DNA of 52,108 bases from Balneolaceae bacterium (GTDB lineage Bacteria; Bacteroidota; Rhodothermia; Balneolales; Balneolaceae): the NCBI GenBank assembly GCA_020832415.1, contig JAFIES010000148.1, positions 1-52,108 on the forward strand, written 5' to 3'. Positions 1 through 52,108 of this stretch are shown piece after piece (position 1 is the first letter of the stretch; each line of letters starts with the position of its first letter). A model generated the notes under the pieces. It had not been told where the DNA came from, made no database searches, and saw nothing but the letters and a program-made list of their open reading frames with translations. The translations under genes and the position numbers were made by a program.

Positions 1-53
1 TGATTGTTATCAAATGTGGTCTTTCTCTTTTAGTATATCTGACGATGACCAAT

Positions 54-245
54 TCAATCAAGCTTATCTCGATCCGCGCTGAACATGACTAACAACTCAA
101 TCAGTCCAAAAGCGATTCCGGCAACAAACAACTGTAATACAGACTGAAAGAGAAAAAAGAGTCCGGTTTGCGGGTCGAGGTGTTTGATAAAAACTTCAAT
201 CAATATCCATATTCCATCAGAGGTTATAATTAATGAAGCTGCCAT
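54..245 (-). CDS. small membrane protein of unknown function
   Basis: A 63-residue ORF with two hydrophobic stretches (about residues 3-20 and 28-54) and a short charged C-terminus, so probably a small inner-membrane protein with two helices. I do not recognise a family. The same frame stays open upstream of the only ATG for about 30 more codons, up to a stop near position 336, and that extension is rich in Lys/Phe/Ser and looks protein-like. No ATG, GTG or TTG lies in the extension, so either the ATG at 243-245 is used or the true start is non-canonical. It lies 83 bases downstream of the amidohydrolase-like gene on the same strand and could be co-transcribed. Confidence 0.45.
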   Translation of the reverse strand: MAASLIITSDGIWILIEVFIKHLDPQTGLFFLFQSVLQLFVAGIAFGLIELLVMFSADRDKLD

Positions 246-328
246 TAAAGAGAACCGGGAATTGAATGATTTGGCAGCTTTATTGAAATCGGATTTGAAC
301 TGTACAAGTTTTTTAATGTAATATTTTT

Positions 329-1273
329 CTACTCCTCAATTGCAAATAACTCTGCTGCGTTTCCCCAAAGTATAGCATGTTTATCTTCATAAGATAGATA
401 TTCAGCCTCACGAATTGTTGTGACAGAACGACCAATAACTTCAGGCCAGGCCATTTGAAGAGTTCCGAACATAATCTTGTCGTTTCCGGCCGTTGCTACA
501 GCTTCGCTCAGTAACCGGTTAAAAAGTTGGTCTCCCAACAACCAGATCGCAACGGATGTTTCCATATAAACATTTGGATAGGTTCCCAATATGTATAGAG
601 CTTCATCGAAAAATGGCCAGCCCATATGCATCATCACAATCTTCAAATCGGGAAAATCAATAATCACATCCTCAAGTAATAAAGGATTAGCAGTACTGAT
701 CTTAAATGCCGGGCTTAATACCTGCTGTGGATTAGGGCCAGAGAATCCGGTATGAATGAAGACGGGAATCCCATGTTTTTGGGCAACCTCGTAGTAGGGA
801 TAAAGATCGGGTGTATTTAGTGGTATACCACCATAGATCAATCCCAACTCACCCAATGCAGCATATTTACCACTTATGATATTCTTTTCAAACTCCAGAG
901 CTGCTTCTGAATGATCTTCCAATGACAGATCCGGTTCGTAGGAAAGCAAGAACATCTCCGGACGTTTATCAAATAAAGCCTCTTTGTAAGTGCCATGGCT
1001 GAGTGAACCATAACGAACATTATTTATTTCCATCTGCTCAATACTCAGGTGGAATAGTTTTGCACTGTCAGCCACCAATACACCATATTTTTCAATACGG
1101 TGGATGCCGAAGTCGATACCCTCCATAGCGCGTTCGAACCAGGCGGGATTCACTCCTTGCATTGCTACATCAAATACAGGAATTTGGTTATTTGGAGTAG
1201 GTTGATCCTGTGAAGTACAACTGAATAAGATAACACAGACAAGCGATAAACAAGTGAAGAATCGTGTTTTCAT
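329..1273 (-). CDS. amidohydrolase_2-like TIM-barrel lipoprotein
   Basis: A 314-residue protein with a lipoprotein signal (hydrophobic residues 8-18, lipobox LFSC, Cys19), so predicted to be exported and lipid-anchored. The body resembles the amidohydrolase_2 (PF04909-type) barrel: a GELG stretch near residue 141, PVFIHTG with His174, and MMHMGWP with His216. Two usual metal-ligand motifs are not visible. There is no N-terminal HxH after the first strand, and the C-terminal site that normally carries an Asp (GSDxP or GTDxP) reads FGTLQMAWP. The fold assignment is fairly secure, but catalysis in the standard way is doubtful and the substrate is unknown. Start is the ATG that gives the signal peptide. 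Confidence 0.75.
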   Translation of the reverse strand: MKTRFFTCLSLVCVILFSCTSQDQPTPNNQIPVFDVAMQGVNPAWFERAMEGIDFGIHRIEKYGVLVADSAKLFHLSIEQMEINNVRYGSLSHGTYKEALFDKRPEMFLLSYEPDLSLEDHSEAALEFEKNIISGKYAALGELGLIYGGIPLNTPDLYPYYEVAQKHGIPVFIHTGFSGPNPQQVLSPAFKISTANPLLLEDVIIDFPDLKIVMMHMGWPFFDEALYILGTYPNVYMETSVAIWLLGDQLFNRLLSEAVATAGNDKIMFGTLQMAWPEVIGRSVTTIREAEYLSYEDKHAILWGNAAELFAIEE

Positions 1274-1337
1274 AGACTCTCGTTTAGCAGATTAAACGAA
1301 AATATTCTCTTAGATACAAATCAAGCGACGGTAGATT

Positions 1338-1569
1338 ATGAAGCAACACTATGGCATAATGTAAAAGATTCAGGATATAAGATGTAGAAGAACCTATAGC
1401 GACAGCACTTAGTGCTACGGTAAAAATTAAAGCGTGCGGAATATGTGGCAGTGATTTACACGAATACCTGTTTGGCCCAATTTTTATGCCTGTTCGTGCG
1501 CTTCATCCTATCTCGGGCGATGTAGTACCGATAATTATGGGGAATCAGTTTGCGGGTAAATCGCTGTAA
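1338..1569 (+). pseudogene. decayed 5' fragment of a zinc-dependent alcohol (2,3-butanediol) dehydrogenase
   Basis: Joining frames across two small indels from the ATG at 1338, conceptual translation gives the N-terminus of a medium-chain Zn dehydrogenase of the 2,3-butanediol/threonine dehydrogenase type: M-ATLWHN, then DVEEP at 1381-1395, then KACGICGSDLHEY (1429-1467), GPIFMPV and PIIMGNQFAG. CGICGSDLHEY is the catalytic-zinc motif of this family, and GPIFxP is typical of butanediol dehydrogenases. The frame ends in a stop at 1567 after about 75 codons of a gene normally near 350. The usual GHE motif reads GNQ. Frameshifts, a stop and the missing 3' portion show a dead remnant on the plus strand. 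Confidence 0.7.
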
Positions 1570-1591
1570 TCAGATTAAACTATCTCAGTTA

Positions 1592-1786
1592 TTAGCCTTT
1601 AAAATCGTGCTTTCTATGAGCACCATCGCAAAATGGTTTATTGGATGAATGGCCGCAGCGACAAAATGCCGTGGTTTTACTCTTTGTTTCCTCGCTGCCA
1701 TCGGGTTTAGTGATCTTTATCGAACCGTACACAAGTAAGGGACCGTTTTCCATGACTTCAACTAAAGTATTTTTTTCTTCTTCCAT
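1592..1786 (-). CDS. CDGSH-type iron-sulfur domain protein
   Basis: A 64-residue protein with a single CDGSH zinc-finger-like domain at the C-terminus: CRCGHSSNKPFCDGAH, giving 2Fe-2S ligands Cys42, Cys44, Cys53 and His57 in the standard 3Cys-1His arrangement. The N-terminal half is the short beta-rich lead-in common in bacterial members. There is no signal peptide or membrane segment, so it should be cytosolic. Such proteins bind a redox-active, pH-labile 2Fe-2S cluster; the physiological role in bacteria is poorly defined. It stands alone, divergent from the DUF417 membrane protein gene at 2030. Confidence 0.9.
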   Translation of the reverse strand: MEEEKNTLVEVMENGPLLVYGSIKITKPDGSEETKSKTTAFCRCGHSSNKPFCDGAHRKHDFKG

Positions 1787-2029
1787 ATTACTGTTTGCTT
1801 GATAATTATTGGTTTTTGTCCTACAGCAACTTAATGTAAACGATAAGCATTCATTTGACTGCCAAAAAAACGGGATTTGCTTTCATGATGATTTCACACT
1901 CTTTCCAGAAATTGTCATCACTTTGAAAGACGGTTCAAATGCACTGATTCTGCTAATATTGATATTGCCGGCCATCAAAAGTGTTTTGAGCCTGAAGAGA
2001 AGCAATTCCCACAGAATATATTTTTTGTT

Positions 2030-2476
2030 ATGAAAAACCTGTTTGATGTAATTGATCGGCAAATTGCCGGCTATATGTATAAAATCGGATTACCCGCCCT
2101 CAGAATTTCTTTGGGCATTATTTTTATCTGGTTTGGAGTTCTGAAAACCATAGGGCTTTCTCCTGCTGAGGGGCTGGTTTTAGCTACCGTTAACTGGATG
2201 CCGGTTTTCAGTGCGGGAATTTGGTTATCTGTTATTGGATGGTGGGAAGTTGTTATCGGGGTATGCTTTCTGTTCAAGCCCACACTGCGTATAGCCATCG
2301 GATTGCTTGCCTTGCAGATGGCCGGCACATTCCTTCCACTGATTATCCTTACTGATGTCACTTTTCAGGCCGGTCACTTCCCCTATGCACCTACCATGGA
2401 GGGCCAATATATCATCAAAAATCTGCTGATAATTTCAGCAGCCATTGTTGTTGGTGGTTCCGTGCGAAAAGACTAA
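2030..2476 (+). CDS. DUF417/DoxX-like four-helix membrane protein
   Basis: A 148-residue hydrophobic protein with about four transmembrane helices (roughly residues 22-42, 58-80, 86-106 and 127-144). The N-terminal RISLGIIFIWFGVLK stretch and the inter-helix PAEG and GWWEV segments resemble the DUF417 (YkgB) family, related to DoxX. Biochemical function is not established for the family; some members are linked to stress or quinone/redox physiology. The ATG at 2030 is chosen because the family similarity begins there; an open frame of about 47 codons upstream has no recognisable content. The gene is monocistronic. Confidence 0.75.
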   Translation: MKNLFDVIDRQIAGYMYKIGLPALRISLGIIFIWFGVLKTIGLSPAEGLVLATVNWMPVFSAGIWLSVIGWWEVVIGVCFLFKPTLRIAIGLLALQMAGTFLPLIILTDVTFQAGHFPYAPTMEGQYIIKNLLIISAAIVVGGSVRKD

Positions 2477-2754
2477 GTAACAACTTTTCTCAATCTGCGC
2501 CTTTACAAGCAGAAATTATTGATCTCAAAAAAACAGATTGTATAGGATAGTGTTTACATGTCCATATGGTTCAAAACAGAAGGGCCTGGGCTTTCATAAA
2601 TATTCTGAAGATAAAAATCATGTTTTCAATGACTTTAGGGACACTTCCTATTTACTGTTGTAATGATTTTAGCATAGCAATTTCCGAGCTTTGAAAAGCT
2701 TAATCTTATTGATCACTACCGGGCTGCGGCGATCAAAAGCATTCTTCAGCAGAT

Positions 2755-3669
2755 TTATGAGTCCAGCCGTGATGCCACTTCTTCACTTAATAAAAAATTC
2801 TCCACTCCAGTCCACTCTATTTCGGGGTATCTGTCATTATCATAGTCCTTAAAAATAACCCTCCCCTCCATCATATCTCTCATGTATTGCATTCCTTGCC
2901 ATGCCGGGTACAGCTCTTGTTTCGATGGAGAGAAAAATCTTGTCACTTTTATAAGAACATTTAAAAGGCCAATTCCACCCGGGCGAAACAGCTTGAACCG
3001 TTGACCGGTTATTTTTGTCAAAAGTTCAACAAAATCGTTGCAGCTCAGCCTGTCCCCTGCAATTCTCAAATATCTGGGGGTCTCTCTGTCGAGGGCTGCT
3101 TCTGCGGTAAACTCCGCAATATTCAGGGTTGTGGTAAATTCCATTATTTGATCAGGATTTCCCCAGCAAAGAATCCTTCTCTGTTTAAACAGAATCAGAG
3201 GCATATCGGTAGTGAGCAGCTCCATAAAAGGGCCATTGAATATCGTTGTCACTTCAATTGGTTTGCCTTCTAGATAGCTATGAAAATCTCTTCTCCAGTC
3301 TAAGTTCCTGTTTTGCCCTTCAACCAGGTTTGTGAAATCAATCGAATAATCACTTGGTATAAATCGTTTTACATTGGCCTCAATTGCTGCATCTGCTACA
3401 ATTTTTTGCGCATCAATAACGGTTTCTTCCAACCCTGCCAATGCCGATACAACACATCCGGCTCCCTTACAATACTTTGCAATCTCAGATCGGTTGGTCA
3501 TGTCAACCCGGTGTACTTCAACGCTCTTTTCGCGCAGGCCGATAACTTTTTCTTCATCGGTTTCCATCCGAACAATTGCAGTTACTTTTGCGCCTTTTTT
3601 GAGAAGTGCATCTGTTATTTTTCCACCCAGGTTACCGGTTGCGCCAACAAGTACTACTCTTTGCATCAT
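2755..3669 (-). CDS. NmrA-like NAD(P)-binding reductase
   Basis: A 304-residue Rossmann protein. The N-terminal VLVGATGNLGGKI (residues 6-18) is the glycine-rich dinucleotide-binding motif GxxGxxG of atypical short-chain dehydrogenases. The layout (VDMTNRSEI after the second strand, then AGCVVSALAGLE, and FIPSDYSIDF in the middle) matches the NmrA/isoflavone-reductase-like group. The canonical YxxxK active site of classical SDRs is not seen, as usual for this group, whose members are either reductases or NAD(P) redox sensors. The substrate is unknown. It is cytosolic and transcribed alone; the 158 bases upstream carry several ATTCATT-type repeats that might be a regulator site. Confidence 0.8.
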   Translation of the reverse strand: MMQRVVLVGATGNLGGKITDALLKKGAKVTAIVRMETDEEKVIGLREKSVEVHRVDMTNRSEIAKYCKGAGCVVSALAGLEETVIDAQKIVADAAIEANVKRFIPSDYSIDFTNLVEGQNRNLDWRRDFHSYLEGKPIEVTTIFNGPFMELLTTDMPLILFKQRRILCWGNPDQIMEFTTTLNIAEFTAEAALDRETPRYLRIAGDRLSCNDFVELLTKITGQRFKLFRPGGIGLLNVLIKVTRFFSPSKQELYPAWQGMQYMRDMMEGRVIFKDYDNDRYPEIEWTGVENFLLSEEVASRLDS

Positions 3670-3827
3670 TTATTTATCTGATTTTTAGTGAGAGGAGCTT
3701 TATTTCAGTTACAATGAATCAGATAATTCGGGGAATCATTCATTCCAAATGGTTCATTTCATGAGAAATCATAAACCACATCATTCATCGTGTAAATGAG
3801 ACATTTATGATGCTGTTGCTCCTTTTT

Positions 3828-6800
3828 TTAAGCCGCTCCTCGTTTATTTCGGGCCAGTTTCACCGACTCTTTGCCAACAAGTTCACGCAAGCCTTTCAGC
3901 AGTTCGTTGCTTGGTTCCACAACAAACTTTCTCACATTCATTTTAATCGGTTTTTTGGCGTGATCTGATTTAACCAAAAGCCGTACCGGTGTCTCCCCTT
4001 TATGAAGGCTGAAGAGTGTGGCCATTTGCTGCAGGTCTTCGCCCGAAAGGTCGCTTGTTTGAAGGCGAATGCTCAGCTCGAGCTGTGCCTGGAATTTTTC
4101 CCTCAAACTTTCCACCCGCTCCAGGCTGTTGGCAATAATTTTTGGCGCACCGTCTTTTTTGGTGATGGCTCCATCAATCAGCAGTATCGTATCCGGTGCT
4201 ATCATTCCCTGGTGGCGATCGTACACATCACTGAATATGAGTGCTTCTGCACTCCCTTTTAAATCTTCAAGCTGCACAAATGCCATCGGGCGTCCTTTTC
4301 TGTCGGTAATTCGCTTCACCGCCGTTATGATACCAATCACTTTAACTGTTTCACGGTCATTCAGGGAGGCAAGCGTCTCTTCAGAAAGCGTATGGCTTGC
4401 AAATAGTTTTGAATCTTCACGATACCGATCGAGCGGATGGCCGCTCAGGTAGAAACCAATCAGTTCACGCTCTTTATTGAGCCGTTCGATATTACTCCAC
4501 GGCGGACATTCACGCAGTTTCGGCTCACTGAGCATCCCGCTACCGCCGCCCGATCCGCCAAAAAGGCTAACCTGATTGAGCCGCTCCTCTTCCTGTTTTC
4601 GGGAGGCGTAACTCAGCACATCTTCAATGCTTGCTAAAAGCTGTGCCCTGTTAGGGTGCATGGTATCAAATGCGCCGGCCTGTGCAAGACTTTCAATCGT
4701 TTTTTTGTTGCAAACGCGGGTATCAATGCGGGAGGAAAAATCGAAAATGCTGCGGAATTGTCCCTTTTCACCCCGTTCAATGACTATCTGCTCAATCGCC
4801 GCGGAGCCTACACCTTTAATAGCTGAAAGTCCGTACTGAACCCGGCCATTTTTGGCGATGAATTTACCCTCTGCCGAGTTGATGTTGGGCGGATCTACCG
4901 GAATACCGATGCGCTGGCACTCCTCAATAAAGAAACTCACTTTTTTGATGTCGCCCATATTGTGGCTCAACACCGCGGCCATATACTCTGCCGTATAGTT
5001 GGCCTTAAAGTACATGGTTTGATACGCCACTACAGAATAGGCGGCCGAGTGCGATTTGTTGAATCCATACCCCGCAAACATCGCCATCTTATCGAATACA
5101 GCTTTAGCGGTTTTCTCATCATATCCCTTTTCGGTGGCCTGCCGGACAAATTTTTCCTCTTCCGGTGGCAGCAGTTCCGGCTGTTTTTTACCCATTATTC
5201 GCCGGAGAACATCCGCTTCTCCAAGCGAGTAACCACCCATTTTCTGAGCCACAATCATGATCTGCTCCTGGTAGATCATAATCCCGTAGGTGGGCTCGAG
5301 AACATCACGAAGATCATCATGATCGTAAACCACCTCCTCTTCGCCATGTTTACGGCGAATGTAATCGGGGATAAACTGCATCGGTCCCGGCCGATAAAGC
5401 GCGTTCATCGCAATCAGATCGTTGATGCCTGTTGGCTTGAGCTGCTTCAGATATTTCCGCATTCCGTCCGATTCAAACTGGAAAATTCCCACCGTTGCGC
5501 CCTTTTTGAACATCTCGTACGTGGGTTCATCATCCAAGGGGATATCATCAAGATTGTACTCTTTTCCATGATTCTCTTTCACATACCCGATTGCTGTTTT
5601 CAGGATGGAGAGCGTCTTGAGGCCAAGAAAATCCATCTTCAGCATTCCAGCATCTTCAATCACTTTCCCATCAAACTGGGTAACATAGAGATCGGCATCT
5701 TTAGCCGTACAGACAGGGATATAATTGGTAAGCTTATCCGGTGCAATAATCACACCGGCAGCGTGAATACCGGTGTTTCGAACCGAGCCTTCCAGTGTCT
5801 CGGCCATCTGCAGGGTACGCCCTTCAAGCGAATCAGACTCTTTGATCTCCTTCAGCTCTTTTACGCCTTTGATGGCATCTTCCAGGGAGATTCCGATGGT
5901 ATCAGGAATCAGTTTTGCGATGCGGTCGGCATCGGGCAGGGGGAGATCGAGCACCCGGGCAACATCACGCACAGACGATTTTGCCGCCATGGTTCCGAAC
6001 GTGATAATATGCGCAACCTGATCTTTGCCATATTTATCCACCACGTAATCGATCACCCGCTGGCGTCCGTCATCATCAAAGTCGATATCAATATCGGGCA
6101 TGGATACCCGCTCCGGATTCAGAAATCGCTCAAAAAGAAGATCATACTCAAGCGGATCGATGTTTGTGATTCCCGTACAGTACGCCACCACCGAACCCGC
6201 GGCCGAGCCCCGCCCCGGCCCCACATACACATTCATCTCTTTCGCAGCGGCAATAAAGTCCTGAACAATCAAAAAGTAGCCCGCAAAACCCATTTTTTTG
6301 ATAATATTCAGCTCGAGATCGATCCGGTCGTGAATTTCATCATTCAGTTCATCGTATTTCTCTTTTGCCCCTTCCAGAGTGAGATGGCGCAAATAGTCAT
6401 CCTCTGTGGTAAATTCGTCCGGAAGTTCAAAGTTGGGGAGAATCACATCCCGCTTCAGCTGAATCGGCTCAATTTTATCGGCAAGTTCGGCTGTATTTGA
6501 GATCGCCTCGGGCAGGTCGGCAAATAGTGCCTTCATCTCCTCCTGCGTTTTGAAGTAGAACTCATCATTGGGAAAGCCGAAACGCCGGTCTCGCCCCTTG
6601 CCGATTGGGGTTGAAATCAGGTCGTTATTGTCGATACAGAGCAGGGCGTCGTGCGCTTTTGCATCTTTTTTGTCGATATAAAACGTATTGTTCGTAGCGA
6701 TGATCTTTATGCCGTACTTCTCTGCAAATTTCAGAAGAACGCTGTTTACCCGCTCTTCCTCCTCAAGGCCGTGGCGCATCAGTTCGATGTAGAGATCCTC

Positions 6801-8051
6801 GCCAAACAGATCGTGCCACCACTTCAGCGCTTCCTCAGCAAAATCTTCACCTTTATTCAGGATCAAATCGGGCACTTCACCCAGAATGCCTCCGGTAGTG
6901 GCGATGAGTCCCTCTCTGTATTTCTCCACCAGTTCGCGGTCAATCCGCGGAAATTTATAGTAGTATCCCTCAACAAAACCGAGCGAGCACATCTCGGCAA
7001 GGTTTCGATATCCCTGCATATTTTTTGCGAGAAACAGCTGCTGATAGCGTTTGTCTTTATGGTCGCGGGTGAACCTTTTCTGATGACGATCTTCCACAAA
7101 GTAGGCATCCAGCCCGATAATCGGCTTAATTCCCGCCTCATTGGCCGCTTTCGTAAAATGAAACGCACCGTACATATTGCCGATATCGGTGATGGCAACA
7201 GCTGGCATACCATCATCCACGGCTTTTTTAACGATCTCCTTTACACCCGATGCCGCCTGAAGTACCGAAAATTTTGTGTGATTGTGCAGATGAACAAACG
7301 GCGAATCCACTTTTTTGCCCGTACTCTCAACCGGCAGATCTATCGTTTTTGCTGATGTCTCTTCCTCCCCGGTAATACCGCGCCGTTTCAAATCCTCCAC
7401 TTTTGGCATATAGTGGCCGGAATCAATTTTCCCGGCTGGACTAACCGGTGCCATACCCGGCTCAGAGGGGAGTTGCGGCTGAATCACTCCAATGCGAACC
7501 AGCTCCAGAAATGCCCGGGCGGTCGCATCCACATCGGCCGCAGCGTTGTGAGCCTCTTCAAAGCCCACCTCAAAAAGTTTATCGTGAAGTTCGGCAAGAG
7601 TTGGCCATTTATAACGCCCGCGGCCACCGGGAATGGCACAAAATTCTGTGGATTCGTCTTTTGTGTCGATCGCAATTTTTTCGGTAAGGGGATTCTCCCT
7701 TTCCATCCTCAAATACTCCGATCCCATAATGCTGAGATCGAACTCAAGATTGTGCCCCACAACAAATGTGCACTTCTCAAGATCACGGCTGAAAAAGTCC
7801 ATCACTTCGCCAAGCGGAATCCCCTCGCGATGCGCCCTTTCTGTCGAAATTCCGTGCACTTTTTCTGAGTTGTAGGGAATGGTAAATCCATCGGGCTTAA
7901 CGATATAATCGCCCGAAGAGATCATTTTACCGGTTTCATCATGCACCTGCCAGGCAAGCTGAACACAGCGCGGCCAGTTGTCAAAATCGGTCAGCGGTGC
8001 TGAATAATTCTGGGGAAGGCCGGTTGTTTCTGTGTCGAAAATGAGGTACAT
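3828..8051 (-). CDS. dnaE: DNA polymerase III alpha subunit with fused 3'-5' exonuclease
   Basis: A 1407-residue replicative polymerase. Residues 1-185 form a DnaQ-type DEDDh exonuclease: FDTET (Asp6, Glu8), HNLEFD (Asp105) and HNAAADVDA (His168, Asp173). After a linker comes the PHP domain (from about 250), the polymerase core with GPGRGSAAGS (611-620) and catalytic aspartates PDIDIDF (Asp653, Asp655), then helix-hairpin-helix and an OB-fold region near the C-terminus. The PHP metal site looks degraded: HLHNH is kept at 255-258, but the usual TDHGN reads TDIGN (Ile290) and the ATNDVHY-like site reads ATNNTFY. Proofreading is therefore probably done by the fused exonuclease. Ordinary DnaE is about 1150 residues. 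Transcribed alone. Confidence 0.96.
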   Translation of the reverse strand: MYLIFDTETTGLPQNYSAPLTDFDNWPRCVQLAWQVHDETGKMISSGDYIVKPDGFTIPYNSEKVHGISTERAHREGIPLGEVMDFFSRDLEKCTFVVGHNLEFDLSIMGSEYLRMERENPLTEKIAIDTKDESTEFCAIPGGRGRYKWPTLAELHDKLFEVGFEEAHNAAADVDATARAFLELVRIGVIQPQLPSEPGMAPVSPAGKIDSGHYMPKVEDLKRRGITGEEETSAKTIDLPVESTGKKVDSPFVHLHNHTKFSVLQAASGVKEIVKKAVDDGMPAVAITDIGNMYGAFHFTKAANEAGIKPIIGLDAYFVEDRHQKRFTRDHKDKRYQQLFLAKNMQGYRNLAEMCSLGFVEGYYYKFPRIDRELVEKYREGLIATTGGILGEVPDLILNKGEDFAEEALKWWHDLFGEDLYIELMRHGLEEEERVNSVLLKFAEKYGIKIIATNNTFYIDKKDAKAHDALLCIDNNDLISTPIGKGRDRRFGFPNDEFYFKTQEEMKALFADLPEAISNTAELADKIEPIQLKRDVILPNFELPDEFTTEDDYLRHLTLEGAKEKYDELNDEIHDRIDLELNIIKKMGFAGYFLIVQDFIAAAKEMNVYVGPGRGSAAGSVVAYCTGITNIDPLEYDLLFERFLNPERVSMPDIDIDFDDDGRQRVIDYVVDKYGKDQVAHIITFGTMAAKSSVRDVARVLDLPLPDADRIAKLIPDTIGISLEDAIKGVKELKEIKESDSLEGRTLQMAETLEGSVRNTGIHAAGVIIAPDKLTNYIPVCTAKDADLYVTQFDGKVIEDAGMLKMDFLGLKTLSILKTAIGYVKENHGKEYNLDDIPLDDEPTYEMFKKGATVGIFQFESDGMRKYLKQLKPTGINDLIAMNALYRPGPMQFIPDYIRRKHGEEEVVYDHDDLRDVLEPTYGIMIYQEQIMIVAQKMGGYSLGEADVLRRIMGKKQPELLPPEEEKFVRQATEKGYDEKTAKAVFDKMAMFAGYGFNKSHSAAYSVVAYQTMYFKANYTAEYMAAVLSHNMGDIKKVSFFIEECQRIGIPVDPPNINSAEGKFIAKNGRVQYGLSAIKGVGSAAIEQIVIERGEKGQFRSIFDFSSRIDTRVCNKKTIESLAQAGAFDTMHPNRAQLLASIEDVLSYASRKQEEERLNQVSLFGGSGGGSGMLSEPKLRECPPWSNIERLNKERELIGFYLSGHPLDRYREDSKLFASHTLSEETLASLNDRETVKVIGIITAVKRITDRKGRPMAFVQLEDLKGSAEALIFSDVYDRHQGMIAPDTILLIDGAITKKDGAPKIIANSLERVESLREKFQAQLELSIRLQTSDLSGEDLQQMATLFSLHKGETPVRLLVKSDHAKKPIKMNVRKFVVEPSNELLKGLRELVGKESVKLARNKRGAA

Positions 8052-8132
8052 ACGAGGGGATCAGATTGCTGGTTTTGCGAGTTTTTTTGGTAGCGGAAAT
8101 ATACTAATCAATGAGGTGAAAACTGAATCAAG

Positions 8133-8141
8133 TTATCCACA
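8133..8141 (+). promoter_or_regulatory. perfect DnaA box upstream of dnaE
   Basis: The 9-mer TTATCCACA matches the DnaA-box consensus exactly. It sits 82 bases upstream of the dnaE start codon, in the 193-base gap before the toxin gene. I see no second box nearby, so this is not an origin. It could let DnaA adjust dnaE transcription, or be a chance match. Confidence 0.4.
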
Positions 8142-8244
8142 TTGGCAGGGATATTGTCATGCTTTAAACCTGCTAAAGTTATCAGTACTACAATTCGATT
8201 TCAGTAGTTTTGAACTGATTCAATTACAGTATGAAGGATAGTTT

Positions 8245-8655
8245 TCAGACTTCCTTATTTTTTAAAATCTCCCAGAATCCGCGGGGCGAGATAATTTTAA
8301 TTTCCTCTACTTCTTGAGAGATTACTAAAAGATCCTTATCTCCCGTCACTAAAATATCCGCTTTCGCTCTGATTGCTGATTCCAAAACCCAACGGTCGTC
8401 ATCATCCCTTACATTGTATTCAGAAGCAGTTTCCGGAATTGGTTCAACGTGGTGGTTGCGAAGAAACTGAACAACGGCATCAATTTTTTGCTCCGGCAAA
8501 TGGAGTTTCGTTGAAAGTACACGCTCCAGCTCTATGAGTACATATTCACCGGTCATCAGGTGATGGTCAGCAAGAATGATTTCAAGTAAGTCAGCGCATA
8601 ATCCACGTGCCGTAAAAGCACTTATCAACACATTCGTATCAGCAAATATTTTCAT
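8245..8655 (-). CDS. PIN-domain ribonuclease toxin (COG1569 type)
   Basis: A 136-residue PIN-domain protein. The acidic nuclease site is visible: Asp6 in FADTNVLIS, Glu42/Glu44 in LIELERVL, the acidic run at 84-87 in VRDDDDRWVLE, and Asp106 in VTGDKDLL. This spacing fits the COG1569 branch of putative toxin nucleases that cleave RNA when freed from their antitoxin. It follows the ribbon-helix-helix gene on the same strand after an 87-base gap, wider than the usual overlap of toxin-antitoxin pairs. All expected acidic residues are kept, so it is probably functional. Target RNA is unknown. Confidence 0.88.
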   Translation of the reverse strand: MKIFADTNVLISAFTARGLCADLLEIILADHHLMTGEYVLIELERVLSTKLHLPEQKIDAVVQFLRNHHVEPIPETASEYNVRDDDDRWVLESAIRAKADILVTGDKDLLVISQEVEEIKIISPRGFWEILKNKEV

Positions 8656-8742
8656 GAACCTTTTCTATTTGGAAACCTTGTTGATTAGAAATAGCGACGT
8701 CTAGATCTGCAACATGATGCTACCCAGGAATAATCAACAACT

Positions 8743-8961
8743 TCAAGAAACTTCACGAAATACATCTTCATCCGTAAGCCATCCCTGCGCTTCTCCATAA
8801 GGCAACAGTTCTCTGCGTAATTGCTGAAATGATTCAATGGATAACTGGCGCTTCAAGGCCTGACGAACCAGTTCACTTTTTGACCGGCCGGAACGAATGG
8901 AAGCCTCTTCAAGAAGCTTTTCAAGATCTTTATCAATTCGAATGGTAAGCGTGCTGCCCAT
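8743..8961 (-). CDS. ribbon-helix-helix antitoxin
   Basis: A 72-residue protein with an N-terminal ribbon-helix-helix DNA-binding fold: the strand TLTIRIDKDL followed by LLEEASIRSGRSKSELVRQALKR, typical of CopG/MetJ-type antitoxins. The C-terminal tail (after about residue 45) would wrap the PIN toxin. The ATG at 8961 is preferred over an in-frame TTG ten codons upstream, because the domain begins here and an A/G-rich AAAGAAAAG precedes it. A palindrome lies just upstream and is the likely autoregulatory operator. The gene precedes the PIN toxin, the standard antitoxin-first order. Confidence 0.85.
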   Translation of the reverse strand: MGSTLTIRIDKDLEKLLEEASIRSGRSKSELVRQALKRQLSIESFQQLRRELLPYGEAQGWLTDEDVFREVS

Positions 8962-8981
8962 AGTCTTATTCTTTTCTTTGG

Positions 8982-9000
8982 TGTATTGCAATGTAATACA
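8982..9000. promoter_or_regulatory. palindromic operator of the toxin-antitoxin pair
   Basis: Nineteen bases centred at 8991 read TGTATTGCA-A-TGTAATACA, an inverted repeat with 9-base arms and one mismatch. It lies about 20 bases upstream of the antitoxin ATG, where ribbon-helix-helix antitoxins usually bind to repress their own operon. Function is inferred from position and symmetry. Confidence 0.6.
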
Positions 9001-9075
9001 TCATGAACGATCAATCAATTTCATTTCGTGTGATGAGTGACTTTGGCATAAACCGTTCACAAAATTACTCCCAAA

Positions 9076-9912
9076 TCAATCCCTAAAACCTGAACCCAGT
9101 TCATTTAAATACCACCGCCAGTTTTCGAGAATAATATCCCGCGAAGCGAAGAAATTGTCGTTGTGCCCGCCTCTCAGTTCCACGAAGCGTTTTGGCTCTT
9201 CAAGCAGCTCGTACAACTCTCTGCCATGGTGGTAACGCACAATCTCATCGTTCGGGCTGTGCATGATCATAATCGGATACTTTCGCGAGTGCTGAACATA
9301 CCGGTTTGTGGGAAACTCATATCTTGCAAGCCGTGAAGGCACAAACGGATACACATCCCTCACCATAGCCCTCAAATCTGTAAAGGCTGAATCGAGGACA
9401 AGTCCGCCCAGATTGTACTTTGTTCCGGCATACGCAGCCACAGCCCCGCCAAGCGACCGGCCATACATGATGATTCGATTCTCAGCATACCCCTTTTCAT
9501 TTTTCAAACCCTCAACAACCGCTTCAATATCTTTGTACAAACCGCGTTCGTTCGGGCGTCCGTCACTTTGGCCATACCCGCGATAATCATACATCAGCAC
9601 CGAAGCGCCGGCATCCAGAAGTGTCCGTGCAATGTCGATCCGATAGCTGATATTTCCTGCATTCCCATGAGAGAGCACCACAACAAATTCGGCATTGCTG
9701 TTTGGAAAATACCAGCCGTGTACGCGGATGCCATCATCCGTTTCCACCCAAAAATCTTCCGCTTCAACCCCTGCCGACTGCGGAGTTTGAACAAATCCGG
9801 ACGTTGGCATAAACAGCAGCTTATTTTGAAACAGGAACATCAGCACCAATATCAGCAGGTATCCCCCTGCAATTGCCGTTAAAAATGAGACCATCGGTTT
9901 TAATTTTTTCAT
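9076..9912 (-). CDS. membrane-anchored alpha/beta hydrolase
   Basis: A 278-residue serine hydrolase of the ABHD13/YfhR-like type. Residues 8-28 form an N-terminal membrane anchor. The catalytic triad is visible: nucleophile Ser153 in GRSLGG, Asp222 in HSPNDEIV and His250 in RGGHND. VVLSHGNAGN near residues 78-87 provides the oxyanion-hole region, and YDYRGYGQSDG (108-118) is typical of the family. The hydrolase domain probably faces the periplasm. Substrate is unknown; this group contains esterases and thioesterases. It stands alone between the toxin-antitoxin pair and a non-coding repeat region. Confidence 0.88.
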   Translation of the reverse strand: MKKLKPMVSFLTAIAGGYLLILVLMFLFQNKLLFMPTSGFVQTPQSAGVEAEDFWVETDDGIRVHGWYFPNSNAEFVVVLSHGNAGNISYRIDIARTLLDAGASVLMYDYRGYGQSDGRPNERGLYKDIEAVVEGLKNEKGYAENRIIMYGRSLGGAVAAYAGTKYNLGGLVLDSAFTDLRAMVRDVYPFVPSRLARYEFPTNRYVQHSRKYPIMIMHSPNDEIVRYHHGRELYELLEEPKRFVELRGGHNDNFFASRDIILENWRWYLNELGSGFRD

Positions 9913-9993
9913 ATTGGTTTATGATGATTATGGGTCATCGGATTTTATATTAGCCATAACTGTCCAAAACGATATTTGAGCTTCAGCAAAATC

Positions 9994-10145
9994 AACTGCG
10001 CACCTTTCCGAGAACCAATATAATGCCCCCACAGATTTCTCGCAGACGGGCGCGAACGAACTCGCTGACGAACGCTGATGATTCTACTGACAAACCACTA
10101 TCTGCGCACCTCTGCGAAACCTTTTGCGAACCTCTGCGAGAAATA
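9994..10145. repeat. non-coding imperfect-repeat region rich in CTGCG/GACGAACGC units
   Basis: The 390-base gap 9913-10303 has no convincing gene. It contains ACTGCGCACCTTTCCGAGAAC (9995-10015), echoed at 10101-10141 by CTGCGCACCTCTGCGAAAC, TTTTGCGAACC and TCTGCGAGAAA. Between them lies CGCAGACGGGCGCGAACGA followed by GACGAACGCTGATGA. A 60-codon ORF across this stretch (10023-10205) is most likely a by-product of the repeats. The pattern recalls the CGCAG/TCTGCG-rich sequence I remember around GxxExxY-family genes in environmental bacteria, but no such gene is present here. Confidence 0.5.
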
Positions 10146-10303
10146 ATCAAGAGGATCCACTTTCGTTCTGCAATAGAATCTATTCGAAATGAACAGAAAC
10201 GATGATTTTTTTGAGCCTTAAAATTGGGTTGGACAGTTGTGATAGTAACAAAACTTCAATATAAAATGAACCATTCAACTAATCCGTTATATTTGAATCC
10301 ATC

Positions 10304-10831
10304 TTACTGAAACTCCCCAATAACTTCATGCCTGCTTCCATCGGGAGAAAGAATACTATTTTTAAGCAGAAACCGATCAACATGAAATGATCCGGTTGTA
10401 CTAATTTCATTGAGAAGTTCTTCAATATTCCGGTCTCGCCCGCTGCCACTCTTTCTGCGTGCGAGGGTAATATGGGGAATAAATTCCGGATGATCAGCTC
10501 CATCCCCAAAACTGCGAAGCTGTTCTGAAATATTCGATTGTAGTTCCATAAGTTTATTCGATCTTTTAATTCCTGCCCATACAATTTTCGGGTTTTTCTG
10601 ATGCGGAAAAACACCAGGTCCATTCAATTCAAGAGTAAATCGATCGAAAGGAATGCCACTCAATATATTCTGAATCCGGTTGAGATCTCCCCCGGAACAA
10701 TCACCCAAAAACAGCAGTGTGATGTGGAGCTGTTCCTGTTTCGTTTTTCTCCAGCCGGGCAGATCCGGCACACGCTCATCAAGCAGTGCCTGTAACTCCG
10801 GTGGTATGTCGATGGCAACAAACAGCCTCAT
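10304..10831 (-). CDS. thpR: RNA 2',3'-cyclic phosphodiesterase (LigT family)
   Basis: A 175-residue 2H-phosphoesterase. Both signature HxTx motifs are present: LHITLLFLG (His36, Thr38) and PHITLARRK (His120, Thr122), with the N-terminal MRLFVAIDIP typical of ThpR. The enzyme opens 2',3'-cyclic phosphate ends of RNA to 2'-phosphates and can join tRNA halves in vitro. Length is normal for the family. Its ATG overlaps the stop of acyP in an ATGA arrangement, so the two genes are translationally coupled as a two-gene operon with acyP first. Confidence 0.93.
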   Translation of the reverse strand: MRLFVAIDIPPELQALLDERVPDLPGWRKTKQEQLHITLLFLGDCSGGDLNRIQNILSGIPFDRFTLELNGPGVFPHQKNPKIVWAGIKRSNKLMELQSNISEQLRSFGDGADHPEFIPHITLARRKSGSGRDRNIEELLNEISTTGSFHVDRFLLKNSILSPDGSRHEVIGEFQ

Positions 10832-11106
10832 CGTTTCACTTTAAAACCGTGATAGTTTTCCGGCGGGTCATTAATCGGGATCTCTTCAATCTCCGTAACT
10901 TTTGCGGTAATGGGTCCGCTGCGAAGTCTTTGCATCATCTCACTCACTGCAGAATCTTCTCCCTGAATAACGGTTTCAACTGTTCCATCGCTCCGGTTGG
11001 CTACCCATCCATCAATCTCCAGTTCGTTGGCCTGCTGAACTGTAAAATATCGGAAGCCCACACCCTGTACCCTTCCATGAATTTTAAGATGTTTGCTAAT
11101 CCTCAT
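10828..11106 (-). CDS. acyP: acylphosphatase
   Basis: A 92-residue acylphosphatase, which hydrolyses the carboxyl-phosphate bond of acyl phosphates. The signature GRVQGVGFRYF carries the phosphate-binding Arg19, and GWVANRSDGTVE carries catalytic Asn37. The length is exactly that of the family and the ATG start leaves the usual short N-terminal strand. Cytosolic. It overlaps thpR by four bases (stop and start share ATGA) and is the first gene of that operon. Confidence 0.96.
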   Translation of the reverse strand: MRISKHLKIHGRVQGVGFRYFTVQQANELEIDGWVANRSDGTVETVIQGEDSAVSEMMQRLRSGPITAKVTEIEEIPINDPPENYHGFKVKR

Positions 11107-11229
11107 ACATAAATAAAAGTATTGAAACGTTCTACGTTCAAATCATTTAAAAACATTGTTATTTGATGTTTACTTTAATCAATCTCTATATTAAAATCTA
11201 AAAGAAGATCCCTTTGCACAAGTAAATTA

Positions 11230-13650
11230 ATGAGATATAAAATACTTCTTTTTTTGATGCTGACATTTTCGAGCGGTCAGCTTTTTTCGCAGGGGATACC
11301 TGATGAGATTACACTTTCCGGTACAATCACAGAGCAGGGCAGCCAGCGCCCGTTGCAGGGAGCTACCATCTATGTAGAAGAACTGGAGCGGGGAACAGCG
11401 GCTGATGAAGATGGATTTTACACCATTACCTTGCCGCCCGGCACCTACTCCATTCGGTTTCAGTTTCTTGGAATGAGAACCAAAACTGTGCAGGTTGAGC
11501 TGCGAGAATCTCAGCAGCTTGATGCAGAACTGGCAGAACTTGAAATGGGCCTTGATGAAATTATTGTACAAGGAACCGGTTTTTGGGACAATTTGAGAGG
11601 TGCCGTTACCGGTGTTGAAGTTGTTACAATTCGGGACCTTGAGCAGTTGCCGCAACTAATGGGTGAGGTGGATGTTATCCAGTCACTTACGATGCTCCCC
11701 GGGGTTCAGACTGTTGGTGAAGGAGCGTCAGGTTTTAATATACGGGGAGGGCGCGAAGATCAAAATCTTGTGATGATGCATGGTGCTCCGCTTTTTAATT
11801 CGTCACATGTTCTTGGACTTTTTTCGGTCTTTAACCCCGACGCAACCGATAGTTATGCTTTGTATAAAGGCCACATGCCTGAACGATACGGCGGGCGATT
11901 GTCATCCGTTCTTGACGTATCAATGAGAAACGGATCATTTGAAGACTATTCTTTTGGCGGTGGTTTGGGGCTCTATTCGGGAAGGCTCATCGCTGAGGGG
12001 CCCATTATTAAAAACAGAACATCGTTTCTAATTGCAGGCCGGGGGGCTGATTCCGGAATTGTCTTCAATCTTGCGGGCAAAAACCGTGATCTGGCGAGAA
12101 CCTCTCTCCCGCTTGAAATTTATAACAGCACTGCCAGATTTTATGATGGAAACGCAACATTAACACATCGGATAAATAACAATCACAGTTTGGCATTGTC
12201 GTTTTATGGCAGTTACGATTTGTTTCAGTACTCTGATGAGTTTGGTTACTCCTGGAATACAAGAATTGCAAGCCTGAACTGGACAGGAACTTTTTCTGAA
12301 AACCTCTTTTCTGATTTTTCGGCAGTTACCAATTCTTATCGCAGTAACTGGTTTACACCCTCCGGTCCTGATGCATTTAAATTGGGTACCGGCATACGTT
12401 ACTTAAATCTCAAAGAAACGATTACGTATACCGGTTTTGGGAGGGCAGCAATTTATGCCGGTGCTGAATGGATTCGTTATTCCAGTGATGATGAAACCAT
12501 AGAGCCCTTCAATGAGCTGTCTGCTGTAGATTTCAGCCAAGTCAACAAAGATACAGGGCGGGAAATGGCAATTTTTGCGGGTAATGAAATTGATCTGACC
12601 GACCGATTGCTCGTACAGGCGGGTGTGAGGTTTTCATTCTACAATCAGCTCGTGCCGGGAACCGAATACAGATACAGCGATGATCAGCCACGATCCGTCT
12701 CATCAATTACCGACTCAACACAATTTTCTTCCCGTGAAAAAATGGTGAGTTACAGCGGGTTTGAACCCCGGCTTTCATCACGCCTCATATTAACTGACAA
12801 CAGCTCCGTGAAACTGAGTTACAACCGAACACGGCAATATATTCATCAAATTTCCAACAGTGCTTCACCTACACCGGCTGATATCTGGCAGATGAGCACC
12901 CGCCACCTGCCGCCTCAAAAAGCACACAATTATTCAATTGGATATTATCAAAACATTTTCGGACAAAATCTGGAAACATCGGTTGAATTTTATTACAGAA
13001 ACATAGAAAACCTTGTTGAATATATTGACTTTGCCGATCTGTTTTTGAACAGCCAAATTGAAACAGAACTGATTACAGGCCGTGGCAGAAATTTTGGCAG
13101 CGAACTCTCCGTACGTGCAACCGGCGGCAGGTGGACCGGATGGATCTCATATTCCTACAGCCGATCGTTTGTGCAAGTGAAAAGTGAATTTCCCGAATCT
13201 CAAATAAACAGTGGAGAGTGGTACCCTTCCAGTCACGATCAGCCCCATCACCTCAACCTTATTGCCGTTAGAAACATGGGTGAGAACAGTGCATTTTCAT
13301 TCAATTTTACATGGAATACAGGCCGCCCATTTACAGCTATCAGCTCAAACTACCTTGATGGAAGTACCACTGTACCCGTATTTTCTGACAGAAATGAACT
13401 CAGGATTCCGGATTACATACGCCTTGATATATCTTTCACCATTGCAGATAACATTTGGAAAAACAGAACCGTAAATCCGGACAGGCGTATTTCCGACAGT
13501 GCCAACTTTACTCTTTACAATATCCTGGGTCGCAAAAATGCTTTCTCCGTTTTTTATCAAAGAAGGCCTTCTGCTTCGGTGCCGGCATCCTACAAGCTTT
13601 CCGTATTGGGTGCGGTAATACCATCATTCACCTATAATTTTAACTTTTAA
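11230..13650 (+). CDS. TonB-dependent outer-membrane receptor with carboxypeptidase-regulatory-like domain
   Basis: An 806-residue receptor. Residues 1-21 are a signal peptide ending near LFSQG. Residues 27-100 form a carboxypeptidase-regulatory-like beta sandwich (GTITEQGSQRPLQGATIYV, then DGFYTITLPPGTY). The plug follows (about 110-230), with FNIRGGREDQNLVMMHGAPLFN characteristic of Bacteroidota FecA/CirA-like receptors. The rest is a beta-barrel ending in an aromatic residue (FTYNFNF). It should import a ligand across the outer membrane using TonB-ExbBD energy. It is coupled, with an 8-base gap, to a DUF4249 lipoprotein, a pairing frequent in this phylum. Ligand unknown; an iron chelate or small organic is possible. 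Confidence 0.93.
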   Translation: MRYKILLFLMLTFSSGQLFSQGIPDEITLSGTITEQGSQRPLQGATIYVEELERGTAADEDGFYTITLPPGTYSIRFQFLGMRTKTVQVELRESQQLDAELAELEMGLDEIIVQGTGFWDNLRGAVTGVEVVTIRDLEQLPQLMGEVDVIQSLTMLPGVQTVGEGASGFNIRGGREDQNLVMMHGAPLFNSSHVLGLFSVFNPDATDSYALYKGHMPERYGGRLSSVLDVSMRNGSFEDYSFGGGLGLYSGRLIAEGPIIKNRTSFLIAGRGADSGIVFNLAGKNRDLARTSLPLEIYNSTARFYDGNATLTHRINNNHSLALSFYGSYDLFQYSDEFGYSWNTRIASLNWTGTFSENLFSDFSAVTNSYRSNWFTPSGPDAFKLGTGIRYLNLKETITYTGFGRAAIYAGAEWIRYSSDDETIEPFNELSAVDFSQVNKDTGREMAIFAGNEIDLTDRLLVQAGVRFSFYNQLVPGTEYRYSDDQPRSVSSITDSTQFSSREKMVSYSGFEPRLSSRLILTDNSSVKLSYNRTRQYIHQISNSASPTPADIWQMSTRHLPPQKAHNYSIGYYQNIFGQNLETSVEFYYRNIENLVEYIDFADLFLNSQIETELITGRGRNFGSELSVRATGGRWTGWISYSYSRSFVQVKSEFPESQINSGEWYPSSHDQPHHLNLIAVRNMGENSAFSFNFTWNTGRPFTAISSNYLDGSTTVPVFSDRNELRIPDYIRLDISFTIADNIWKNRTVNPDRRISDSANFTLYNILGRKNAFSVFYQRRPSASVPASYKLSVLGAVIPSFTYNFNF

Positions 13651-13658
13651 AACCCGGC

Positions 13659-14702
13659 ATGAGCCTCAGGCTGATCATACTCTCCATAGCTTTTTTAGCC
13701 GTTTTAGCAGGTTGTATCAATGAGATAGAATTTGATACCGAGCGCACAGAAGGACAAATTGTGGTAAGCGGAAGTATCTACGACAGACCCGGGCCCTATC
13801 AGCTTGAATTGGGTATAACCACACTTGAATCAACCATTCCCATTCCGCTTTCCGGTGCCCGGATAACACTGTTTTCAGGTGATGGAAAATCTGAACGATA
13901 CAAAGAGACAGGTGACGGATTATACGAGCTGCCCGGCAGCGTTGTGACCGGATCACGCGGGGAAACATATCATATAGAAATTTTACTGGCCAATGGAGCC
14001 ATCTACCAATCCATACCTGAAACCATTCCGACTGTGCACAGCCGTGATTCTACATATATTGAATTGGAAAACAAACAGGAACAAACAGCAACAGGAGGTT
14101 TCCGGGAAGTTCCAATAATCTCTGTTTATACAGATACTCATATCCCGGAATCATCTGAGCCTCTCTATATTCACTGGAGTGTTTACAGCAAATATTCATT
14201 CCGCGAACGAACCCCAAGCAGTCCTTTGGCTCCCCCGCCAAATACCTGTTATGTAACCACTGACCCGGTTCCACAGGCCATTATTTTATTTTCAACCGAA
14301 AATCCCGGAAGCCGGAATATTGAGCAACAACTTATGGCACAAAAACATATTGTTTCACAAGAGTTTTACCGCAGGCACTATTTCAATGTAATCTCAAAAT
14401 CTGTGACGGAACGAAGGTACAATTATTGGCAGCAGGTTGATGAAATAATTAATCAGACAGGAACCATATTTGACTCTGCTCCGGCAACACCAAAAGGGAA
14501 CTTGTTCAATCCAAATGATGACCAAGATCAGGTATTTGGATATTTTGAGGCCGTGGCCATTGATACATCACGTGCATTTGTTACAAGAGGCGATCTTCCG
14601 TTTTTCGTTTCCAATCCATGTTCCGGCTTCAATCAACCCCCTGCCTGCGATAACTGTTTGCTTATTGAAAACAGCACACTTGAACGGCCATTTTATTTTT
14701 AA
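13659..14702 (+). CDS. DUF4249 family lipoprotein
   Basis: A 347-residue lipoprotein with hydrophobic residues 4-17 and lipobox LAGC (Cys19). The N-terminal half is beta-rich with the pattern of DUF4249: GQIVVSGSIYDRPGPY, then SGARITLFSGDGKSERYKETGDGLYELPG. A Cys-rich end (NPCSGFNQPPACDNCLLIE) closes the protein. The family is almost confined to Bacteroidota-like bacteria and nearly always follows a TonB receptor, as here, so it is thought to be a surface partner of that receptor. Biochemical role is unproven. It is the last gene of the two-gene operon. Confidence 0.88.
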   Translation: MSLRLIILSIAFLAVLAGCINEIEFDTERTEGQIVVSGSIYDRPGPYQLELGITTLESTIPIPLSGARITLFSGDGKSERYKETGDGLYELPGSVVTGSRGETYHIEILLANGAIYQSIPETIPTVHSRDSTYIELENKQEQTATGGFREVPIISVYTDTHIPESSEPLYIHWSVYSKYSFRERTPSSPLAPPPNTCYVTTDPVPQAIILFSTENPGSRNIEQQLMAQKHIVSQEFYRRHYFNVISKSVTERRYNYWQQVDEIINQTGTIFDSAPATPKGNLFNPNDDQDQVFGYFEAVAIDTSRAFVTRGDLPFFVSNPCSGFNQPPACDNCLLIENSTLERPFYF

Positions 14703-14770
14703 TCTTTATTGATTTGTTCTTTTCTTAATTTGCATATCACGTAACAAACTTTACGCTATAAACAGACTCA

Positions 14771-15703
14771 ATGACTCTCACACAACTCTCCTACATCGTC
14801 GCAGTTGATAAATACCGCCATTTTGCAACAGCAGCGGAAAAAAGTTATGTAACACAGCCAACTCTGAGCATGCAAATTCACAAGCTTGAGGATGAGCTCG
14901 GTGTTACCATTTTTGATCGTACAAAATCACCGGTTATTCCAACTCCCATTGGTGAGAAAATTATTGCTCAGGCACAAGTTATACTGAAAGAGTCGCGCGA
15001 GTTAACCGATATAGCTAATTTCAAAGAGGATGAACTTCGGGGTACATTTAAAGTGGGTATCATCCCTACTATTGCTCCCTATCTGGTGCCGATTTTCTTA
15101 CGATCATTTTTGGAAGAGCACCCCAACGTAGATATTGTTATTGAAGAAGTTCTTACCGGCGACCTGCTTGAACAGCTCGCGGATGATAAACTCGATGCAG
15201 GAATTATCGCCACCCCGGTTGAACAAAGTTTTATTTACACCGAAGATCTTTTTGTAGAACCCTTTGTGGGATACCTCTCTTTAAACCATCCGCTTATCGA
15301 CAAAAAACAGCTAACGGTTGATGATCTTGACAGATCCAATATCTGGCTGCTGAGTGAAGGCCACTGTTTTCGCGATCAGACTGTAAAGCTGTGCAAAGAG
15401 GTGGATAAGAAGAATCGCGCTTCCATAGAGTTTAAAAGCGGCAACCTGGAAACTCTCAAACGGCTTGTTGAGCAAAATTTTGGAATGACCCTCCTCCCCT
15501 GGCTGGCTGTGCAAGAGTTTGACGGCAAGTGTGCCAATGCCGTCATCAAAGAGTTTGAAGACCCCGTACCATCGCGAAAAGTGCGTTTGATTTATGGCCG
15601 AAAACATATCAAACCGACCATCATCCGGGCATTTAAACAATCTATCTGCGATTCTCTTCCCGATCTGCTTAAAACAGACAAGAAACGCGTGCTGATTGAG
15701 TGA
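14771..15703 (+). CDS. oxyR: LysR-family peroxide sensor OxyR
   Basis: A 310-residue LysR-type regulator. Residues 1-60 form the winged helix-turn-helix (FATAAEKSYVTQPTLSMQIHKLE), followed by the periplasmic-binding-like sensor domain. GHCFRDQTVKLC places cysteines at 199 and 208, the same numbers as the disulfide-forming pair of E. coli OxyR (GHCLRDQ motif). This makes a peroxide-sensing OxyR far more likely than a generic LysR. It would activate peroxide defence genes when oxidised. No catalase or peroxiredoxin gene adjoins it; downstream lie a membrane protein and a DNA repair pair on the same strand. Confidence 0.93.
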   Translation: MTLTQLSYIVAVDKYRHFATAAEKSYVTQPTLSMQIHKLEDELGVTIFDRTKSPVIPTPIGEKIIAQAQVILKESRELTDIANFKEDELRGTFKVGIIPTIAPYLVPIFLRSFLEEHPNVDIVIEEVLTGDLLEQLADDKLDAGIIATPVEQSFIYTEDLFVEPFVGYLSLNHPLIDKKQLTVDDLDRSNIWLLSEGHCFRDQTVKLCKEVDKKNRASIEFKSGNLETLKRLVEQNFGMTLLPWLAVQEFDGKCANAVIKEFEDPVPSRKVRLIYGRKHIKPTIIRAFKQSICDSLPDLLKTDKKRVLIE

Positions 15704-15774
15704 TTGCAATTTCTGTGATTTTGCTCATTCCGATCTTTTTCGATTAAGAAACCATCTTTCCCAAAACCTTATTT

Positions 15775-16209
15775 ATGGAAAATTTTTCTGCCCAGTGGTT
15801 CACTGCCTATTACATATCTCTTGGTGCACTCCTGCTAAGCTATGGCGTTTATCTGCTTGTTAAATCCTCAGCCATAGAAGAGTACCTGAAAACCGTTGCT
15901 GCCGATTCAAAACCACCACGTATCTGGAGAACGGTTTTAAAATATCTTCTGCTATTCACCATTCCGGGATTCATACTCTCCTTTTTTCCATTCTCTTGGG
16001 TTGAGCTGCTCTTCTCTGTCTGGAGTTTCTTTATCATTTTTATGGCAGGGCAGCTTCTTGTTCTCTGGCCGCATACATCGAAAGCAATACTGGCAGGTGG
16101 CGAACAGGTTCGAAAAAAAATACGTTATGTTGCTGCAAATATGATCACCATCGGCCTGATTCTCTTTATGCTGACCTATTTACTGCTGGAGCGAACTCAG
16201 GCTGTTTAA
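15775..16209 (+). CDS. four-helix membrane protein of unknown function
   Basis: A 144-residue protein with about four transmembrane helices (roughly 10-28, 50-66, 71-93 and 118-138). A loop between helices 1 and 2 has KSSAIEEYLKTVAADSKPPRIWR. I recognise no family motif. It lies 71 bases after oxyR and 26 bases before the exonuclease gene, on the same strand, so it may belong to the same transcript as the repair genes. The ATG follows an A-rich stretch without a clear ribosome-binding site. Confidence 0.7.
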   Translation: MENFSAQWFTAYYISLGALLLSYGVYLLVKSSAIEEYLKTVAADSKPPRIWRTVLKYLLLFTIPGFILSFFPFSWVELLFSVWSFFIIFMAGQLLVLWPHTSKAILAGGEQVRKKIRYVAANMITIGLILFMLTYLLLERTQAV

Positions 16210-16218
16210 TAAACACCA

Positions 16219-16235
16219 TTTGAGCACGGCTCAAA
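16219..16235 (+). promoter_or_regulatory. hairpin abutting the exonuclease start codon
   Basis: TTTGAGC-ACG-GCTCAAA is a perfect 7-base-pair stem with a 3-base loop, ending exactly one base before the ATG of the exonuclease gene at 16236. In the mRNA it would occupy the place of a ribosome-binding site. It may tune translation of the exonuclease relative to the upstream membrane protein; that role is inferred only from position. Confidence 0.4.
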
Positions 16236-17219
16236 ATGAAATTCCAAAAAACCGGATATCACGGGCTCTATTTTCCTGAACTTGGCATCAGCCTGGATGG
16301 ATATCACCCGAAAGCAGCGTACACTTTTGTGAGCCACGCCCATGCAGATCATATGCCTCGCAACAAATCTACACGGGCGTATGCCAGCAAGCCCACATTG
16401 GAGCTGATGAAACTTCGGGGGTTCCGGGGTAAAGAAAATCCAATAGCATTCGGCGAGCCTGTAGAGACCGACAACTGCAGAATAACTCTTTACCCGGCCG
16501 GGCATATCCTCGGATCAGCAATGATTTACATTGAATCAGATTCCGGCACACTTCTCTACACCGGAGATTATCGCACACCTCCATCACCCGCTTCAGAAGG
16601 GTTTGAAGCTCCCGATCATGCTGATTTTCTTATCACGGAGGCTACTTTTGGCCTTCCGATTTACCGATGGAAACCGTATGAAGAGCTCACTTTTCAGATA
16701 CAATCATTCGCTAAAGAGTCACTGGAAGCGGGATATACCCCAATCTTTTTGGCGTACAATCTGGGTAAAGCACAGGAGGTGATGCATCTCGTGGCGCCGC
16801 TCGATCATCCGGTTATGATACACGGCGCCGGGTATAAGCTCTGTTCTGTGTATGATAATTATGGAATCGAACTCGGTAATTACTCTGCTTACGACAGAGA
16901 AACCTGTGAGGGAAAAATCTTGATTGCTCCGTCATCGGCACTTTCAAACGGGTTTGCATCCAATCTGAGAAAAACACGCGTCGCTTACTGCTCAGGCTGG
17001 GCGGCCAATGAATCGCGCCGCACTCAGCTCACGGTTGATAAACTGATTCCCATTTCTGACCATCTCGATTTTTTTGAGCTGATAGCGTTCTGCAAAAAAC
17101 TAAACCCGAAAAAGGTTTACATCACACATACTCCCAATCCTGCGGTTGTTCAGCATTACCTCGATCTCGAAAACATCGATAGTGCACATCTTGAAATGGA
17201 AGCAGAACCTGAGGATTAA
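16236..17219 (+). CDS. DNA-ligase-associated metallo-beta-lactamase-fold exonuclease
   Basis: A 327-residue beta-CASP/SNM1-like nuclease. FVSHAHADH gives the HxHxDH zinc motif (His34, His36, Asp38, His39), PAGHILGSAM supplies His90, YTGDYR supplies Asp111, and PISDHLDF near the C-terminus supplies the last His. Order and size fit the ligase-associated exonuclease family (TIGR04122-type), which processes DNA ends in partnership with an ATP-dependent ligase. That ligase follows after 4 bases, so the two are surely co-transcribed. The helicase and metallophosphoesterase that often complete this four-gene module are absent from the window. Confidence 0.9.
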   Translation: MKFQKTGYHGLYFPELGISLDGYHPKAAYTFVSHAHADHMPRNKSTRAYASKPTLELMKLRGFRGKENPIAFGEPVETDNCRITLYPAGHILGSAMIYIESDSGTLLYTGDYRTPPSPASEGFEAPDHADFLITEATFGLPIYRWKPYEELTFQIQSFAKESLEAGYTPIFLAYNLGKAQEVMHLVAPLDHPVMIHGAGYKLCSVYDNYGIELGNYSAYDRETCEGKILIAPSSALSNGFASNLRKTRVAYCSGWAANESRRTQLTVDKLIPISDHLDFFELIAFCKKLNPKKVYITHTPNPAVVQHYLDLENIDSAHLEMEAEPED

Positions 17220-17223
17220 ATAC

Positions 17224-18930
17224 ATGAAAGCCACATTTATCCGGTTTTGTGAAGTGATTCAGTCCATCAGGCAAACACGCGGAAATAACGCGAAAATCAG
17301 GCTTTTTGCGGATTACATGGCGGGGCTGGAGTCCGATGAAGAGTTAAATCTTGCAGCACAGTTTATTGGTGAAGGTGCATTCCCGGAACTTTCAGGAAAG
17401 CGAACCTCGGTTGGCAGCCGAACGAGTGGATTAGCCGCTGCTGAATTTTGTGAGATTGATTATGATAAGGTTTTTAAACCGTGCCGTACAGCAACCGGAA
17501 GCAGCTCTGAAACCATCGAACGGCTGATGGAGAACATCCCCGCTGCAGTCGAAAAAAGGAACCCGGTAAAACTCACGCTTGCAGAGGTACATCAAATTGC
17601 TGAAAATCTTTATCAGGCTTCCGGCCGGGATGATAAAAAAGCCATTTTGTGGAGTGCCTGGGAGAGGATGTCGGCCATCGAGATTAAATATTTTATACGG
17701 ATTTTAGGCCAGGGCTCACTGCGGATTGGGTTTGAAACGCGCAGTGTCATCGCATCCATTGCAAAAGCGTTTGAAAGCGACCGCGAATCGGTACGGTATG
17801 CCCATATGATAACCGGAAGCCTGGGCAGAACAGCCATTCTTGCCAGAGAAAACCGCCTTGATGAAGCTCGCTTCAAGCTGTTTCACCCCCTTTCGTTTAT
17901 GCTCGCCTCCCCTATCGAAAGCAGATCGGTGGAACAGATTGAGGAGTATGTGGCAGAGGAGAAGTTCGACGGCATGCGGGCACAGCTTCATACAGATGGG
18001 AAAAAGGTTAAAATCTTCTCGCGCGATCTCAATGATATCACACGATCCTTTCCTGATATCGTGAATTTTTTCACTAAACGGGAACTGCCGCCTGCTGTTT
18101 TTGATGGTGAAATCTGTGTCTATAAAGATGATATCATCCTGCCATTTCAGCTGCTCCAGAAGCGAATGGGCATAAAAAAGCCCGGAAAGAAAATTCTCAA
18201 TCAGTACCCGGTTCTATTTATTGCTTATGATCTGCTTTACACGAATAACAGGCCCATTTTCGACCTGAAATTAACCGATCGAAGAGCCCTACTTGAGCAG
18301 ATCACAGGGCAGTTCAATGTGCCGATTGCTTCTCAAAACAGCCTGACCGGTACCGATGATGTTGAAACACTCTACAACCGGGCGCTTGAACATGGAAATG
18401 AAGGGTTGGTGCTTAAACTAAAAGAGAGTGCTTATGAGTATGGGCAGCGCCGGAAATCGTGGCTGAAGGTTAAAAAACCGGGCGGATCATTCGATACAGT
18501 GATGATGTATGCCCATGCTGGCAGCGGCAAACGCGGCGGCACCTACTCTGATTTTACTCTTGGCATATCTGTGAAAGATGATGAGCGCTACGAAGAAGAG
18601 TTCATCCCCATTGGCAAAGCGTATGGCGGTTACAGCGATGACGAGCTGAAAAAAATGAACCAAAAAATTAAAGAGCTTACAGTTGAACGGTACGGACCAA
18701 CGCTGGGACTACTCCCGAAACTTGTCATTGAAATTGAGTTTGATGAGATCCAGATCAACAAACGAACCAAAGCCGGTTATACACTTCGCTTCCCCAGATT
18801 TCGGGCAATCCGATGGGATTTAGGCCCGAATGATGTAAACACCCTTAAAGATGTGGAGGCATATTATCAACAATCACTGGAAAAAGAGCGCTTGCCACAG
18901 CATAAAAACCCCTCCTTTACATTTGGATAG
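17224..18930 (+). CDS. ATP-dependent DNA ligase (exonuclease-linked class)
   Basis: A 568-residue ATP-dependent ligase. Residues 1-200 form the N-terminal DNA-binding region, followed by the nucleotidyltransferase domain with motif I EEKFDGMR (adenylated Lys247), motif III FDGEICVY, motif IV EGLVLKL and motif V WLKVKK. An OB-fold follows to the end. It seals nicks in repair, separately from the NAD-dependent replicative ligase. The start at 17224 (MKATFIRF) is preferred to an in-frame ATG at 17146 because the latter would overlap the exonuclease gene by 74 bases and gives no extra domain. The exonuclease partner lies directly upstream. Confidence 0.93.
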   Translation: MKATFIRFCEVIQSIRQTRGNNAKIRLFADYMAGLESDEELNLAAQFIGEGAFPELSGKRTSVGSRTSGLAAAEFCEIDYDKVFKPCRTATGSSSETIERLMENIPAAVEKRNPVKLTLAEVHQIAENLYQASGRDDKKAILWSAWERMSAIEIKYFIRILGQGSLRIGFETRSVIASIAKAFESDRESVRYAHMITGSLGRTAILARENRLDEARFKLFHPLSFMLASPIESRSVEQIEEYVAEEKFDGMRAQLHTDGKKVKIFSRDLNDITRSFPDIVNFFTKRELPPAVFDGEICVYKDDIILPFQLLQKRMGIKKPGKKILNQYPVLFIAYDLLYTNNRPIFDLKLTDRRALLEQITGQFNVPIASQNSLTGTDDVETLYNRALEHGNEGLVLKLKESAYEYGQRRKSWLKVKKPGGSFDTVMMYAHAGSGKRGGTYSDFTLGISVKDDERYEEEFIPIGKAYGGYSDDELKKMNQKIKELTVERYGPTLGLLPKLVIEIEFDEIQINKRTKAGYTLRFPRFRAIRWDLGPNDVNTLKDVEAYYQQSLEKERLPQHKNPSFTFG

Positions 18931-19017
18931 TCGCTGGCCGTCTACCTGATAAAGATTAGAGTTTTTAAAAGTTGGATTTTTAATGATGGTTATCTATTCT
19001 AACATATGATCTTTTTT

Positions 19018-19140
19018 TAACAAACGTGAGTTTGATTTAACATATAGAAAGAATCGTCAGTTAGAGCGCATCCCGATGCAGTTCAATATGACGGGTTCAG
19101 TCATATTGTTCATTTTTATATCGAACTCAAGTTAACAAAG
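19018..19140. repeat. small inverted-repeat element (MITE-like), copy 1
   Basis: A non-coding block filling most of the gap 18931-19199. The ends are inverted: the left end reads AACGTGAGTTTGATTTAACA and the right end, read on the minus strand, AACTTGAGTTCGATATAAAA. Inside are GAATCGTCAGTTAGAGCGCA (19051-19070) and TCCCGATGCAGTTCAAT, both repeated at the right edge of the window, the second there in inverted orientation. A perfect hairpin CAATATGAC-7-GTCATATTG occupies 19084-19108. No ORF. It resembles a non-autonomous mobile element and may also act as a terminator between the ligase gene and the sigma gene. Confidence 0.65.
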
Positions 19141-19174
19141 ATCATTTCATTCAGCTACACACCGCCGTTAACGT

Positions 19175-19182
19175 TAATTTTG
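19175..19182 (+). promoter_or_regulatory. possible Bacteroidota-type -7 promoter element
   Basis: TAATTTTG matches the TAnnTTTG -7 consensus of the Bacteroidota housekeeping sigma factor. It lies 17 bases before the ATG of the ECF sigma gene. I do not see a convincing -33 TTTG at the proper distance, so this is only a candidate. Confidence 0.25.
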
Positions 19183-19199
19183 CTCAGCTTCCGCGTTTT

Positions 19200-19769
19200 A
19201 TGCTTCAAAACGATGATCAAATTTTACTGGCAAAACTCAGGTCCGGATCGGATGATGCCTTTGAATTAATTTATCATCAATATCACAAACGCCTCTACAG
19301 TTTAGCATTTAAGTATTTGAAAAGTAAAGAGCTCTCGGAAGATGCTGTACACGATGTATTTGTAAAACTCTGGGACAACCGGCAATCGGTAAACAGCGAT
19401 ATTAAAAATTATCTCTTCTCATCGGTGAGAAATCATGTTCTGAATATGATCAGAAACAATAAGAGAAAAATTCTGAAACAGATTCAGTTTGAACAGCAAA
19501 AGATAAAGCCCGTGAACCGTACAGAAGAGGTGATTCTCTACTCAGAGTACAGGAAAATCCTGATGCGCGGCCTTTCGGAATTGCCCCAGGGCAAACGCGA
19601 TATCTTTCAGATGAAATCCGAAAAAGAGATGACGAACAGTGAAATTGCCCAAAAAATGGGAATTACTGTGAATACGGTTAAATCTCAGTATTACCACGCT
19701 TCGAAATTTATTAAAGAGTACTTAAGTGAGCATGCAGATATACCCCATCAAAAAGCTGCAAAGAGCTAA
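19200..19769 (+). CDS. ECF RNA polymerase sigma factor of the FecI/SusC-locus type
   Basis: A 189-residue ECF sigma factor. Region 2 spans about residues 20-90 (FELIYHQYHKRLYSLAFKYLKSKELSEDAVHDVFVKLWD), and region 4 spans about 120-175 with the helix-turn-helix MTNSEIAQKMGITVNTVKSQYYHA. The VHDVFVKLW signature and size fit the Bacteroidota sigma group encoded beside FecR and SusC. It is followed after 76 bases by its likely anti-sigma factor FecR and then the STN-type SusC, the standard trans-envelope signalling set. It should switch on the susCD operon when the receptor is occupied. Confidence 0.93.
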   Translation: MLQNDDQILLAKLRSGSDDAFELIYHQYHKRLYSLAFKYLKSKELSEDAVHDVFVKLWDNRQSVNSDIKNYLFSSVRNHVLNMIRNNKRKILKQIQFEQQKIKPVNRTEEVILYSEYRKILMRGLSELPQGKRDIFQMKSEKEMTNSEIAQKMGITVNTVKSQYYHASKFIKEYLSEHADIPHQKAAKS

Positions 19770-19845
19770 TCAATTTGCCCACTTTTCCTGAATTCGTATA
19801 ATTTTTTCAACAATTCAAGATTTTTCACCACACTTTTTAATAGTT

Positions 19846-20934
19846 GTGGTGTCTTACTTTGTAACAGCTAAAAAATTACGCTTTTTGGATAAAGAACTGC
19901 TACAGAAATTTTTCAGAAATCAATGCACCACTGCAGAGATGAAGCAGGTGTACAACTGGTTTAAAACCGGTGAGGGTAAAGAGTATTTTGAGGATCATCT
20001 CGACAGGGACATCCGCCGCTATTCGAATAATGACAATCTCCTGCTTACACCCGATGTTCCATCTGCAAAAATTTTGTCAAAAATTAAACAAACCCGTCGC
20101 AGCCAAAGCAGGTATCAGCCGCGGAATCAGTCGGGTTGGAAAGTTAAAATTGCAGTAGCTGCCATCATCTGTATCGCATTATTATCAGGGACGTTCATCT
20201 ACCAGGGAAGCACTACAGCTCATTCAATGGATAATGAAATTACATATCGCACCTTTAGTACCCTGGATGAACAACACCGGATTATCTCACTCTCTGATGG
20301 CTCTCAGATTCGCCTGAATTCAAATTCATCGCTCCGGGTGCCCGAAAATTTCATCTCTGCCAAACGCCATGTTATTCTCAGTGGTGAAGCCTGGTTTAAA
20401 ATAGTAAGCGATCAGGAAAAACCATTTTCTGTTCAGGCTGATGATGCTACCATACACGTTTTGGGTACCGAATTTAACATCAAAATGGACGAAGCTGCCG
20501 GAAATATTCAGATCGCTGTATCGGAAGGTGTGGTAGCATTCGAGAGTGGAAATCAAATTGATAACGAAGGAATTCGTGCTACTCTATCAAGAAACAATTT
20601 TGCGCTTTATTATCCCGGCACCGAGGAAATCATCATAGAAAACACCTCCGTCATCAACTACCTGAGCTGGATTGATGGCACACTTTTCTTTTACGATGAG
20701 CCCCTTTGGCAGGTGAGTCGAACATTAGCACGGCTTTATAATTACGAATTCAATTTTCTTGATGATAATGTGAAGCAACTCACACTGAGTGCCGATCTCA
20801 CCAGGGATGAACTCCCTGAACTACTGAGTATTATTTCGCAAACACTGAATATCGATTACGTGATGGACAGTTCTGCGAAAGAAATAACCTGGACTTCAAC
20901 TAAAAACCAACCATTAACAAACCACAGCGAATGA
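19846..20934 (+). CDS. FecR-type anti-sigma factor
   Basis: A 362-residue single-pass membrane protein. Residues 1-95 are the cytoplasmic sigma-binding part, 99-119 the transmembrane helix (VKIAVAAIICIALLSGTFIY), about 150-235 the periplasmic FecR domain (SLSDGSQIRLNSNSSLRVP, GEAWFKI, VLGTEFNIK), and 285-345 the DUF4974 domain that contacts the receptor STN domain. It holds the sigma factor in check until SusC signals. The listed start is a GTG without a clear ribosome-binding site; a later TTG is possible. Its stop overlaps the susC ATG, so the two are translationally coupled. Confidence 0.92.
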   Translation: MVSYFVTAKKLRFLDKELLQKFFRNQCTTAEMKQVYNWFKTGEGKEYFEDHLDRDIRRYSNNDNLLLTPDVPSAKILSKIKQTRRSQSRYQPRNQSGWKVKIAVAAIICIALLSGTFIYQGSTTAHSMDNEITYRTFSTLDEQHRIISLSDGSQIRLNSNSSLRVPENFISAKRHVILSGEAWFKIVSDQEKPFSVQADDATIHVLGTEFNIKMDEAAGNIQIAVSEGVVAFESGNQIDNEGIRATLSRNNFALYYPGTEEIIIENTSVINYLSWIDGTLFFYDEPLWQVSRTLARLYNYEFNFLDDNVKQLTLSADLTRDELPELLSIISQTLNIDYVMDSSAKEITWTSTKNQPLTNHSE

Positions 20935-23900
20935 TGAGCAACGTTACTAAAACCAAATCTCTATGGTTACGATCATGGATTTGCCTTGCCGTTTCCGGAT
21001 TTCTGTTTGCCTTGCCAACTGCCTTATTGGCCGGCAGTGCAAATGCACCGAACAGCATGGTAATTTCATATCAGGATAGCCAGCTTGCACAAATCTCTGC
21101 ACTTCATGTAACAGAGAAAGACTCAAAACAACCGAAAGTCTCTCTTGAGGTTGAAAATATGCCGCTAATTAACGTTCTGCACCGCCTTGCAGATGAGTTG
21201 AACGTGGATATTTCAATGAATTCTCATACCATGCAAAATCTGCTTGTAAGTTATAGCGGAACTGATCAGAATTTTTATGATGTGATTGATGAGCTATTGA
21301 GTGAAACTAATCTTGAAGTTACTCTTAGTGATGATCAAAAAGCACTGATCATTTTTGAGAGAAAAAATCAACCAAATGAAACTCTTGATCTCTTTCAAGG
21401 AACAATTGGTGGACGAGTAACAGATTCAAGTACAGGTGACCCTCTGCCTGGTGCCAATCTCTTTTTTCCTCAACTTGAGATGGGAACTGCAACAGATGCA
21501 GACGGATATTATACCATTTCTGACATTCCTGAAGGAACATACACAGTAAGAGTAAATTACGTGGGTTACAGACAAACTGAACAATCCCTTGAAATTACAA
21601 GTGGTGTTGAGCAGGAATTTAATTTTCAGCTTCGCCCCGACGTTTTAGGCCTTGATCAGGTAGTTGTAACAGCTCGTGGTGCCAGTTCAGCCCGACGGGA
21701 AATTGGATCTTCCATTTCAAGCGTTTCTACAGAAAGGTTACAAGATGCTCCAATCTCTAACATGTCACAACTACTTCAGGGGCGTGTTGCAGGTGCCCGT
21801 GTTCAGCTTGGCGGTGGTAAATCAGGCCAGGGTAGTACTATAGTGCTGAGAGGTGCGGCCAGTATTTCACAAAATAATGAACCAATTATATATGTCGATG
21901 GAGTTAGGATAGATAACTCTCGAGCCTCTGGAATTGAAACAACAACTGCTGGTGTAAGTTGGTCAGGGCTGGACGATATTAACCCGGAAGATATTGATCG
22001 TATGGAAATTATCCGTGGCGCATCGGCAGCAACCCTTTATGGATCGGAAGCATCAGCTGGTGTAATTCAAATATTCACAAAACGAGGCACTGAGGGAGCA
22101 CCTCAATTTACATATAGATCTCAGGTAGGAATACTTGACACTCCAAGAGACTGGTGGCAAGTCTCTGCATATAGTGACTGGTTTTATGATGAAATGGTTC
22201 AAACAGGTACAACCAACACACAATACCTCGGAGTAAGAGGTGGGATAGACAATATTAGATACTACGCATCTGGAAGCATGCGTAATGAAACTGGAATACT
22301 ACCTGAAAGTGCTGAAGATTATCTGAGCTTCAGATTGAATCTCGATTTTGACCCAAGAGATGATTTAGATATCAGTGTAAATACTGCATTTTCTGATCGT
22401 TCTGTTCAACATGTGCCTGATGCTAATAATACTCGTGGATATACTATTAACGGTATGATTGGCGGACCTGCAGGTAACTGGGGAACTCCAACTCAAGATT
22501 TAACAGCAATTCAGACATTTCAGGAAGGTAATCGGTTTACATCATCGGTACTCTTTAGCCACAATCCAGTTGGGTTTTTTAGCCATCGATTAACTCTTGG
22601 CTATGAAAGTCGTAATGAAGATCAAACTCAATTCTTTCCTTTTGGAGCTATCAGTAACCTGAATCAGGGTTTCAAAAGTAATTATCGAAGAGGTGTAACC
22701 AATAAAAACATTGACTATGTAGCAACTCTGAGATTTCAACCCACAGATTGGCTAAGAACAACTACGTCAGGTGGTTTTCAATATTTCGACAGGTCCGTAG
22801 GTTCAAGCTCTGCTATAGGAAATGACTTTCCAATGTTGGGGCTTTCCACTGTAAGTGCTACAGTAGATCAAAGTGCTGCAGAATCACGATTCGAAGAAAA
22901 GAGTGCCGGATTCTTCATTGAGCAACAATTCGGGTTTAACGAAAGGTTATATGTAACTCTCGGTGCAAGAGCTGATGGTCATAGCGCCTTTGGTGAAGAT
23001 GTAGATTATGTTCTATATCCTAAAATTGATCTATCATACATGCTTTCAGAAAACTCATTCTGGAATGACAATTGGGGTACACTTCGCCTGAGAGCCGCTT
23101 ACGGAACTGCTGGCCAACAACCTGGAGCATTTTCTGCTGTAAGAACTTGGTCTCCTGTTTCCGCGGTTGGTGCTCAGCCCGCTGTTACACCTGGAAACCT
23201 TGGAAATCCAGATCTAAAGGCAGAGCGATCTCATGAGTACGAAGCTGGATTTGATGCAAGTATTTTTAATGATCGATTAAATATTGATTTTAATTACTTC
23301 TACCAGCGCACAGAAGATGCCCTCTACCAATTCCGATACCCACCTTCGCAAGGCTTTCTATCCACCCAGCTTGAAAATGTGGGCGAAATCAAAAATCAAG
23401 GAATTGAACTTTCACTACAAGGTTTGGTATTCGAAACAGGTAATTTTGCCTGGAATGCCCTTGTAAACTTTAGTACAAATGAGAATGAAGTAGTTTCTCT
23501 TGGTGGTGGAGCCCCAGTACAGGTTCAATGGAGACAATTCATTCAGGAAGGCTATTCAGTTGGTGGCTTCTTTGGAGATAGATACATTGAAGTTGATGGG
23601 GTAACTGACCTCGCCAGCAACCTGATTGGAGACCAAGATGGGTGGGATTACATTGGTCCTGCCATCCCAACTAGAACTGCACAAATTGGTTCTGATTTTG
23701 ATATCAGCAATTTCAATATCCGAATTCTGTTTGATCATCAAAGCGGTGGTTATCTCCAGAGTAGTACTCTTAGATGGTTATGGCAACCTAATCAAGTAGT
23801 ACCTGAAGGTGGCCAAGGTGTAACCACAGCAGGCCCTACTGGTCTTGCATGTCGTGAACCGGCTAATGACATCATTCGACTTAATTGCGAAAGAGGGTCA

Positions 23901-24182
23901 ACTTTAACTCAAGGAGACTTTGTGTTTCCTTCAGACTTCTGGAAGCTTAGAGAGCTTTCAGTATCATATCGGGTACCGGTTGATGTAATCGATAGGGTTG
24001 GACTCAGAAGTGCTACGCTTACCTTTTCTGGAAGAAATATCTGGAGAAGCCAAGAATATTCTGGTCTTGAAGCCGAAGCAAATTATCGGGGTGATCTCTC
24101 TGATTCTGCAATCAGAAAGCAGATATTCTTCGATACACCAATACCTCGTCAGTTCATTCTCGGTGTAAATATTGGATTCTGA
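20931..24182 (+). CDS. SusC/RagA-family TonB-dependent transporter with STN signalling domain
   Basis: A 1083-residue outer-membrane transporter. After a signal peptide (about 1-34) comes an STN domain (about 65-140, beginning VSLEVENMPLINVLHRLADEL), which binds the FecR periplasmic domain. A carboxypeptidase-regulatory-like domain follows (about 155-225, GRVTDSSTGDPLPGANLFF), then the plug (VVVTARGAS; IIYVDGVRIDN, the SusC signature) and a barrel ending NIGF. It imports a ligand delivered by SusD and reports occupancy to the sigma/anti-sigma pair. Codon use turns more A/T-ending after about 21.4 kb than in fecR. The ATG overlaps the fecR stop. The ligand is not deducible; a glycan or peptide is likely. 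Confidence 0.94.
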   Translation: MMSNVTKTKSLWLRSWICLAVSGFLFALPTALLAGSANAPNSMVISYQDSQLAQISALHVTEKDSKQPKVSLEVENMPLINVLHRLADELNVDISMNSHTMQNLLVSYSGTDQNFYDVIDELLSETNLEVTLSDDQKALIIFERKNQPNETLDLFQGTIGGRVTDSSTGDPLPGANLFFPQLEMGTATDADGYYTISDIPEGTYTVRVNYVGYRQTEQSLEITSGVEQEFNFQLRPDVLGLDQVVVTARGASSARREIGSSISSVSTERLQDAPISNMSQLLQGRVAGARVQLGGGKSGQGSTIVLRGAASISQNNEPIIYVDGVRIDNSRASGIETTTAGVSWSGLDDINPEDIDRMEIIRGASAATLYGSEASAGVIQIFTKRGTEGAPQFTYRSQVGILDTPRDWWQVSAYSDWFYDEMVQTGTTNTQYLGVRGGIDNIRYYASGSMRNETGILPESAEDYLSFRLNLDFDPRDDLDISVNTAFSDRSVQHVPDANNTRGYTINGMIGGPAGNWGTPTQDLTAIQTFQEGNRFTSSVLFSHNPVGFFSHRLTLGYESRNEDQTQFFPFGAISNLNQGFKSNYRRGVTNKNIDYVATLRFQPTDWLRTTTSGGFQYFDRSVGSSSAIGNDFPMLGLSTVSATVDQSAAESRFEEKSAGFFIEQQFGFNERLYVTLGARADGHSAFGEDVDYVLYPKIDLSYMLSENSFWNDNWGTLRLRAAYGTAGQQPGAFSAVRTWSPVSAVGAQPAVTPGNLGNPDLKAERSHEYEAGFDASIFNDRLNIDFNYFYQRTEDALYQFRYPPSQGFLSTQLENVGEIKNQGIELSLQGLVFETGNFAWNALVNFSTNENEVVSLGGGAPVQVQWRQFIQEGYSVGGFFGDRYIEVDGVTDLASNLIGDQDGWDYIGPAIPTRTAQIGSDFDISNFNIRILFDHQSGGYLQSSTLRWLWQPNQVVPEGGQGVTTAGPTGLACREPANDIIRLNCERGSTLTQGDFVFPSDFWKLRELSVSYRVPVDVIDRVGLRSATLTFSGRNIWRSQEYSGLEAEANYRGDLSDSAIRKQIFFDTPIPRQFILGVNIGF

Positions 24183-24217
24183 TCTAAACCAACTGAAGGT
24201 ATAAACTATTTAAAAAC

Positions 24218-25567
24218 ATGAATATCATGAAACTAAACAAACACAATAATAAAAGCTTATTCACCCTTACCGGGTGGAGTGGAAATATTCTTGCAATGCT
24301 CACTGCAGTATTTTTGCTCACAGCTTGCGACCTCGGAGTAGAAAATCCTGGTCAAATCGATGATTCTGACCTTGATACTCCTGCGGCCATTACACCACTC
24401 GTAAATGGTGTAAAAGGTGATTTCGGTTATGCAACTACAATTCCCGGTGGAGGTGGTCTCTATACAGTAACCGGTGTGTTAACAGATGAACTAGTACATG
24501 TGGGAAGCTGGATTCCAATTCGACTTGCAAGCTTTGGTGTATCCATTAATTCTGAACCGGAAAATCAAAGCCGGTGGGGATATGCTCAGAGAGCACGATG
24601 GGTTGCCGAAGATGCCATTCGAAGAATTGGTAATATTGTTGATAACCCAGAGAATGATCCAAATGTTGGAATGGTAACCCTTTACGCAGGTTTCTCTAAT
24701 CGTGTGATGGGAGATACATTTTGTGAAGCAGTTATTGATGGTGGTCCATTGGAAAATCACTTAGTATTTACAGAACGTGCTGTAGATTTTTTCACAGACG
24801 CTATTACAATTGCCCAGAATGTAGGAGATGGAGAAATGTTAACAGCAGCATATGGCGGTCGGGCTCAGGCTCATATTATGTTGGGCAATTGGGATGACGC
24901 CTTAAACGATGCTTCCAATGTTTCTACCGATTTTGTATTCAATCAGGCACATTCCGACAATGCCGCTCGGGAACATAATGGTGTACATAACTGGACAACA
25001 AGAGGCGACAATGGAGATCAAATGTCTGTTTGGGGAACTCCATTTGCCGATTGGGGAACCGACCGTAGCGGGATTATGGAAAGTGAAGGAGATCCTAGAG
25101 TTCAGTATGAGGTGCAGATAGACTCAGAAGGGGAAATGGTTACTAATCAGCTTGACAGACCTCTTTGGTACTCTTATAAATTCGAGACCAGAAACTCTCC
25201 AATTCCAATCGTTAAAGGAACCGAAATGAGACTGATTGAAGCAGAAGCTGCACTTGCACAAAATCAGGATGTATCTACAGCTATTAATCGAATAAATGAA
25301 GTTCGTGAACATCACGGACTTGATACCTTTAATGCTGATGATTACACCCTTGAAAGTGCATGGGTTTTGTTGATGAAAGAGAAAGGAATTGAGCTTTGGC
25401 TTGAAGGACGACGTATTGCTGATCTTCGAAGATGGGCAAATACACCAGGTAGTGTTCCTTTTGATGTAATTCGCGAAGACAACAATAACCCATTACCAGT
25501 TCTTGAAGTAGAGGCGATGTGCCTTGAAGTCAGTTCAGATGAAATAAATTCGAATCCAAATATTTAG
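24218..25567 (+). CDS. SusD/RagB-family surface lipoprotein
   Basis: A 449-residue SusD-like protein with lipobox LTAC (Cys37), so lipid-anchored at the surface as the lid of the SusC transporter. Helical TPR-like segments are visible (about 195-225, AHIMLGNWDDALNDASNV, and 335-375, EMRLIEAEAALAQNQDVSTAINRINEVREHHGL), and the C-terminal EKGIELWLEGRRIADLRRW is a signature of SusD/RagB proteins. It begins 35 bases after susC and is followed by a strong terminator, so it closes the signalling/transport operon. Like susC, its codons are more A/T-ending than in neighbouring enzyme genes. Ligand unknown. Confidence 0.94.
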   Translation: MNIMKLNKHNNKSLFTLTGWSGNILAMLTAVFLLTACDLGVENPGQIDDSDLDTPAAITPLVNGVKGDFGYATTIPGGGGLYTVTGVLTDELVHVGSWIPIRLASFGVSINSEPENQSRWGYAQRARWVAEDAIRRIGNIVDNPENDPNVGMVTLYAGFSNRVMGDTFCEAVIDGGPLENHLVFTERAVDFFTDAITIAQNVGDGEMLTAAYGGRAQAHIMLGNWDDALNDASNVSTDFVFNQAHSDNAAREHNGVHNWTTRGDNGDQMSVWGTPFADWGTDRSGIMESEGDPRVQYEVQIDSEGEMVTNQLDRPLWYSYKFETRNSPIPIVKGTEMRLIEAEAALAQNQDVSTAINRINEVREHHGLDTFNADDYTLESAWVLLMKEKGIELWLEGRRIADLRRWANTPGSVPFDVIREDNNNPLPVLEVEAMCLEVSSDEINSNPNI

Positions 25568-25588
25568 AATTCTTAGCTATTTCTTTCT

Positions 25589-25625
25589 AAGCCGGTTCGA
25601 TTTATTTCGGGCCGGCTTTTTTTAT
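25589..25625 (+). terminator. rho-independent terminator after susD
   Basis: AAGCCGG and CCGGCTT form a 7-base-pair GC-rich stem around a 15-16-base loop, followed directly by a run of T. It starts 22 bases after the susD stop and separates the sigma-fecR-susCD transcript from the VOC/Gfo genes downstream. Confidence 0.8.
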
Positions 25626-25702
25626 TTTCTGATATCTTTTTTAACGATTTCATAGATTTACAATTCGTACTTTCGTTTTTCCCGAATTAAAATCCAATCA
25701 GT

Positions 25703-26746
25703 TTGTCACAAATTATTACCGGAATACAGCAAGTAGGAATAGGCGTAACAGATGTAAACATAGCGTGGGAATGGTACAGAACCATGTTTGGCACCGATGT
25801 TCCCGTGTTTGATGATGTAGCCGAAGCCAAACTAATGACCCGATACACCGGCAACGAAGTACATTCACGCAGAGCTGTATTGGCACTCAATATGAATGGC
25901 GGTGGTGGCTTTGAGATCTGGCAGTTTAAAAGCCGTGAGCCGGAGCACTGCACGTTTGATCATACCCCGGGCGATTTGGGGATTAATGCTGTAAAAATTA
26001 AATGCAGGAATATAACCGAAGCTCACTCGAAATTACTTTCGGGTAATACTGATTCTGTCAGCCAACTATTTACACTGCCCAACGGAGAACAATCATTTCA
26101 GGTACGCGATCCCTACAACAACTTATTTCAGCTGGTAAAAGGTGACTCCTGGTTTCAAAAACACAATAGCACAACCGGTGGCGTTTGTGGTGCAATGATA
26201 GGTGTAAGTGACATTGAAACTGCCCTTCCACTTTACACAGATGCACTCGGTTTCAGAGAAACCATTTATGATGAAACCGGCACCTTCACCGACCTTGATC
26301 CTGAATACAAGTTCAGGCGCATTTTACTCAGAAAAAAGCAACGCGATGAAGGAGCATTCAGCCGCCTCTTTGGCCATATTGACATTGAACTGATCCAGGT
26401 TTTTGGCCGGAAACCACAAAAGATCTATCATGAGCGCTTCTGGGGTGATCCCGGATTTATTCATATCTGCTTTGATGTAAATAACATGGATTTATTAAAA
26501 GAAAAATGCCGTGAACTGGGTTACCATTTCACCGTCGACAGCGCATCCACTTTTGATATGGGTGAAGCTGCCGGGCGATTTTCATATATTGAGGATCCGG
26601 ACGGTACCCTAATAGAATTTGTACAGGCACACAAGTTGCCTATTTTAAAAAAGTGGGGATGGTACATCAACCTGAAAAAGAGAAAACATCAAAAACCCCT
26701 GCCCGACTGGATGCTCAAAACCATGAGTTTTAACAGGGTTAAATAG
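25703..26746 (+). CDS. two-domain VOC (glyoxalase/dioxygenase-fold) protein
   Basis: A 347-residue protein with two vicinal-oxygen-chelate modules. The first (about 6-145) begins ITGIQQVGIGVTDVNIAWEWY and ends DPYNNLFQLV; the second (about 160-310) begins CGAMIGVSDIETALPLYTDALGF and ends IEDPDGTLIEFVQ, the paired beta-alpha-beta pattern of glyoxalase/extradiol dioxygenase folds. Metal ligands are not obvious in the first module, while the second has HICFDVNN and an IEF glutamate. Reaction unknown; an isomerase or hydratase acting on a sugar or keto acid is possible given its neighbours. Start is a TTG at 25703. A Gfo/Idh/MocA dehydrogenase follows after 27 bases, so the two form an operon. 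Confidence 0.75.
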   Translation: MSQIITGIQQVGIGVTDVNIAWEWYRTMFGTDVPVFDDVAEAKLMTRYTGNEVHSRRAVLALNMNGGGGFEIWQFKSREPEHCTFDHTPGDLGINAVKIKCRNITEAHSKLLSGNTDSVSQLFTLPNGEQSFQVRDPYNNLFQLVKGDSWFQKHNSTTGGVCGAMIGVSDIETALPLYTDALGFRETIYDETGTFTDLDPEYKFRRILLRKKQRDEGAFSRLFGHIDIELIQVFGRKPQKIYHERFWGDPGFIHICFDVNNMDLLKEKCRELGYHFTVDSASTFDMGEAAGRFSYIEDPDGTLIEFVQAHKLPILKKWGWYINLKKRKHQKPLPDWMLKTMSFNRVK

Positions 26747-26773
26747 ACCATAACATTTCAAATAAATCAAATT

Positions 26774-27856
26774 ATGAGTGATAAAAAAATAAATGTACTC
26801 GTGGTAGGGTGCGGAAATATGGGAACCTCGCATGCCCGTGCCTACCATAAACTGGATGACTTTAACATTGTAGGCCTTGTGGACCGCGGCTCAAAAAGCA
26901 GTGAACGCCTTGCCAAAGAAGTTGGTGAACCTGCTACATTCAGCAACTACGAAGAAGCTCTAAGCTCCACAAAACCGGATGCTGTTTGTATAAGCACCTA
27001 TCCGGGCACACACGCAGAATTCTCCATCAAAGCGCTGGAAGCGGGTGCGCATGTTTTCGTTGAGAAGCCCATTGCTGAAACCGTGGAAGATGCAGAAGCG
27101 ATTGTTGCAGCTGCTGAAAAAGCCGGCAAAAAAGTAGTTGTAGGCTATATTTTACGTCATCATCCCGGCTGGAAAAAATTCATTGAACACGCGCAACAAC
27201 TGGGCAAACCACTGGTAATGCGAATGAACCTGAATCAGCAGAGTGATGGTGAAGAGTGGGGCGTTCATAAAAATATTATGGAGGCGATGTCGCCCATTGT
27301 GGATTGCGGCGTGCACTATGTGGATGTGATGTGTCAAATGACCAAAGCCACGCCGATCAGCGTTCATGCCATTGGCGCAAGACTTTCTGATGAAATTGAC
27401 TCCAACCAGTACAACTACGGCCAGCTTCAGGTTCGCTTTGATGACGGCTCTGTTGGCTGGTACGAATCCGGCTGGGGACCCATGATCAGCGAGCAGGCTT
27501 ACTTCGTAAAAGATATTATGGGGCCAAAAGGAAGTGTAAGTATCCGCAAAAACACTTTTGATCTGCCAAGAGGCTCATCAGCAGATATTGGTGAACACAC
27601 CACGGTAAAACAGTTTCACCTGCACTCATCCGAGGTCAACGAAGATGGCAAGCTTGTTAAAGATGACCAGATTCTTGATGCACCGGAACAACCCGATCAT
27701 GATGAACTTTGCCTGTTTGAACAGGAGTATTTCCTGAAAGCCATCAAGGATGATTTAGATGTCTCCGATCACCTTCGGGAAGTGGTACACACTCTCCAGA
27801 TTGTTCTGGCCAGTGATGAATCCGTGAAAACAGGGAAATCGGTCGAACTGAAGTAG
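26774..27856 (+). CDS. Gfo/Idh/MocA-family NAD(P)-dependent dehydrogenase
   Basis: A 360-residue oxidoreductase. Residues 7-20 hold the Rossmann motif NVLVVGCGNMGTSH. EKPI (97-100) supplies catalytic Lys98, and DCGVHYVD (Asp177, His181) is the conserved DxGxH motif of the family, which oxidises or reduces sugars, inositols and related polyols. The C-terminal half is the alpha/beta dimer domain. It has no signal peptide, so it is cytoplasmic. It is co-transcribed with the VOC protein just downstream of a SusCD locus, which suggests catabolism of the imported ligand, but the substrate cannot be read from the sequence. Confidence 0.9.
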   Translation: MSDKKINVLVVGCGNMGTSHARAYHKLDDFNIVGLVDRGSKSSERLAKEVGEPATFSNYEEALSSTKPDAVCISTYPGTHAEFSIKALEAGAHVFVEKPIAETVEDAEAIVAAAEKAGKKVVVGYILRHHPGWKKFIEHAQQLGKPLVMRMNLNQQSDGEEWGVHKNIMEAMSPIVDCGVHYVDVMCQMTKATPISVHAIGARLSDEIDSNQYNYGQLQVRFDDGSVGWYESGWGPMISEQAYFVKDIMGPKGSVSIRKNTFDLPRGSSADIGEHTTVKQFHLHSSEVNEDGKLVKDDQILDAPEQPDHDELCLFEQEYFLKAIKDDLDVSDHLREVVHTLQIVLASDESVKTGKSVELK

Positions 27857-27861
27857 ACATC

Positions 27862-29043
27862 TTAGTAAAGAAATCCGAATAGCCAGAGGGGAATTCTCCG
27901 TCCTCTCCCCTCTTCTATTTTATCAGCTGCAATATACGCGTTCGGTACACCGCGAATCTGTTCATCGGTTTTCGAAGGGCCACCTACTTCGAATGTCCAT
28001 GTTTTATCCACCAGAAAATCAGCAAAACGTGATGTAGTTACAGAATACTTCACCTGTAATTGATTGTAGAAAAAGGTCTCGCGAAGATTGCCTGTTGATG
28101 GACCTTCATCAGAAAACAAATACAACAGGTTTGGGTTATGTAAATATATTTTTTCGGGTTTCTGTAAATAGCTTACGCCCTGAGCATGGCTGCGAAGTAA
28201 CGCCAATACACCTGCACGTTCAAGTAAATCCAATAATCTTAGTATTGTATTGCGTGGAATGTCTAACTTTTTGGACAGTTTCGAAATATTAGGCACAAAA
28301 GGAACTGACTGGCTTAGTACATAAATCAGCTTTTTCATATTCCGAACTGTAGATGCATTAAGATCTTCATATAGAGTAATATCCACATCCAGCACCAGAT
28401 TTGTGGACTCCCTTAGTTTTTGATGGTAAGTCCGCAAACCTTCTTTAAAAAAGGGATAGTAACCCAAACGATTATATTCCTGAAAAGCTTTTAGTACATC
28501 TATTCTGTCCGATATTTGATTTGCAAGCGCCTGGTGTTCTTTAATTATATCTTCCAATGATAATGATTGAATTTCCAATCCTTTTTGCAAGTGAATGAAT
28601 TCTCTAAATGAAAGTCCCGGCAAAGTATAAACAGCAGCGCGGCGAGAGAGGTCTTCCCTACCTTTTCTCAATTCAAGAATTGAAGATCCGGTGACAATTA
28701 ATTGTATATCAGGATAATTGTCATACGCATTCTTAAGATCTCTTGCCCATGACTTATATCTATGAACTTCGTCCAGATAAAAAGAGCGAAACCCTTCATC
28801 GTACAATTTTTCAATTTCAGTGATAAGGCGATTTGCTTCAAAATAGATATCATCCAAACTAAGATATACACCGCTTTTTACCTGCTTCATTCGTTGTAAT
28901 AACAGGGTGGTTTTACCGGCACCACGCTGACCCAGAATCAAGATAAAACGCTCTTTCCAATCGATTTCATCAATCAAAAATCGTTTAAATACTAAAGAAA
29001 CCGCAGCGGACTTCTTATTTGAAAGATCAATAAGCTTGTTCAT
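27862..29043 (-). CDS. AAA+ ATPase of the AAA_14/DUF4143 family
   Basis: A 393-residue ATPase. Walker A is GQRGAGKT (about residues 38-45), Walker B is FYLDEVHRY (about 87-95), and sensor 1 lies in LIVTGSSIL. A winged-helix segment near 255-290 (LSKKLDIPRNTILRLLDLLERAGVL) precedes the DUF4143 C-terminal domain. Such genes are widespread as scattered, often horizontally moved single copies, and their cellular role is unknown. The ATG at 29043 is preferred to a TTG ten codons upstream. The 70 bases before the gene carry three copies of a 10-base box. It is convergent with the dehydrogenase gene, only 5 bases apart. Confidence 0.85.
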   Translation of the reverse strand: MNKLIDLSNKKSAAVSLVFKRFLIDEIDWKERFILILGQRGAGKTTLLLQRMKQVKSGVYLSLDDIYFEANRLITEIEKLYDEGFRSFYLDEVHRYKSWARDLKNAYDNYPDIQLIVTGSSILELRKGREDLSRRAAVYTLPGLSFREFIHLQKGLEIQSLSLEDIIKEHQALANQISDRIDVLKAFQEYNRLGYYPFFKEGLRTYHQKLRESTNLVLDVDITLYEDLNASTVRNMKKLIYVLSQSVPFVPNISKLSKKLDIPRNTILRLLDLLERAGVLALLRSHAQGVSYLQKPEKIYLHNPNLLYLFSDEGPSTGNLRETFFYNQLQVKYSVTTSRFADFLVDKTWTFEVGGPSKTDEQIRGVPNAYIAADKIEEGRGRRIPLWLFGFLY

Positions 29044-29057
29044 ATTTTGCTTTTTCA

Positions 29058-29113
29058 ATTTAACAAATTTCAATTTTGTTAAATGAATATAGCAATTTTA
29101 TTGTTTGTTAAAT
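29058..29113 (-). promoter_or_regulatory. triple TTTGTTAAAT box array before the AAA/DUF4143 gene
   Basis: ATTTAACAAA at 29058-29067 and TTTGTTAAAT at 29075-29084 form a perfect inverted repeat with a 7-base spacer. A third exact TTTGTTAAAT lies at 29104-29113. The array directly precedes the ATG of the ATPase gene, so it is a good operator candidate, perhaps for the winged-helix part of the ATPase itself. Function is inferred. Confidence 0.5.
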
Positions 29114-29177
29114 AGAAAAAGCATTTCTCATTAGGTTTCAATCTACCGAATCGGGAAAATACAGGATGCTAAAACGA

Positions 29178-29993
29178 TCAATCAGTAAATACTCTGTGTT
29201 TTAATGACGGCAGTTTTCTGCGAACATCCGCCTTTAGTGAAGTATCAATCTCCGCAATGGCCATTCCCGGTTCCGTTCCGGCATCAGCCAAAATGGCACC
29301 CCATGGATCGATAATCATGGAATGTCCGTACGTTTCTCTCTTTCTGCCATGTTTGCCTGTCTGAGCCGGTGCAATCACAAAAGCACTGTTTTCAATTGCA
29401 CGAGCCCTTAAAAGCACCTCCCAATGAGCCCGGCCGGTGGGCTTTGTAAATGCCGCAGGCACACATAGAAGATCACTTCCCATAGAAGCCAGTTTTCTGT
29501 ACAGTTCAGGAAAGCGGATATCATAACAGATGGAAAGACCGGCAGTGATCTCCGGACTTTTTAATTTCACAGCTATCACCTCATTTCCCGGCATCACCAT
29601 ATCAGACTCTTTGTAGCTCTCTTTTGATGATAACTCCACATCAAACAGATGAATCTTATCATAGCGTGCTGTAATTTCTCCGTCCGGCTCCACAATAATA
29701 GCCCGATTATACACTTTCCCCTCACCGGCAGGCACGGGATAACCACCACCCAAAATAGTAACGTTAAACTCTTTTGCCCAGGCTTTGAGGCTTGCCTCAA
29801 CTCTTTCAGCTATATTTTCAGCCTGCTTAAGACGCTCTTTTTCGTTGCCCATAAAAGCAAAATTTTCAGGCAAACCGATGAACCTGGCGCCACTATTTGC
29901 TGCACGTTCTATTTGCCTGTATATATCCTGTAAATTTTTATCAAGATCGGGCTGGCTGTTTAGTTGTATGGCTGCGGCTTTAAATATTGGCAT
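29178..29993 (-). CDS. nitrilase-superfamily amidase (Nit1/Nit2-like)
   Basis: A 271-residue carbon-nitrogen hydrolase. The Glu-Lys-Cys triad is clear: Glu43 in GLPENFAF, Lys113 in RYDKIHLFDV and Cys156 in LSICYDIRFPELYR. The CYDIRFPELYR signature places it with the Nit1/Nit2 branch, whose members hydrolyse deaminated glutathione or omega-amido acids (metabolite repair). Cytosolic, normal length. It starts 22 bases after the stop of the Ser/Thr kinase gene on the same strand, so the two are likely co-transcribed, though no functional link is evident. Confidence 0.92.
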   Translation of the reverse strand: MPIFKAAAIQLNSQPDLDKNLQDIYRQIERAANSGARFIGLPENFAFMGNEKERLKQAENIAERVEASLKAWAKEFNVTILGGGYPVPAGEGKVYNRAIIVEPDGEITARYDKIHLFDVELSSKESYKESDMVMPGNEVIAVKLKSPEITAGLSICYDIRFPELYRKLASMGSDLLCVPAAFTKPTGRAHWEVLLRARAIENSAFVIAPAQTGKHGRKRETYGHSMIIDPWGAILADAGTEPGMAIAEIDTSLKADVRRKLPSLKHRVFTD

Positions 29994-30015
29994 AATCTGA
30001 TATCACTTCTATGAA

Positions 30016-32889
30016 TTATAAACAAGTCGCGGCAAGATGGTTCATTTTTTGCTCACCTGCTGCCGATCCGGCAATACTTCTCCAATATTCCAGAGACTCA
30101 TTCAAAAGTGATCGACCATCATCCAGACTGCCCGTTTCACATCGAATACCTCCCAAAACAGCATTGGCTTGTGCAATGTGCGGGCTGTCATTTTCATGGC
30201 CTATTCCCATCAAAAAAGAGAGTGATTCCTCCGCTTGCTCTTCTGCCCTTCTCAGATCACCTTGCAATGCAAACAGCCGGGCTTTTAATAACTTTTCAGT
30301 TGCTGGCCTGGTATCTGCCGCGGCCAACCCACTAACGATCTCTTTATATTCATTGAGATATACTTCAGCCATTTCAGCATTCCCGGCATCAATTTCAGCT
30401 GATGCCCCTGCAAGCAGAAGGTGCGACCAGATGAGAACATCACCGGTTTCACGGGCCCGATTGAGCTGCTGGCTCAGGTTTAATTCCATATCCGGCAAAA
30501 ACCCGGGATGATTCATTTGCATTCGCAATCGCTGCATCTCCAGAACATTCATGGTTCTGGGCGGGATCATATCGGGTATATGTTCTTCGAAATACTGTTC
30601 AGCAGCCATCGCTCTTTCGGGCAGATGAAGCTCGGCAGCAGTCTGAATAATTCTTACCAACCATACAGTAATCAGTGAATTTCGTGGAGCTGCTTCACTC
30701 CCAATTTCAAGTACCTCTTCTAAAATGCGGAGTGAAATATGTGGTTTGCCTGCTGCATGATACGCCCTCGCAAGATCTTCCCGCGCCCGGGCGTAATCAA
30801 AACTGCGTTCCCCATACAGATCATAGGATAGTTCTGTCATCCTCTGAAGCATCTCAATGGATCGCTGATATTCCAGATTTTCATAAAGTGCATTTCCATA
30901 AACTCTGGATGCATTTATCAGGGTTGGGTGCGACGTTCCACCATAGAGATTTTCCGAAATATTCCATGCCCGTTCAACCACGTAAAGGGCTTCTTCCTGC
31001 ATTCCAAGATGTCCTTTGGCAGCATTCAGGTACAGAAGTGCCATGATACATCCGCTGCTTTGCTCAAGATCCCCTTCACACGCAAGGTCAACTGCCTGTA
31101 GAGCACTCTCATGTGCACCTTCGTAATCGGCCAGTATACTTCGTGAATCATGAAGAACCAGAAGAAGCTGACTTTGGAGCAGGTTAGTATCCCGGTTTAG
31201 TGAACGTAAATCCTGAAGTGTCTCTTGTACTATATCAATGGCGTCATCAAATCTGCTGGCCAGGTTTAGTGTAAATGCATATTCATACCGAATTTCGCTG
31301 TGTGTTACCGGATCAATTTCGGCCCCTTCATCAATTAACTGGAGCGATCTCTCGAAGTGATCCCTGGCTCTGTCAATCTCGCCCAGGCCAAAAAATGTAT
31401 TCCCGATTACTCCGTGCATCTCAGCTGCCAGGCCGGGCCTTTCGGCGAGTTCGGTTTCAACCATTGCAGAGCCCTGTTCAAGAATATCAAAAACCGAAGG
31501 ATACTCCCCTTCTGCCACATATGGATTTGCGGCTGTAATCATACTGGTGAGAAAATCTTTTACAGCCGTGGCCCGCTCCGATTCAAACAGAGCCCGTTCT
31601 GCTTCAATTCTGGTTTGATTGGCCTGCCACAACACGCCCCCGATACCGGCAAAAAATAGTATCGTACTCAATGCTCCCAATACCACCCCGAGTTTATTTC
31701 TTCGGACAAACTTTTTCATCCTGTACGCTCGTGATTCCGGTCTGGCAATAATCGGAAGATCATTCAGATAGTTCAGAATATCCCTGTTGAGCTGCTCAGC
31801 AGAACTGTACCTGAGCGCCGTTTCTTTATTGAGCGCTTTCAGTATGATGGTATCAAGATCACCACTGATTTCATTTTTCAGCAGATTTTGGTTGGTTGAA
31901 CGGGATTTACAGATTTCATCCAGCTCTTCCGGCTCAATCTCCCCAATTTTCGCACTTGGCCTTAGTGGTTCTTCCTCCAGAATAATTCGTTCTGTTTCGA
32001 GCATTGAGCTACCATTGAAAGTGAAAGGGAGCTTTCCGCACAGCAATTTATACAGCACCATGCCAAGCTGATAAATATCCGTTGAAGTGTTTACCTGCTT
32101 GCCGCGGATCTGCTCCGGGCTTGCATATTCCGGCGTTAAGAGGCGAAAACCGGTTCTTGTTAAAATCGGATCGTCCGATTCATCCACAAGTTTGGCAATG
32201 CCAAAATCGAGCAGTTTAACCTGACCATCTGTCGTAACCAGAATGTTGCCCGGTTTAAGATCACGATGAATTACCAGATTTTGATGCGCATATTGCAGCG
32301 CTTCACAAACCTGGGTAAAGAGTCCCAATCTGTCACGGATGCTCAATCTGTTTACATCACAATACTCTGTAATTGGTGTACCTTCAACATATTCCATCAC
32401 AAAGTAAGGGCGGCCATCGTCCGTAAGGCCGCCATCTATTAAATGAGTGATATTCGGATGGCTGAATTGAGCAAGAATTTGCCGTTCTCTGTTGAATCTG
32501 GCGAGTATATCTTCACTGTCCATTCCTTTCCGTAATATCTTTACGGCCACTTCTCTTTTGTAAACATCATCAGATCGCTCGGCAAGATAAACCGACCCCA
32601 TACCGCCGCGGCCAATCTTCTTTACTATTCGGTACGATCCCGCCTGGCCTGTTTCAGGTGGTAAATCGGAAAGTTCATCGTAGGCAGAAGAGATTAAATC
32701 AGATGCCATATCTTCAAAATATTTTTCTGAAGATTCGTCCACTTTGAGCAACGTTAGCAGCTCTTTTCTAAGTAATGGATCGGGGCATTTCTCCTTTACG
32801 AATGCTTTTTGTTCCTCTGCTGATAATCCGGTTGCCTGTTCATACAGTTCAGCCAGTTTTTCCCAGTCACTGCTGTTTTGATTGCTCAT
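30016..32889 (-). CDS. transmembrane Ser/Thr protein kinase with TPR sensor region
   Basis: A 957-residue Hanks-type kinase. The kinase domain spans about residues 86-375: glycine loop IGRGGMGSVY, AVK with Lys117, HRDLKPGN (208-215) and DFG (228-230), all intact. A short helical N-terminal region precedes it. One transmembrane helix lies near 400-422 (GVVLGALSTILFFAGIGGVLW), followed by a long periplasmic region of TPR-like repeats (about 490-950). This layout is common in FCB and Planctomycetes kinases, where the TPRs probably sense partners. Targets are unknown. It is divergent from the methylmalonyl-CoA epimerase gene and followed by the nitrilase gene. Confidence 0.93.
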   Translation of the reverse strand: MSNQNSSDWEKLAELYEQATGLSAEEQKAFVKEKCPDPLLRKELLTLLKVDESSEKYFEDMASDLISSAYDELSDLPPETGQAGSYRIVKKIGRGGMGSVYLAERSDDVYKREVAVKILRKGMDSEDILARFNRERQILAQFSHPNITHLIDGGLTDDGRPYFVMEYVEGTPITEYCDVNRLSIRDRLGLFTQVCEALQYAHQNLVIHRDLKPGNILVTTDGQVKLLDFGIAKLVDESDDPILTRTGFRLLTPEYASPEQIRGKQVNTSTDIYQLGMVLYKLLCGKLPFTFNGSSMLETERIILEEEPLRPSAKIGEIEPEELDEICKSRSTNQNLLKNEISGDLDTIILKALNKETALRYSSAEQLNRDILNYLNDLPIIARPESRAYRMKKFVRRNKLGVVLGALSTILFFAGIGGVLWQANQTRIEAERALFESERATAVKDFLTSMITAANPYVAEGEYPSVFDILEQGSAMVETELAERPGLAAEMHGVIGNTFFGLGEIDRARDHFERSLQLIDEGAEIDPVTHSEIRYEYAFTLNLASRFDDAIDIVQETLQDLRSLNRDTNLLQSQLLLVLHDSRSILADYEGAHESALQAVDLACEGDLEQSSGCIMALLYLNAAKGHLGMQEEALYVVERAWNISENLYGGTSHPTLINASRVYGNALYENLEYQRSIEMLQRMTELSYDLYGERSFDYARAREDLARAYHAAGKPHISLRILEEVLEIGSEAAPRNSLITVWLVRIIQTAAELHLPERAMAAEQYFEEHIPDMIPPRTMNVLEMQRLRMQMNHPGFLPDMELNLSQQLNRARETGDVLIWSHLLLAGASAEIDAGNAEMAEVYLNEYKEIVSGLAAADTRPATEKLLKARLFALQGDLRRAEEQAEESLSFLMGIGHENDSPHIAQANAVLGGIRCETGSLDDGRSLLNESLEYWRSIAGSAAGEQKMNHLAATCL

Positions 32890-33051
32890 GAGGTACTACG
32901 AATTGATGTGAAAACACTGAGTTAGTGAAGGTTTGAAATCAGGATAATTTATACAAACTGCCCTTGTGTGACAATTTTAAGTTTAAACCGATGAGTAATT
33001 TCTTGATGCTTTCTCTATTTTACTACACTCCAATCATCTAATAGAACAACT

Positions 33052-33456
33052 ATGCATATAGACCATATTGGCATTGCCGTCAGCGATCTGGAATCAGCTA
33101 TTTCCACATATGAAAAGCTTCTGAACCGGACATGTTATAAGCGGGAAGTGGTTGCAGAGCAATCTGTAGAAACGGCATTTTTTAAAACCGGCGAATCAAA
33201 AGTGGAACTGCTTGGGGCTACCAATTCTGAGTCCGTAATCAGGAAATTTATCAGTAAGCGTGGCGAAGGCCTGCACCACGTTGCATTTGAAGTGAATAAT
33301 CTTGAAAAGGAAATTACCCGGCTAAAAAAAGAGGGGTTCACTCTTCTGAATGAAACTCCATCAGCCGGGGCTGACAATAAAAAAATTGTATTCCTCCATC
33401 CAAAAGAGAGCAATGGCGTTTTGGTTGAGTTATGCCAGACTGTTGGGGATGACTGA
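33052..33456 (+). CDS. mce: methylmalonyl-CoA epimerase
   Basis: A 134-residue VOC-fold enzyme that interconverts (S)- and (R)-methylmalonyl-CoA in propionate metabolism. HIDHIGIAVSDLESA opens the protein with metal ligand His5, HHVAFEV supplies the second His and VLVELCQ the Glu ligand. Length and motif order match the epimerase subfamily, as opposed to glyoxalase I. Cytosolic. It stands alone on the plus strand, convergent with ribE; no mutase gene is in the window. Confidence 0.88.
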   Translation: MHIDHIGIAVSDLESAISTYEKLLNRTCYKREVVAEQSVETAFFKTGESKVELLGATNSESVIRKFISKRGEGLHHVAFEVNNLEKEITRLKKEGFTLLNETPSAGADNKKIVFLHPKESNGVLVELCQTVGDD

Positions 33457-33482
33457 GGTATCAATCCGGAATAATTTGCCTC

Positions 33483-34079
33483 TCAGAGGCCTCTTTTTTC
33501 CAGATATTTGATGATATATTTACCAAATACATCAAACTCTATGTTTACTAAATCGCCAACTTTCTTGTCTTTCAGGTTGGTGTAATCCCACGTATAGGGA
33601 ATTATCGCAACAGTGAATTCACTTCCGGGCTCATCTCTGGCAACCGTAAGACTAATGCCATCCATCGCAACACTGCCCCTGCCAACAATGTAGTCATCAA
33701 ACTCCTCCGGAAATTTAATCTTCAGCAAAAGGTCGGCTCCCTGCTTATCGATTTTTGTGATGGTGCCTACAGTATCTACATGCCCCTGCACAATATGCCC
33801 TTCAATGGCTTTTTCGAGGGTAAGTGATCGCTCGAGGTTAACAGGACTGCCAACGCCAAGTTTACCAAGATTGGTCTTTCTGAGGGTTTCATCCACACAC
33901 TGCACTGTAAACTGTTCGTCATCAAAAGAGACCACAGTAAGGCAGACACCGTTAACGGCGATGCTCTCATCCACATGAACAGTGTCGGTAAATGATGCTT
34001 TGATGGAGAGCTGCTTAGCCCCTTCCATCTCTTTGATAGTTTGTACGGTTCCAACTTCTGATACAATTCCTGTAAACAT
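33483..34079 (-). CDS. ribE: riboflavin synthase alpha chain
   Basis: A 198-residue riboflavin synthase, which dismutates two 6,7-dimethyl-8-ribityllumazine molecules into riboflavin. It begins MFTGIVSEVGTV, the family signature, and contains two lumazine-binding repeats (about 1-95 and 96-190). Repeat 1 has VNGVCLTVV and repeat 2 has MDGISLTVA. Length is standard. It starts 4 bases after the stop of ribD on the same strand, so the two are an operon. No FMN riboswitch is recognisable upstream. Confidence 0.96.
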   Translation of the reverse strand: MFTGIVSEVGTVQTIKEMEGAKQLSIKASFTDTVHVDESIAVNGVCLTVVSFDDEQFTVQCVDETLRKTNLGKLGVGSPVNLERSLTLEKAIEGHIVQGHVDTVGTITKIDKQGADLLLKIKFPEEFDDYIVGRGSVAMDGISLTVARDEPGSEFTVAIIPYTWDYTNLKDKKVGDLVNIEFDVFGKYIIKYLEKRGL

Positions 34080-34083
34080 AATT

Positions 34084-35202
34084 TTATAAATCTGCTGTTA
34101 ATAACATGTCTGTTCCTGATTGGCTCCACTCAAATGACTTGAATGGAATAACATCTTCCATACGGTTCTTCCCAAGGCCAAAAACCGATTTGGTTCCGCC
34201 TCCCAACAATTTTGGCGCGATAAAAAGCTGTAATCTGTCAACCAGCCCTTTTTTAATGAGCGCTGTTGAAAGCTGCTGGCCACCTTCCACAAGAAGTGAT
34301 GTAATACCGGATTCACCCAGTTGCTTCATTGCCTGTTTCAGGTTTACATGGCCCTCCATTTTATCGGTTACCAAAACCTCCCCGCGAAAATAGTTACTTT
34401 GAAGCATTTTCAGCATGGGATCGGCCTCTTTCTCACTCTTTTCACGATTATGAGTGATGATGATGGTCTTATCCTCAAACTGGTCAGAAAATAGATTGAG
34501 ATGCCCCGGCAGTTCAAAGGGCCCATCTATGACCACTCGCCTGGGCTGGCGCCCTTCAGCGAGCCGTACGGTGAGCGAGGGGTTGTCGTGCAGTGCGGTT
34601 GATCTTCCAACCATAACGGCGTCGTAGCGACTTCTCCAAATATGAACACGCTCTCTGGACTCTTTACAGGAGATCCATTTGGAGTCGCCATTGGGCGCGG
34701 CTATATATCCATCTGCAGTCTGTGCAATTTTCAGAGTTACGAAAGGCCTGCCAAATTCAGCAAAGTGCAGCCACTTTTCATTTACTTTTTCGGCTTCGGA
34801 TTTTAATAATCCTACATCAACGGATATTCCGCATTCTCTTATTTTCTCAAAACCTTTGCCGCTTACTTTTTTTGTAGGATCTTTCATGGCAGCCACAACT
34901 CGTTTGAATGGTAAATCCGCAATCAAATCAGCACAGGGGGGTGTTTTTCCGTGGTGAGAACACGGTTCAAGGGTAACAAACAATGTTGATCCTTTCAGTT
35001 TTGAGCGATCTTTAACACTGTTAATAGCATTTACTTCAGCATGCTCTTTTCCATATCTCTCGTGATACCCTTCGCCGATCAAGTCACCTTCTTCCGAGAC
35101 AATCACACATCCCACCATGGGATTTGGAGATACAAATCCTTCGCCCTTCTCTGCAAGACTGAGGGCTCGCTGCATCCAGATTTTATCAGATTTAGGACTC
35201 AT
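34084..35202 (-). CDS. ribD: bifunctional riboflavin deaminase/reductase RibD
   Basis: A 372-residue two-domain enzyme of riboflavin synthesis. The N-terminal deaminase (about 5-145) has PNPMVGCVIV and the zinc/catalytic motifs HAEVNAI and PCSHHGKTPPC. The C-terminal reductase (about 150-370) has VTLKIAQTADGYIA and LLVEGGQQLSTALI. The ATG at 35202 is preferred; an in-frame GTG at 35220 would add six residues. Coupled to ribE, 4 bases away. The upstream gap to the PpiD-like gene carries a terminator, so the rib operon has its own promoter. Confidence 0.95.
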   Translation of the reverse strand: MSPKSDKIWMQRALSLAEKGEGFVSPNPMVGCVIVSEEGDLIGEGYHERYGKEHAEVNAINSVKDRSKLKGSTLFVTLEPCSHHGKTPPCADLIADLPFKRVVAAMKDPTKKVSGKGFEKIRECGISVDVGLLKSEAEKVNEKWLHFAEFGRPFVTLKIAQTADGYIAAPNGDSKWISCKESRERVHIWRSRYDAVMVGRSTALHDNPSLTVRLAEGRQPRRVVIDGPFELPGHLNLFSDQFEDKTIIITHNREKSEKEADPMLKMLQSNYFRGEVLVTDKMEGHVNLKQAMKQLGESGITSLLVEGGQQLSTALIKKGLVDRLQLFIAPKLLGGGTKSVFGLGKNRMEDVIPFKSFEWSQSGTDMLLTADL

Positions 35203-35302
35203 TCTTTTTTGTTGGCTCACAATTAGTGTGATGATTTTTCACACATCTCACAAATATAGTGATGTATTATAAAGCAGACATGATGAAACCGGCTGAAATA
35301 AA

Positions 35303-35333
35303 AAAAGGGCAAGAGATTACCTCTTACCCTTTT
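35303..35333 (-). terminator. rho-independent terminator after the PpiD-like gene
   Basis: Read on the minus strand, AAAAGGGTAAGAG pairs with CTCTTGCCCTTTT around a 5-base loop, a 13-base-pair stem with one G-U pair, followed by more T residues. It lies about 29 bases past the stop of the PpiD-like gene and insulates ribD from it. Confidence 0.8.
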
Positions 35334-35361
35334 CAAATTTTTTTCGTTGTTGAATCAGCCT

Positions 35362-37134
35362 TTAACGAATCAGCTGGCGTCTGTTATCGCGAATATTCGC
35401 GCCTTCTTTCAGTCTGTCGAGGAACACCTGGTTAAAGGCCATAAATTTTTGCTGTTCCAGTCTGTTTCGTATCTCCTGGCGCTGCGTAGAGGTGATATTA
35501 TCAACATCAGCCAGTGAGATATCATCAGCAACAACGATAAATACAGCGCTTTCACCTTGAATCGGTCCTGATTGCTGACCGGTTTCGAGGCTGAAAATTG
35601 ACCCGATTACTTTAATTTCACGTCCGGCGCCGGGAATATTACTTCCGCTCATTCGAATTCCTTCAGCTGATTGAATCTCTTTCTCAGCCCGTTCGGCGAG
35701 TGCTTCCAGGTTGCCATTTGAAGCAAGAAGTTCGCGTACCCGATCGTACATAATCTCTTTTCGTTTCTCGGTTTTCACAAAGTTTTCAACTTGCCCCCGA
35801 ACTTCATCAAGTGGACGGGTTCCCGCTTCAGTCCTTTCAAGCAGTTGAATTACCACAAACTGGTCGTTCAGTTCAATCGGTTCTGAGATACGGTTTCTTC
35901 GCAATGTTTCGAGCTCATCAAGAATTGCCTGACTCTGCCCAAGGCCGGGAATGAATGGATTCCCTTTGGTAGCTGTAGCTTCCCGGATTTCAAGATCCCG
36001 CATATCCGCTTCTCTCTCAAAACCATCGGATGCAGCATAGAATCCAAACTCTTCTGCCTGCTCGGCCAGCCTGTCGATTGTTGAAATAGGATCGGCAACA
36101 ACCTGATAAGAGAGCACTGCAAAACGGATTTCATCACCACGCTGATCAATTTTCTTGAACATATGCGGATCGCCGTTGATCATAACCACATCGGAAACTT
36201 CTCCAACCTCAAGGTCAATTACCGGCCTGTATTCATCACGAATTTCATCAACCGATACATAAGCCCCCCGGTAGGTTGTGTTTGATTGATTTCTGAGCAG
36301 AAACAGTGAATCATTCTCAGCCATCTGAAACGCTTCTCTAAGCGCCTCTACATCATTAATTGTATTGGTTGTATCGGCAGAGGTGGGTGCTTTATCCCAG
36401 CTTACAAAACGGAAACGGTAGGTTTCACTGCGTTCAAACTGAGCTGGATTGTTTCGGTAATATGTTCTGAGATCATCTTCGGTAACAGTGATCTCATCGT
36501 CTGTAATTTCTGAGTATGGAAAACGGAGAAAACGAATATCTGCGAATGAGTTCTCTCTCTTAAATTCATTTCTGATGTCGGCATTGCTCACACGCAAACC
36601 TGAAGAGATGAAATTGGTCATCTTCTGCTGGCGACGATTGTCTCTCAGCTGCTGCTCTATCATAATCCAAGCCTGGCTGTTCTCGGGAGCATCGATAGCT
36701 GCACGAAGGGCAATCCTGTCGATGTTGCCATCAGAATCGGCAAACTGCTGACGAATAAACGGATCGGGATTATCCCCCGTAATCATTTCAATCAGCTCAT
36801 TATCGGTGACGGCAATACCTATATCATTCATTTTTTGCTGAATAAGACGGGCAGCAACGAGATCTTCCCAGGCCTGATTTTCATAAAGAGCTCTCATTTC
36901 GGGCGTCATTGGCTGGTTCGTTTGCTGGCTAAACTGATCGGTGTAGAAGCTCACTCTGTTGTTATACTCCTCAAGAGTTATCGGTTCACCGTTTACCACA
37001 CCTAAATTGGTTGGGCCTTGTGTGATACCACTAAAAAAGTCCACATCAGCTAACACCCATAAAATGCCAAAAGAGAAAATCAGTATCCAGAGAATGGAGG
37101 CTGTACTGTTTCTCATTTTTTCCATTACACCCAT
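35362..37134 (-). CDS. PpiD/SurA-type periplasmic peptidyl-prolyl isomerase chaperone
   Basis: A 590-residue membrane-anchored chaperone. Residues 12-30 form the single N-terminal transmembrane helix (ASILWILIFSFGILWVLAD). The SurA_N-like chaperone module follows (about 40-190: VVNGEPITLEEYNNRV and LVAARLIQQKMND are typical). Two parvulin-like regions follow, about 235-345 and 385-470 (the latter has SEPIELNDQFVVIQLLER). It probably helps outer-membrane and periplasmic proteins fold at the inner-membrane exit. The initiator may be Met1, Met4 or Met7. It follows mlaD on the same strand after a 125-base A/T-rich gap, and a terminator lies after it. Confidence 0.88.
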   Translation of the reverse strand: MGVMEKMRNSTASILWILIFSFGILWVLADVDFFSGITQGPTNLGVVNGEPITLEEYNNRVSFYTDQFSQQTNQPMTPEMRALYENQAWEDLVAARLIQQKMNDIGIAVTDNELIEMITGDNPDPFIRQQFADSDGNIDRIALRAAIDAPENSQAWIMIEQQLRDNRRQQKMTNFISSGLRVSNADIRNEFKRENSFADIRFLRFPYSEITDDEITVTEDDLRTYYRNNPAQFERSETYRFRFVSWDKAPTSADTTNTINDVEALREAFQMAENDSLFLLRNQSNTTYRGAYVSVDEIRDEYRPVIDLEVGEVSDVVMINGDPHMFKKIDQRGDEIRFAVLSYQVVADPISTIDRLAEQAEEFGFYAASDGFEREADMRDLEIREATATKGNPFIPGLGQSQAILDELETLRRNRISEPIELNDQFVVIQLLERTEAGTRPLDEVRGQVENFVKTEKRKEIMYDRVRELLASNGNLEALAERAEKEIQSAEGIRMSGSNIPGAGREIKVIGSIFSLETGQQSGPIQGESAVFIVVADDISLADVDNITSTQRQEIRNRLEQQKFMAFNQVFLDRLKEGANIRDNRRQLIR

Positions 37135-37259
37135 AGAAAAACCTCAAAAAATCATTAAAAAATTAAATTAAAAAAATGGCTTTAGCCGCGAAAGATACGA
37201 TTTCTGCGAGCGAAGAACAACGCTTTCAAAAGTGATAACGGAAAAACGATCGGTTCATT

Positions 37260-38189
37260 TCAGAAGATATCGATAATACTCATATGCCGCAGATACCGGC
37301 CCGGATTTTCGTTGATACCTTTGATCAGATTATTCAGTTCAATGGCCAGTGAATCCAGGTTTTCGTACATAGACGGATCATTAACAAGCTTGCCAATGGT
37401 TCCCTCTCCCCTGTTAATTTTCTCAAGTATTTCGTTGAAGTTCGCTGTAGCCGACTCCAGCTCAATCCGCACTCCTTCGAGTTCTGCAATATTTTGTTCG
37501 ATGGTGGCCATCAGGGTTTCAACTTGTGGACGTGTATCTGTAACAAGGGTATCGAGCTGGCTGAGCATTCTGCTTCCCGATTCAATAGCTGTATCGATCT
37601 CCTGCTGTTTTCCTTCCAGAATGTCAGCAATTTTCCCCGTGGTTACGTAAACATTGTTCAAAGTTTCATTAAGCGTAGTTCGGGCTTCATCATCCAAAGT
37701 TTCGTTTAGTTGCCTTAAGAAAGTATTCAGCTCAAAAATGGCGTTGGATACATCATCTCCCAGTTCTTCACCTCGCTGGCCGAGTACCTCCATCATGGTT
37801 TCGGCATAAACCCCTTCAATTTCATCCCCGAACTGTACATATTCAGTTGAAGTACCCAGATCAATTACAATGGATTTACCCTCCACAATGCCCAGTGATG
37901 TGAGTCTTGCAACCGAACCACGCGGTATGGGCACATCTGTATCAATTCTCATACTGATATTCACCCTGGTTTCCGGTGTGAGAGAGATCCGATTCACAGA
38001 TCCCACCCGTACACCTTTAATGTAGACCAGGCTACCATTACTGATACCATCAGCCCTATCGAACGTGGCTGATATTTCCATGGACTGCCTGAAGATTGGG
38101 ATATCTCTCATAAAGCGAAATCCAACGATGGCCACTATAACGGCCAGAAGAACAGTTATTCCAACTTTAACTTCGTTACTTAATTTCAT
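37260..38189 (-). CDS. mlaD: MlaD-like MCE-domain lipid-transport protein
   Basis: A 309-residue protein with an N-terminal transmembrane helix (residues 8-25), a single MCE domain (about 38-115, DRADGISNGSLVYIKGVRVGSV being typical) and a long helical/coiled C-terminal part (about 150-290). MCE proteins form the periplasmic ring of an ABC system that moves phospholipid between the membranes. The C-terminal extension is longer than in E. coli MlaD (about 180 residues) but usual for this phylum. It starts 5 bases after mlaF on the same strand in an E-F-D operon. No MlaB or MlaC gene follows here. Confidence 0.9.
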   Translation of the reverse strand: MKLSNEVKVGITVLLAVIVAIVGFRFMRDIPIFRQSMEISATFDRADGISNGSLVYIKGVRVGSVNRISLTPETRVNISMRIDTDVPIPRGSVARLTSLGIVEGKSIVIDLGTSTEYVQFGDEIEGVYAETMMEVLGQRGEELGDDVSNAIFELNTFLRQLNETLDDEARTTLNETLNNVYVTTGKIADILEGKQQEIDTAIESGSRMLSQLDTLVTDTRPQVETLMATIEQNIAELEGVRIELESATANFNEILEKINRGEGTIGKLVNDPSMYENLDSLAIELNNLIKGINENPGRYLRHMSIIDIF

Positions 38190-38194
38190 GTCTG

Positions 38195-38938
38195 TTAATT
38201 TCTTTTTATTTGATATTCGCTTGCTGTTGTAAAATCGACCAATTCGGGATGGTTGCTGTTTTTCATTTCATCTAAAGTACCAAACCAACTCAATTTTTTA
38301 TCATCCAGAAATGCAACTTTATCAGCCACCCTGAGCACACTATACATATCATGCGTAATTACAATGGATGTAACGTTAAGGCGTTCGGCCATGGCAATAA
38401 TCAGCTCGTTAATTTCATCAGCAGTTTTTGGATCAAGGCCTGATGTGGGTTCATCATACATAATATATTTTGGCTCAAGTATGATTGCTCTCGCAAGGCC
38501 AACCCGCTTTCTCATTCCGCCCGAAAGTTCAGAGGTACCCTTTTCTGCAGCCCCTTCGAGATTTACATAACTCAGTGATTGCATCACCTTATCGCTAATC
38601 TCTTTTTCAGTGAGATCGGTAAAATACCTAAGCGGGAAAGCAACATTTTCGAATGTGTTTATTGAATCAAACAGGGCTGAACCCTGAAACAGTATGCCGA
38701 ATTTCTGCCGAAGTTTTCTCTGGCTCACATAATCCAGCTCATGGATGTTTTCTCCATCAATCAGAACTTCCCCGCTATCGGGGTAAAGAAGTGCATTAAT
38801 ATGCTTTAAAAGCACAGACTTTCCGCAGCCCGATCGTCCGATTACGGCAATCGTATCTCCATCGTCAATCTGAAAAGTAACATCTTTCCAGACCAACAGA
38901 TCGTTAAAGCTTTTTGACAGGTTTTTGATTTCAATCAT
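38195..38938 (-). CDS. mlaF: MlaF-like ABC transporter ATPase
   Basis: A 247-residue ABC ATPase that powers the lipid transporter. Walker A is GRSGCGKS (about 36-43), the signature is LSGGMRKRVGLARA, and Walker B is YIMYDEPTSGLDP, where LSGGMRKR is characteristic of the Mla/Mkl ATPases. The start at 38938 (MIEIKNLSKSF) is chosen over an upstream in-frame ATG because the ATG overlaps the mlaE stop as ATGA, the usual coupling. Cytoplasmic. Confidence 0.95.
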   Translation of the reverse strand: MIEIKNLSKSFNDLLVWKDVTFQIDDGDTIAVIGRSGCGKSVLLKHINALLYPDSGEVLIDGENIHELDYVSQRKLRQKFGILFQGSALFDSINTFENVAFPLRYFTDLTEKEISDKVMQSLSYVNLEGAAEKGTSELSGGMRKRVGLARAIILEPKYIMYDEPTSGLDPKTADEINELIIAMAERLNVTSIVITHDMYSVLRVADKVAFLDDKKLSWFGTLDEMKNSNHPELVDFTTASEYQIKRN

Positions 38939-39672
38939 AACAACAATGCAGCTAAGATAAAGTCGGCCAGAAGGATATAGATACAACCCATCACTGTGGC
39001 TTCAGTAGTGGCACGCCCTACCCCTTCTGCACCACCCTTGGCATAATACCCTTTGTAACAAGCAACAGAAGTAATAATAAATCCAAATACAAACGATTTC
39101 AGAAAACCGAATACCACATTCCAGGGATAGAAAAACATTCTGGCGCCTTTTAAAAAGTCGGCAGGAGGAACTGAACCTGAGAAATATCCGGCAGCAACAC
39201 CGCCGCCGATTCCAAAAATACTCGCAACAATGTAGAGCACAGGAAACATTAGAATTCCTGCCAGTACCCTGGGTACAACAAGAAAAGAGACAGAGTTGAA
39301 ACCCATAGATTCCAGAGCATCAATTTGCTCGCTAACACGCATAGTTCCAAGTTCGGTGGCTACTCTTGCGCCCACTTTTCCGGCAAGTACAAGTCCGGAA
39401 ATTACAGCGGCTAGTTCTATCAGGATCGATTCCGATACAATTGCCCCAATCGTTGAGAGAGGAATAAATGCGAACTCAAGCTGATAGGCCGATTGCAGAG
39501 TCATTACCGACCCGGTAAAAATTCCTACAAGGATGATAATTGGAACCGAATCGTACCCAACTTTTACCAGTTCATGGAATAAATTTTTACGATAAGTGCC
39601 AAACTCCGTTGATGACCGCAGCGCCTGGTATAGTAACGTAGTGTATTTGCCTAACTCTTTTAGTGCATACAT
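38935..39672 (-). CDS. mlaE: MlaE-like ABC permease
   Basis: A 245-residue integral membrane permease of the MlaE (DUF140) family, with about five to six hydrophobic segments. Typical stretches are GIFTGSVMTLQSAYQL (about 56-71), AGKVGARVATELGTMRVSEQIDALESMG (about 97-124) and the C-terminal CYKGYYAKGGAEGVGRATTEATV. It is the first gene of the mlaE-F-D operon and overlaps mlaF by four bases. Together the three move phospholipid across the envelope. Confidence 0.95.
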   Translation of the reverse strand: MYALKELGKYTTLLYQALRSSTEFGTYRKNLFHELVKVGYDSVPIIILVGIFTGSVMTLQSAYQLEFAFIPLSTIGAIVSESILIELAAVISGLVLAGKVGARVATELGTMRVSEQIDALESMGFNSVSFLVVPRVLAGILMFPVLYIVASIFGIGGGVAAGYFSGSVPPADFLKGARMFFYPWNVVFGFLKSFVFGFIITSVACYKGYYAKGGAEGVGRATTEATVMGCIYILLADFILAALLL

Positions 39673-39893
39673 TTCGTTACCTGCTTTTGAAAATCCTGTT
39701 TATCCAAATCGTTATGCAATGGCTTAAATATTGAAGAATCAATATTACAAAAGTTTTGCCCAAAATGTGATCATCAATACATGCATTTGAATTGTTCTGT
39801 TTAATTTTTCTCATTGAATGATATTTTTCCGGCAACGTTTACTTTAAAAAGCAGATCGTAATTATATCTGTTATCTTTAATCGATTAAATAAT

Positions 39894-39985
39894 CGCGAGT
39901 TCGATATATAATTGTTGTGATTTGGCCGTTTTTTGGATTAATCGAAAGATGGCGTTTTCAATTTCAAGTCGAGTTCAAGTTAAAA
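39894..39985. repeat. possible third copy of the inverted-repeat element
   Basis: The 336-base divergent gap between mlaE and aroC (39673-40008) contains CGCGAGTTCGATATATAA (39894-39911) and, inverted at 39966-39984, AAGTCGAGTTCAAGTTAAA. These resemble the GAGTTCGATATAA and TTAACTTGA terminal motifs of the 19-kb element, but the interior differs and the ends match less well. The rest of the gap is A/T-rich and must hold the promoters of both genes; I cannot place them. Confidence 0.35.
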
Positions 39986-40008
39986 CTCAATTTTAATTCA
40001 TCTATTGC

Positions 40009-41202
40009 ATGATCAGATATTTTACAGCCGGCGAGTCTCACGGCCCCGAGTTAACAGGTATTGTTGAGGGTATTCCGGCCGGCCTCGAACTTACCGAAGA
40101 TTACATCGAACAACACCTTGTGCGCCGGCAAAAAGGATATGGCCGCGGCGGGCGAATGGCATTCGAAAAAGATCGTGCAATTATTAAATCCGGAGTACGG
40201 TTCAGCCAAACCACAGGAGCCCCTATTGCTTTTACAATGGTGAACCGCGCTTTCAAAAAAGACAAAGACAACTGGCCCAAAGTAATGGCAAAAGAGGGAG
40301 AGCGGGGCGATGTTGCCCGAATAACACTCCCGCGGCCGGGGCACGCCGATCTTGTAGGGTATCAAAAATATGCTTTTGATGATATCAGGCCGGTAATTGA
40401 ACGGTCCAGTGCCCGCGAAACAGCTATGAGAGTAGCCTGCTGCTCTGTTGCAAGAAAGTTTTTGCGTGAACTTGGCATCGAAATTGGCGGGCATGTTATC
40501 CAGATCGGCAAAATTGGATACAGTGGTTGGGACCAGGTTCGGGAAAATGCCGATCATCTCATAGAGAAGGGGGCTGAGGCAGTCTACCTGCAGGCGGATG
40601 AGTCTGACGTACGCTGCCTGAACGGTGATCTGAGCGAACAGATGCGCGAGGAGATCAAAGAGCGAAGAAAAGATGGCACATCACTTGGGGGTATTTATGA
40701 GATAATTGTAACAGGTTTACCCGCAGGGCTTGGAAGCTACGTTCACTGGGATCGTAAAATTGACGGACAAATTGCCCAGGCCATCATGAGCACACAGGCA
40801 ATGAAAGGAGTTGAAATAGGGCTTGGGTTTGAAGCCGGCAAAACACACGGGCATATGGTACACGATGAAATTGAGTACAACGGCACGTTCATAAGAAAAA
40901 CCAATCGTCTTGGCGGCATGGAAGGCGGTATGACAACCGGAATGCCGCTGATTGTGCGGGGGGTAATGAAGCCCATCCCTACGATGTTAAAACCATTGAG
41001 CACCGCCGATGTTGATACAAAAGAGGAGCAGGAAACACGCTACGAACGCTCGGATGTGTGTGCACTTCCAAGAGCCGTTGTGGTAGCAGAAAGTGTACTT
41101 GCTCCCGTTTTAGCCAATGCCATACTGGAAAAGTTTGGCGGAGATTCAATGCAGGAAATTATTGATCGATTTAACCGGGAACAAAAAAATGGCCGAGAAT
41201 AA
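40009..41202 (+). CDS. aroC: chorismate synthase
   Basis: A 397-residue FMN-dependent enzyme making chorismate from EPSP, the last shikimate-pathway step. It begins YFTAGESHGPELTGIVEGIPAGL, and contains RRQKGYGRGGRM, GHADLVGYQKY, RSSARETAMRVA and GGMEGGMTTG, all conserved signatures. Length is normal. It is the first gene of a tight plus-strand run, and its end overlaps the following TPR gene by 14 bases, indicating coupling. Confidence 0.98.
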   Translation: MIRYFTAGESHGPELTGIVEGIPAGLELTEDYIEQHLVRRQKGYGRGGRMAFEKDRAIIKSGVRFSQTTGAPIAFTMVNRAFKKDKDNWPKVMAKEGERGDVARITLPRPGHADLVGYQKYAFDDIRPVIERSSARETAMRVACCSVARKFLRELGIEIGGHVIQIGKIGYSGWDQVRENADHLIEKGAEAVYLQADESDVRCLNGDLSEQMREEIKERRKDGTSLGGIYEIIVTGLPAGLGSYVHWDRKIDGQIAQAIMSTQAMKGVEIGLGFEAGKTHGHMVHDEIEYNGTFIRKTNRLGGMEGGMTTGMPLIVRGVMKPIPTMLKPLSTADVDTKEEQETRYERSDVCALPRAVVVAESVLAPVLANAILEKFGGDSMQEIIDRFNREQKNGRE

Positions 41203-41530
41203 AAAGAACATACAGCGCCTCGCAGGTTTTCTGAAAAAGAATCCAAATGATTCCTTCACAAAGTTTGCACTTGCCCTGGAACTGCTCAAATCAGAAGAGG
41301 TTTCCAAAGCAAGAGTTCTGTTTGAATCCGTGCTGAAACAAGATCCCGAATATGTGGGGGTTTATTATCATCTCGGCAAACTATATGAACGAACCGGCCG
41401 TTTAAACGAAGCCGCTGAGATGTATACAACCGGTCTGAAAGTAGCAGAAAAACAGAACAACACCCGAACCGTTATTGAGCTGAATGATGCGCTTGAACTT
41501 ATCAAACCCGACCTTAATCGTAATGAATAG
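41189..41530 (+). CDS. small TPR-repeat protein
   Basis: A 113-residue protein of roughly three TPR helical pairs: FTKFALALELLKSEEVSKARVLFESVLKQDPEYVGVYYHLGKLYERTGRLNEAAEMYTTGLKVAE shows the 34-residue periodicity with the usual small and aromatic positions. It has no signal peptide. The start at 41189 (MAENKKN) is chosen because the TPR-bearing part begins there; earlier in-frame codons lie inside aroC. It overlaps aroC by 14 bases and the LysM gene by 8 bases. It is probably a scaffold; partner unknown. Confidence 0.82.
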   Translation: MAENKKNIQRLAGFLKKNPNDSFTKFALALELLKSEEVSKARVLFESVLKQDPEYVGVYYHLGKLYERTGRLNEAAEMYTTGLKVAEKQNNTRTVIELNDALELIKPDLNRNE

Positions 41531-42698
41531 CTTTCCTAAATCTCCTTTTTTTACTCTGCTGATTTGCCTCTTTTCAGTTCTAATTACCACCGGTGCCATG
41601 GCACAAACCAACGAAACTGAACATATTGTTCGGCAGGGTGAAACACTGTTCAGTATATCAAGAGATTACGATGTAACCGTGAGTGAATTACGGGAATGGA
41701 ACAACCTTGAAACTGATGATCTGCGTCTCGGTCAGGTATTGGTTTTACGGCCAACAGTACGCGAGGGAAGCATTACACACCGGGTACAGCCGGGTGAATC
41801 ACTCTTTGCAATATCCCGGGAGTATGGGGTTACTATAGCAGAAATTCAGCAGTGGAATAATCTTAGTGATACCGCCCTCGAAGCAGGCAGAGAACTCGTG
41901 ATTTTCCCGCCGGATGAAGACGCTGCAGCTGAAACAGCGCCGCCATCAATCGAAGAACTTGAGCAGATGGATGAAGAAGAGCGAACATCCATTGTGCGAA
42001 GTATGGACGCTTCTTCAGCTGAAAGTGATACCTATACCGTTCGCAGCGGAGATACACTCTACCAAATTGCCCGAAACCATGATATGACGGTAGGCGAGCT
42101 CCGAAGCATGAACAATCTCCAGGGAGATATGCTGCGGGTTGGGCAGCGAATTACTGTTCGAAAAATACGCACAGCACCATCTGTGGCCGAAGGTGCAGAA
42201 AACTCCACCCCCCAGGGGCGCTTTGCTCTCTACAGGCTCCAGTCAGGTGAAAATACCAACACTATTCTGAACCGGTTCAGGATGAGTGAACATGAACTTC
42301 AGGCTCTCAATCCGGATGTAAATGTGAGAAATGTATCCTCCGGCCAGCAGCTTACCGTACTACTTCCACCTACAAGAAACTTTCCAAACCCCTACAGAAA
42401 GGATGCCAACCTGGAGAACCTTGGAACTGTTCCCGTTTCCAGATATGGCAATAACGACAGGGCCACCCCCACCACCAGTGGGGAGCTTTACAATCCAACT
42501 CAGCTCACTGCAGCGCACTCCAATATGGCATTGGGTAACATAGTCTACATAGAAAATCCCTCAAACGGAGTGGGAATTTACGTTCGTGTTAACGACCGCT
42601 ATTCAGGCGATGGACTCAAACTCTCCTATCAGGCATTTAATATGCTTGGCTTTTCATCTGTAGAGCAGCCAATGGTAACCATCTACCTTGATGACTGA
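41523..42698 (+). CDS. LysM-repeat protein with RlpA-like C-terminal domain
   Basis: A 391-residue exported protein. Residues 1-28 are a signal peptide (FFTLLICLFSVLITTGAMAQ). Three clear LysM domains follow (about 33-78, 84-130 and 168-215; each has RxGETLFSISRDYDVTVSELREWNNL-like sequence), plus a weaker fourth near 235-280. The C-terminus (about 315-391) resembles the double-psi beta-barrel of RlpA, with GELYNPTQLTAAHSNMALG and VRVNDRYSGDG. LysM domains bind peptidoglycan, so it should sit at the cell wall and possibly act on glycan strands. The ATG at 41523 is chosen because the signal peptide starts there. Confidence 0.88.
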   Translation: MNSFPKSPFFTLLICLFSVLITTGAMAQTNETEHIVRQGETLFSISRDYDVTVSELREWNNLETDDLRLGQVLVLRPTVREGSITHRVQPGESLFAISREYGVTIAEIQQWNNLSDTALEAGRELVIFPPDEDAAAETAPPSIEELEQMDEEERTSIVRSMDASSAESDTYTVRSGDTLYQIARNHDMTVGELRSMNNLQGDMLRVGQRITVRKIRTAPSVAEGAENSTPQGRFALYRLQSGENTNTILNRFRMSEHELQALNPDVNVRNVSSGQQLTVLLPPTRNFPNPYRKDANLENLGTVPVSRYGNNDRATPTTSGELYNPTQLTAAHSNMALGNIVYIENPSNGVGIYVRVNDRYSGDGLKLSYQAFNMLGFSSVEQPMVTIYLDD

Positions 42699-42706
42699 TT
42701 GCTAAA

Positions 42707-43426
42707 TTGAACAAGAAGAGCACGTATTTTGAACACTCCAGGGGAATTGTATACAGCTACATTGTATGTATACCACTGCTGGTTTTGTATGAAGTATTGA
42801 TACGGCTTTCCCAGCCGGGATCTGATTATCTGGTTCGGATCTCTGTGGATATCTGGTTTAAAACCATTTTCCAGGCTCTTGGGGTTAATGCTATTTCAGC
42901 CACATTTTTTGTTGCCGCAATCGCTGGAGCTGTCATAATATTCGTAAAAAGAAAAGAGCTGCCCCGGTTAAAGAAAAGGTATTTGGGGATGATGATTCTT
43001 GAATCTGCCCTTTATTCCATTGTAATTGGCCTGACAATTGGGATGTTTCTGGAATTTCTTCTAAACATGAATACAGGCAACCCAATTGAACAGCTTAGTA
43101 AATTTCAGCTCTTTGCGCTCTCACTTGGTGCCGGTCTTTATGAAGAACTTTTTTTCAGAGTGATACTTGTAAGCGTACTACTCTACATGTTCAACCGGCT
43201 GATGGAGAAAAAAATGATGGCTTATTTTCTCTCCGTTGTGATTGCCGCATTGCTTTTCAGCGCAGTGCATTACGTGGGGCAATACGGTGATTTCTTTACA
43301 TTTAAATCATTCTTATTCAGGTTTTTATTTGGCTTAGCACTAAATCTTATTTATGTTTCAAGGGGTTTTGGGGTTGCTGCATGGACACATGCTTTATATG
43401 ATTTAATAGTTATAGCAAATATGTAA
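42707..43426 (+). CDS. CPBP-family intramembrane glutamic protease
   Basis: A 239-residue membrane protein with about six helices and the CPBP (Abi/CAAX-protease) motifs: motif 1 YEELFFR (Glu146, Glu147, Arg151), motif 2 FSAVHYV (His188) and a C-terminal AAWTHALYDL His. These residues form the active site of Rce1-like intramembrane proteases. Substrate unknown. The start is a TTG at 42707, 8 bases after the LysM gene stop, so it closes the aroC-TPR-LysM-protease run. Confidence 0.87.
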   Translation: MNKKSTYFEHSRGIVYSYIVCIPLLVLYEVLIRLSQPGSDYLVRISVDIWFKTIFQALGVNAISATFFVAAIAGAVIIFVKRKELPRLKKRYLGMMILESALYSIVIGLTIGMFLEFLLNMNTGNPIEQLSKFQLFALSLGAGLYEELFFRVILVSVLLYMFNRLMEKKMMAYFLSVVIAALLFSAVHYVGQYGDFFTFKSFLFRFLFGLALNLIYVSRGFGVAAWTHALYDLIVIANM

Positions 43427-43451
43427 AAAATGGAAACGCTATCTCGAAAAA

Positions 43452-43482
43452 ATTGTTCTTCTATATTATTTACAAGAACAAT
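43452..43482. promoter_or_regulatory. perfect inverted repeat upstream of the sigma gene
   Basis: ATTGTTCTT and AAGAACAAT form 9-base arms with a 13-base A/T-rich spacer, 26 bases past the protease stop and 118 bases before the sigma gene start. No T-run follows, which argues against a terminator. A regulator site is possible. The rest of the 174-base gap has no other feature I can support. Confidence 0.4.
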
Positions 43483-43600
43483 CAATTCTATCAATTAGAC
43501 TATTGACGGGATTAGCTTTATTTTAAGATTAAATTAAATCTTCATAAGGAGATAAAATCGGCTGGATCGGTTCTCTTTCTGACGTTAGAAAATTATAGGG

Positions 43601-44176
43601 ATGGCAGATCTCACACATACAGAATTAAAGAAGCAACAAGATTTCAATGATGAAATTATTCCTCATCTTGATGCTCTATATAATTTTGGCCTACGGCTCA
43701 CATCAGATCCCAACGACGCAGAAGACCTCGTGCAGGATACCATTGTAAAAGCTTATCGGTTTTTCAGCAGCTACGAAAAGGGAACCAATGCCAAAGCATG
43801 GCTTTTTCGAATTCTCAAAAACTCCTATATAAACAACTATCGCAAGAAGTCGAAAAAACCACATGAGGTAGATTACGACGAAGTTGCCACATTCTACGAA
43901 ACCATCAGAGATGAGCGGACTGAAACGTCTGACCTTGAAGACAAAATGTTTCGTGAACTGATTGATGATGATCTCTCAAACGCTCTGGACAGTATTCCCG
44001 AAGATTTCCGTACCGTTGTTCTCCTTTGCGATGTGGAAGATTTCACGTATGAAGAGATTGCCAACATGCTGGATGTGCCCATCGGAACCATTCGCTCGAG
44101 GCTACACAGAGGCCGTAATTTACTCAAAGCCCAGCTAATGGATTATGCTGCCAAGCGCGGCTATGCGCAAGATTAA
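43601..44176 (+). CDS. ECF RNA polymerase sigma factor (SigR/RpoE-like)
   Basis: A 191-residue ECF sigma factor. Region 2 (about 20-90) has LYNFGLRLTSDPNDAEDLVQDTIVKAYRFF and WLFRILKNSYINNYRK; region 4 (about 125-180) has CDVEDFTYEEIANMLDVPIGTIRSRLHRGR. This sequence type resembles the SigR/RpoE-like group. No anti-sigma gene adjoins it. An A/G-rich AAGGAG sits about 50 bases before the ATG, too far to serve it. The gene is convergent with the histidine kinase gene, stops 2 bases apart. Confidence 0.92.
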   Translation: MADLTHTELKKQQDFNDEIIPHLDALYNFGLRLTSDPNDAEDLVQDTIVKAYRFFSSYEKGTNAKAWLFRILKNSYINNYRKKSKKPHEVDYDEVATFYETIRDERTETSDLEDKMFRELIDDDLSNALDSIPEDFRTVVLLCDVEDFTYEEIANMLDVPIGTIRSRLHRGRNLLKAQLMDYAAKRGYAQD

Positions 44177-44178
44177 TA

Positions 44179-45459
44179 TCAGAGTGGCAGTGAAATCCTG
44201 AATGTTGTACCCTTGCCCGGCACGGATTGAAGAACAAATACTTTCCCATCGTGATAATCTTCGATAATACGTTTGGTAAGGCTTAAACCAAGGCCCCATC
44301 CTCTCTTTTTAGTACTGAAGCCAGGCTTAAAGATCTCCTTCAGATACTTTCGGTCAATACCCGATCCGGAATCTTCTATATCGATTAAAAGCTGATTTCC
44401 ATCCCGTATTACTGTAATGGAAACATGCGGATCTACCACACTCTTGTTGATTGCATCCATCGAGTTTTTGATAAGATTTTCGATCGCCCACTGAAACAGT
44501 TCGGGATTAATCATTACCCGCTCGCTTGTTTCAATTGATTTTCTCACCTCAATTCGCTTACCAAGCTGTGGCATTCGATTTTCCATATAGGTTATCACCT
44601 GATTGATAATGGGCTCGGGGCAGAGCTCTTTCAGTTCCGGCTGAGAACCAATTTTATTGAATCGTTCGGCAATGCCTTTTAAACGGGTGACATCATTCTC
44701 AATCTCGTGGGCAATTTTAAGTGTCTCATTATTTTCACGATTCTGATCTCTCAGCAACTGCAGCCAGCCATAAATACTCGACAGAGGCGTACCCAGCTGA
44801 TGAGCGGCCTCCTTGGTCATACCTACCCAAAGATTCGATTGCTCCGATCTGGTAATGCTGCGATAGGTTGTATACCCTACACCGATAAGAAGTGCCAGTA
44901 TTCCAAACTGCACATAAGGGAAAAACCGCAAATACTGAATCATCGGGCTCTCACCATAATAGACATACTGGTTTAATGTACGGCTGCCATCCCCAAGTGT
45001 AATCATAATCGGTTCATGGAGGGATGCAAAACGAGTGAGCAGCTCTTCCGGCTCCATATTGTACTCATCGATAAACCGGTTATGCAGAACAAAACCTGAT
45101 TCATCCACAACAATTACAGGGATATTGAATAGATGCTCGGGGCGGATAATTTCATTGGTCACAAAATCCTGCGTAAACTTTGCCGATTCCGCTTCCAGTA
45201 TCAGCCGTGAGAGGCTGTCGGGCACTTCGGGATAGGTACGTAAAATACTTGCCACCGTATTCAGTTTGGTGCTGATTTCCTGATGGCTGGGATCCACATT
45301 AAATTCAAACGCTTTTGCCCAGAGCTCAACACTGGCCCTCTCCTGCTGCATAATACGATTCAGCAGTACCTGGTTGTAAATAAATGATGCACCGGCAATT
45401 AAAACGAGAAGGGAAACCAGTGTGATTTTAATGCGATTTGACGGTAATAACGTATTCAT
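44179..45459 (-). CDS. membrane sensor histidine kinase
   Basis: A 426-residue kinase. Two transmembrane helices (8-28 and 182-200) flank a periplasmic sensor domain of about 150 residues. The H-box KEAAHQLGTPLSS has phospho-accepting His220, and the N-box ENLIKNSMDA, G1 DSGSGI and G2 GWGLGLSL are all intact. No HAMP domain is obvious. No response regulator gene is nearby, so it is an orphan. Signal unknown. Confidence 0.93.
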   Translation of the reverse strand: MNTLLPSNRIKITLVSLLVLIAGASFIYNQVLLNRIMQQERASVELWAKAFEFNVDPSHQEISTKLNTVASILRTYPEVPDSLSRLILEAESAKFTQDFVTNEIIRPEHLFNIPVIVVDESGFVLHNRFIDEYNMEPEELLTRFASLHEPIMITLGDGSRTLNQYVYYGESPMIQYLRFFPYVQFGILALLIGVGYTTYRSITRSEQSNLWVGMTKEAAHQLGTPLSSIYGWLQLLRDQNRENNETLKIAHEIENDVTRLKGIAERFNKIGSQPELKELCPEPIINQVITYMENRMPQLGKRIEVRKSIETSERVMINPELFQWAIENLIKNSMDAINKSVVDPHVSITVIRDGNQLLIDIEDSGSGIDRKYLKEIFKPGFSTKKRGWGLGLSLTKRIIEDYHDGKVFVLQSVPGKGTTFRISLPL

Positions 45460-45630
45460 CGAACACCTGTAAAGGTTTTATTACATTCCTGGAGGGTTGT
45501 ACAATTCCTGAAAGAGCGATCGTATCTATCTGCAATCTTACGGATTGTAAACGAGTTTAACAGCATGATTAAGCCGTTAAGATAACTTATAAGATAGAAT
45601 GTACCCTGTTAAATTTTATTGCGAAAATAA

Positions 45631-46884
45631 TCAGGCGGAAGCTTTACGCTTCTCGTACACGGGAGGAGCTTTCTTTTCGATAGTTTCGCGGGTAATGATG
45701 CATCGTTTCACATTTTTCATCGATGGTATGATGAACATAATCTCGAGCATTGCATCCTCAAGAATGGAACGAAGGCCACGTGCACCGGTTTTTCTATCCC
45801 TTGCTTTTTCCACTACAGCATTGAGTGCATCGTCCTCAAATACAAGCTCAACATCTTCCATGTCAAACAGTTTTTTGTACTGCTTTGTGATGGCATTTTT
45901 TGGCTTCAGGAGAATCTCTGTCATCGCTTCGTCAGAGAGTTCTTCCAGACCGCAGATGATCGGCAAGCGGCCAATCAATTCGGGAATGAGGCCAAACTTC
46001 TGAAGATCTTCCGGTTCTACATGGGTAAAAATCCGGGGGTCATTCTTGTCGAACTTAACCTGAGTATCGGAATGGAAACCCATAGAGCTCGATGATAATC
46101 TTCTTGAAATCACCTCTTCAAGTCCGCTGAAGGCGCCACCGCACACAAAAAGAATATCCGATGTATCGAGCTGGATAAAGCTCTGCTCAGGGTGTTTACG
46201 CCCGCCTTTTGGAGGGATATTGGCTGTTGTGCCTTCCAGTATTTTAAGAAGAGCCTGCTGCACGCCCTCTCCCGAAACATCACGGGTGATGGACGGATTG
46301 TCACTTTTTCGTGACACTTTATCAATTTCGTCGATGTAAACAATTCCGCGTTTTGCGCGTTCTACATCATAATCTGCCGCCTGCAGGAGATTGCTTAGAA
46401 TACTCTCCACATCTTCACCAACATAGCCCGCTTCTGTAAGCACAGTAGCATCGGCAATTGTGATGGGCACATCAATAATCTTGGCAAGTGTTCGGGCAAG
46501 CAGTGTTTTACCTGATCCCGTTGGCCCTAATAGAATGATGTTACTCTTCTCAATACGCGTATCATCAATTGCGATCTCTGAAGCGTTGGATATTCGTTTG
46601 TAGTGATTATAAACAGCTACTGAGAGCGCCTTTTTGGCATTATCCTGGCCTATCACATACTCATCAAGCCGGTTTTTGATCTCCAGCGGTTTGAGCATCG
46701 GCTTGTACTGCTTTTCACGGCGGCGGGCAAGGGAAGAAAGATCACTTTGAATGATACTTGAAGCATCCTCAATACAATGGTTACAGATGTAAACATCAGG
46801 ACCGGCAACCATAGAGTTTACATCGTGGCTGGAACGGCCGCAAAAGGAGCAGAATACCGATTCGTTGTCTTTCTTTTTACTCAT
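45631..46884 (-). CDS. clpX: ClpX, ATP-dependent unfoldase of the ClpXP protease
   Basis: A 417-residue AAA+ unfoldase. The N-terminal zinc finger CSFCGRSS...CNHC (Cys12, Cys15, Cys34, Cys37) is ClpX-specific. Walker A is GPTGSGKT, Walker B is VYIDEIDK, and the pore loop is AGYVGED. The ring feeds substrates into ClpP. It lies 76 bases after clpP on the same strand, in the conserved order tig-clpP-clpX. Length is standard. Confidence 0.98.
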
Positions 46885-46960
46885 GTATATCTGTTTAACT
46901 GCCTGAAGGTAGGCATTATGATCTTTTTTTCAGAAATTTTTCTGAACGTCTGTTTCCGCT

Positions 46961-47608
46961 TTATTTTTTGTCGCGTCTCATCACACGATCGATCAAGCCG
47001 TATTTGTGGGCTTCATCTGCAGTCATCCATTTATTTCTGTCGGAATCTTTAATTACATCTTCAATATCCTTACCAGAATGATCCGCAATGATACCACTTA
47101 ATTCTTTTTTGATACGAAGTATTTCCTGAGCTTCAATTTCAATATCACTGGCCTGCCCCTGTACACCGCCCAGTGGCTGGTGAATCATTACACGTGCATG
47201 TGGAAGTGCGTGGCGTTTGCCTTTGGTGCCTGCTGTAAGCAGTACCGCACCCATCGAAGCTGCCATACCCACACAAGTTGTGGATACATCACACTTTACA
47301 TACTGCATGGTATCATAAATTGCCATACCGGCTGATACAACTCCGCCCGGGCTGTTGATATATAAATTGATGTCTTTCTCGGCATCCTGCGATTCGAGGA
47401 AAAGCAGCTGTGCCACAATTGAACTCGCAACAGCATCATTTACCGGAGTGCCTAAAATCACAATTCGGTCTTTAAGAAGGCGTGAGTAGATATCGTATGC
47501 ACGCTCACCACGGTTTGTGGTTTCCACAACCATGGGTATAAGATTGTTCTGAATCTGTGTGATTTCGCTCATTTCAGGTATTTCAAAGATTGGCTGTTTG
47601 ATATTCAT
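46961..47608 (-). CDS. clpP: ClpP serine protease subunit
   Basis: A 215-residue peptidase. The catalytic triad is Ser118 in GMAASMGA, His143 in MIHQPLGG and Asp188 in KDSDRNKW, matching E. coli Ser111-His136-Asp185. It forms a double heptameric barrel with ClpX. The N-terminus is longer than the mature enzyme and probably is a propeptide removed by self-cleavage. It follows tig by 8 bases. Confidence 0.98.
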
Positions 47609-47616
47609 GGCAGAAA

Positions 47617-48918
47617 TTATTTGTCTTCACTTTTTTCGTTTTCTTCTTCTCTCTTCTCACGAAATTCGTCTTTGGAGAGTTCATTTACAGAAACTTCATC
47701 AGCTAATTTTACAAATACTTTATTTTCCCGGATGGTTGTCCGCAGATTTTCAAGCTGTGATGGATTCTGAGCATAATAACTTCTCAGCTGATCTATAGTT
47801 GCACCAAACCGGGCTGCTTCAACACCAAGCTGCTGATCGATATCTTCAGGTTTGATTTCAATGTCTTCAAATTTTTCCTGCAGTTTCTGGCTGATGAATG
47901 CCCACTTGCCCTCTCGAACAGCCTGCTCATCCATTTTCTCCTTGTACTCATCTGCATTGAAGCCTTCTGGAAGTTCGCCGCCGCTCTGCTGTTTCGCATA
48001 CTCAACATACGAATTCAGGATCTGCTCTTTCATCACTTCAGGAATATCAAATTCGTGAGCTTCCGTAAGGGCATCGATTGCAGTTTGCCTGAAAATATCA
48101 TCGGCTGACTGATCGTAGTACTCCTGCATTTTGCTCTTGATGTAGCTCTTGAACTCATCAATATTTTTCGCTTCGCCGTTTGAGTTTTTCTTGGCAAACT
48201 CGTCGTTAAGCTCTGCAGTTTTCATCTCTTCCACCTTCTTGATACGCATCTCAAAACGGTCGTGCTCATCGCCTTCGCCAAGTTCCATTTTCACAACATC
48301 GCCGGCTTTTTTGCCAACGAGGTTATCTTTGAACTCTTTTGCGGCTTCCTGGCGAAGATCCAGCTTCTGATTCTCATCTTTCTCACCTTCAACCGGGTTG
48401 CCTTCTTCATCCAGGCTGACAGCATCAACAGTTACGCGGTGCTCTTCAGTGATTTCGCCATCCACTTCTTCCCAGTTACCCTGGCGTTCGAGCGTACGCT
48501 CAATCTCTTCTTCTACTTCTTCATCGCTAACATCGTGCACCATTTTATCAACGGTGATCTCTGCAAGATCCTTCAGTTCAAAATCCGGCTTTGCACCAAT
48601 CTTGAAAATCACTTCAAGCTGATCATCTTCCCATTTCAGGTCAACCATTTGAGTTTCGCCAACAGGCTCGTGATCGGGTACAATTTGCTTTTCGTACACT
48701 TCCTGTACGTAATTGTTGATCTCTTCGAGCTCAATCTCTTTGCCAAACCGCTTTTTTACGATTCCGAGGGGTACCCGGCCCGGACGAAATCCGGGAAGCT
48801 GAATTTGAGATCTGTATTTTTTAAATGCCTGATCGAATTTAGGAGAGAGATCCTCTCTGTTTGCTTTGATGGTTATCTCTTTGTCTACCGAGGTAACGTC
48901 CTGAACAGATATGTCCAC
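47617..48918 (-). CDS. tig: trigger factor
   Basis: A 433-residue ribosome-associated chaperone. The N-terminal ribosome-binding region has the signature [18 protein letters not shown] (about residues 44-61), followed by the FKBP-like isomerase domain and a helical C-terminal chaperone domain. The likely start is the GTG at 48918 (encoding VDISVQDV), preceded by AAAGGAA. An in-frame upstream ATG at 48993 would begin inside the tRNA-Leu gene and adds no family sequence, so it is rejected. It is the first gene of tig-clpP-clpX. A very acidic and Lys-rich tail ends the protein. Confidence 0.95.
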
Positions 48919-48964
48919 TTGTTTTTCCTTTTTTTGTTGTCTGAATATTGTAAGATCGGAATAG

Positions 48965-49050
<86 letters not shown>

Positions 49051-49230
49051 TTCACAGTATCTGATTTGCATCAGAGCCTGATAAAATACGGGATTTTCCC
49101 CGCTGATTCAACATCTGTATTTCATTAGAATATCTGCCACTGTTTGGATCAAATTTCTCTCAATGAAAATTATCTCTATTCTGCTTATCTGTAATTTTGT
49201 AGTTTTGAGGGAAAGAAATTAATTGTCCCT

Positions 49231-49593
49231 ATGTTCAGAAATTTAAGACTTGTTTACGTTACTGCAGGCAGCCGCGAGGAAGCCCGAAAAATAGGCTCCA
49301 CACTGGTTGAAGAAAAGCTTGCAGCTTGTGCCAATATTATCGATGGTATGGAGTCGATCTATCGCTGGAAAGATGCCGTTCAAACTGAAAAAGAGTGCGT
49401 TTTAATTTTAAAAACCAGCTACAGTAACGTAGCAAAATGCACCCGCAGAATCAAAGAAATCCACTCGTATGATGTGCCATGTGTTATCAGTATCAATCTC
49501 GCCGAGCAAGAAGGCAACCCCGACTATCTCGAATGGATTCTGAACAATGTGCAGCGGCCCATCTCAGCTGCCGATTATGAAACCGATGACTAA
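49231..49593 (+). CDS. cutA: divalent-cation tolerance protein CutA
   Basis: A 120-residue CutA1-type protein: VYVTAGSREEARKIGSTLVEEKLAACANII and the central YRWKDAVQTEKECVLILKT are the family signature. It forms stable trimers; a role in metal tolerance is suggested but not firmly established. Its TAA stop overlaps the ATG of the next gene, so the two are coupled. Confidence 0.93.
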   Translation: MFRNLRLVYVTAGSREEARKIGSTLVEEKLAACANIIDGMESIYRWKDAVQTEKECVLILKTSYSNVAKCTRRIKEIHSYDVPCVISINLAEQEGNPDYLEWILNNVQRPISAADYETDD

Positions 49594-50333
49594 TGCCACT
49601 TCAGATTACACGGGAAGAGTATATTATAACTGCCACTATTAATCGCCCGAAAGCAAGAAATGCCATCAATTTTGAACTGATGGATCGGCTGGAATCTCTT
49701 CTGGATGAGCTTGAACGGGATGATACTATCCGCCTCTTTATTCTGACCGGATCCGGAAAAAGCTTTATTTCCGGTGGTGATCTGCGGGAATTTCATCAGA
49801 TAAAAGATGCAGAGGGCGCCAAAACGATGACACGCCGAATGCTTTCTGTTCTTGGCCGTATTGAAGCACTGCCGTTTTGGACTCTCGCTGCCATCAACGG
49901 GCATACCTATGGTGGTGGCTGGGAAATGATGCTCTCGTTCGATTTTCGGGTGGCATTATCCGAAGCCCGGTTTGGATTTACACAAGGGGCATTTTATCTG
50001 CCACCCGGCTGGGGCGGCATCACAAAACTGAGCCGGGCTGTTGGCAGAGATCTTGCTCTCTTTCTGCTTGCATCCCAACAGGTAATTGGTGCTGACGAAG
50101 CTCTTCGAAACGGTTTAATTCAAGACGTTTATCCGGCGGAAACTTTTCAGGAGAGAGTTGATGAACTGAAACAATCCCTTATTCGCAACGACCGCACATT
50201 TATCAACTATCTGAAGCAGGAAAATATACAATCGGCTGAGGATGAAATTGAGCCGTTTAGTAAATTCTGGGAGAGCGAACAGCACCTGGATCGGGTTGAT
50301 CAATTTTTAAACAGATCAAAAGACAAAAGCTGA
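49593..50333 (+). CDS. enoyl-CoA hydratase/isomerase-family protein
   Basis: A 246-residue crotonase-fold protein. NRPKARNAIN (17-26) and the oxyanion-hole stretches SGGDLREF (60-67) and NGHTYGGGWEMM (102-113) are typical. Of the two catalytic glutamates of classical hydratases (Glu144 and Glu164 of the rat enzyme), the first is kept as Glu111 in GGGWE. The second position reads Gln131 (FTQGA instead of QPE). It may be an isomerase, decarboxylase or thioesterase of the superfamily. It overlaps the cutA stop by one base. Confidence 0.88.
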   Translation: MPLQITREEYIITATINRPKARNAINFELMDRLESLLDELERDDTIRLFILTGSGKSFISGGDLREFHQIKDAEGAKTMTRRMLSVLGRIEALPFWTLAAINGHTYGGGWEMMLSFDFRVALSEARFGFTQGAFYLPPGWGGITKLSRAVGRDLALFLLASQQVIGADEALRNGLIQDVYPAETFQERVDELKQSLIRNDRTFINYLKQENIQSAEDEIEPFSKFWESEQHLDRVDQFLNRSKDKS

Positions 50334-50334
50334 A

Positions 50335-51882
50335 TTAAATTCGCCGTACCACGTCCATAATTCCGCTTCTCAAACTGATCCATAAATAGTTGAAAAAACC
50401 ATTTTCCGGCTCCCTATCCTCTGAAATTTCTCCCCGCCTGGAATCCTCTCCATTGTTCCGGCTATCTTCCCGAACAGCAATCTGATCCATCAGAAAACTG
50501 CCTATACGATCTCGAAATCCCTGATCATGATCATCCCTGTCAATCAGTTCCATACTCAGGTCATCATAGTGCACATCAATCCAGCCCTCCGCTCTCTCCT
50601 CTCTCATTGTATATTCAAAACTGATTTCCCGGATTGTTCCGGAATCAATATTAATTCCTTCGAGATCATTCAAAATGTTGTTGAGGTTCGTTACATCAAA
50701 AGCCCCCAGGTTGCCTTTTACATCTGTTACTGATGTGCCATTTTCCATTCTCAGTTCGATGATAACATTCAGTTCACCGCTTCCCTCAAGCAGACTAAAA
50801 GCATTCAATACCATCGGGCTCTCTTCATTCGATTTTACGGGTGAGATAAGTGCGTTTGTCCCGGCAAAGAGAATTGTCCCGGGCCGCACCCCCTCTTCAT
50901 CATATTCAGAATAGCGTATATCTGCATGATGCACCCGAACTGAATCCATATCAACAGAAACTGGCAGATTATTGAGTGCTTCAAGCGGCAGTGGAGGGTT
51001 CACGGAATCGGGGTCTTCAGGCACTCGCTTATCCAGTGATACATGAAGGTCCAGAGAGTCTGCCGATAAGTATGAAGCTTTGAATCGATCTGAATGAATC
51101 AACCCGTTCAAATCAAATTGCTTAAGTACAAACCCGGAAAGGTCCACCCGAAACATGTCTGTCCGGAATTCGAGTGACTGGAAAAATTGCTCTTCGCTCA
51201 GCACCGGGTTCAGGCTTAAATTCGCAGCTTCAAACAACGAATCCGTTTCACTAATCAGGATAGACTTACCCTCGAAACGATACCTTTCTTCCCAAAACGA
51301 AAACCAAACCTCAGATAATTCAACATGAATCTCTTCCACGGTAAACGGATCTTCACAATCTGTACATCCGGGACGATAATTTATCTTCCCTGTTCGCAGA
51401 TCCAGTCCGCTCATTTCCCCAAAACCATCAGCTGCAGGAAAATGAATTTCACCCCCGGTAAAGTTTAAACTGGTTGTCAAAAATGTGAAATCAGAAGGCT
51501 CTTCATCCTGCTGCCCTGTATCATCTTCATCGGGCAATTTGACAAGATCAATGAAATAGTTCTCCATATTTACAGACTTCAATGCCATCTCTCCCCGAAA
51601 CAGTTTGCGCAATTTCAACCCATTCAGTTCAATAGCATCAGCTTCAAATATCCTTTCTTCTGCTTCATTTCCTTTAACTTCTACTGAAACGCCCTCAAGA
51701 TTTATGGATCTTGAAAATATTTTTGGAGAGGCTTTTATGATGGTCACTTCAAATTGATTATCCAGCTGCTCATTAATCAACTGCGACACGCGCTCTCCAT
51801 TTATATAAAAATGGATGAACAGAAACCCTCCAATCACGAGAGCAAGCAAAAGGGCTATACCTATCAGCAGAAATTTTTTCAT
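50335..51882 (-). CDS. AsmA-like periplasmic/envelope protein
   Basis: A 515-residue protein with an N-terminal transmembrane helix (residues 5-27) and a long beta-rich periplasmic part with AsmA/DUF748-like character: INEQLDNQFEVTIIKASPKIFSRSINLEGVSVEV near the start is typical. A CTDC pair lies near residue 175. Proteins of this kind are proposed to move or shield lipids between the membranes. The C-terminal end has an acidic/charged segment (about 460-490). It is monocistronic and convergent with the enoyl-CoA hydratase-like gene, stops one base apart. Function unproven. Confidence 0.72.
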   Translation of the reverse strand: MKKFLLIGIALLLALVIGGFLFIHFYINGERVSQLINEQLDNQFEVTIIKASPKIFSRSINLEGVSVEVKGNEAEERIFEADAIELNGLKLRKLFRGEMALKSVNMENYFIDLVKLPDEDDTGQQDEEPSDFTFLTTSLNFTGGEIHFPAADGFGEMSGLDLRTGKINYRPGCTDCEDPFTVEEIHVELSEVWFSFWEERYRFEGKSILISETDSLFEAANLSLNPVLSEEQFFQSLEFRTDMFRVDLSGFVLKQFDLNGLIHSDRFKASYLSADSLDLHVSLDKRVPEDPDSVNPPLPLEALNNLPVSVDMDSVRVHHADIRYSEYDEEGVRPGTILFAGTNALISPVKSNEESPMVLNAFSLLEGSGELNVIIELRMENGTSVTDVKGNLGAFDVTNLNNILNDLEGINIDSGTIREISFEYTMREERAEGWIDVHYDDLSMELIDRDDHDQGFRDRIGSFLMDQIAVREDSRNNGEDSRRGEISEDREPENGFFNYLWISLRSGIMDVVRRI

Positions 51883-51930
51883 CGGAATTTATATAGGTGA
51901 AAGCAATGGGCAGAACTAACCAATCGTAAA

Positions 51931-52108
51931 TTAACGTGAGATCGATATAACATTTATAAGAATCGTCAGTTAGAGCGCAGTCCCGACGCTTTTCAGGAGG
52001 GACGAAGTCGCTCATTTTCTGAACACGAAGTGAAAACTCATATATCGCTACGCGTGCAACAGATGAGCGACTTCTCCCGATTGAACTGCATCGGGATGCG
52101 CTCAATAT
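51931..52108. repeat. hairpin-forming inverted-repeat element, copy 2 (cut by window end)
   Basis: AACGTGAGATCGATATAACA (51933-51952) and GAATCGTCAGTTAGAGCGCA (51960-51979) match copy 1 at 19 kb. Two arms then pair nearly perfectly: 51973-52015 (GAGCGCAGTCCCGACGC to GAAGTCGCTCAT) with 52063-52103 read in reverse, about 41-43 bases each, around a 47-base loop. The arm at 52063-52103 also carries GAGCGCATCCCGATGC and CAGTTCAAT, as in copy 1. The expected closing terminal repeat would lie outside the window. No gene is supported here; a 110-codon frame across it is a repeat artefact. Confidence 0.7.

Follow-up and report, generated by a model that had tools for sequence, protein, structure and literature searches.

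We analysed a window of 52,108 nucleotides, a contig of a salt-loving Balneolaceae bacterium. Open reading frames and Pfam/NCBIfam profiles confirmed six genes (ECF sigma, FecR, SusC, SusD, VOC and Gfo) at the positions where an earlier note on this DNA had placed them:

17224-18930, + strand: ATP-dependent DNA ligase, flanking the slot on its left
19200-19769, + strand: ECF sigma factor, sensor module (TIGR02985, 140 bits, cut-off 126)
19846-20934, + strand: FecR-type anti-sigma factor with FecR_C/DUF4974, sensor module (PF04773, PF16344)
20931-24182, + strand: SusC (TIGR04056 above cut-off, PF13715, PF07715, PF00593)
20931-21283, + strand: 5' part of susC retained alongside the sensor, encoding the signal peptide and the beginning of the STN
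21284-21650, + strand: seam region of susC, remaining STN, linker and NTE (PF13715, Foldseek, intermediate correlations)
21651-24182, + strand: TonB box, plug and barrel of susC, transporter module of type A
24218-25567, + strand: SusD lipoprotein, transporter module of type A (PF07980)
25589-25618, + strand: intrinsic terminator, right junction, common to relatives with type B
25703-26746, + strand: two-domain VOC protein, resident gene 3' of the slot (PF00903)
26774-27856, + strand: Gfo/Idh/MocA oxidoreductase, resident gene (PF01408)

The likely start of FecR, judged from orthologues, is a TTG near 19885, and SusD carries the lipobox-like motif LLTAC, read by eye. The C-terminal half of VOC matches PF00903, and its N-terminal half scores 18.2 bits, below the cut-off of 20.6. 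As the earlier note had described, a terminator (a 12-pair hairpin with a T-run) precedes VOC and Gfo, which are 27 nt apart, and no glycan-degrading enzymes or glycoside hydrolases were found near SusCD among the 16 window proteins scanned.

The sigma and FecR genes adjoin each other, as is typical of cell-surface signalling, and a SusC with NTE, plug and barrel is paired with a SusD-family lipoprotein. The surface-signalling circuit proposed earlier is supported, with the STN of SusC below the Pfam cut-off of 28.4 bits (19.0 bits, E 0.0012; 20.5 and 21.7 bits in orthologues). SusC residues 69-143 are predicted to form beta-alpha-beta repeats (pLDDT 55-71). A PDB search with a model of the SusC N-terminus found the NTE (CarbopepD_reg_2, residues 159-246; Foldseek matches to the SusC NTE structures 9hfj and 6ytc), and no STN structure was named among the 50 matches listed. 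We base the STN assignment on the sub-cut-off score, the predicted secondary structure and the co-variation with FecR described below.

Comparison with the nearest relative, G002, shows that the SusC of the window is chimeric. The two DNAs are 95.5% identical over 19132-21283, which covers sigma, FecR and the first 95-118 codons of susC. BLAST homology stops at 21283, is absent for 4.3 kb (the remaining susC and susD) and is back at 25586, at the terminator. A codon change point lies at SusC residue 95, where nucleotide identity drops from 97% to 45%. Identity at 4-fold sites is 91 for sigma, 87 for FecR and 91 for SusC 1-95, against 66 for VOC and 76 for Gfo; VOC is mostly 86-92% identical in 100-nt bins, below the sensor genes. 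From this reduced identity, which runs through VOC and on into Gfo, the imported tract seems to extend to about 27.2-27.8 kb. GC and GC3 do not mark the tract, except for a low GC3 in susD (28.9). FecR is 96-97% identical to that of G002 (77, 68 and 67% to G025, G004 and G013) and groups with it in the FecR tree (100/99). In the tree of SusC bodies, the window groups with the STN-less G046 (99).

It is highly improbable that the hybrid is an artefact of assembly or binning. The genomes compared are mostly drafts or MAGs, and the slot of G002 is spread over three contigs; however, both junctions are internal to the 52 kb contig, G002 contig C106 runs continuously from sigma into the type B body, and genomes of few contigs (G011, G051 and G033) show conflicts too.

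The slot is occupied in G002, G025, G013 and G004 by a SusC body and SusD of type B, to whose bodies the body of the window is 29-31% identical. The type A body of the window has its match in another genus. It is 81-85% identical to the STN-less SusC of G046 and 83% to a SusC of G123 that is cut by a contig end. The SusD is 73-75% identical to those of G046 and G123, and had no match in any other genome of the same genus at E 1e-60. An invertase shuffling several SusC bodies within one genome might produce such alternatives, as SusC/SusD shufflons do in B. fragilis and B. thetaiotaomicron (described in PMC11852207, PMC4747536, PMC12548429), and in R. halophilus an STN-less B-like SusCD does adjoin the signalling SusCD. 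We consider a phase-variable shufflon very unlikely here, as a B-type SusD was not found elsewhere in G000 (best 30%), a repeat scan of 20.8-26.2 kb gave only short imperfect repeats, none convincing, and no recombinase was seen among the 16 window proteins scanned. Of the further cases the most striking is G000:C79 against G002:C198, with bodies 99.1% identical, where one contig terminates within the body. Silent sites gave no support to the idea that type B spread recently between G021 and G025 (body 40% vs LIG 38%), which we rejected, and we set aside as weak an AU test on G021/G001 (body protein p 0.084, non-significant; DNA p 0.036).

The earlier note had joined VOC and Gfo to the circuit, and had named a VOC-Gfo pair without SusCD as the first half of what would refute this. 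Such a pair is what we found in Rhodohalobacter G005, G015, G026 and G006, where ligase, VOC and Gfo follow one another with no SusCD between; VOC is present in 56 of 92 family genomes, and the proposed link fared poorly. We think it unlikely that sigma, FecR, SusCD, VOC and Gfo form a single dedicated system that takes up and catabolises a small sugar derivative or polyol. In its favour, Gfo is similar to sugar and inositol dehydrogenases, and VOC directly follows SusCD, at a distance of about 135-211 bp, in eight genomes, the window included, one of the eight being from another genus (the A-type SusCD of G123). Yet this position is shared by three unrelated SusCD types, a terminator separates SusCD from VOC-Gfo, VOC also occurs without SusCD, and Gfo occurs without VOC in G012, G014, G016, G019 and G022. 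The neighbours of VOC in other genera are often nitroreductase- and TlpA-like genes, as identified by eye among the matches listed. VOC and Gfo are resident neighbours rather than demonstrated partners. A structure prediction of VOC from 4 sequences was too poor for use (pLDDT 48).

We compared the modules across loci of the family. Of 66 FecR hits, 60 were fetched (left out were G039:C222, G035:C74, G053:C57, G068:C8, G016:C50 and G010:C141), and 6 extra loci brought the annotated set to 66. Removal of 7 loci in which a script counted no SusC of 900 aa or more left 59, the partial SusC of G002 being retained by hand; the pair table at this stage used the 37 loci that had a motif-based cut. 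Removal of G060, G078 and G090 as not SusC-like left 56. Across these (1540 pairs), FecR correlated with the SusC N-terminus (rho 0.45, Mantel p 0.0005) and not with the body (0.01, p 0.38). The body correlated with SusD (0.69, 52 loci), and sigma with FecR (0.64) rather than with the body (0.03; both 45 loci). That the N-terminus tracks FecR and the body tracks SusD indicates that sensor and transporter modules recombine inside susC. Along SusC, the correlation with FecR falls from 0.49 in the STN to 0.20 in the NTE, 0.04 in the plug and 0.00 in the barrel (55 loci); the NTE domain is the seam between the modules. The N-terminus and body correlate at 0.09 with a Mantel p of 0.011, so this correlation is not strictly zero.

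Of the 39 loci whose FecR has a neighbour at 50% identity or more, 20 have a body less than 40% identical to that neighbour's body. Likewise, in Bacteroidales, L134/L136 and L136/L139 have FecR at 76-77 and barrel at 24-31. A wider Bacteroidota set (25 of 36 loci, with L110-L116 out as already in the family set, and without L137, L142, L143 and L145, whose records are named Pseudomonas, Deltaproteobacteria or Emcibacter) agreed only partially, its FecR-barrel correlation of 0.27 being raised by near-identical orthologues.

The genomes hold many paralogous loci, and entire loci could in principle have been duplicated, with SusC bodies diverging faster than the sensor and no exchange. This has almost no likelihood: FecR at 97% accompanies a body at 31%, in orthologues (G062/G065, G051/G033) conservation is higher in the barrels than in FecR, close relatives of the window's body occur in another genus, and homology to G002 DNA is lost abruptly within susC. 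FecR evolves faster than barrels (60 vs 89 in G062/G065), so pairs in which the body is more similar than FecR prove little by themselves, and we discarded them as sole evidence.

The locus is probably a SusCD system for cell-surface signalling, with two evolutionary modules that join within susC, the transporter having been exchanged by recombination and the sensor retained. We infer that recombination swapped the transporter module (TonB box, plug and barrel of SusC with the SusD lid, which would set the ligand) between the window's lineage and a sister species over about 21.2-25.6 kb. The terminator and the sensor would have stayed put, the latter consisting of sigma, FecR and the STN, which have to fit one another physically. 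Judging from sequence, the hybrid SusC may still signal through STN and FecR: ligand binding by type A SusCD would be relayed by the old STN to its original FecR and sigma, and in this way a new nutrient would drive an existing switch. Swapping the transporter behind a kept sensor is apparently a common route for such rewiring in these bacteria. More broadly, signalling SusC of Bacteroidota could be plug-in receptors, a proposal we hold equally likely to stand or fall: recombination around the NTE and TonB box would retain sigma-FecR-STN and swap plug-barrel-SusD, repeatedly rewiring regulons, with the NTE as an adaptor joint between many barrels and many STNs.

SusCD substrates are often guessed from the regulator or from an orthologous neighbourhood. 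If sensor and transporter exchange within one gene, then inferring substrates in this way goes wrong in roughly half of the cases with a close FecR seen here (20 of 39). The hybrid also suggests a role for the NTE, a domain that PMC7782687 describes as having no known function, and supplies ready-made chimeras from nature in which to test how a barrel communicates with an STN.

Several known systems resemble the locus in part. The ragAB locus of Porphyromonas gingivalis is an allelic, horizontally moving SusCD pair whose RagA N-terminus (signal peptide and NTE) is highly conserved; PMC11817032 describes no STN in that N-terminus. The fructan PUL of B. thetaiotaomicron 8736 likewise has divergent susC/susD in a largely conserved locus, and its transfer alters the substrate used, but its SusC and SusD are still 49% and 39% identical (according to PMC5967196). 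The shufflons (Tsr0667 of B. fragilis, and the nutrient-receptor shufflons of B. thetaiotaomicron under one transcription factor) also offer alternative SusC/SusD at one expression site; as described, they are invertase-driven with the alternatives within one genome, of which the SusD comparison in G000, the repeat scan and the 16 window proteins scanned gave no sign. FecIRA and PupIRB (ECF sigma, FecR and TonB-dependent transducer) share the gene order and the logic of FecR and signalling domain; unlike these, hybrids of the window's kind are natural, in a SusC with a SusD lid, and at many loci. In the engineered PupA/PupB chimera PupBA, signalling and transport specificity are separable, the barrel determining transport and the swapped signalling domain determining signalling (as reported in PMC9249621). 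We found no report in the literature of pervasive natural exchange in SusC. Separable signalling and transport is known from engineered PupA/PupB chimeras; the hybrid of the window is a natural counterpart to the PupBA receptor.

We tested the earlier note's six open reading frames by ORF calling and with Pfam and NCBIfam profiles, and their positions and named families were borne out:

19200-19769, + strand, ECF sigma factor
19846-20934, + strand, FecR
20931-24182, + strand, SusC
24218-25567, + strand, SusD
25703-26746, + strand, VOC protein
26774-27856, + strand, Gfo/Idh/MocA dehydrogenase

The terminator proposed after SusCD is likewise present, as a hairpin at 25589-25618. The SusC STN (signalling domain) matches Pfam below threshold; in a model of residues 1-245, built from eight sequences, residues 69-143 form beta-alpha-beta, beta-alpha-beta-beta (pLDDT 55-71). 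An NTE was modelled at 157-240, with confidence above that of 69-143, and in a structure search it resembles solved SusC NTE domains. The STN here is N-terminal to the NTE, whereas the wording of PMC7782687 puts the NTE before the STN. A second uptake pair, a TonB-dependent receptor with an NTE followed by a DUF4249 protein, lies at 11230-14702.

The window takes up all of contig C18 in its genome (G000). DNA identity between the window and its nearest relative, G002, is 95.5% over 19132-21283; homology is absent from there to 25586, past which VOC is 89.4% identical and the stretch 26770-29100 is 95.8% identical. The SusC codon change point falls at residue 95. In bins, the sensor genes are mostly 95-99% identical, VOC mostly 86-92%, Gfo 89-91% in its first 400 nt and 94-96% thereafter, and sequence beyond about 27.8 kb 97-99%. 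Such a profile would be expected of an imported tract whose core is non-homologous and which has a single homologous arm; the importer may have been the window's lineage or that of G002. Since the relatives G025, G013 and G004 share with G002 its SusC body (the part after the N-terminus) and SusD, here called type B, the sequences favour a change in the window's lineage, which carries type A. We found no sign of a shufflon when looking for a type B SusD in the window's genome, a recombinase among the 16 window proteins scanned, and repeats across 20.8-26.2 kb.

Close counterparts of the window's type A were limited to two of 244 class genomes, G046 and G123 (SusD 75%); within the window's genus, no other genome has a SusD match reaching E 1e-60. 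G046 (SusC body 81-85%, SusD 73-75%) encodes a complete 982-aa SusC without an STN, and no sigma or FecR match lies alongside. The SusC of G123 is cut off at the contig end (SusC 83%, SusD 74%, VOC 66% against the window). Type A SusCD is followed in G046 only by a methylmalonyl-CoA-epimerase-like VOC gene, and in G123 (L218) by VOC plus such a gene. In Rhodohalobacter halophilus (L105) and G023 (L104), a type B-like SusCD directly adjoins sigma/FecR and a signalling SusCD of a further type, C; the type B-like SusC is STN-less in R. halophilus and cut by the end of the stretch examined in G023. These neighbours are possibly donor-recipient tandems.

We compared the region between DNA ligase and VOC across Balneolaceae, including metagenome-assembled genomes. 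The ligase is followed by VOC and Gfo in the same-genus G005, G015, G026 and G006 (ligase-to-VOC match gap 89-285 bp), and the ligase-VOC arrangement recurs in G010 and G017. Sigma-FecR-SusC-SusD precedes VOC here in the window's genome, G025, G013, G011 and G021, and in G002 and G004 when pieced together across contig breaks. Of 92 family genomes, 56 carry VOC; among 17 other-genus genomes with available VOC surroundings, only G123 has a SusCD of any of the three types beside it, and many other-genus VOC genes adjoin nitroreductase- and TlpA-like genes (named by eye among the neighbours listed). As VOC or VOC-Gfo stands without SusCD in relatives, and SusCD adjoins it in so few other-genus genomes, SusCD is an occasional occupant ahead of resident genes. 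Three unrelated SusCD types are found in front of VOC, one of them also in G123; either recombination via the conserved sequence on both sides or a loose link in function may account for this. At 16236-18930, a metallo-beta-lactamase-fold protein adjoins the ATP-dependent DNA ligase, a common pairing in the genus; the ligase has the opposite orientation in G003 and G021, next to a D-Ala-D-Ala-carboxypeptidase-like gene (by eye). An AAA_14/DUF4143 ATPase (27862-29073) lies directly 3' of Gfo, as in G002; G004 has one in a different gene order, and the search detected none at the corresponding position of G025, which marks a local indel.

Conflicting sensor and body relationships extend beyond this locus. 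Across loci annotated around 66 FecR genes, the FecR and SusC-body trees disagree widely (the body tree was made by a quick method, with several long branches flagged). G000:C79a, in the window's genome, and G013:C36 share 30% identity in FecR, 90% in body and 88% in SusD, with downstream genes alike by eye. A stretch of 2377 nt is 99.1% identical between G000:C79b and G002:C198; the sensors in front of it are unrelated (FecR 31%), and at the thresholds applied each genome lacks an orthologue of the other's sensor. In the trees, G011 has a FecR close to G021 and a body close to G051 and G033. In five comparisons the change point sits at the TonB box (residues 225-260) and in three at the linker joining STN and NTE (147-165); for the window it lies inside the STN. 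The same-type control pair G002/G025 has none of these. Two further sigma/FecR/SusC loci (L200 and L201, G000:C79) lie about 20 kb apart in the window's genome, with Gfo-like, DUF1080-like, GMC-oxidoreductase-like and phosphatase-like genes (named by eye) between them.

We correlated module identities over 56 loci (1540 pairs), using the Mantel test because pairs are not independent. FecR tracked the SusC N-terminus (0.45, p 0.0005) and not the body (0.01, p 0.38), its correlation declining along SusC: 0.49 for the STN, 0.20 for the NTE, 0.04 for the plug and 0.00 for the barrel (55 loci). Two further module pairs tracked each other, SusD with the body at 0.69 (52 loci) and sigma with FecR at 0.64 (45 loci). 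Within the window's genus (32 loci) FecR correlated at 0.55 with the N-terminus and 0.16 with the body. The pattern was weaker in 25 other Bacteroidota loci (STN 0.46; barrel 0.27, raised by near-identical orthologues). Proteiniphilum L134/L136 and L136/Tannerellaceae L139 combine FecR identities of 76-77% with barrels at 24-31%.

According to PMC9249621, the periplasmic part of FecR touches the transporter's signalling domain, and in a PupBA chimera the barrel set transport and the borrowed domain signalling. Selection may then preserve the STN-FecR pairing and place no such constraint on the barrel. We infer that the window's circuit is still functional, now with a new ligand.

The one paper found to combine SusC, SusD, recombination and an STN domain is a structural study, where, in the portion seen, recombination is a cloning step (PMC7782687). 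The titles and abstract openings searched held no report of natural STN/barrel exchange in SusC. Xu 2007 and Porter 2020 may deal with related rearrangements of SusC, and our claim to novelty is limited accordingly. The precedents for comparison are the SusC/SusD shufflons, ragAB and the fructan PUL.
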